Source of the DNA: Candidatus Fermentibacterota bacterium
Lineage (GTDB): Bacteria > JAFGKV01
Direction: 5' to 3'
DNA: 34,772 bases
Assembly: GCA_016928395.1 (NCBI GenBank)
Contig: JAFGKV010000245.1
Coordinates: 1 to 34,772, forward strand
Shown: positions 1-34,772 of the stretch, piece after piece
Layout of the letters: each line of letters starts with the position of its first letter
Numbering within the stretch: the stretch's first letter is position 1
Program-made: the position numbers and the translations under genes
Notes under the pieces: model-generated
What the model was told of the DNA's origin: nothing
What the model saw: the letters and a program-made list of their open reading frames with translations, nothing else
Database searches by the model: none

Positions 1-17
1 CCACACTTTCCCCGGTC

Positions 18-40
18 ATTGCCCGACTCGTTCGGGCAAT
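18..40. repeat. Perfect 9-bp inverted repeat
   Basis: The arms ATTGCCCGA (18-26) and TCGGGCAAT (32-40) are exact reverse complements separated by 5 bases. No T-run follows on either strand, so this is not a clear intrinsic terminator. It could be a protein-binding site or a hairpin at the end of a transcript from outside the window. Confidence 0.45.
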
Positions 41-70
41 CCAGGCCGGAGGATACCGACCGAGTTCTGG

Positions 71-93
71 ATCACCCGATCACGCCGGGTGAT
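71..93. repeat. Perfect 8-bp inverted repeat
   Basis: The arms ATCACCCG (71-78) and CGGGTGAT (86-93) are exact reverse complements around a 7-base loop. The plus-strand sequence after it is pyrimidine-rich but has no uninterrupted T-run. It could be a weak terminator for a plus-strand gene outside the window. It lies 30 bases from a second inverted repeat. Confidence 0.4.
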
Positions 94-286
94 GGCATTC
101 GTCTTTCTCGTTTGCGGGGTCGATCCCTTGGACTGCCTCACGAGGTCGAACCACCACTCTGCGGCAGGGTGGGCCCGGTGGGCGGCCAGCACCGTTGGAG
201 ATGGGTGCGCGTCAACTGAAGGTACAGGTTAGCTCTCAGTTCGAAGATGCGCGGGCAGTCCCGAGGATTCAGGCTCGCCTCCTGTG

Positions 287-313
287 CTTCTTCACCTCTC
301 TGCTCCTTCACTC
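287..313 (-). repeat. Purine-rich GTGAAG-type tract
   Basis: Read on the minus strand this is GAGTGAAGGAGCAGAGAGG followed by TGAAGAAG. It closely resembles the longer purine-rich tract at 6232-6297 on the plus strand. The two tracts may belong to a dispersed intergenic simple-repeat class of this genome, with only two copies seen here. Confidence 0.4.
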
Positions 314-468
314 GGTCGATCGATTGACGCCTTCCTGATGTCCCCAGAACGAACAGCCCATGCGACAACACCCCCCTTATGTTCCCCACACGGTGCAGGG
401 TGGGTCCCGTTGAGATCTATCGACTTACCAGGAAGCCATGGCCGAGACCTGTCGTGATTTTGTCGGAT

Positions 469-804
469 AACACGCGAAGTTCGGACGTGAATGCCCCGGA
501 GACTCGCGCCGCTTCGCTCGACTCTTCGACTCATCACGACGATGCCGGCCCCGAAGAGCATGGAGAAGATCGCAAGGAACATCATGTCAACGGAAATGTA
601 TGATATCAGCCACACGGCCAGATTGATCCCCGTCAGGTTGATGGACGCAGTTGGATCGTAGCACGCGGAATCGATCATGGCCAAGGACTGGATGTTCATC
701 ACCGGAATCACGAGGACCGCACGACCCCGCAGAGTATCCGGCGCCTCGATGCGACCCGCGCCTGGGGCGGTCGCTACGCGCCATGGCTGTCTCTCGTCCT
801 CCAT
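469..804 (-). pseudogene. Decayed DUF418 (YeiB-like) membrane protein, N-terminal remnant
   Basis: The minus-strand frame reads a recognisable start of a DUF418/YeiB family membrane protein. It begins with an RIEAxDxLRG-like segment, followed by the MNIQSLAM helix, a DPTA...LTGINLAVWL segment and the family hallmark IFSMLFGAGIVVM. The match fades about 95 residues in (near 480). The frame then continues as low-complexity, non-family sequence to 292. Intact DUF418 proteins are several hundred residues with many membrane helices and a conserved C-terminal domain, none of which I find in the other frames downstream. A start at 804 (MEDERQP...) gives the usual short leader. I read this as a degenerating gene; a sequencing frameshift alone would leave the C-terminal part visible. 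The function of intact DUF418 proteins is poorly defined, with a transport role suggested. Confidence 0.6.
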
Positions 805-1011
805 TCTGGCATCTGGGGCCATGTCTTGTCCATCTGATCAGTGAACTTGCCACGACGTTGCGCGGTAGTAGTCACACCACCTATCGAACATCACCGTCTG
901 AGCTTCGACTTCGGCACCGGGCCAACCACATGATCCTCCTTCTGGACCTCTGGCGTTGTTCTCAGCGAGGGATCTGCACCGAGGTTCGCCTCCCGGTACC
1001 GATCCGGGCGG
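805..1011. other. Intergenic stretch, nothing recognised
   Basis: This gap separates the end of the Ig-lipoprotein gene from the DUF418 remnant, both on the minus strand. A short inverted repeat (CCCGG 992-996 with CCGGG 1004-1008) lies just after the lipoprotein stop codon. It has no T-run, so a terminator cannot be claimed. Confidence 0.4.
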
Positions 1012-4000
1012 CTATGGGGATCGGTCGAAGACGGTGCGAGCATCCATGAGGACGGCGCCCTCCGGGACCCCTGGCGCTGAGGCGGCGGGGGGATACCCCG
1101 ATGGCACATAGCCCTCCGCGCCAATGATGGTCGCGCACCACTCCCGCGCCATGAGCGAATAGCCCAACCCATTTGGGTGGATCCCATCTAGCGACAGTAC
1201 ATTGAAGAGCCGGTTTCGGAACTGGTTGGGCGGGAGAGGCGGGCCCATGGCCTGGGCCGTCTCGTACAGCACCGTGTAGTGATCGGCGAGAGGGATCGAC
1301 TCAGCCTGGGCGTATGCCCCGATGGCCTGGTTCAGCGCGATGACCCGGCTGTTGGCCGCGGGATCAACCCAGTTCTCATAGCCGCACTCTTCCGGAGGGA
1401 TCCGGGGCGGCACCGTGCCGAGGATGACGATCATGTTGCGGGCTCTGGCTTCCGAGACCATGGCCGCCAGGTTGGCCACGGTCTCAGAGGGGCTGATTGC
1501 GTCCTTGGCGTCAATGGTGCCAAAGAGCAGCAGTAGATAGCCCGCATTCGCACCCTCCAGCAGTGGTGCTATCTCTTCCAGGCCCATGGCGCTGGATCCA
1601 GCGGGAACGTACTCGTAGTCAACTGCCACCGTGGTGAGGAGAAACTGCGTCAAGGCCGACTCGAGCTCCCCCACATAGCCCTCGCTCATCCAGATCCAGA
1701 TGGTGGTGCCGTTGCCTGAAGGTATCCCCTGAGCTCCCGCGGTGATGCTGTCGCCAAAGCCTAGCAGTCGGTGGGGGTCTCGAGATCCGATGTCCGGAAG
1801 GCGGAACGTAGCGACCGAAGACCACGGCCCCCACAACAGCCCGTCGAACGCCCGGGCGCGCCAGTAGCGCGTTCCTCCGCTGAGGTTCATCTCCGGTGCT
1901 ACTATCCAGAGTACCGTGCCCGCGACCTCCGCCAGCGGCGGACTTTGCGCGACCCGCTGGGCTAGCAGCGCGTCGGCATAGACCTCCACGCTGTAGAGCA
2001 GTTCATCCCCGTTGGGATCGACGGCGCCAGTCATGGTCAGAGGAGGCTTCCCCACCGTGACGGGGGTCCCCCCATCCGGCTGCAGCGCGTTGGGTGCGGT
2101 GGGGACAGCATCTCGTACGACGTGCCGATCCTCTCGGGCCGTCCACCCCGCCCTGTCCGTCGCCATTACCGTGATGGTAGTCCACCCTTGGGGCAGACTC
2201 ACCACCCCGTTGAACGCTCCCGCCCCGTCGACGCTTACCGGTGAACCCTGGATGGTCACATTGGAGCCTATCTCCGTAGTACCCATCACCATCACGCTGC
2301 TGTTCTCGGTAATCAGGCTGTCCGGCGGGCCCGTAAGTGATATGAACGGCGGCATCGTGTCCAGAGAGAGGGGCAGCCGGATGAGTGTGGTGTTTCCTGG
2401 CCCATCCCGCGCCGCCACCACCAGCGTATCGGGCCCTTCAGCCAGAAACGCCACGGCCATGAAGGACATGCCTTCCACGCTGGCCTCGACCCCGTCTACG
2501 GTTACTGCGGCTCCGGGTTCCGTTTCTCCGGAAACCATGACCGGATTCGCGGAGAACAGCTCTCCTGGTTCTGGCGCCGTGATCGTCAGGGCCGGGGCAA
2601 TCCTATCCATGATGAACACATGCGGCGTTCCAGGATTGCTGGCGTGACCGGCGCTATCAACCGCAGTTCCGTGGACCACCACAGCACCGTCGACATCCGG
2701 TGCACCAATGGTCATCGCCCAGGCCCCCGATGCGTCAGTAAGGGCCTGCCCCATCTCCTCTTCCCCGGAATATACAGTGACCGTCGCCCCGGGCTCGGCT
2801 GCACCCGCAACCGGGATCAGCGACACTGCCAGGACTGCGCTGTCCGGAGGCTGGAGAATGACGGGAGATGGAGGTGGGGTCAGATCCACCGAGATCCCGA
2901 CCGAATCACCCCGCACCCACCCCTGGCCGGGCGCCGAGGCCCCGCGCACGCTGATCGTGTGCGCCCCATCAGGCCTGGGCGTGGGCATCGTTACCCCAAA
3001 CAGGTCGCCCGTCACGAATCCCTCCGCAGCATTCCCGTCGATCAGGATCTCCACCCACGATCCGCTTTGCCCGCCGCCCGAGACCATGAGTGTCTCCTCG
3101 ATGACCAGCGCACCCTCCAGAGGTTCGTTTAGACACGGTGCCGCTGGCGCCGCGGCATCGATCACGACCGAGCGCTCAGAAGACTCCGCGCCGGTGTTCC
3201 CTGCGCCGTCGGTGGCCCGCGCGCTCAGCCGGTAGATGCCGTCGCCCGGCAGAACCAGCCCCGCCGAGAATGCCCCTGCGCTATCTGCCGTCAGTGCCAC
3301 ACGCCACTCCCCGTCGACCGCCACCTCCACCTGCGCATCTGCCTCCGTGGCCCCCTCCACCGTGATCTCCGGGTGCCGGTACAACTCGTTCTGCCCGGGC
3401 CGGATTATCACCGGCGCCGACGGTGCCGTCCGGTCAACCCACAGGCGAATGGCGTCCTCCGCAACGTTTCCTTCGGTATGAAGCGACACGATCCCTACTA
3501 TGTGAGGCCCCTCATCCACCAAAGCAGCCGGCCCAAGGGAGAAGGCTCCGCCGGAGGGGAAGGCCCGATGCCCCGTGTCACCCCCGTCCACGAACAATGC
3601 AAGGGAGTCGGTTGCTGCGGCGCGCCCCTGCACCAGCACCTCGCGGGCGTTTACCACGGTATCGGCGGCCGGTGACTCAACCGTCTCCACCATGGGCCTC
3701 TGACCGCCGCCCAGCATGACCGTGATGCTCTCGCTCTCGGCTGTATAGCCTCCCCACTCAGTTACTCCCCGAACCCACAGTTGCACCCACCCGCTTCCCG
3801 ATGGGTCCAAGGTTGGCAGAATGAACCCGCCATCACGCACCGGCACCATGGCACTCAACGCCCCATCTCTGTAGATTTCCACTTCAGTTACACCCAACGG
3901 CGCCCGCCCTGCCACCGGCACGGCACCCGCCGGTATTGCCACACCGTGCACCGGAAACAGCACTACAGGCGTGGCAAGATCCTCATAGCTCATGGTCAGC

Positions 4001-4323
4001 ACCACCGGCGCGCTGACCCGCGACGTATCCTGCACCATTCTCGCCCAGATCACCCGGCCTCCCTGGCCTCCCAGGGGCACATCGAGCGCCTCGAACTCCC
4101 CTGCCTCAGTGCTGTGTGCCAGCACGGGACTCGCTTCGCTGTCCACGAACACCTCAAGCGCCTGGTCAGGCTCCGCATTTCCACGCACCGTTATCTTCAG
4201 ACGACTCGAGACGCTCCCAGAGCGTGGCGACGTGATGACCGGTACGGTGCGCGCCGGCGGCGTTACTTCCTCGCCACACCCGGCCCACAACAGAGGCAGC
4301 ACACACAGGACTATTCGTTTCAT
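1012..4323 (-). CDS. Lipoprotein with about eight Ig-like repeats, an FN3-like domain and a C-terminal SGNH hydrolase domain
   Basis: This 1103-residue protein begins with a lipoprotein signal (MKRIV, hydrophobic core, lipobox WAGC with Cys16). The chosen ATG has a GGAGA site 7 bases upstream; an in-frame upstream ATG at 4365 would spoil the signal peptide. Residues about 28-745 form roughly eight Ig-like repeats of 80-95 residues, often starting PVI..P..G and containing V.V.G.a....V.V.VDG and AtDgAGN motifs. An FN3-like segment follows (about 746-850). Residues 852-1075 form an SGNH/GDSL hydrolase domain, with block I GFGDSITAG (Ser859), a block II Gly in PAGSSAMG, and block V DGIHPNGLGY (Asp1046, His1049). 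Block III reads FGTIDA: the usual Asn is Ile937, so the oxyanion-hole Asn is missing. The protein is probably anchored at the cell surface or in the periplasm. Substrate unknown; carbohydrate-ester or lipid hydrolysis is an inference. Confidence 0.85.
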   Translation of the reverse strand: MKRIVLCVLPLLWAGCGEEVTPPARTVPVITSPRSGSVSSRLKITVRGNAEPDQALEVFVDSEASPVLAHSTEAGEFEALDVPLGGQGGRVIWARMVQDTSRVSAPVVLTMSYEDLATPVVLFPVHGVAIPAGAVPVAGRAPLGVTEVEIYRDGALSAMVPVRDGGFILPTLDPSGSGWVQLWVRGVTEWGGYTAESESITVMLGGGQRPMVETVESPAADTVVNAREVLVQGRAAATDSLALFVDGGDTGHRAFPSGGAFSLGPAALVDEGPHIVGIVSLHTEGNVAEDAIRLWVDRTAPSAPVIIRPGQNELYRHPEITVEGATEADAQVEVAVDGEWRVALTADSAGAFSAGLVLPGDGIYRLSARATDGAGNTGAESSERSVVIDAAAPAAPCLNEPLEGALVIEETLMVSGGGQSGSWVEILIDGNAAEGFVTGDLFGVTMPTPRPDGAHTISVRGASAPGQGWVRGDSVGISVDLTPPPSPVILQPPDSAVLAVSLIPVAGAAEPGATVTVYSGEEEMGQALTDASGAWAMTIGAPDVDGAVVVHGTAVDSAGHASNPGTPHVFIMDRIAPALTITAPEPGELFSANPVMVSGETEPGAAVTVDGVEASVEGMSFMAVAFLAEGPDTLVVAARDGPGNTTLIRLPLSLDTMPPFISLTGPPDSLITENSSVMVMGTTEIGSNVTIQGSPVSVDGAGAFNGVVSLPQGWTTITVMATDRAGWTAREDRHVVRDAVPTAPNALQPDGGTPVTVGKPPLTMTGAVDPNGDELLYSVEVYADALLAQRVAQSPPLAEVAGTVLWIVAPEMNLSGGTRYWRARAFDGLLWGPWSSVATFRLPDIGSRDPHRLLGFGDSITAGAQGIPSGNGTTIWIWMSEGYVGELESALTQFLLTTVAVDYEYVPAGSSAMGLEEIAPLLEGANAGYLLLLFGTIDAKDAISPSETVANLAAMVSEARARNMIVILGTVPPRIPPEECGYENWVDPAANSRVIALNQAIGAYAQAESIPLADHYTVLYETAQAMGPPLPPNQFRNRLFNVLSLDGIHPNGLGYSLMAREWCATIIGAEGYVPSGYPPAASAPGVPEGAVLMDARTVFDRSP

Positions 4324-4987
4324 CAGGTTCTCTCCAGGGATACGCGCGGTGTGACGATGCGACACTCGGTCTCCCCTCTGAAACCCCGCACTCTATCCGG
4401 CACGTTCCCGCAACCCGGTTACCCCGCCAGTGCTCCGTGCGCCTTCACCCTCACCGGAGTACATCAGCCCGGTCAGGTTTATGGCAGGCGCGGCCGTGCC
4501 GGCGGGGACGAAGATCTGATCCCACATCGCGATATCGCATGGCCTCCCGAAAGCTCAATGGGAGAAATTGGGGACACGCCCCACACTCAACCCAGACAGC
4601 CTCCCGGCCTCCTGGGCCCGCCACAGAGTTGTCTCGACTGCCGTCCATCGCCCGCCTGAACCGTGGGGGAGCGGCTCCATTCCTGGATCTTCTCCGCTCC
4701 GAGCATTACCTTCACCCCGAGGCAGTGATGGAGTCGACCGGATCGTTCGCACGCCTCTTTGGAGAGGGAGCCGCGCACCTGTCCGTGAGACACGCCACGA
4801 GCCACGGGTCGTCGGGGGAGGGCCGGATGGATCGGTCGGACTCGCCGGAGAGGCCGGATACGCCGGTGCCTGCTCCTTCCACCATAGTATGGCGTACAAC
4901 GGTCGCAGAGCATTGTTCAGGGGAGCACGCACTCGGCGAAGCTGAAGAACACTGAGGTTGAGCTTACCAGCTCGCGAGGTCGAACAG
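4324..4987. other. Divergent intergenic region
   Basis: This gap of about 660 bases lies between the divergently read Ig-lipoprotein and the secreted barrel-like protein, so both promoters should be here. Several open frames of 100-170 codons exist on both strands, but their arginine- and proline-rich translations overlap one another and resemble no family. I find no sigma-70 pair that I would defend. A REP-like hairpin sits at 4569-4583, and a 10-bp palindrome (GCGATATCGC) lies near 4538. Confidence 0.45.
4569..4583. repeat. Small REP-like hairpin
   Basis: TGGGG and CCCCA flank the 5-base loop ACACG, preceded by GAAAT. The string AATTGGGGACACGC resembles, from memory, short palindromic elements mobilised by REP-associated tyrosine transposases in other bacteria. 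No such transposase gene is present in the window and I see no second copy, so the assignment is weak. Confidence 0.25.
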
Positions 4988-6151
4988 ATGAGATCATGCG
5001 CCTGTGTTCTGCTGCTCGGCACGGTTCTTCTTGGACCGCACGAGCTCTGTGCCGGGCATGACCGTCCAGATGCTCAGGACTTCCCAAAGCCTCTTGGAAG
5101 GGTCATCGATACCGAGGAGAACGGGCGTTACCACCTCTTCGAAATCGAGAGCTTCAGCGCGGCACGGGTATACGGGAACGTACTTTCGGGATATCAGCTT
5201 CACGTCCTGCGCACCAGGGAGTCCGGCGTGGCCATTGCGGAGGTTGGGCTCTCGCCGTCGCGCTACGAACGGCTCCAGGAGCACATCAAGGCCCGGGTCC
5301 GTGCCGTTGGCCGGGGCGAGCCGTCTCCAACGGCGCCCGTGCAGGAGATCAGCGACGAATCATGGAGGGTGGTGGAGGGAGCGGTGATGGTCCAACGTCG
5401 CGGCGAGCCTTCAGTGGAAGGGGTTCTCATCGAGGCAAGGGTTGATACTCTTCACGTGCGCCGTGCCGACGACACCATCGAACGCATCCCTTATGACCGG
5501 GTTGCCTGGATTGAATGCGCGGCGTCAGGACCGGCGACTTGGAAGCCATCCATTCCGGATCGCCACGACTGCCGGCTCTTCTTTGCGCCGACCGGGAGGA
5601 TGCTCCGCAAAGGAGAGGGCGCCTTCACCGGGTACTTTATCTTCCTCCCGACTGCCTGGGTAGGGGTCAGCGACCGCCTCATGGTGGGAGGCGGAGTAGC
5701 CGTGAGCCCTGCTGCCATCAGTTTCGGGAGTGTCTACGGAGGCGCGAAGGCGGGAGCTCGTGTTCATGGCGCTCTCCATCTCTCGCTCACCACGATCTAC
5801 CACAGATCGTTCTCCGCCGACGAAGGCACCTTGGTCGCGTTTGGGGCGGCCAGCTTTGGAGATCGCGGCAAGGCGCTCACCATCGGGACCCCGGTAGCCG
5901 TCGGCAGAGGCGCGAAGTACATCCCCCCCATGTTCATCGGTGGCGACATCCAGGTGGCGAAGGGCGTCAAGTTTGTTTCCGAGAATTGGTTCCTGAGCAC
6001 TGGAGACAAGAAGATCTACCGTCTGTTCCTGGCGGGTTTCCGGTTTCACAGGCAGCGCGATGCGGTGGACCTCGGCTTCGCGTCCTTCGATGACCTGGGA
6101 CAATGGCATCCTCTTCCGTGGCTGTCGGTATCGTTCTCGTGGGATTGGTGA
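4988..6151 (+). CDS. Secreted, probably outer-membrane beta-barrel protein of unknown function
   Basis: This 387-residue protein starts at the ATG at 4988, which has a GAGGT site 7 bases upstream. An upstream TTG at 4958 is less likely because it would put ten polar residues before the signal peptide (MRSCACVLLLGTVLLGP). The first half is soluble. Around residues 123-177 a short all-beta segment (V.GVLIEARVDTLHVRR...IERIPYDRVAWIE) looks like an SH3/LSm-type fold, as found in other exported proteins of this style. The second half has alternating aromatic and glycine strands and ends in SVSFSWDW, consistent with a C-terminal barrel strand. I do not recognise a named family. The gene stands alone, divergent from the Ig-lipoprotein and convergent with the thioesterase gene. 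Confidence 0.7.
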   Translation: MRSCACVLLLGTVLLGPHELCAGHDRPDAQDFPKPLGRVIDTEENGRYHLFEIESFSAARVYGNVLSGYQLHVLRTRESGVAIAEVGLSPSRYERLQEHIKARVRAVGRGEPSPTAPVQEISDESWRVVEGAVMVQRRGEPSVEGVLIEARVDTLHVRRADDTIERIPYDRVAWIECAASGPATWKPSIPDRHDCRLFFAPTGRMLRKGEGAFTGYFIFLPTAWVGVSDRLMVGGGVAVSPAAISFGSVYGGAKAGARVHGALHLSLTTIYHRSFSADEGTLVAFGAASFGDRGKALTIGTPVAVGRGAKYIPPMFIGGDIQVAKGVKFVSENWFLSTGDKKIYRLFLAGFRFHRQRDAVDLGFASFDDLGQWHPLPWLSVSFSWDW

Positions 6152-6474
6152 GGCGAGAGCAGAGGCAGTCGAGTCCAACCTCTACCGGTCTACCTGCCCC
6201 GACCGCGAGGAGGGGACCGGCGGATCGTCACGTGAAGGTGAAGAAGGGCAAAGAAGTGAAGAAGTGAAGAGGTGAAGACTACAGAAAGTGAAGGTGGGTC
6301 GAGCTGAGAGATGGCCTCGTCCAATCGTGGTACTGAGGCGTGTTGCGGCCCGGAGGCCTGTCGCGGGCATGACGTGCGAGGGAGGCTCTCTCGGACAGAC
6401 ACCCTTGTCCCCGCTTGTATGATGTGACGGAGTCGCGGTTGGTTCCCATAGAGCATGCCGCCGGTCTCGGTGAA
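6152..6474. other. Convergent intergenic region
   Basis: This is about 320 bases between two genes that end facing each other. It contains the purine-rich GTGAAG tract at 6232-6297. I see no coding sequence and no hairpin with a T-run, although two transcripts should end in or near this gap. Confidence 0.5.
6232..6297 (+). repeat. Purine-rich imperfect GTGAAG repeat tract
   Basis: This stretch of about 65 bases is almost pure A/G with isolated T. It is built from imperfect units such as GTGAAG, GAAGAA and GAAGTGAAGAAGTGAAGAGG. A related tract occurs in the opposite orientation at 287-313. It is not translated by any gene I accept. It may be a simple-sequence repeat typical of the genome, or a purine-rich transcript end. 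Confidence 0.5.
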
Positions 6475-6948
6475 TCAGCACAACTCAGCCGCCGGGAGGC
6501 CGGTGACCTTCTCCCAGACACGAGAGTCCGCGAGATAGTAGGTGATTCTCGCCCGGGCATGCTCAACGGTGTAGACCAGGAGCCGTGCCTCCACGGTCAC
6601 TAACTTCCTTCGCGTCTCTATCACCCGGGCGCGCAACTCCAAAGTGGCCGGAATCCGCACTGCCTTCAGGAGCTCGATATCCAGACGCGTGGTGAATGCC
6701 GGGGCCTCTAGCTTCTGATGCACTGCCCAGTAGCCGACCTCGTCCAGCAACGTGGCCTGAATGCCCCCGTGGAGCACGCCGGGGTAGCCGCAATGCTCCG
6801 GCGCAGGGCTCACCAACGCATAGACCTCGCTGGCTTCCTCGTCGTGCACGAACTGCATGTGTAGGCCATAGGGATTCCGCGGGCTGCATCCGAAGCAGTT
6901 GTAGCCCTCGATGCGAAGGTAGGGGTTTTCCATCGGTCTTGATGCCAT
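6475..6948 (-). CDS. PaaI-type hotdog-fold thioesterase
   Basis: This 157-residue protein is predicted to hydrolyse acyl-CoA or acyl-carrier thioesters in the cytoplasm. The N-terminus carries the C-x2-C...NP.GL segment (CFGCSPRNPYGL) common in this subgroup. The catalytic hotdog motif LHGGIQATLLDEVGYWA follows at about residues 59-75, with the HGG and the acidic Asp. Later strands carry TTRLDIELLKAV and LELRARVIE. The ATG at 6948 has a GGAGG site 5 bases upstream. The length is normal for a single hotdog domain. It is the last gene of the long minus-strand series and follows the SGNH hydrolase gene after 42 bases. The acyl substrate cannot be inferred. Confidence 0.85.
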   Translation of the reverse strand: MASRPMENPYLRIEGYNCFGCSPRNPYGLHMQFVHDEEASEVYALVSPAPEHCGYPGVLHGGIQATLLDEVGYWAVHQKLEAPAFTTRLDIELLKAVRIPATLELRARVIETRRKLVTVEARLLVYTVEHARARITYYLADSRVWEKVTGLPAAELC

Positions 6949-6990
6949 GGGCGCCTCCAGGGTTGGGCGTTCTCCGATAGGAACGCAAGG

Positions 6991-7641
6991 TCAGGGTTCA
7001 GTGGCACGGGTGAGTCGCGGCCACACGGCCTGGAACCATTTCTCGGCCAGCAGGCGGTCTCCTGAAGCCGTGGGGTGCACGCCGTCGCTGCGGGCGCCGG
7101 GTGAACCTTCGAACACCGTCTCAAGGTCGCACAGGACGGCGCCGCGGGTGTGCGCAACCTGGCGAATGGACGGATTGATGAGGGAGGCCAGGATGGCCGG
7201 AGCGTCGGCCCGCAGTGCAGGGTGGCGCCCGGGAATGGGCACCGTGCACAGGATTGCGGAAGCCTCGGGCCATTGAACCGCAATTTCGTCAAGGCATCGA
7301 TACAGTGATGCGGCGATTGTCTCTTTCGTGGGTGCACATTCGCGCCTGGCGTCATTGCCGCCCGCCAGGATGATGACCGCCGCCACGGACCCGGGCAACT
7401 CCTGGCGGCCGCAGCGCTCCACGAGGGCACACAGGTGCCGGGCCGCCGTTCCGCCCCGCGCTGCCCTCACAACCCCCACATCGGCGCCGACTCCACGTAG
7501 CATGTGCCGGAGCATGGAGGGCGCACGGCCCGTGCACAGGCTGTCGCCTGCCACCACGAGCCAGCGCCGTGCCGAAGGCCGTGGTTCGCGCATCGCTGCC
7601 AGGCGGGCCAGGAGCTTGTCCACCCGGCGCGCGATGCTCAT
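6991..7641 (-). CDS. SGNH/GDSL-family hydrolase
   Basis: This 216-residue protein has all four SGNH blocks. They are block I VVAGDSLCTG (Ser34), a block II Gly in RAARGGTAARH, block III ILAGGNDARR (Asn present) and block V DGVHPTASGDRLLA (catalytic Asp and His). No signal peptide is visible, so it is probably cytoplasmic or membrane-associated. Its ATG overlaps the stop codon of the upstream membrane-protein gene (ATGA, 7638-7641), which implies translational coupling. Family members act on acyl esters, including O-acetyl groups of glycans. In this setting an acyl-ester hydrolase acting on an envelope glycolipid or glycan is plausible but not shown. Confidence 0.85.
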   Translation of the reverse strand: MSIARRVDKLLARLAAMREPRPSARRWLVVAGDSLCTGRAPSMLRHMLRGVGADVGVVRAARGGTAARHLCALVERCGRQELPGSVAAVIILAGGNDARRECAPTKETIAASLYRCLDEIAVQWPEASAILCTVPIPGRHPALRADAPAILASLINPSIRQVAHTRGAVLCDLETVFEGSPGARSDGVHPTASGDRLLAEKWFQAVWPRLTRATEP

Positions 7642-8579
7642 GCCCGTCGCCCCATGGACACCAAGAGCGCCAGCCCCACGCCTCCCAGGAGGATCTCCCA
7701 GCCCAGCACCAGCAGGTGCAACCCGAAGGCGGAGGACACCGCGTCCTGCGGACTGAAGCCCAACGCCGTGGTTGCCGCGACCCAGGCGGCCTCCCAGGTG
7801 CCGATGCCGGCCAGCCCCTGCACCGGCAGGGCTGTCGTGGCCTCAGCCGCCAAGGCCGCGGCTAGGAACTGAGCTGGAGCAAGGCGCGGCACGGGCATGG
7901 CTGACAGCAGAACATAGAGCCCGGCATATTTGGCCAGCCTGGTCAGAAACGAACAGGCGAGGACTGTGGCCAACAGACCGCCTCTGGCCAAGGCTGCAAC
8001 GGCGGAGGCGATTCCGGCCACGGCGTTCCCCACTCGACCCCTCCCGCACATCGTGGCCCCGAACCTTGCAGCGAGGATGGCTCCGGGGAGCGCCAGTACC
8101 ATGACCATTCCCATCAGCATGAGTACGGAGTGCATCGCCGTCATATCGGGGTTCGGCGACAGGACGCAGACCGCCAATACCAAGAGACCCAAGGCGGCGA
8201 ACTCCACAAGGGTGACGCCAGCCAGGACCCCGACTCCTTCCAGAACCCGTATGCCCCAGATCGTGCGCAGCGCCGCAGGTATGGCTGCCAGACCCGCCCT
8301 GGCCGGCACAAGATCCACCACCAGTGCCCGAAACCACATGAGGGGCACAAGACCGACGATGCCCACTCGACGCCCAAGCAGCAGATTGTACATGCACGCC
8401 CGCGCTGCGCTGGCTGCAAGCCAGAGCAGGGGAAAGATCATCGCGGTCGACCACCGCAGGCTTCTCCCGATGTCGAGGATCCCGGCCAGACCCGTCGATC
8501 CGATGAGCCAGCCGGTCAGCCCCAGCGTGAGGCAGCCGGCCAAAACGAGAGAGAGCGCTCGTCTGGCAGAGACGTTCAC
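7638..8579 (-). CDS. YbhN-like membrane protein (UPF0104/lysylphosphatidylglycerol synthase transmembrane-type)
   Basis: This 313-residue protein is very hydrophobic, with about eight membrane helices. The C-terminal part has the family hallmark G..G..E.a (LAGIGTWEAAWVAATTALGF). An earlier segment (SAARACMYNLLLGRR...WFRALVVDLVPARAGL) matches the family's first conserved loop, with the F...LP.R-like pattern. This matches the transmembrane flippase-like domain of MprF and the stand-alone YbhN/AglD relatives, which act with lipid carriers or glycolipids. The start is GTG at 8579, overlapping the upstream stop (GTGA). It is coupled at its own 3' end to the SGNH hydrolase. Position between a GT-C glycosyltransferase and a hydrolase suggests lipid-linked glycan handling; that is inference. 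Confidence 0.75.
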   Translation of the reverse strand: MNVSARRALSLVLAGCLTLGLTGWLIGSTGLAGILDIGRSLRWSTAMIFPLLWLAASAARACMYNLLLGRRVGIVGLVPLMWFRALVVDLVPARAGLAAIPAALRTIWGIRVLEGVGVLAGVTLVEFAALGLLVLAVCVLSPNPDMTAMHSVLMLMGMVMVLALPGAILAARFGATMCGRGRVGNAVAGIASAVAALARGGLLATVLACSFLTRLAKYAGLYVLLSAMPVPRLAPAQFLAAALAAEATTALPVQGLAGIGTWEAAWVAATTALGFSPQDAVSSAFGLHLLVLGWEILLGGVGLALLVSMGRRA

Positions 8580-10165
8580 TGAATCAGCACGGCCGGGTCT
8601 TCGTAGGAAGCAGGCCTCGGTAGCCAGAGATCCAGGCCGTCGAAGGCTGCCTCGTGGCGGTAGCCGGTCATGAGAAACGCCTGGAACTCGGGGAAGATAT
8701 CAGGCGGGGCGCTGCCCACCAGCGACGAGACCACGATGGCACTGGGCGGTTCTTTTGTAAGCTCATGCAGGAATCTGGCCGAGTGATCCGCCGCCTGAGG
8801 ATTCATTGTGGGGACTCCCCAGGTAGTGGGTGGGGGGCTGAGGAACGCGTAGTACTTATAGTAGCGGGTCGGAGCGAGACGGCCGGTCAGGAAGTATAGG
8901 TCTTCCGCATGGCCCCATACGAGGATGGGCGTGTCTGGCTGCGTGCATTGTCGGATTACCTCCGCTAATCGTAGTGGCGCTATGGCGGGCATGTCGCGCC
9001 CCAGTAACGCAAACTTGGCCTGCCACCACGCCATGCGGGCGTCGTGGGCCACTCTGCCCAGTGAGGGCCACGCCAGGGTGGCGACCAGTAGGAAGGCCGC
9101 GGCAGTGTGCCGCGACGATGCCCGCCAGGAGGGCCGTAACTGGGAAGCCACCCATCCCACCGATAGGCACAGGGGTGGGATGAGCTGGACATAGTAGTGG
9201 GTGTAAAACCGCATCCCCGCAGCGACGCCCAAAGCGGCGCCCAGTATCCACGAGGCCAGGAGACTCAGCCGGTCATCGCGGGGCTCTCTCTGTACCCAGC
9301 TCCAAGGAAGCGTCGCGAGCACGGCCGTCCCCGCATAGTAGAGCAGCGGCATCTCCCGCACCACGCGCATGGTCTCCTGGCGGGCGATCCTCCACACCAC
9401 GCCAGCGGCGGCGCCCCCGCCTGCGGCATAGGCAGCCGCACCCCGGGGATCGATCATGCGAAGGAAGGTGGAGAGCTCGCCTTTGGCCAGGAAGAACGCC
9501 ACGATCGGGACAGCGGCCAGGGCGGCTCCCGCGGCCACTGCCACCATTTCTTTCATCCCGCGGCGCGTGTTTTTCTTCCAGATGACCGCCCACAGGATGA
9601 GGGGGAGGCATGAGAATGCCGCCTGCTGTTTGACGAGGGCCCCCGAGGCGACAAGGAAGCCCGCGCATCCCAGTCGCAGAAGGCCTCCCTTGGTCGCTGT
9701 CATCAACAGCAGGATGCCCCAGGTGATAGGCGTGGTCATCCAGAGCTCGTAGTTGGGGCATCGGCCCGAGAGTACTGGGGCAGTGGAGGCGATGACGAAG
9801 GCGATTCCCGCCCATCGTGATGGCCCAGAACCCCAGAGCCGGCGGACACCCCACAAGAGAACGATGAGGTGCACGGCTGACCACAGCAGGGCCGCGAGGT
9901 TCAGACCGAACGTTGACTCGCCCAGGAGCCGGGTCCACCCGGCAGCCAGGAAGAAAGCGCCCGGCAGCTTCTGCTCGAAGGAGTCGCGGTAAGGAACCAG
10001 GCCGCGGTTGATGAGCATGGCGTTGTAGGTGATGCCGCCCACATCGGGGTCTTCCGGCGGAAAGCTGATATAGCCTCCATGGATGGCCATGAGGCTGGCC
10101 ACAATCAGCGCATCGAATAGGAACGGCCGGGTTCGGCTCAGCATGGCTGCGGCACTGCGCCACAC
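8576..10165 (-). CDS. GT-C-type membrane glycosyltransferase (PMT/ArnT-like superfamily)
   Basis: This 529-residue integral membrane protein has roughly ten or more helices. The first lumenal loop carries an acidic pair (PPEDPDVGGITYNAM), followed by GLVPYRDSFEQKLPGAFFLAAGW. That is the pattern of dolichyl- or undecaprenyl-phosphosugar-dependent GT39/GT83-like enzymes. The soluble C-terminal third (from about residue 405, with VWGHAEDLYFLTGRLAPTRYYKY) is typical of bacterial family members. The GTG at 10165 is preceded by a G7 run; an alternative ATG at 10144 has no clear ribosome-binding site. The gene overlaps the next one by GTGA. It probably transfers a sugar from a polyprenyl phosphate donor to a glycan, lipid or protein on the outer side of the inner membrane. 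Acceptor unknown. Confidence 0.8.
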   Translation of the reverse strand: MWRSAAAMLSRTRPFLFDALIVASLMAIHGGYISFPPEDPDVGGITYNAMLINRGLVPYRDSFEQKLPGAFFLAAGWTRLLGESTFGLNLAALLWSAVHLIVLLWGVRRLWGSGPSRWAGIAFVIASTAPVLSGRCPNYELWMTTPITWGILLLMTATKGGLLRLGCAGFLVASGALVKQQAAFSCLPLILWAVIWKKNTRRGMKEMVAVAAGAALAAVPIVAFFLAKGELSTFLRMIDPRGAAAYAAGGGAAAGVVWRIARQETMRVVREMPLLYYAGTAVLATLPWSWVQREPRDDRLSLLASWILGAALGVAAGMRFYTHYYVQLIPPLCLSVGWVASQLRPSWRASSRHTAAAFLLVATLAWPSLGRVAHDARMAWWQAKFALLGRDMPAIAPLRLAEVIRQCTQPDTPILVWGHAEDLYFLTGRLAPTRYYKYYAFLSPPPTTWGVPTMNPQAADHSARFLHELTKEPPSAIVVSSLVGSAPPDIFPEFQAFLMTGYRHEAAFDGLDLWLPRPASYEDPAVLIQ

Positions 10166-10199
10166 GCCCCCCCGTCGAAATGGCGGGACAGGGGGGCGT
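10164..10199 (-). promoter_or_regulatory. Strong GC hairpin between AOR and the GT-C gene
   Basis: A 9-bp perfect stem (ACGCCCCCC 10164-10172 with GGGGGGCGT 10191-10199) is extended by three more pairs after one mismatch, with a loop of about 10 bases. On the minus strand it lies 27 bases after the AOR stop codon. Its 3' arm contains the G-rich ribosome-binding region and touches the GTG start of the GT-C gene. No T-run follows. It may end or protect the AOR transcript, or hold down translation of the GT-C gene. Confidence 0.55.
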
Positions 10200-10225
10200 T
10201 CACGGGAGGCTGTCGTGTGTCTGGT

Positions 10226-12397
10226 CTACAGGTGGCGCTTCACCACCTCGACAACCTCGGGGTAGTCTATGCCCAGCATCTGCAAGGTTTCCAGTTTCGG
10301 AACGGCGTTTCTCGTCCAGCCACGGCGTTCGTACACGGCATCCATGAGCTTCTCGTACCTCCCCTCACGATACGTCCGAAGGGCAGTGATCTTGTCGGCG
10401 GTGCTCATACCCTCGGGCGCGATGCCGACTTCATCCCGAAGCTGCGTATCATACCGCTCAGCCCTTGACTCGTATTCCTCGACGGTCACCGGACCTGCCG
10501 CACGGTAGGGTTGGGCGTCGAATCTGCGCAGGCCCTTGCCGAGACGGATATTGAACACGCGCTGGAAATCGTAGGCACGCTTGGACTGAAGGATCACCTC
10601 CTCCTTAGTGATCGTCCTGCCGGTCATTGAATTGAACAGGCGAACATAGTTGTCCACATGTTCCGGCACTTTGGCCGCTTCCTTCGGAGGGTGCTTCTTC
10701 TTGTTGTCGATGGGCTCGATGTCGTTCCAGGGCAGTTTGCACAAGCCGTTGAGGCCGAACCAGGTTCGCCAGAGCGGGAAGTAATAGAGCGCCTCAGCCT
10801 TATCGTCGAACGACGGGATCTGCTTGTTCACCATGTCCATGAAAATGAGCCATGCCTCATCGTGCTGAGGCCCCTTGTTTGTAAGGGCAAAGCCTCCCTG
10901 CTGCGCCAGAGACTCCTTGGATACATACTGGGAGTACTCCAAACCCTTGTTCTCCATGCCGATGTCATCGAGGAACGCAGCGTCGGCGCCATAGTGCTCG
11001 ACGAAGTATTCCTTCATCTTATGCACGCCCATGCCCGCGATTCTGCCAAAGCCCTCGCCTCGGGACACCTGATGGAGGAGCTCTAGCGCGGCATCCGCGT
11101 TGCCGAACGCAAGCTTCAACCCTCCTGTCTGCTCCGTGGTGATGATGCCGCGTTCATAGCATTCCATGACAAAGGCGGTCAATGTGCCCCACGAGATCGT
11201 ATCGATACCGTAGGTGTCGCAGTAGAAGTTGAGTTCCAGTATGGCCCGGGGATCGAAAATGCCGCAGTTGGACCCCACACCCGCGGCAGTCTCATACTCC
11301 GGCCCGTCGACCCGCACCCTCTCGCCCTTGTACGGGCCCGTCGAAAGCTCGAACTCCTCAACGGTCTTGGCGCATGCCAAGGTGCAGCCATACCAGCACC
11401 CGTCGGGGATGCCTTGATGGAACCACTTTACCCACACATCGGAGGAGATCTTCTTCGCGTCGGGATGGTTGCCGTACTGGAAGTTGTTCACCGGAAGCAG
11501 ATCAAACGCGTTCATAACCTCGACGAGATGCGGCGTGCCCCGCATGCGCATGCGCTCCATGCTCGCATCGTTCTGGAAGATCTCCCGGTGCAGTGTGCGG
11601 CCTGTGTTCTGTATTTGCTCAAGATCGACCGGGTGGTTATCGTCGCCATGGACCTGGGGTGAGCGCACCACCAGTGCTTTGATGCGTTTGTTGCGCAGCA
11701 CGGTTCCGGTGCCCCCGCGACCGGCCTGCTTAATGCGGACGCCCTTTCGGCGTACGTCCCACAACGAGAAGTTCAGGCAGCCCACCAAGGCGTGATCCGC
11801 GCCGCTGCCGGCGCTGACCACCGAGACATTGCGTAGGTCCTTCTCGTCAGCCGCATACATGTGAGTCAGCACATCGGCTAGGCGATGGGTATCCGCCGGT
11901 TCCAGAGGCGCGCTCTCCAGGGTGACCAGCCCCGTCTGCCCGTCGATGACGATGATGACATCCTGGTCGGCCTTGCCCTGCAACTCGATGCCGTCAAATC
12001 CGGAGAACTTCAAGTATGGACCGAAGTAACCGCCCACATTTGAGTCGATGACCTGATCGGTGGTCGGAGAGATGGAAACAACCAGGGACTTGCCGGAACC
12101 GGGGTACTGGGTGATGCCACTCAGAGGCCCCGGGCTGATGACAACCTCGTTTTCCTCGGAGTCCCATCGCGTCGAGTCCTTGACCGCATGCCACAGCAGC
12201 CAGAGGCCGAATCCCCGGCCGCCGGTGAACTTGGCCTTCATGTCGTCCGTGACGGGCCTTTCTTCTATCGTGCGGGTTCCCACATTGACATAGAGGGTCT
12301 TGCCCGTGTAGCCCTTGTCTACCGGGGAGCGTTCGTAATGATGGGTTGCCAGAAGCCGGTGAGCGGCCTTCATCTCGGCAATCGTCTTTGTGCTCAT
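10226..12397 (-). CDS. Aldehyde:ferredoxin oxidoreductase family tungsten enzyme (AOR)
   Basis: This 723-residue cytoplasmic enzyme of the AOR family (AFOR_N, AFOR_C) is predicted to oxidise an aldehyde to a carboxylate, or reduce the acid, using ferredoxin and a tungsten or molybdenum bis-pterin centre. The N-terminal domain has the pterin-binding GGRGFGLWLLW and SPGPLSG segments. Cluster ligands read C334-x3-C338-x3-C342 (GCWYGCTLAC) plus Cys553 in NGLCKLPW. DGPEYET and YGIDTISWG are also family-typical. The ATG at 12397 has GGAGG 6 bases upstream; the in-frame extension to 12511 runs into the ferredoxin gene and is rejected. The protein is longer than the roughly 600-650 residues usual for characterised AORs. 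The first cluster spacing is CX3CX3C, where I expected CX2CX3C. It lies 37 bases after the polyferredoxin gene, its likely electron partner. Confidence 0.9.
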   Translation of the reverse strand: MSTKTIAEMKAAHRLLATHHYERSPVDKGYTGKTLYVNVGTRTIEERPVTDDMKAKFTGGRGFGLWLLWHAVKDSTRWDSEENEVVISPGPLSGITQYPGSGKSLVVSISPTTDQVIDSNVGGYFGPYLKFSGFDGIELQGKADQDVIIVIDGQTGLVTLESAPLEPADTHRLADVLTHMYAADEKDLRNVSVVSAGSGADHALVGCLNFSLWDVRRKGVRIKQAGRGGTGTVLRNKRIKALVVRSPQVHGDDNHPVDLEQIQNTGRTLHREIFQNDASMERMRMRGTPHLVEVMNAFDLLPVNNFQYGNHPDAKKISSDVWVKWFHQGIPDGCWYGCTLACAKTVEEFELSTGPYKGERVRVDGPEYETAAGVGSNCGIFDPRAILELNFYCDTYGIDTISWGTLTAFVMECYERGIITTEQTGGLKLAFGNADAALELLHQVSRGEGFGRIAGMGVHKMKEYFVEHYGADAAFLDDIGMENKGLEYSQYVSKESLAQQGGFALTNKGPQHDEAWLIFMDMVNKQIPSFDDKAEALYYFPLWRTWFGLNGLCKLPWNDIEPIDNKKKHPPKEAAKVPEHVDNYVRLFNSMTGRTITKEEVILQSKRAYDFQRVFNIRLGKGLRRFDAQPYRAAGPVTVEEYESRAERYDTQLRDEVGIAPEGMSTADKITALRTYREGRYEKLMDAVYERRGWTRNAVPKLETLQMLGIDYPEVVEVVKRHL

Positions 12398-12434
12398 GCT
12401 CTTCCTCCGAATCCTCGGCCAGGATGTCTTTGTC

Positions 12435-12893
12435 TTAGAAGTAGTTCTTGGCGAAGGTGTCGCCTGTTTCGCCGGCTTGGTTCTGTTCGAGATATGACAA
12501 CTCGAACTCACCGTCGACCAACTCTAATGCACCGGCCGGGCAGGCCTCGACACAGGCTCCGCATGCGATACACTTGAACGGCGCCAGGCGGGACGCGTGG
12601 GTGCGCATGGAACCCGTGGGGCAGTACTCAACGCATGCATAGCAGCCCACGCATAGGTTCTTGTTAATGACAACCGTTCCCGCCTTCGTGCGCGAAATGG
12701 CGGTCACTGGACAGATATCGATACAGACGCCGCACTGATTGCAGACATTGATGTCAACGGTTCCGTCATCAGCGTGCGTGACCAGAATGGACGACAGGGA
12801 GATATCGTCCGATTTCTGTGTCTTCTGAGCGCATGCACGCATGCACTCCTGGACGAACCTACACTTCTCGGGATGAGGCTTCACATACTTCAT
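12435..12893 (-). CDS. Polyferredoxin, electron-transfer partner of AOR
   Basis: This 152-residue iron-sulfur protein has three complete CX2CX2CX3CP motifs: Cys51/54/57/61, Cys81/84/87/91 and Cys108/111/114/118. Each can supply ligands for a [4Fe-4S] cluster. An N-terminal group (Cys11, Cys17, Cys21) could support another centre. The ATG at 12893 is chosen because GGAGG sits 7 bases upstream; the in-frame ATG at 12899 would be only 1 base from it. It directly precedes the AOR gene, an arrangement common for AOR enzymes with a dedicated ferredoxin-like subunit. It probably passes electrons between AOR and the cellular ferredoxin pool or a redox complex. Confidence 0.88.
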   Translation of the reverse strand: MKYVKPHPEKCRFVQECMRACAQKTQKSDDISLSSILVTHADDGTVDINVCNQCGVCIDICPVTAISRTKAGTVVINKNLCVGCYACVEYCPTGSMRTHASRLAPFKCIACGACVEACPAGALELVDGEFELSYLEQNQAGETGDTFAKNYF

Positions 12894-12979
12894 CGTCATG
12901 CCTCCAAGTGCGATGTGGTGGTAGTCAGGCACCGGCAGTCGAGGGTCAGCGCCGTGGCGCGGGCTTGCCGGGCAGTCTC

Positions 12980-13921
12980 TTACAATTCTGACCGATTCTC
13001 CATTGTGCGTCGCGCTCCATCCACCAGCCCGCGACTAAACGCACGTTTCATCCTGTAGATTCGGTGCGCGGCCAAAAGCACCCGCGGATCATACCGAATC
13101 CACAGCCCAAGCACAAGCAAGGTGAACGCGAAGGCATATGGCACACCCAGCATCCTGCAGATGCGCGGATTCCTCGGCACCAAGGTGCCGAGGAAAGCGT
13201 GCTCTCCCTGCCGCACGTCGTGAGTGTGGGCGCCCCACCGCCGGTGATGGTCCAACGCTGACGAGAGATCATCGCGATCCTTGTGTTCCACCACCGCGTC
13301 TGAGGCGAAGCGAAGCTCGATGCCGCAGCGCCTTGCTTCTTGGCAAAAGGCAACGTCTTCCCCCGTCGCAAGATCCTCGCGGAACAGCCCGGTCTTCTCG
13401 AACACCCACGCTTTGACGCTCATGTTGCACGTCGGGAGGTGCAGAAATCTCACGCGTCCGTCAGGGCGCCCCGGCGGAGAGGTGAACCATGAGGCATAGC
13501 CATCCGCGGCTCCGATCCGTGTGGTATGGATGCTGCGCACCGGACCGCCCACGATCCCTGCCATGGGATGGGCAGTGTGGGCCGTTGCATGGGCGGCAAG
13601 GGTCGTGGGATGGATCAGGCAGTCTACATCGTGGAATACCACCAGGGAATGGCCCGAAGCCAAGGCAGCCCTGAGTGCGGCATTACGGGCACCCGGAGGG
13701 CCCCGCCGCGTCGACAGACGGATACTGTGTCCTCGCCGCGTACGAGCACACCACAGCGTCATGATTCGGGGAGTGGAGTCGGTGGATTGGTCATCGGCCA
13801 GGAAGGCCTCCCAGTTCTGGTAGGTTGATTCCTCCAGCGACCGCAGCAGACCGGGCAACAGCTCGGCGGCATTTCGAGCAGGGACCACCACCGCCAGTTT
13901 GGGTTCACCGGAGTCGTTCAT
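12980..13921 (-). CDS. Family 2 glycosyltransferase
   Basis: This 313-residue GT-A enzyme begins with the classic LAVVVPARNAAELLPGLLRSL segment. The nucleotide-sugar and metal site follows (LADDQSTDSTP, then VVFHDVDCLI as the DxD). A GEDVAFCQEARRCG motif contains the acidic base, and RRW lies further on. A hydrophobic helix near residues 245-285 and a basic tail suggest attachment to the membrane. The ATG at 13921 overlaps the radical SAM stop codon (ATGA), so the two genes are translationally coupled. The donor and acceptor sugars cannot be told. It probably acts at the cytoplasmic face of the membrane in glycan or glycolipid assembly. Confidence 0.85.
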   Translation of the reverse strand: MNDSGEPKLAVVVPARNAAELLPGLLRSLEESTYQNWEAFLADDQSTDSTPRIMTLWCARTRRGHSIRLSTRRGPPGARNAALRAALASGHSLVVFHDVDCLIHPTTLAAHATAHTAHPMAGIVGGPVRSIHTTRIGAADGYASWFTSPPGRPDGRVRFLHLPTCNMSVKAWVFEKTGLFREDLATGEDVAFCQEARRCGIELRFASDAVVEHKDRDDLSSALDHHRRWGAHTHDVRQGEHAFLGTLVPRNPRICRMLGVPYAFAFTLLVLGLWIRYDPRVLLAAHRIYRMKRAFSRGLVDGARRTMENRSEL

Positions 13922-14940
13922 GAGAGGCCCATCGCGGCGAAGGCTATCCGGGCTAAGGATGGCGGGTGGAACAGGATGCTGGCAAGCAACGCGCAGTTGT
14001 GTGTACACCAGCAGCCTCCCTGGGCGATGAAGCTGCATTGCCGGCTCCATTGGGGGCTGCGAATCAGGGCGTCGAGGGCCGTGTCGTCGAGGCTGCCGAC
14101 GGGGGGAAGCAGCTCACAGGGCCCTGCCGTGCGATTTGGCCACACCACCAGGTAGTTCCGCCCCGCCAAGCACGGGACGACTTGGCGCTTCTGCTGCAGA
14201 GTGCGAACGGATAGTGCCCAGGCGAGGCGATGGTACTCCCACAGCAGCCGGGCACCCAGTGCGCCGTGGGCATAGCGGTACCCACGCAATTCCGCCAGCA
14301 ATCCCGGCCCTGCGTCGCGCAGACTCTCAGGCGGGGGTGGGCGGAGGGATGAATCGCGCGGGTCTCCCCTCAAGAGCATCAGTGAATGACCATCGGCACC
14401 GCGGGAGCGGACCCATGCGGCGAACTCCTTGAGGGATGGTAGGTTCTCCCCCGTGATCACGGTGTTCACCTTCAGTGCCACCCCGTCGATCCCGCGCACT
14501 TCCTCGAAGGTCGACCAGGCACGCTGCCAGGTGCCACGTCCCCGGATCGCGTCATGCATCGGCTCCGGCCCATCCACGGACAGGCTGATGACAAGCCTTC
14601 CCCGGGTGCGGGACGCGATTTCCTTCACCATGGGCACGATGGTCTTCCGATCATAGCCGTTGGTCGGTATTCCCAGAATCGCCGTGTCGAACAAGCTGCA
14701 TATCTGGGGTAAGTCGTGACGGAGGAATGGTTCACCCCCGCCGATATCCAGCCACATGAGTCGGGGAAGCTGCCGGGCGAGATTCTCGTAGAAGCTCAGC
14801 GCTGGTTCCTCCGATCCCGGTTGAACGAAGCAGGTACGGCATGCGAGGTTGCACCGCTGGGTCACGTACAGTGTTACTGAACTCAGAGTATCCTTGATGA
14901 GGTGTTTGAGGTAGAAGGCGGGGAGATTCGGCATGCTCAT
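13918..14940 (-). CDS. Radical SAM protein with a SPASM/twitch-like C-terminal cysteine domain
   Basis: This 340-residue protein carries the radical SAM cluster motif C30-x3-C34-x2-C37 (CNLACRTC), then a GGGEP motif at 67-71 for SAM binding and the usual barrel strand SLSVDG. The C-terminal part has Cys257, Cys275, Cys302, Cys310, Cys312 and Cys316 (GGCWCTHNC), in an order resembling a SPASM or twitch auxiliary-cluster domain. It is coupled to the family 2 glycosyltransferase by ATGA and lies upstream of the ferredoxin/AOR pair. Two roles fit: modification of a sugar or lipid in the glycan pathway, or maturation of the tungsten enzyme, as known radical SAM maturases do next to AOR genes. I cannot decide between them. 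The start has no strong ribosome-binding site; an ATG at 14934 is also possible. Confidence 0.82.
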   Translation of the reverse strand: MSMPNLPAFYLKHLIKDTLSSVTLYVTQRCNLACRTCFVQPGSEEPALSFYENLARQLPRLMWLDIGGGEPFLRHDLPQICSLFDTAILGIPTNGYDRKTIVPMVKEIASRTRGRLVISLSVDGPEPMHDAIRGRGTWQRAWSTFEEVRGIDGVALKVNTVITGENLPSLKEFAAWVRSRGADGHSLMLLRGDPRDSSLRPPPPESLRDAGPGLLAELRGYRYAHGALGARLLWEYHRLAWALSVRTLQQKRQVVPCLAGRNYLVVWPNRTAGPCELLPPVGSLDDTALDALIRSPQWSRQCSFIAQGGCWCTHNCALLASILFHPPSLARIAFAAMGLS

Positions 14941-14995
14941 GGGTTGCGTGCTCTAGGCGCGGCTAGTGCATGACCGCGTCTGCATTGGGATTGGA

Positions 14996-15024
14996 TTGAC
15001 GGAACGAGGGTCGCCTGCTAACTT
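14996..15024 (+). promoter_or_regulatory. Candidate sigma-70-type promoter for mutM
   Basis: The -35 box TTGACG (14996-15001) is followed by a 17-base spacer and an extended -10, TGCTAACTT (15016-15024). The -35 matches consensus at five of six positions and the TGn extension supports a weaker -10. It lies about 40 bases before the mutM start, in the divergent gap with the radical SAM gene. Confidence 0.5.
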
Positions 15025-15050
15025 GAGGTCTTAGGTGTCCTATGGCAACT

Positions 15051-15057
15051 GGAGGAG
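15051..15057 (+). promoter_or_regulatory. Ribosome-binding site fixing the mutM start
   Basis: GGAGGAG lies 8 bases upstream of the ATG at 15066. This rules out the upstream in-frame ATG at 15042 and gives the required N-terminal Met-Pro-Glu. Confidence 0.8.
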
Positions 15058-15065
15058 AAGCACTT

Positions 15066-15914
15066 ATGCCGGAAATGCCAGAACTGGAGATTCTTCGCGA
15101 GGGGCTTGCGCCTCGGGTTCTCGATAGACCCATCGTTCGCATCATCGTCCGCCAACCCTCCTCCGTCAAGACGTTTCACCCGCCCATTGATTCGGTGATC
15201 GGTCAGCGCTTCACCGGGCTTTTCCGGAGAGGCAAGTTCGTCATCTTCTCGCTGGAATCGGGCGATAGTCTTGTGGTGCATTTGATGCGCAGCGGATGGT
15301 TGACGGCTCGCGGCACCGGGGAGGAGCCCTTGGCGCTGGACGCGGTGAGTTTCCTGTTTCGCGACGGATCGTCTTTGGTGGTTGTAGAGCGTGGGTCCAA
15401 ACGCAAGGCCTGCGTCTATCTCGTTCGAGAACTATCGTCAGTGCCGTTCTTCAGCGGCGTCGGAGTCGAACCCTTCTCTCAGGATTTCACGGCGGAGCGA
15501 CTCTTCGAGTGCCTGCAGACTGAACGGATGCAATTGAAGAGTTTCCTCATTGACCAGCGCTTTGTGGCGGGCCTCGGGAATGCATACACCGATGAGATCC
15601 TTTTCGACTGCGGGCTCTCGCCCTTCAAGATCACCACCACCGTCACTTTCGAGGAGACACAGAACCTCAGAATCTCCATCCATCGGGTTCTCGATCGCGG
15701 GATCCAAAGGCTTCGGCGTCTCGTGGGCGACGGTCTTCTGGAGAGCGAGGACCACGGTTTCATGACCATGCACGGAAGACCGGGGGAGACCTGCCCCCGA
15801 TGCGGCGCTACCATTGCCGAGATTCGCTACAGCGACCGCAGCACGCACTACTGCCCGGAGTGCCAATCGGGCGGCAAGGTGTATGCCGACCGGCGGGCTG
15901 GTGTCTATCGGTAG
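15066..15914 (+). CDS. Formamidopyrimidine-DNA glycosylase family protein (MutM/Fpg)
   Basis: This 282-residue base-excision repair enzyme is predicted to remove oxidised purines and cut the strand by beta,delta-elimination. The N-terminus MPEMPELE gives the catalytic Pro (after Met removal) and Glu3. Lys57 in RRGKF is the expected catalytic Lys, and GLGNAYTDEILF is the helix-two-turn-helix signature. The zinc finger is Cys243/246 and Cys263/266, with the RSTHYCPECQ signature. Two parts are unusual. The HLGMSG-type loop reads HLMRSG (72-77), and the DPRRFG-like loop, which fills the gap left by the flipped base, is replaced by ERGSKRKA. The gene therefore appears to be a divergent branch of the family, and its lesion range may differ. 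It has its own candidate promoter and is divergent from the radical SAM gene. Confidence 0.88.
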   Translation: MPEMPELEILREGLAPRVLDRPIVRIIVRQPSSVKTFHPPIDSVIGQRFTGLFRRGKFVIFSLESGDSLVVHLMRSGWLTARGTGEEPLALDAVSFLFRDGSSLVVVERGSKRKACVYLVRELSSVPFFSGVGVEPFSQDFTAERLFECLQTERMQLKSFLIDQRFVAGLGNAYTDEILFDCGLSPFKITTTVTFEETQNLRISIHRVLDRGIQRLRRLVGDGLLESEDHGFMTMHGRPGETCPRCGATIAEIRYSDRSTHYCPECQSGGKVYADRRAGVYR

Positions 15915-16248
15915 CCACCGCCCCAGAGTCTGGCTCTCGTTCCTCGTACTGCCCGGTGAATTCCGCACCCAGCACCACAGCGCCCAATGCACTGAGCCAA
16001 TACACTCGCGGGCCATGGAGATTGGTTTCGGGTATTTCCATTGGCTACTGCAGCGAATGAGTACCACGCGACAGGCGCCGACGAGAGATCTTTGACCCTC
16101 CGACACGGTCCAGGACACGGCGCGCCGCGTTCCTTTTGATTCGAAACCAGTCAGGGACGTGTGTTGCAGGCCAGTCGCTGACCGTTTCTCACGACGAACC
16201 GGGGCCGTGTCGTCGGCGTGGTCACGGCCCGAGTGCCGTGCAATCCGC

Positions 16249-16276
16249 TTGACAGGGATGGGAGCCTCTCTACCCT
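16249..16276 (+). promoter_or_regulatory. Candidate sigma-70-type promoter for the fumarase operon
   Basis: A consensus -35 box TTGACA (16249-16254) is followed by a 16-base spacer and TACCCT (16271-16276), a weak -10. It lies about 70 bases upstream of the first fumarase gene on the same strand. Confidence 0.5.
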
Positions 16277-16332
16277 GTGATGGGTATAGCTCATCGTTCC
16301 CTGCCCCAGTGCAGAATGGAGACACCCCAGCC

Positions 16333-16339
16333 AGGAGGG
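16333..16339 (+). promoter_or_regulatory. Ribosome-binding site of the fumarase alpha gene
   Basis: AGGAGGG lies 5 bases upstream of the ATG at 16345. It decides against the longer in-frame extension to 16159, whose extra residues resemble nothing. Confidence 0.8.
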
Positions 16340-16344
16340 CCCTG

Positions 16345-17232
16345 ATGCCACAACCCCTGCAGATCGATCTCGTGGAGCACGGCGTGGAGCTCATACGCCG
16401 GGCATCCACCGTACTGCCGCCCGACATCAAAGCGGCGCTGGAGAAGGCCCGAGACGCCGAGGCTGTCGGCAGCGCATCGCAGCAGGCCTTGTCGACGATC
16501 CTCGAGAACGTCGCGATGGCCAAGGCCGACTCATCACCTGTGTGCCAGGACACTGGCACGCTTATCTTCTATATCGACCATCCCTTCGGCTATTCCACCG
16601 CACAGATGAGAGAGCAGCTCGATACCGCCACGGTCAAAGCCACGGAGAAATCCTATCTCAGACCCAATGCAGTGCACTCGGTCACGGGCAAGAACTCCGG
16701 TAACAATCTGGGCGGGGGCTCTCCCCAGTACCACTTCCATGAATGGGATAAGGACGAGATCCGCATCCGTCTGCTCCTCAAGGGTGGCGGCAGCGAGAAC
16801 GTCTGCACCCAGTACTCGCTTCCCGATAACCGGATCAAGGCCGGGAGGACCTTGGAGGGCGTCCGAAAGGCGGTCTTGGACGCTGTCTTCACGGCCCAGG
16901 GTCAGGGATGCTCGCCGGGCGTCATCGGCGTGTGTATCGGCGGTGACCGAGGCGCCAGTTATGCCGCAGCCAAGGAACAGCTCTTCCGGCATCTTGATGA
17001 CACCAATCCCGATCCCGCTCTTGCCGAGCTGGAGCACCAGCTACTGGCCCAGCTCAATGGGCTGGGGATCGGTCCCATGGGCTTCGGCGGGAAGACCACG
17101 GTGTTGGGTGTGAAGATCACCACCCTGCACCGTTTGCCCGCGTGCTTCTTCGTCTCGGTCGGCTACATGTGCTGGGCCGCCCGACGCGCCTTCATGACCA
17201 TCGCCAATGGGGAGGTACGGTACGATGCGTAA
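16345..17232 (+). CDS. Class I fumarate hydratase, alpha subunit
   Basis: This 295-residue subunit is predicted to bind the labile [4Fe-4S] cluster of a two-subunit class I fumarase, which interconverts fumarate and malate in the cytoplasm. Likely cluster ligands are Cys67 (VCQDTGT), Cys189 (QGCSPG) and Cys276 (VGYMCWAARR). The GKNSGNNLGGGSPQYHF, GGGSEN and IGGDRG segments are typical of the family. The length matches stand-alone alpha subunits. The stop codon overlaps the beta gene by 8 bases. The related L-tartrate dehydratase shares this architecture, so tartrate or another hydroxy acid is an alternative substrate. Class I enzymes are oxygen-sensitive and common in anaerobes, which fits the AOR and V-ATPase in the window. 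Confidence 0.92.
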   Translation: MPQPLQIDLVEHGVELIRRASTVLPPDIKAALEKARDAEAVGSASQQALSTILENVAMAKADSSPVCQDTGTLIFYIDHPFGYSTAQMREQLDTATVKATEKSYLRPNAVHSVTGKNSGNNLGGGSPQYHFHEWDKDEIRIRLLLKGGGSENVCTQYSLPDNRIKAGRTLEGVRKAVLDAVFTAQGQGCSPGVIGVCIGGDRGASYAAAKEQLFRHLDDTNPDPALAELEHQLLAQLNGLGIGPMGFGGKTTVLGVKITTLHRLPACFFVSVGYMCWAARRAFMTIANGEVRYDA

Positions 17233-17836
17233 GCTGACCCTTCCGTTGAGCGACGCCGATGTCCGTTCGCTGCATGTCGGTGATCCCATACTCCTGTCCG
17301 GCGTCATGCTCACGGGGCGTGACACCGCGCACACCTATTTCTTGGATGAGCTACTCAAGGATCCGTTACCCGAAAGCGAGAAGGACGTCGCGGCGGCGGT
17401 CCGCCCCCTGCTCCAAGGCGGAGCGATCTATCATTGCGGCCCGGTGGTGAAGAAGGTAGACGGCGGCTATTCGTTTGTTGCCGCCGGCCCCACCACCAGC
17501 ATCCGCGAAGAACCCTACCAAGGGGACGTCATCAAGCACTTCGGCCTCAGGGTCGTCATCGGCAAGGGCGGCATGGGCGCCAAGACGCTGGCCGCATGCC
17601 AGGAATACGGCGCCATCTACCTCCATGCCATCGGCGGCGCGGCGACCCTGATTGCCAAGACCGTTGCACAGGTGGAAGGCGTGTACAAACTGGAGTTTGG
17701 CGTGCCCGAAGCGCTGTGGCGGATCCGCGTGGTCGATTTCCCCGGCGTGGTCACCATGGATTCCCATGGGCAGAGCATCCACGAGAAGGTGGAGGCTGAC
17801 AGCCGCGCGGTGCTACAGCGGCTCATGAAGGGGTAG
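17225..17836 (+). CDS. Class I fumarate hydratase, beta subunit
   Basis: This 203-residue subunit supplies the substrate-binding C-terminal domain of class I fumarase. It shows the family segments VGDPILLSGVMLTGRDTAH, HCGPVV, AAGPTTSIRE, VVIGKGGMGAKTL and GAIYLHAIGGAATL, and it ends with a swivelling-domain tail. The ATG at 17225 has GGAGG 9 bases upstream, lying inside the end of the alpha gene. The 8-base overlap suggests equal, coupled production of the two subunits. The gene converges with comF, with about 50 bases between the stops and no obvious bidirectional terminator. Confidence 0.92.
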   Translation: MRKLTLPLSDADVRSLHVGDPILLSGVMLTGRDTAHTYFLDELLKDPLPESEKDVAAAVRPLLQGGAIYHCGPVVKKVDGGYSFVAAGPTTSIREEPYQGDVIKHFGLRVVIGKGGMGAKTLAACQEYGAIYLHAIGGAATLIAKTVAQVEGVYKLEFGVPEALWRIRVVDFPGVVTMDSHGQSIHEKVEADSRAVLQRLMKG

Positions 17837-17887
17837 AGCCTCCCGACGGCGCGGGCAATCCTGGCGGATGGTGCCGGGCAGCTTCGG

Positions 17888-18700
17888 CTATGCCCGCCTC
17901 TGAGCCCTGCCGGTGCTCGTGAGGGTCACCAGATACACCTTGCGGGCACCGGCAGCCATAATGGTGGCTGCCACCTCCTGGGCCGTGGCCCCCGTGGTCA
18001 ACACATCATCCACCAGAAGCACCCTCTGGTGAAGGAGATCACGGCTTCGGGTGACGCGAAACTGCCCCCGTACATTCTGCGCTCTCCTGGCATAATCGGC
18101 GCCCACCTGCGAGGCCCCGTGGCGACGCATGACGACGCGGGGCAGCACCGGCAGATCGGTGAGAACACCCAGCTCCCTGGCCAAGACTTCTGCTTGGTTG
18201 TATCCTCGCCGCCAGCGACGCCACCATGTAGTAGGTACGGGCACGATGGCGTCGACGTCGTCCCACTCGGCAGCGCGCAGGACTGCCGCCAGCCGGGCCG
18301 CCAGAAAAGGGCCCAGGGCGGGCCGGTGCCGGTACTTCAGGTGATAGATCATGCTGCTCAAAGGTGCCACGTGGGGCCCGTATGAGCGGGCCTGGACAAA
18401 AGTGGGTTCATGCTCGCGGCAGTCACGGCACACGCCTCCCGTGCGGCCGCCGGGTGTGCCTCCACCAGGCGCAACAGGGCCCATGCCTGATCCGCAGCGA
18501 CGGCATACTACGCCGTGCGGGCAGACTGCCGCGTCGCATTCATCGCAGATGAGTGTCTTCGCCGACTGCAGCGAGGTGCCGCAGACAAGACATGCCGGGG
18601 GCCAGCAAAAATCGGCCACCATGCCGCCGAAGGATCCGGCCCTGGCCACGGTTCCCTGCATGGCACGAGTCCATCGTGCGGCCCATCGCCCCCACGGCAT
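17888..18700 (-). CDS. ComF-family phosphoribosyltransferase-like protein
   Basis: This 270-residue protein begins with a zinc-ribbon-like region: CLVCG, CDECD, then CPHGVVCRRC and CRDC. It continues into a type I phosphoribosyltransferase fold with PVPTTWWRRWRRGYNQAE and the PRPP-binding signature VLLVDDVLTTGAT. ComF is needed for DNA uptake in naturally competent bacteria, but the family also occurs in species not known to take up DNA. It is the last gene of the cell-shape series, starting 9 bases after lgt ends. The start at 18700 has no strong ribosome-binding site; an ATG at 18661 is possible. Confidence 0.88.
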   Translation of the reverse strand: MPWGRWAARWTRAMQGTVARAGSFGGMVADFCWPPACLVCGTSLQSAKTLICDECDAAVCPHGVVCRRCGSGMGPVAPGGGTPGGRTGGVCRDCREHEPTFVQARSYGPHVAPLSSMIYHLKYRHRPALGPFLAARLAAVLRAAEWDDVDAIVPVPTTWWRRWRRGYNQAEVLARELGVLTDLPVLPRVVMRRHGASQVGADYARRAQNVRGQFRVTRSRDLLHQRVLLVDDVLTTGATAQEVAATIMAAGARKVYLVTLTSTGRAQRRA

Positions 18701-18709
18701 GGCCCGGGG

Positions 18710-19495
18710 TTAGTTGCGTCGTGCCCGGCCGGCGATCAGCATCCCGACGACCGCCCCGACGATCATGAACAGGGAGAATGCCTGGCTTGACGCCAGGCGG
18801 AAACCCAACCACGAGACGAAGTTGTTGTCTTCGTATAGCCGGAAGAAGTCAACCACGAACCGGGCGGCGCCGTAGAGCCCGAACACGATTGCCGTCAACA
18901 TTCCCCGGGGCGGGTTGATCCGGTCGATTCGCAGCGCCGCCAGCAGGATCACGAAACCGGCCAAGCTCTCGTAAAGCTGGGTTGGGTGCACGTGGGCGGC
19001 TCCCACCACCGCGGAGGCCGCGCAGCCGGGAGGGAAGCTGATCCCCCAGGGAACCTCGGTCGGTCTGCCGAAACAGCACCCGTTGAGCAGGCACCCGATG
19101 CGGGTGAATCCCACCCCCAGCGCATAGGACGGCGCGATGGTGTCGGCCATGGGCCATACGGGAAGGCCCTTGCGTCTCATGTAGATCAGCGCAGCGACAA
19201 TGGCCAAGGCGATCCCGCCGAACATGCTCAACCCCGTGAGACCTTTGAAGATGTTGACGGCGTCCAACCAGTTGCCCTGGAACTCCTCAACGTGAAACAC
19301 AATGTACAGCAGCCGCGAACCGACGATGGCGCTGATGAGAATCACGGTGGCCACGTCGAGAACCGCTTCGGCGGGGAGCCCGCGCTCTCTGGCCCTTCTC
19401 GTGGCCAACATGATGCCCAGTGCAAAGGAGATGACCAGCATGACGCCATAGCTATACACGGGAGTTGGGCCGATGCGCAGAATCTCGGGATGCAT
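18710..19495 (-). CDS. Prolipoprotein diacylglyceryl transferase (Lgt)
   Basis: This 261-residue inner-membrane enzyme attaches diacylglycerol from phosphatidylglycerol to the lipobox cysteine of prolipoproteins, such as the Ig-lipoprotein in this window. It has about seven membrane helices, the N-terminal RIGPTPVYSYGVML segment, and the signature region GFTRIGCLLNGCCFGRPTE, followed by HPTQLYES. The signature is the cysteine-rich variant; the GN...N.E version found in Escherichia coli is absent. The start lies 1 base after the rodA stop, so it is expected to be cotranscribed with the shape genes. Confidence 0.93.
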   Translation of the reverse strand: MHPEILRIGPTPVYSYGVMLVISFALGIMLATRRARERGLPAEAVLDVATVILISAIVGSRLLYIVFHVEEFQGNWLDAVNIFKGLTGLSMFGGIALAIVAALIYMRRKGLPVWPMADTIAPSYALGVGFTRIGCLLNGCCFGRPTEVPWGISFPPGCAASAVVGAAHVHPTQLYESLAGFVILLAALRIDRINPPRGMLTAIVFGLYGAARFVVDFFRLYEDNNFVSWLGFRLASSQAFSLFMIVGAVVGMLIAGRARRN

Positions 19496-19496
19496 C

Positions 19497-20702
19497 TCAG
19501 GAGGTCTCCTTCCAGTTGCGGCGCAGAGACTGCAGAATGCCTATAGTACACAGGGTGGCGATCACATGGGTCCCACCGTAACTCACAAACGGCAGCGGCA
19601 ATCCGGTCACCGGCAGCACACCAACGGTCATGCCGACATTGATAAACACCTGGGTTGCGATGCTGACGGCAAAGCCGATGGCAGCGATCCCGGCGAACCT
19701 GCTCCGGCACTTGGCGGCGATGCCCACCAGCCTCCACAGGAGCATTGCGAACAGCAGCATCACCATCTGTGTGCCCACAAAGCCAAGCTCCTCGCCGATA
19801 ACGCTGAAGATGAAATCGGTATGCTGGGCCGGCAGGAAGGCCAAGGCCTTCTGGGTGCCCCCCATGAGGCCTTTGCCTAGGATCCGGCCGCTGCCGATGG
19901 CGATGCGCGACTGGATGACATTCCATCCGCTGCCCCGGGGATCGATTCCGGGATTGAGGAACACCAGGATTCTCGTCTTCTGATAGTCCTCCAGCATTCC
20001 CCACCCATGGGGTGTCAGAAGCCCTGTGGCGACGCAGGCGCCGCAGACAAGCACAAAACGCCAGAATCCCGCCCTGGCCCACGCTAGAACCGCCACTACC
20101 GTCGCCATCAGCGCAGCCCACGTGGCAAGGGAGAAGGCACAGACCGTGCTGAGTACAGGCATGATCACCGAGAACAGTGCCAGGAACGGAACCCCCGACC
20201 ACCACATCATGCCGACAGCGACGGGCAGAAGGACTAAGGATGTGCCCAGATCGGGCTCTATGAGGATGAGGCCGAAGGGTATGCCGACAATAAGGGCGCC
20301 CATTCCGATGGTTCGCCAAGGCCTCCGGCCCCGTTGATCCGCAAGGAAGAGGGCCAGAGCCAGCGTGACGGCAACCTTGCCCAATTCGGATGGCTGGATT
20401 TCAATCATCCCCAGCCCCAACCACCGAGTCGCACCTCCGTGGGTTCTCCCGATGAAGGGCACGACCGCCAGAAGGACAAGTGTCACGGCATAGCCCGGAT
20501 AGGCGACTATCTGCCAGAACCGGAGCGGGAGACGGCTAACTACCGCCAGGAGCACAAAGCCTATCACAACGCGGATGAGCTGGTCAATCCCCATGTCACG
20601 GGCTTGCGTCTCCTTGCCTGCTGTGGCGCTGTGCACCATGATCACGCCCACTGCACACAGCACGATGACCAGCGCCAGTGAAGGAACATCCCAATCACGC
20701 AT
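19497..20702 (-). CDS. Peptidoglycan glycosyltransferase RodA (SEDS family)
   Basis: This 401-residue polytopic membrane protein of the SEDS family polymerises peptidoglycan glycan strands during cell elongation together with PBP2. It shows about ten helices and the family features GGATRWLGLGMIEIQPSELGK, RGRRPW and LILIEPDLGTSLVL, with the conserved Asp in EPDLGT. Further on are IAIGSGRILGKGLMGGTQ, PAQHTDFIFSVIGEE and LPLPFVSYGGT. The ATG at 20702 overlaps the end of mrdA by 8 bases. An upstream in-frame start at 20741 is rejected because it lies deeper in mrdA and adds a polar leader. Confidence 0.94.
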   Translation of the reverse strand: MRDWDVPSLALVIVLCAVGVIMVHSATAGKETQARDMGIDQLIRVVIGFVLLAVVSRLPLRFWQIVAYPGYAVTLVLLAVVPFIGRTHGGATRWLGLGMIEIQPSELGKVAVTLALALFLADQRGRRPWRTIGMGALIVGIPFGLILIEPDLGTSLVLLPVAVGMMWWSGVPFLALFSVIMPVLSTVCAFSLATWAALMATVVAVLAWARAGFWRFVLVCGACVATGLLTPHGWGMLEDYQKTRILVFLNPGIDPRGSGWNVIQSRIAIGSGRILGKGLMGGTQKALAFLPAQHTDFIFSVIGEELGFVGTQMVMLLFAMLLWRLVGIAAKCRSRFAGIAAIGFAVSIATQVFINVGMTVGVLPVTGLPLPFVSYGGTHVIATLCTIGILQSLRRNWKETS

Positions 20703-22494
20703 CAGGGCCACCCGAAACCGCGAGGAGGCCACGCGCGGCAAGCCAGGCTTCCATCACTTTTTGCACGATAGGCGCCGCTACGGCGCCGCCACCGCCACCT
20801 CGTTCCACAAACGCGCATACGGAGATAACCGGGTTCTCCGCGGGAGCGTAGCCCACATACCAGGCATGATCCTCGCCGTGGGGATTCTGGGCTGTTCCGG
20901 TCTTGCCCGCGACCACCACCCCTTCCACTCTCGATCGTCGTCCCGTGCCATCAGGATCTTCGGTGACGGCGGTGAGGGCATCCTTGAGCAGTCGTATGGT
21001 CTTCGCCGAGAAGGGGAGGCGCCGACCCTTGGGTTCACCCAGAACGGTACGCCGGCCGGTGGCCGGATGACGGGACTCCAGGGCAATTCTCGGGGTGAAC
21101 ATGACTCCGTCATTGCCCACGGCGCCGAAGAGCACCGCCAGTTGTAACGGTGTTGCTAAGACTTCCCCCTGGCCGATGGCCAAGTTCACCACTGTTCCCC
21201 GCGACCAACCCCACCGGCCGTATGCCCGGTTGAACCACTCCACTGTGGGGAAGAGGCCCGATTTCTCGTTGGGCAGATCGATCCCAGTCGGCTCGCCGAA
21301 TCCCACGGCATGGGCCCAACGGCCAAGTCTCTCGATTCCCAATCCTAGTCCGATATTGTAGAAGTAGATATCACAGCTCTCCACGATGGCACGGCGGAGG
21401 TCAACCGATCCGTGGCCGGTCTTCCTCCAGCATCCGAAGGGACGGCCTCCAAGGAGGAAAGCGCCCGTGCAGATCTTGCGGTCGCTGGGGGTGATGATAC
21501 CTTCCTCCAGAGCGGCCCCTGCCGTGACGATCTTGAAGGTCGATCCCGGCGGATAGACGCATTGGATGGGACGGTTCAGCAGAGGAAATAACGAGTCGCT
21601 GTTCAGCTGAGCCCAGAGGGCGCGACCGACACCGGCTCCCAGTAGATTGGGGTCAAAGCTGGGGCGCGAGACCAGAGCCAGGACATCCCCGCGCCGGGGA
21701 TCCACGGCAACGACTGCTCCCTGCCGGTCGGGACCGAGTAGATCCCATGCCAAGGTCTGCAAATCGATGTCAATGGCCAGGCGAAGATCGTGACCCGGCA
21801 CCGGAGGAATTGCCGACCGCTCCGCCAAGGGGCCCAGCTCACGTCCAACAGCATCTACCTGCAGAAACTCGAAACCTCGCTCCCCCCGCAGTACCGACTC
21901 GTACTGTCGTTCGATCCCGGAACGTCCAATGAGATCGCCCATTCTGTAGGGGGAGTCATCGCCGATCTCCCGCTCGGACACCTCTGCGATGTAGCCCACA
22001 AGGTTGCCCACCGCGGCGGCGGCGGGGTATCTCCTGCGCAGGCTGAGCCGACGGGTCGTACCTTTCAGCATGTCACGATGTTCTTCGATCCGGGACACTG
22101 CGGCGAACGAGGCGTCGGGATCCAGCACGCAGTCGTCCTTTCGCCGTTGAGCAGCCGCCATCTTACGCCAGATATCCTGTGGGTCCGCTTCCAGCAAGCC
22201 CGCGACCGCGAGTACATTGGCGGAGTCTGCGCCGAAGAACGGATCCAGCATTATTGTGGATGCCGCCCGGTCCTGTGCGATGATCCTACCGGCGCGATCA
22301 TAGATTAGTCCTCTGGGGGCTCGGATCACGGAGAGCTTGACGCGGTTGCTGTCGGCAAGACTCAGATAGTGGGCACCGTTGATGACCTGCAGGTAGAAAA
22401 GCCGAGCGCTCAGAAGCACGACGACCAGCAGAAAGATCGCCCGCGCTCCAAGGGCGCGGGCGTCGTTATCGGACCCTGCGGCGGGCCGATGCAT
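20695..22494 (-). CDS. Penicillin-binding protein 2 (elongasome transpeptidase, MrdA)
   Basis: This 599-residue class B penicillin-binding protein cross-links peptidoglycan in the elongation complex with RodA and MreBCD. It has one N-terminal membrane helix (about 18-36) and a dimerisation/pedestal region that includes SVIRAPRGLIYDRAGR. The transpeptidase motifs are SxxK at Ser318-Lys321 (PPGSTFK), SxD at Ser373-Asp375 (ESCD) and KTGT at 531-534. The length is normal. Its start overlaps mreD by 29 bases and its end overlaps rodA by 8 bases, so the module is tightly packed. Confidence 0.95.
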   Translation of the reverse strand: MHRPAAGSDNDARALGARAIFLLVVVLLSARLFYLQVINGAHYLSLADSNRVKLSVIRAPRGLIYDRAGRIIAQDRAASTIMLDPFFGADSANVLAVAGLLEADPQDIWRKMAAAQRRKDDCVLDPDASFAAVSRIEEHRDMLKGTTRRLSLRRRYPAAAAVGNLVGYIAEVSEREIGDDSPYRMGDLIGRSGIERQYESVLRGERGFEFLQVDAVGRELGPLAERSAIPPVPGHDLRLAIDIDLQTLAWDLLGPDRQGAVVAVDPRRGDVLALVSRPSFDPNLLGAGVGRALWAQLNSDSLFPLLNRPIQCVYPPGSTFKIVTAGAALEEGIITPSDRKICTGAFLLGGRPFGCWRKTGHGSVDLRRAIVESCDIYFYNIGLGLGIERLGRWAHAVGFGEPTGIDLPNEKSGLFPTVEWFNRAYGRWGWSRGTVVNLAIGQGEVLATPLQLAVLFGAVGNDGVMFTPRIALESRHPATGRRTVLGEPKGRRLPFSAKTIRLLKDALTAVTEDPDGTGRRSRVEGVVVAGKTGTAQNPHGEDHAWYVGYAPAENPVISVCAFVERGGGGGAVAAPIVQKVMEAWLAARGLLAVSGGPDA

Positions 22495-22987
22495 CCCGAA
22501 CCCCCCATCCTCGTGGCAGAAGCCAATGGCTCATCACGGCAACCAAGAGCAGACCGACCACAGTAGTGTACACCGCGGAGAGGAGGGCGCGGTGAATGAG
22601 GAAGCCCACCAACCCAGAGACGCCCATCGTGAGGCCGACCATTGCGCTGTTCAGCAGGCAGAGCGCACACAGCGTTGTCACCTGTATCACGACCTGTTCC
22701 GCCTGAACTTTCTCTCCCACCACGCCCGCCAGGTAGCCGGTTACCGTGTGCGCAAGCGCGTGGGTGCCCAGGATTTGGGGGGCGTAAAGGTCCTGGTAGA
22801 TGCCGGTGAGGAAGCCGACCAGGACGGCGGCCGTTGGTCCGGAGGTGAGCCCCAAGTAGACCAGAGACACCAGTAGGATATCCGGCTGCCAAGGGCCGAT
22901 CTGGAGCCACCGCGCGAACAGTGCATTCACCAATCCGGCGCTCAGGGCAACGAAGATCCAGCGACGGCTAACGGAGGTGGTCGGCAT
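22466..22987 (-). CDS. Rod shape-determining protein MreD
   Basis: This 173-residue membrane protein has about five helices. It matches MreD in the segment PDILLVSLVYLGLTSGPTAA...GFLTGIYQDLYAPQILGTHAL, where GF..G...D is the family signature. The ATG at 22987 has GGAG 6 bases upstream and overlaps the end of mreC by 20 bases. MreD links MreC to the elongation machinery in the inner membrane. Confidence 0.9.
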   Translation of the reverse strand: MPTTSVSRRWIFVALSAGLVNALFARWLQIGPWQPDILLVSLVYLGLTSGPTAAVLVGFLTGIYQDLYAPQILGTHALAHTVTGYLAGVVGEKVQAEQVVIQVTTLCALCLLNSAMVGLTMGVSGLVGFLIHRALLSAVYTTVVGLLLVAVMSHWLLPRGWGVRDASARRRVR

Positions 22988-23780
22988 CAAGGCTCCAGGA
23001 GGTATCGGAGGGCGCCGAACCGAGGATGAACACCTCCCGAATGGCATGGAATCGTACGAGAGATGTCACCGCGGCACGATGAAGCTGCAGACGATGGTCA
23101 TCGCTGACGGCTGACACGACACCCACGCGAAGTCCCGGCGGAAACACGCCGCCCAATCCGCTGGTCACCAGCGTGTCACCCGGCGCCACATCCTCCGTCA
23201 TCGGTATGTCTGGAACCGTGAACCCCACGGTGCGCTCGGCCCGAAGAATCCCGCCCGCCCCGCTGCGCTTCGCCACGACGCTCACCCGCGATTCGGGAGA
23301 CAGCAGAGTTCGTACCAGGGAGTGATGCGGCCGAACCTCCACGACACGTCCAACAAGGCCACCGATGGAGACCACCCCAAACCCCGCTTGAACTCCGTCG
23401 GCAGCCCCGGTATCCACGGCAAGATACTCACCGGCAAATCGACCCGGCCGTGACAGTACCATGCCGGGTATAAGCCAGTAGGGAAGTGACGCTCGCATGC
23501 CTATCATGCTGTGGAGACGTTGATTCTGCTCCGCGAGTGCGAAGACCTTCGCGTCATCCAGGACGCACTGCGTCAATCCGAAGCGGAGCGCTCGGTTCTC
23601 CGCGCGGAGAGTCAAGATTGACTCAATGAAGGCCGTGGCTCGGGCCGCCGGGAAGAACAGAACCGGCCCGATTATCGAGGCGACGGCTTGCTTGGCAGGA
23701 AGGGGGAGAAGAAGAAGGGCGATGGAAACCGCCATGGCCAGTGCCGCCACCGCAGGGGCGGGGGCTGAGTCGCGCGCCAT
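22968..23780 (-). CDS. Rod shape-determining protein MreC
   Basis: This 270-residue protein has one N-terminal membrane helix (about 12-35), a short coiled-coil region (about 55-85, TLRAENRALRF...LAEQNQRLHSM) and the periplasmic double beta-barrel domain. Conserved pieces are DTGAADGVQAGFGVVS..GLVGRVVEV, LLSPESRVSVV and GDTLVTSGLGGVFPPGLRVGVV. The ATG at 23780 begins 17 bases after mreB ends; the longer frame to 23879 overlaps mreB and adds a non-family leader. MreC organises PBP2 activity along the cell wall. Confidence 0.92.
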   Translation of the reverse strand: MARDSAPAPAVAALAMAVSIALLLLPLPAKQAVASIIGPVLFFPAARATAFIESILTLRAENRALRFGLTQCVLDDAKVFALAEQNQRLHSMIGMRASLPYWLIPGMVLSRPGRFAGEYLAVDTGAADGVQAGFGVVSIGGLVGRVVEVRPHHSLVRTLLSPESRVSVVAKRSGAGGILRAERTVGFTVPDIPMTEDVAPGDTLVTSGLGGVFPPGLRVGVVSAVSDDHRLQLHRAAVTSLVRFHAIREVFILGSAPSDTSWSLDADHLR

Positions 23781-23797
23781 GGAAAGCCCCGGTCTCG

Positions 23798-24865
23798 CTA
23801 GCCTCGGGGAGGCTCCATGAGTACCTTGGCGTAGTCTTCCGGCTCTTCCAGTACCTTGCCGGAACCCAAGACCACGCACGAAAGCGGGTCATCGGCGACG
23901 GTCACCGTCAGGCTGGTTTCCTTGGAGAGCCGCATGTCAAGACCTTTCAGCAGTGCGCCTCCCCCCGTCATGACGATGCCGCGCTCGACGATGTCAGCGG
24001 AAAGTTCGGGAGGGGTCCGCTCCAGGGTTCGACGTACACCCTCAACAATGGCGGAAATGGGTTCACTCAGCGCTTCTCGTATTTCGGCCGAGTTGACCCG
24101 GATGGTTCGAGGTATCCCGGCAACCAGGTCGCGGCCTGAAATCTCCATCTCCTTTTCTTCCTTCATCGGGTATGCCGACCCGATGGTGACCTTGATGAGT
24201 TCCGATGTCTGCTGGCCAATTGCCATGTTGTAGTTCTTGCGCAGATACTGGGTCACTGCCTCGTCCATTTCGTCGCCCGCCACCCTGATGCTCTGTTGTG
24301 TCACGATGCCCGAAAGGGCGATGACGGCGATTTCGGTGGTGCCGCCGCCGATGTCGACCACCATGTTGCCGCACGCCGCATTCACCGGCAGGCCGACGCC
24401 GATGGCGGCAGCTACAGGCTCGGCGATCAAGTGAAGATCACGGCATCCGGCGTGTTCGGCCGAGTCCTTGACGGCTCGCTTCTCGACTTCAGTGATACCG
24501 GAAGGAACAGCAACGACGATGCTCGGCTTGATAAAACGCCGGTGATGGAGCACCTTGAGGATAAACTGCCGTAGCATTTCCTCCGAGACCTGGAAATCGG
24601 CAATAACGCCGTCTTTGAGCGGGCGAATCGCCTCCAGATCAGCCGGTGTTCGGCCGAGCATCTGCTTGGCCTCGCTGCCTACCGCCACGCATTTTCGGCT
24701 TCTGGTTTCGACGGCCACGACGCTTGGCTCATTGAGCACAATGCCGCGCCCCTTCATGTAGATGAGGGTATTGGCAGTGCCCAGATCGATGGCGATGTCA
24801 TTCGCCATCATGGTGGGAAGCGAACTGAAAACCTTATACCATCGTTTGAGACTCATCGCACTCAT
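23798..24865 (-). CDS. Rod shape-determining protein MreB (actin-like)
   Basis: This 355-residue protein is the bacterial actin that guides side-wall synthesis. Its ATP-binding signatures are [13 protein letters not shown] (phosphate 1), [14 protein letters not shown] (phosphate 2) and [15 protein letters not shown] (adenosine). A typical MreB stretch [22 protein letters not shown] lies between them. The ATG at 24865 is preferred (a weak GGCGG lies upstream); 24856 is also possible. The open frame extends upstream to 25285 only because it reads through the tRNA-Ser gene. It is the first protein gene of the shape operon. Confidence 0.94.
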
Positions 24866-25080
24866 TTTGCCGCCATCGTGGTGATCCTGTAGGTTGGTTC
24901 CAACAAAGAGGTCCTCTCCGACCGCATGGCATGGTACACCACACGCCTCTGTTCGCAGCATCAGCCTCGGTGTCGGTGAAAAGACATACCGGGCGGAGAA
25001 AGACGCATGTGGGGATAGACTACAACGCTGCGTATGCTCCCGGCATCCGATGCGCTGAGTCGTCGCATCAGATGTAGGGT

Positions 25081-25176
<96 letters not shown>

Positions 25177-25438
25177 GGGCGCCCACACACAATAGCAAAC
25201 GCAAGGTAGCGAGGCAGTCACGGCTGTCAAGCAGCGCGTGTGGTGCCCGAAGCCGCTCATCCTCCAAAGACTCAGGATGTGCCAAGAGCAGGCCTCAGCT
25301 GACCGTCTAGCCCACGCACCCCTTTGTCGTGCACGGTAGTGCCCAAGGGCATCACACGGACGAGGCCGCCATCCGCTCCGGAGGAAGGCACTCGGCTCGT
25401 GCCCGTGCAGGGGCCTAGCTCCGTGCCCACCCATGAAT

Positions 25439-25452
25439 GCGAGAATTCTCGC
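25439..25452. promoter_or_regulatory. Perfect 14-bp palindrome, possible operator
   Basis: GCGAGAATTCTCGC is its own reverse complement. It lies about 120 bases upstream of the candidate ATPase promoter and about 260 bases from the tRNA. Perfect palindromes of this size in a divergent gap often bind dimeric regulators, but no specific factor is recognised. Confidence 0.4.
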
Positions 25453-25556
25453 TTCCCCCTCCGCGCCGGTGCATCTCCTCGCTTCTGTCTCCTCACCTGG
25501 ATTCCCGCTGGAGTTCGTGGTGGCGTGGTGAGGCGTCACAGAGTGGTGTGGGGGTG

Positions 25557-25585
25557 TTGCCAAATGGAAGGTCCACTTGTATCTA
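25557..25585 (+). promoter_or_regulatory. Candidate sigma-70-type promoter of the V-ATPase operon
   Basis: TTGCCA (25557-25562; five of six consensus bases) is separated by 17 bases from TATCTA (25580-25585; a weak -10). It lies about 65 bases before the first ATPase gene. It is the best pair I can see in this gap, though not a strong one. Confidence 0.4.
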
Positions 25586-25639
25586 TGGCCGCTTACCGAT
25601 TCCCAGACAAACCCACGCATGCACTCACGCAGAGTATTC

Positions 25640-25644
25640 GGAGG
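25640..25644 (+). promoter_or_regulatory. Ribosome-binding site fixing a GTG start
   Basis: GGAGG ends 5 bases before the GTG at 25650 and sets the start of the first ATPase gene. No ATG lies in frame at a suitable place. Confidence 0.75.
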
Positions 25645-25649
25645 CACAT

Positions 25650-25976
25650 GTGCTCCAGCACGCCTTGGAGGCCATTCGCGAGGCGGAACGTCAGGCGACG
25701 GCGATTCTTGCTGACGCAGGGCGCCGAGCTGCCGAACTCCAGGAGGCTTGTTCCCGCGATCTGAAGACCATGGAAGAACGGTCGGCACAAGAGACGGCCG
25801 ACCGGCGCAAGTCCCTCATCGCCGATGCCGAGGCGCGCGGTGCAGCGGACACGCAGAGGATTGCTGCCGAGGCAGCCATGCGCAGCGATGAGCTTCGCGC
25901 AGCTGCCGAGGCCCGGATGGAGGCGGCTGTGGCAGCCGTCACGAAGAGACTGACTGATGGCGGTTCAGCAACTTAA
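25650..25976 (+). CDS. V/A-type ATPase peripheral-stalk subunit (G/H-like)
   Basis: This 108-residue protein is almost entirely alpha-helical coiled coil rich in Ala, Glu, Arg and Lys (AIREAERQATAILADAGRRAAE and similar). That is typical of the G/H (AhaH/NtpF-type) subunit, which pairs with subunit E to form the peripheral stalk. The GTG start at 25650 is set by a GGAGG 5 bases upstream, and the length matches the family. It is the first gene of the ATPase operon and overlaps the subunit I gene by 20 bases. Sequence identity in this family is low, so the call rests on composition, size and position. Confidence 0.8.
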   Translation: MLQHALEAIREAERQATAILADAGRRAAELQEACSRDLKTMEERSAQETADRRKSLIADAEARGAADTQRIAAEAAMRSDELRAAAEARMEAAVAAVTKRLTDGGSAT

Positions 25977-27966
25977 GCGTGTCTACGTAGTCGTCCACGC
26001 TCCGGCTCGTGATGGGGTGGTGGCGGCCCTGCAGGATGCGGCTTTGGTCCATCTTGAGCAATTGGACGAGGGGGAACGCGACCAGAGGGCCGAACCTCTG
26101 GAGGTGGACACCCGCGACTTGGACCGGCGTATGGGCGATTTGGATGCCGCACTAGACTACCTCGGCCGGTATGCGCCCTCGGAGTCTTCGAGGGCGGCCC
26201 CCGTGTCTCGCGACGAATTCCTCGACCTCTCTCGCGATTCCAGCGTTGATGCTACGCTGGCCGAGACTCGGAAAATCCAGGGCGAGCTTGCGGAGCTCGA
26301 TGTCCGGGAAACTCGGCTCAGAGCTGCCATAGGGCATGTGCAACCGTGGCGTGCTCTTCCGGTTCCTCTCGAGTGGCTCAGATCAACGCCCACGACGACG
26401 ATTCTGTGTGGTTCACTCCCGTCTCGATCCGTTGCGACTCTTCGGGCGGCCCTATCCGAGCAGGGTACGGCATGGATCATGGAGGAGGTCTCTGCTGAGA
26501 GCGGAAAGACCAATGTCGTGCTCGCGGATCTCGTCGACGATCCGCCTGACGCCGAGCGTCTGCTCCGGGAGGCAGGGTACCAGCCCATGCTGTTCCCGGC
26601 ATCCCGCGGCACCGTGGCCGAGGTGATCCAGAGCCTGCAGCGCGAGGGCGAGTCTCTGGCCAAAGAACGGGAGACGCTGAAGACCCGGGTGACTGCCCTG
26701 GCCCTGGAACGTGTGAAGCTCATGGCGGCATACGATGACGCGTGGATCCTGCGCCAGCGGCTCGAGGGGCTTCGGGCGGCATCAAAGACCCGGGAATCTG
26801 TGATCATCGCGGGGTGGGCCAAGGCGAACGACGTGGCGCGGATATCCGCACTGGTGGAACGGGAGGGCGATGCCGCGGTGCTGGCGCGGGATCCGCTGCC
26901 CGGCGAAGAGCCGCCCGTTGTCCTCCGCAACGCGCCCTTGGTTGCCCCGTGCCAGGCAGTCACGGGCTTGTACGGCATGCCCAAGTATCAAGAGATCGAT
27001 CCCACACCCCTGCTGGCGCCCTTCTTCGTGGCGTGCTTCGGCATCGCCGTCGGAGAGGCCGGCTACGGTATCATCCTGGCGGTGCTGTCCAAGCTGGCGA
27101 AACGATTCATGAAGCTGTCTGAAGGCAGCGCGCGCTTCATGGACCTAATGTTCTACTGCGGCATCGCGACCTTTGTGGCGGGCATGCTCATGGGAAGCTT
27201 CTTTGCCATCGACTTCGCGAGTCTGCCGCCATCGCTGGCTGGGCTGGCTACCCTCCACGATCGGTTGATTCTGCTTGATCCGCTGAAGCAACCCCTGCCG
27301 TTCCTGGGATTCGTATTGGCGCTGGGGTTTCTGCAGGTGTGGACAGGCGTGCTCATCGGTGGAGTGGTGCAGTGGCGCTCGGGCGACCGACTGCGGGCAG
27401 TGCTCTACAGCGGTGGGTGGATGGCTCTGCTGCCTCTCACGGCAGTGCTGCTTATCCGGCCCGTCGTGGCCGGGATTCCTCTTCGATACCCGTGGATGGC
27501 GGCGGCGGCATCTGTGTTCGTCGGCGCGGGGCTGGGCGCATCCTCCGTGGGCGGCCGAATCGGGTCAGGGCTCTTCGCCCTGTACGGCATTACCGGCTTC
27601 TTCGGCGATGTGTTGTCGTATTCACGGCTATTTGCCCTGGGGCTGGCAACCGGCGTCATGGCTAGCGTCATCAACATCCTCGCGGCCCAGGCGAAGAACA
27701 TCCCCGTGGTGGGCTGGGGCATCATGGCGCTGATCCTCGTGGTGGGTCACCCGGCAAATCTCGCCATCAATGCCTTGGGCGCCTTCGTCCACAGCGCCCG
27801 GCTTCAATTCGTTGAGTTCTTCACCAAGTTCTTTGAAGGAGGCGGGCGCCGGTTCGAACCCTTTGCCCGCAGGTTCCGCTACATACAGGTGGCCCATGGC
27901 AAGGATACGCCCGGAATGGTACGGCAACACCGCGAAGGCGGTAGCATTAGCGAAAGGAGCATTTGA
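25957..27966 (+). CDS. V/A-type ATPase subunit I (membrane a-subunit)
   Basis: This 669-residue protein has a cytoplasmic N-terminal half with coiled coils and a C-terminal membrane half with seven or eight helices. It forms the stator and ion half-channels next to the K-subunit ring. Recognisable segments are AVQQLKRVYVVV at the start, PKYQEIDPTPLLAPFFVACFGIAVGEAGYG, GDVLSYSRLFALGLATGVMA, and near the end ALGAFVHSARLQFVEFF followed by KFFEGGGR. The essential Arg region (SYSRLFALGLA) and His (AFVHSARL) are present. The stop overlaps the subunit K start by one base (TGATG). Confidence 0.93.
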   Translation: MAVQQLKRVYVVVHAPARDGVVAALQDAALVHLEQLDEGERDQRAEPLEVDTRDLDRRMGDLDAALDYLGRYAPSESSRAAPVSRDEFLDLSRDSSVDATLAETRKIQGELAELDVRETRLRAAIGHVQPWRALPVPLEWLRSTPTTTILCGSLPSRSVATLRAALSEQGTAWIMEEVSAESGKTNVVLADLVDDPPDAERLLREAGYQPMLFPASRGTVAEVIQSLQREGESLAKERETLKTRVTALALERVKLMAAYDDAWILRQRLEGLRAASKTRESVIIAGWAKANDVARISALVEREGDAAVLARDPLPGEEPPVVLRNAPLVAPCQAVTGLYGMPKYQEIDPTPLLAPFFVACFGIAVGEAGYGIILAVLSKLAKRFMKLSEGSARFMDLMFYCGIATFVAGMLMGSFFAIDFASLPPSLAGLATLHDRLILLDPLKQPLPFLGFVLALGFLQVWTGVLIGGVVQWRSGDRLRAVLYSGGWMALLPLTAVLLIRPVVAGIPLRYPWMAAAASVFVGAGLGASSVGGRIGSGLFALYGITGFFGDVLSYSRLFALGLATGVMASVINILAAQAKNIPVVGWGIMALILVVGHPANLAINALGAFVHSARLQFVEFFTKFFEGGGRRFEPFARRFRYIQVAHGKDTPGMVRQHREGGSISERSI

Positions 27967-28439
27967 TGGACGGGCTGTCACTCTCACTCCTGGGGGCAGC
28001 GATCGCAGTCATGCTGGCAGGGTTCGGGTCGGTGATCGGTGTCGCCCTCGCCGGCCAGGCTAGCACCGCGGTGATCGGCGAGGACCCGCAGAAGTTCGGC
28101 AAGGTGATCCTGCTCACAGCCCTCCCCGGGACACAGGGGATCTACGGCTTCGTGATAGGGTTTCTGGTTTTGCTCAAGCTCCAGATCATAGGCGGCACGC
28201 CCCCTCCGATCACCACCATCCAGGGCTGGTACATCCTCTTCTCATGTCTGCCCGTGGCCCTGGCCGGCTTCCTGAGTGCCGTGCACCAAGGCAAGGTGTG
28301 CGCCGCGGGTGTGCAGATGACAGCGAAGAGGGCCGAGGAATCGGGCAAGGCCATCATCCTTGGCGTGTTCGTCGAGACCTATGCAGTGCTCGGATTTCTC
28401 GCCAGCTTCCTGATGACCAGCGGAGTGACGTTCGGATAG
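27966..28439 (+). CDS. V-type ATPase subunit K (proteolipid rotor), Na+-type signature
   Basis: This 157-residue double-hairpin proteolipid has four membrane helices and forms the rotor ring. It closely follows Enterococcus hirae NtpK. The five residues that hold Na+ in that ring have counterparts here: Leu53, Thr56 and Gln57 (LPGTQG), Gln108 (HQGKV) and Glu137 (VETYAVLGF). Only the second hairpin carries the ion-binding carboxylate, as in NtpK. Na+ coupling is therefore predicted, not shown. The ATG at 27966 has AAAGGAG upstream; the TTG just before it is rejected. The gene is packed between subunits I and E. Confidence 0.93.
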   Translation: MDGLSLSLLGAAIAVMLAGFGSVIGVALAGQASTAVIGEDPQKFGKVILLTALPGTQGIYGFVIGFLVLLKLQIIGGTPPPITTIQGWYILFSCLPVALAGFLSAVHQGKVCAAGVQMTAKRAEESGKAIILGVFVETYAVLGFLASFLMTSGVTFG

Positions 28440-28445
28440 CCGTTC

Positions 28446-29048
28446 ATGGCACTGGAAGACATCACACGCCGGATCGTTTCTGCCGCGCAGCAGGAGGCTG
28501 ACGCCCTCCTGAGCCAGGCACAGCAGCGGGCGGACGACCTGAAGAGGGAGGCGGCTGAACGCCTCGCCCACGAGATCGTCTCAGCCGAGCAACGTGCGGT
28601 GGAAGAGGCAGCCGCGCGTCATGCCCGCCTGACCGCTACCGCGCAACTGGAGGGGCGCAAGCAGGAGTTGGCGGCCCGACGCGCCCTCGTCTCTTCCGCG
28701 GTGGATCAAGCCCTGGCGCGCCTCGCCAAGGCTGACGAGGAAACCTATGCCGCGTTCCTCCTGGGGATCCTCCTGCAAGCCCCATTCGAGGGCGAAGCGG
28801 ATATCCTGGTCTCCGCCAAGGATCGCGATCTCCTGCAACGCAGGCTTTCCCACTTCCAACGCGAGTTGGATCGGGCCGGACGAGGCCTCACGCTTCGGCC
28901 CTCACCTGAGACCCGTGAGATCGATGGCGGGTTCGTGTTGCGGCAGGGGCGCATCGAGTACAATGCGTCATTGGCGGCCATCAAACGATTCCGTGAGCAT
29001 GATCTGCGGGCTGCCGCCAATGAGGCACTCTTCGGAGAAGATGCGTGA
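28446..29048 (+). CDS. V-type ATPase subunit E
   Basis: This 200-residue peripheral-stalk subunit has an N-terminal helix rich in Ala, Glu and Arg (ITRRIVSAAQQEADALLSQA...). Its C-terminal globular domain carries ILVSAKDRDLL and IDGGFVLRQGRIEYNAS, a diagnostic subunit E motif. It pairs with the G/H-like subunit to brace the catalytic head. The end overlaps the GTG start of subunit C by 4 bases (GTGA). Confidence 0.9.
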   Translation: MALEDITRRIVSAAQQEADALLSQAQQRADDLKREAAERLAHEIVSAEQRAVEEAAARHARLTATAQLEGRKQELAARRALVSSAVDQALARLAKADEETYAAFLLGILLQAPFEGEADILVSAKDRDLLQRRLSHFQRELDRAGRGLTLRPSPETREIDGGFVLRQGRIEYNASLAAIKRFREHDLRAAANEALFGEDA

Positions 29049-30067
29049 CCCCTTCCTTGCTGTGGATTCCTCCCGATGATCTGCGCTATGCCCATGGCGT
29101 GTCCCTTGTGCGGGCCATGGAGTGGACCCTGCTCTCCCGCAAGACCCTGGATGCCATGGCCCGGGCCGACGACGCCGCCGAGGCCCTGGAGGAGTTGAGT
29201 GAAACGCACTACGCCAGCTTCATGACACCGGGGCAACACGTGGCCGATTTCGAGCTCATCCTGAGCCGCGCCCTGGAGAGTGCCTACCTTCTGTTCCGGC
29301 GACTTGTGCTCGACCCCGACCTTGAACAGGGCGCCTTGCGCCTCCATGACTTCCACAACTTGAAGGCGATGTTGAAAGCGAATCTCGAAGGCAGTGAGCC
29401 CGTGGGGATCGTTCCCTTTGGCCTGGTGGATGCCCGGTGCATCCGTGATGCAGTGGAGGGAAGAGACTACCAGGGGCTGCCTTTGGATCTCGCCGCTGTA
29501 GCGCGGCAGGCCTTAGGATCGTACCAGATCTCCCGCGATCCCAGGCTCTTGGAGGTCATCATCGATACCGCCGCCGTCGCAGCTCGCGTTTCATCCTTCG
29601 CAGGCCTGAACACACAGGTTCTGCCCGACTATGCGGTGCTCCTGGCCGATACCACCAATATCCGCACAGTGGTACGCATGGGCCGTTCGAACCAGGATCC
29701 TTCGTTGTTTGATCTGGCCTGCATACCAGGGGGGTCACTGCCGGTTGACTCGTTGCGACTCTCGCTCGGTAAGAGGGCAACTCTGGGGGAAGTCTACTCG
29801 ATGACGCCGTATGCCAAGGCCGTACGTGAGGGCTTGGCATATCTCCAGGAGAAGAACTCCTACGCAGTGCTGGATCGGGAGCTGGAGAATCTTCTTATTG
29901 GCACGCTCAGAGAGACGAGATTCGTGTTCTTCAGCCCTGCTCCCATTGTGGCGTTCCTCCTGGCCCGGGAACATGAGGTGCGCATGATCCGCCTCGTCAT
30001 GGTTGCCAAGATCAACCGAATCCCCGCCGAGCTTATCGCGGCGAGGCTACCGATGCTGTATGCCTGA
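29045..30067 (+). CDS. V-type ATPase subunit C (central-axis connector)
   Basis: This 340-residue mostly helical subunit links the rotor ring to the central shaft. It has the family segments YAHGVSLVRAMEWTLLSR near the start and DFHNLKAMLKANLEG at about 101-115. PYAKAVREGL lies further on, and near the end are FFSPAPIVAFLLAREHEVRMIRLVMVAKINRIP. The start is GTG at 29045, coupled to subunit E. Its end overlaps the subunit F gene by 8 bases. Confidence 0.9.
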   Translation: MTPSLLWIPPDDLRYAHGVSLVRAMEWTLLSRKTLDAMARADDAAEALEELSETHYASFMTPGQHVADFELILSRALESAYLLFRRLVLDPDLEQGALRLHDFHNLKAMLKANLEGSEPVGIVPFGLVDARCIRDAVEGRDYQGLPLDLAAVARQALGSYQISRDPRLLEVIIDTAAVAARVSSFAGLNTQVLPDYAVLLADTTNIRTVVRMGRSNQDPSLFDLACIPGGSLPVDSLRLSLGKRATLGEVYSMTPYAKAVREGLAYLQEKNSYAVLDRELENLLIGTLRETRFVFFSPAPIVAFLLAREHEVRMIRLVMVAKINRIPAELIAARLPMLYA

Positions 30068-30416
30068 CGGAATGGCGTTTCTGGGCAGCAGCGACAGCGT
30101 CAAAGGTTTCACGCCTTTGGGGGTCGCGCCCTACCCGGTCCATGACCGGGAGTCCGCCCTTCAGGCTCTTCGCGGCTGCGTGAGGGAGGGCTATGCCATC
30201 GTGTGTGTAACCGAGGAGATTGCCGAGCTTCTGGAGCCTGAGCTTAAGGCTTTGCGGTTCCAGCCCACTCCCGCTGTCTTGGTCGTACCCTCGATGACGG
30301 GTTCCACCGGCTTGGGACTCCGCAGACTGAAGACCCTCGTTGAGAAAGCGGTTGGCGCCGACATTCTCTCCCGGGAAGGCCCTGCGCAAGGCGCAGGCGA
30401 GGCTAAGAGGGACTAG
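30060..30416 (+). CDS. V-type ATPase subunit F
   Basis: This 118-residue small central-stalk subunit has the Rossmann-like pattern MAFLGSSDSVKGFTPLGV near the start, EGYAIVCVTEEIAELL in the middle, and ILVV..PS-like strands (AVLVVPSMTGSTGLGL). The ATG at 30060 is chosen because it overlaps the end of subunit C and removes a non-family leader. The stop is immediately followed by the subunit A start. Confidence 0.9.
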   Translation: MPDGMAFLGSSDSVKGFTPLGVAPYPVHDRESALQALRGCVREGYAIVCVTEEIAELLEPELKALRFQPTPAVLVVPSMTGSTGLGLRRLKTLVEKAVGADILSREGPAQGAGEAKRD

Positions 30417-32213
30417 ATGAAACAAGGTGTAGTCGAAAAGGTATCGGGCCCCTTGGTGGTCGCCCAGGGACTTCTGGACGCGAAGATGTATGACGTGGTG
30501 CTGGTCAGCGACCACCGCCTGGTGGGCGAGGTCATCGAGCTTCGGGGCGAGAAGGCCTCTATCCAGGTCTACGAGGAAACCGGCGGTCTTGGCCCCGGAG
30601 AGCCGGTGTACAGCACGGGGGCGCCGTTGTCGGTGGAACTGGGGCCGGGGTTGATCGAATCCATCTACGACGGCATCCAGCGCCCGCTGGATGCCATCCG
30701 GGCTGCCACGGGCGACCTGATTCACCGCGGTGTGTCGGCACCGGCCTTGAATCGGGAAAAGAAATGGGAGTTTGTGCCCACCGCAAAGATCGGAACCGAG
30801 GTGCACGGTGGCGACGTCTTGGGCACGGTGCAGGAAACCGACCTGGTGGCACAGAAGATCATGGTGCCTCCCGGTGTCGAAGGCACGCTGGCCGCCTTGG
30901 AACAGGGCTCCTTCACCGTCGAGGAGCCCATCGGGGCTGTGAAGACGGCGGACGGCAGTGAGCTGGCGCTTCTCCTCATGCATCGCTGGCCCGTACGCCG
31001 CAGCAGGCCCTATGTGCGCAAGATCTCGCCCTCGATGCCCTTGGTGACGGGCCAGCGGGTCATCGATGCGTTCTTTCCGTTGGGTAAGGGTGGCACCGGA
31101 TGTGTTCCCGGCCCGTTCGGCTCAGGCAAGACCGTGATTCAGCATCAGCTCGCCAAATGGGCTGACGCGGATATCATCGTCTATGTCGGCTGCGGCGAGC
31201 GGGGCAATGAGATGACCGACGTGCTCATGGAGTTCCCGGAGCTGGTGGATCCGAAGAGCGGCAAGCCCCTCATACGGCGGACCGTGCTCATCGCCAATAC
31301 CTCCAATATGCCCGTGGCGGCCCGGGAGGCCTCGGTGTATACGGGAATCACCATTGCCGAGTACTTCCGCGATATGGGCTACTCGGTGGCCGTCATGGCT
31401 GACTCCACCTCCCGTTGGGCCGAGGCTATGCGCGAGATGTCGGGCCGGCTCGAAGAAATGCCCGGCGAGGAAGGCTACCCCGCCTACCTCGGTACCAGGA
31501 TCGCGGAGTTTTATGAACGGGCCGGCCGGGTTATCTGTGCAGGCTCCGAGGGTCGCGAGGGAGCCCTCTCGGTCGTAGGCGCGGTGTCTCCTCCCGGGGG
31601 TGACCTGTCGGATCCGGTGGTGCAGGCGACACTGCGGGTCGTCAAGGTCTTCTGGAGTCTGGAGGACAAGCTGGCCTACAAACGGCACTTCCCCGCCATC
31701 AACTGGCTGACCAGCTACTCCCTTTACACGAGGAATCTCGACTCACACCTGCGTGAGACTCTTGGTGACGAATGGATCGCCATGCGCGATGCCGCGATTG
31801 CCTTGCTGCAGAAGGAAGCGGAACTCGAGGAGATCGCCAGGCTTGTGGGTGTCGAGTCGCTTTCGGCGGGTGACCGCCTGATTCTGGAGACCGCACGGTC
31901 CATCCGGGAAGACTTCCTCCACCAGAATGCATTCCACGAAGAGGATACCTACACCTCATTGGATAAGCAGAAGGCACTCCTCTCGCTCATCATGCATCTG
32001 GACGGGCGCATGAAAGAGGCTCTGGAAAGGAAGGTCGATCCGCTTGTCCTGTTCGCGGTCAAGGTGCGGGAGCGCATCGCCCGGGCTAAGTTCATGCCGG
32101 AGCGGGATCTGGGTGCCGTACTCGCCATCAAGGATGAGATCGATCAGGAAGTTGACGGGCTCATTGCTTCAGTGACCGCGGATATCCTCCCGACCACAGC
32201 GGAGAAGACATGA
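30417..32213 (+). CDS. V-type ATPase catalytic subunit A
   Basis: This 598-residue catalytic subunit hydrolyses or makes ATP in the peripheral head. It contains the N-terminal barrel ([13 protein letters not shown]), the non-homologous bulge region typical of V/A-type enzymes, and the P-loop GPFGSGKT at 232-239. Further on are [15 protein letters not shown] with the catalytic Glu, [14 protein letters not shown], and the C-terminal helical domain. The length is normal. It starts directly after subunit F, with GAGGGA as a likely ribosome-binding site, and overlaps subunit B by ATGA. Confidence 0.96.
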
Positions 32214-33589
32214 TCAAGGAGTACCTCACCACATCCGAAGTCGTTGGGCCCCTCATGCTCGTGGAGCAGGTACAGGGGGTGAAGTACGAAGAACTGGTCG
32301 AGATCGAGTTGCCCAGCGGCGAGATCCGCCGGGGCAAGGTGCTGGAAGTAGACCAGGACCGTGCTCTGATCCAACTGTTCGAGGGCTCCTGGGGGGTCGA
32401 CGTGCCCAATAGCCGGGTCCGCTTCCTGGGCCGTGGCATCGAGATCGGCGTGTCTCCCGACATCCTTGGGCGGGCCTTCGACGGGCAGGGTCGCCCCGTA
32501 GACGGCGGCCCCGAGCTGATCCCGGACGCCAGGCTTGACATCAATGGAAGCCCCATCAACCCCTGTGCCCGCGACTACCCGTCCGAGTTCATTCAGACCG
32601 GCTTCTCCTGCATCGATGGTCTGAACACGTTGGTTCGGGGGCAGAAACTGCCGATCTTCTCCGGCTCGGGACTTCCCCATCCCCAGATGGCTGCGCAGAT
32701 CGCACGCCAGGCCAAGGTGCTGGGCAAGACCGAGAGCTTCGCCGTGGTGTTCGCCGCCATGGGAATCACCTTCGAGGAGGCTGATTACTTCCTCTCCGAC
32801 TTCCGCCGTACCGGCGCCATTGAGCGGGCGGTGCTGTTCCTCAATCTGGCCAATGATCCCGCTATTGAGCGTATCTCCACTCCTCGCATGGCCCTTACGG
32901 TCGCGGAGTACCTAGCGTTTCAGTTAGACATGCATGTGCTGGTGATTCTGACCGACATGACCAACTACTGTGAGGCGCTGCGCGAGATAAGTGCGGCCCG
33001 CAAGGAGGTGCCGGGGCGCCGGGGTTACCCGGGCTATTTGTACACAGATCTTGCGACCATCTATGAGCGGGCCGGCAGGATCAAAGGCAAGAAGGGCTCA
33101 ATCACACAGATACCGGTACTTTCCATGCCGGAGGATGACAAGACGCACCCCATCGCCGATCTCACCGGCTATATCACCGAGGGTCAGATCATTATGTCGC
33201 GGCAGATGCACAAGCGAGGCATCTATCCTCCCGTAGACGTTATGCAGTCACTGTCGCGTTTAAAGGACAAGGGCATCGGTGACGGCAAGACCAGGGAAGA
33301 CCATTCGGATGGGTTCAACCAGCTCTTCGCGGCATATGCGCGAGGCAAGGAAGCCCACGAGCTGGCGGTTATCCTCGGCGAAGCGGCCTTGAGCGAACTG
33401 GACGGCGCGTATTTCCGCTTTTCTGATGAGTTTGAGGAGCGTTACATACAGCAGGGGACGGAGGAAGACCGGACCATCGTCGAGACTCTGGATCTGGGGT
33501 GGGAGTTGCTTCGCACGTTGCCGGCCAGTGAGATGAAGCGCGTACGCGAGCGATTTCTCAAGAAGTATTTCCTGCAGGAAGCCGAATAG
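32210..33589 (+). CDS. V-type ATPase non-catalytic subunit B
   Basis: This 459-residue regulatory partner of subunit A forms the alternating head. It lacks a classical P-loop and instead has [19 protein letters not shown], characteristic of B subunits. [45 protein letters not shown] is represented by its two hallmark parts, [14 protein letters not shown] and [31 protein letters not shown] lies near the C-terminus. It is translationally coupled to subunit A through the ATGA overlap at 32210. Confidence 0.96.
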
Positions 33590-33601
33590 GAGGCAGCCGC
33601 G

Positions 33602-34243
33602 GTGGCCAGGCTCGCGGTCAATGCAACCCGAATGGAGCTCTTGCGGCTGCGAAAGCGCGTTGCTTTGGCGCGCCGGGGGCACAAGCTCCTGAAAGACAAG
33701 CAAGATGAGCTCATGAGGCGGTTTCTGGAGCTGCTGGCACGTACCCAGGAGCTTCGGCGCCAGGTGGAGGACGGCTTGGCCCGGGCACACTGGAGTTTCT
33801 CCTATGCCTCCGCCACCATGTCGCCGGAGATCATGGATGTGGCGTTCCTTCTCTCCCCGGCCGAGCTCACCATCGAGACATCTACCGTGCCCGTCCTGAA
33901 CCTGCGGACACCACGGTTCGAGCTGAAGAGCGAAGGCTCGACCCATGGGTATGGATTCGCCTTCACCTCGGGGGCGCTGGACATCGCCTTGGAGCAGTAT
34001 CAGGCGATTCTTCCCGCCATGGTAGAGCTTGCCGAACGGGAGAAAGGTCTGGAGATGCTCTCCGAGCAGATCGAGAAGACGCGGCGCAGGGTCAATGCTC
34101 TGGAGTATGTGCTGATCCCTAATTTGGTGGAGACCATACGGTATATCACCCTCAGGCTGTCCGAGATGGAACGCGGAGACTTGACTCGCATCATGAAGGT
34201 CAAGTCGATGCTGGAGGCCGCGCGAAGCGCCCGAGATAGCTGA
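33602..34243 (+). CDS. V-type ATPase subunit D (central shaft)
   Basis: This 213-residue subunit forms a long antiparallel coiled coil that acts as the rotating shaft. The N-terminus LAVNATRMELLRLRKRVALA and the stretch GHKLLKDKQDELMRRFLEL are family hallmarks. The C-terminal helix carries RRRVNALEYVLIPNLVETIRYI in shorter conserved pieces (NALEYVLIP). The start is GTG at 33602 with AGGAGG about 8 bases upstream. The stop overlaps the next ATG by one base. Confidence 0.94.
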   Translation: MARLAVNATRMELLRLRKRVALARRGHKLLKDKQDELMRRFLELLARTQELRRQVEDGLARAHWSFSYASATMSPEIMDVAFLLSPAELTIETSTVPVLNLRTPRFELKSEGSTHGYGFAFTSGALDIALEQYQAILPAMVELAEREKGLEMLSEQIEKTRRRVNALEYVLIPNLVETIRYITLRLSEMERGDLTRIMKVKSMLEAARSARDS

Positions 34244-34772
34244 TGCTTCTCCAGGTCTTCTGCCTCGCCCTGCTCATCGGAATCAGTGGCGATTCCGTGG
34301 TCGGCCTCTGGCAGACCATCGATGATGAGACAGGCGAGCCCAAGGCGATCGTGGAGATCGACCTGCGCGACGGGCTGCTGTACGGGCGCATAGCCCGGCT
34401 GTATCCGGAGGAAGGTGACGACGTGGATCCCCTCTGCGACAAGTGCCCCGATGAGCGCAGGGACAAGCCCATCATTGGCATGACCATCATCGACGGCCTG
34501 CGACGAAAGGGCGAGAGGTGGGGCGCCGGCACAATACTCGACCCCGAGAAGGGAAAGCTCTACGCCTGCCAGCTGTGGCGGGAGGATGAGGTGCTGCGGG
34601 TTCGGGGTTCCGTTTTCATCTTCCACCGCACCCAGACCTGGATTCGGGCGCCGTCCGAGGACGACTCCGAAGAGGCGCTCCCCGCTCTAGCCCGGATATT
34701 TCATGAGGGGTTGGGATCGGGGGTAAAAGAGGGGTGGAGCCTGGCCAGACGAGACCGAGCCGCGATCGCCTC
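34243..34772 (+). CDS. DUF2147 exported protein, 3' end beyond the window
   Basis: The frame starts at the ATG overlapping the subunit D stop (TGATG) and stays open to the window edge, giving at least 176 residues. A short hydrophobic leader (MLLQVFCLALLIGISG) looks like a signal peptide, although no Lys or Arg precedes the core. The rest matches DUF2147: VVGLWQTIDDETGEPKAIVE, then DGLLYGRIARLYPE, CDKCPDERRDKPIIGM, GTILDPEKGKLYACQLW and a terminal RTQTWIR. Beyond the domain at least 35 more residues follow (from about 140), so the protein has an extra C-terminal part. DUF2147 proteins are small secreted proteins of unknown biochemical role. The coupling to the ATPase operon may be positional only. 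Confidence 0.8.
   Translation, partial: MLLQVFCLALLIGISGDSVVGLWQTIDDETGEPKAIVEIDLRDGLLYGRIARLYPEEGDDVDPLCDKCPDERRDKPIIGMTIIDGLRRKGERWGAGTILDPEKGKLYACQLWREDEVLRVRGSVFIFHRTQTWIRAPSEDDSEEALPALARIFHEGLGSGVKEGWSLARRDRAAIA

Follow-up and report, generated by a model that had tools for sequence, protein, structure and literature searches.

The locus and its genes

The window, i.e., the whole stretch of 34,772 nucleotides that was analysed, contains a nine-gene V/A-ATPase operon at positions 25437-34243, in the order G/H, I, K, E, C, F, A, B, D. The genes are as follows:

25437..25976, + strand: peripheral-stalk subunit G/H, at the NtpF position (NCBIfam V-type subunit H, E=4e-4, residues 76-169 only)
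25957..27966, + strand: subunit I (stator a), 669 aa (NCBIfam V-type subunit I, E=6e-99)
27966..28439, + strand: subunit K, the proteolipid rotor, a double hairpin with five predicted Na+ ligands (alignment, NCBIfam, AlphaFold2 model)
28446..29048, + strand: subunit E, peripheral stalk (NCBIfam E=3e-14)
29045..30067, + strand: subunit C (NCBIfam E=3e-54)
30003..30416, + strand: subunit F, central rotor (NCBIfam E=7e-23, residues 25-122)
30417..32213, + strand: catalytic subunit A, with the Walker A motif GPFGSGKT (NCBIfam 872 bits, cut-off 470)
32210..33589, + strand: subunit B (NCBIfam 775 bits, cut-off 349)
33602..34243, + strand: subunit D, central rotor (NCBIfam 148 bits, cut-off 72)

Judged by its predicted genes, the operon is complete. 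Eight of the subunits (I, K, E, C, F, A, B, and D) are clear NCBIfam matches and G/H is a weak one; a Pfam search gave no match for the G/H ORF, whose true start probably lies downstream of 25437. The ORF of subunit F overlaps that of subunit C by 65 bases, and its start may therefore also be further downstream. In its C-terminal part, subunit I carries two arginine-containing segments, SYSRLFALG and HSARLQFVEFF (positions 554 and 612), which we take to be equivalent to the arginines of NtpI. On the 3' side of subunit D, an ORF with a DUF2147 domain runs off the end of the contig.

Elsewhere in the window, positions 10226-12932 (-) encode an aldehyde oxidoreductase of the AFOR family, which the earlier note took for a tungsten enzyme, adjoining a 4Fe-4S ferredoxin-like protein. 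The oxidoreductase has both AFOR domains by Pfam yet scores far under the NCBIfam AOR cut-off, so that, as far as profile matches can tell, it is a divergent member of the family. The class I hydro-lyase that the earlier note took for a fumarase could be either a fumarase or a tartrate dehydratase. Positions 1012-4365 (-) encode a protein of 1117 aa in which repeated Ig-like domains are combined with a GDSL lipase/hydrolase domain at the C-terminus.

The rotor subunit and its predicted ion-binding site

The K ORF, preceded immediately upstream of its ATG by a ribosome site of the AAAGGAG type, is translated into 157 aa that form four helices in the AlphaFold2 model. It scores 188 bits against the NCBIfam family of V-type ATP synthase subunit K (NF005124, curated cut-off 127), and its top match among all PDB sequences in a phmmer search is NtpK of Enterococcus hirae (2bl2, E=5.6e-32). 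The earlier note had proposed that five residues of K correspond to the Na+ ligands of NtpK, and in the phmmer alignment all five fall exactly on them: Leu53, Thr56, Gln57, Gln108, and Glu137 align to NtpK Leu61, Thr64, Gln65, Gln110, and Glu139. The offset in numbering is +8 in the ungapped first half and +2 in the second. The five NtpK residues are those published as its Na+ ligands (PMC2359735). In addition, Tyr60 of K is the counterpart of NtpK Tyr68, the tyrosine that stabilises the ion-binding glutamate. The identity of Leu53 is not diagnostic for Na+ because this residue contributes its main-chain carbonyl.

The structural model, built from an alignment of 49 sequences, has a mean pLDDT of 95.5 and superimposes on 2bl2 with a TM score of 0.90 and an rmsd of 1.0 Å (43% identity). 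The layout described before, a double hairpin with one carboxylate per subunit, is thus borne out: four helices are present in the model, no ligand other than Glu137 is a carboxylate, and the equivalent position of the first hairpin is occupied by Gln57.

The ligand set is the rule in this family

A search of genome contigs yielded 80 relatives, and 82 K subunits were aligned. The full set of five residues (LTQQE) is found in 80 of these 82. At positions 56 and 53, 81 sequences each have Thr and Leu, respectively, the exceptions being a single Ser and a single Met; Gln57, Gln108, Glu137, and Tyr60 are invariant (82/82). The invariance of Gln57 and Glu137 is slightly favoured by the search itself, which relied in part on patterns that covered these two residues; Thr56 and Gln108 were in no pattern. 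Within the sequences aligned here, the five-residue set is the rule in this bacterial family of K subunits. We thus rejected the complete set as a notable feature of this protein, since 80 of 82 homologues carry the same residues.

The nearest relatives, at 92% and 79-80% identity, carry the labels Candidatus Eisenbacteria and Candidatus Fermentibacteria, respectively. The K subunits of Candidatus Fermentibacteria/Sabulitectum, Bipolaricaulota, Spirochaetes, Planctomycetes, and Clostridia are approximately 45-61% identical to it and, save for two sequences, have the same five residues; they differ only by ordinary divergence in loops and termini.

Ion pumps in the same genome

The genome (4.79 Mb, 94% complete, 343 contigs) was searched for Na+ pumps such as Rnf, Nqr, and antiporters, and encodes several candidates: Rnf, an Nqr-like operon, an Mrp-linked complex, a membrane pyrophosphatase (mPPase), and two CPA-type antiporters. 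The Rnf operon, on contig C121, is complete and has the order rnfC-D-G-E-A-B. On contig C240 (L092:1497-14531), a module resembling Nuo B, C, D, and H precedes an Mrp set, which comprises large antiporter subunits and subunits of the MrpB, C, D, E, F, and G types. Upstream are sulfhydrogenase beta/gamma-like genes and an ORF of 550 aa without a family match. This gene content suggests an Mrp-linked oxidoreductase or hydrogenase. A canonical complex I was rejected, since proton-antiporter matches occurred only in this Mrp-linked cluster. An Na+ pump of the oxaloacetate decarboxylase type was also rejected, with zero matches to the beta subunit in the genome.

The mPPase on contig C93 has Glu6.53 and Ala12.46 (in DLYESY and NTTAATGKG), a pattern shared by Na+-PPases, Na+/H+-PPases, and one class of K+-dependent H+-PPases (PMC5150537). 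It is predicted to be K+-dependent and to belong to a class that includes Na+ pumps, which is no more than suggestive of Na+ pumping. Haem-copper and bd oxidases were not found in the 94%-complete assembly.

The genome also encodes an F-type ATP synthase, in an operon on contig C39 (L093:3968-10594). When its c subunit is aligned to the rotor of A. woodii, the positions of Gln32, Ser66, and Thr67 of Na+ c subunits are occupied by Met, Ala, and Leu; it is best read as a proton-type subunit. The earlier note had envisaged an anaerobic, sodium-based energy economy. The presence of likely sodium pumps and the absence of haem-copper and bd oxidases from the assembly agree with this view, but a purely sodium-based economy is too strong a claim and was rejected because the c subunit of the F-type ATP synthase does not have the Na+ ligands. 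The cell probably runs an Na+ and an H+ circuit, with the Mrp-type complex and the antiporters as the link between them, and its economy would be mixed.

An NQR-like operon without NqrA and its counterparts in sister genomes

The Nqr-like operon, on contig C28 (L090:1083-5113), consists of genes resembling NqrB (short), C, D, E, and F, and the products of its NqrB and NqrC genes have TGAT flavin-attachment motifs. NqrA is absent: the search of the genome gave zero matches to NQRA_N and a single match to RnfC_N, the RnfC of the Rnf operon. Upstream of the C28 operon are a rubrerythrin and a partial ORF that looks MoaD-like by eye. Contamination of the bin by this contig is unlikely, since its tetranucleotide profile correlates with that of the window at 0.988.

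Two sister genomes also have NQR-type operons (L108:129-5778 on G002:C227 and L106:3754-8150 on G001:C440), both with a subunit at the NqrA/RnfC position followed by B-C-D-E(-F); their NqrB proteins are approximately 37-41% identical to that of C28. Canonical NqrA no longer has the cysteines that bind the two 4Fe-4S clusters (PMC4014512). In both sister genomes, the RnfC-like subunit at the NqrA/RnfC position keeps two 4Fe-4S motifs (CxxCxxCxxxC), and the G002 operon also has a clear NqrF (538 bits, cut-off 295). These operons may be intermediates between Rnf and NQR.

Coupling ion and direction

K forms the rotor ring of a bacterial rotary ATPase of the V/A type, and from the ligand residues and the modelled fold, we think it likely that this enzyme is coupled to Na+ rather than H+. 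Each copy of K, a fused pair of hairpins, would bind one Na+ through Thr56, Gln57, Gln108, Glu137, and the backbone of Leu53, and as the ring turns past the arginines of subunit I, the passage of Na+ would be coupled to the turnover of ATP by A3B3. The enzyme would most likely share a sodium circuit with Rnf, the Nqr-like complex, the Mrp-linked complex, and the mPPase.

A ring that keeps its Na+ ligands by descent could nevertheless run on H+, or on both ions, in a natural habitat that is possibly low in sodium. Rotary ATPases of the Na+ type do transport H+ when Na+ is lacking, and H+ enzymes can still carry some of the Na+ ligands (PMC2359735); the proton-type F-ATPase in this genome also indicates that the cell probably uses H+. 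Yet Gln57 is invariant in all 82 K subunits and position 56 is always Thr or Ser, whereas in a published alignment the position of Gln57 is aliphatic in (predicted) H+ enzymes (PMC2359735), and several likely Na+ pumps are encoded in the genome. We regard this reading as improbable.

The direction in which the Na+-coupled enzyme works is harder to assign, since the proton-type F-ATPase leaves both its role and its direction ambiguous. Because this separate synthase is present, we favour a V/A-ATPase that is mainly a reversible, ATP-driven Na+ pump, although this is a guess and ATP synthesis is about as likely. The alternative differs in direction only, the coupling ion being the same: the V-type enzyme would mainly make ATP from the sodium gradient of Rnf and Nqr, and the F-type enzyme would hydrolyse ATP and pump protons. 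The Rnf operon is complete, and the E. hirae enzyme can make ATP from a sodium motive force, but cellular V-ATPases are generally ATP-driven ion pumps (PMC12018189), the F-type operon could well provide the synthase, and the sequence holds no feature that would fix the direction. ATP synthesis as the main task of the V-type enzyme is a serious contender, to which we give slightly less weight.

Implications

A paper of 2008 had already inferred Na+ specificity from this motif across the rotors of F- and V-type enzymes (PMC2359735). K is an ordinary rotor of an Na+-type V-ATPase from an uncultured lineage: it holds little surprise and leaves the known picture unchanged. Its interest lies in a sequence-level prediction of sodium energetics for such a lineage and in one genome encoding both Na+-type and H+-type rotary ATPases. 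The NQR-like operons bear on the origin of NQR from Rnf, and the operon without NqrA, together with the 4Fe-4S subunits of the sister genomes, may be worth more than the rotor itself. A search of the literature turned up nothing specific on an Na+ V-ATPase in Fermentibacteria or on NQR without NqrA. As a broader and rather speculative proposal, this anaerobe from a candidate phylum may split an Na+ circuit (V-ATPase, Rnf, Mrp-linked complex, mPPase) from an H+ circuit (F-ATP synthase), its NQR-like pump running without NqrA and the 4Fe-4S operons of the sister genomes being possible transitional forms between Rnf and NQR.

Comparison with known rotary ATPases

The closest known system is the Na+ V-ATPase of E. 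hirae. The nine subunit genes follow the order ntpFIKECGABD, which we assume to be that of E. hirae, although genes of the NtpHJ type are absent directly after subunit D, where the DUF2147 ORF is found instead. The K ring of E. hirae (2bl2) shares with K the five ligands, the stabilising tyrosine, the double hairpin with one carboxylate, and a near-identical fold; the two are 43% identical, and in K the loop between the hairpins is 6 residues longer. The NtpK-type enzyme is experimentally Na+-coupled and reversible; reconstituted E. hirae enzyme moves approximately 3.2 Na+ for each ATP and is able to make ATP from a sodium motive force (PMC12018189). The V/A-ATPase described here would work likewise.

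The H+-coupled rotor of the Thermus thermophilus V/A-ATPase (6qum and others) belongs to the same superfamily and also has Thr at the position of Thr56, but it is a single hairpin with Leu at the position of Gln57 and Phe at that of Tyr60. The residue equivalent to Gln57 is polar in Na+ enzymes and aliphatic in (predicted) H+ enzymes (Mulkidjanian et al. 2008, PMC2359735). The Leu of Thermus fits this rule, and the Gln57 of K is as expected for an Na+ enzyme.
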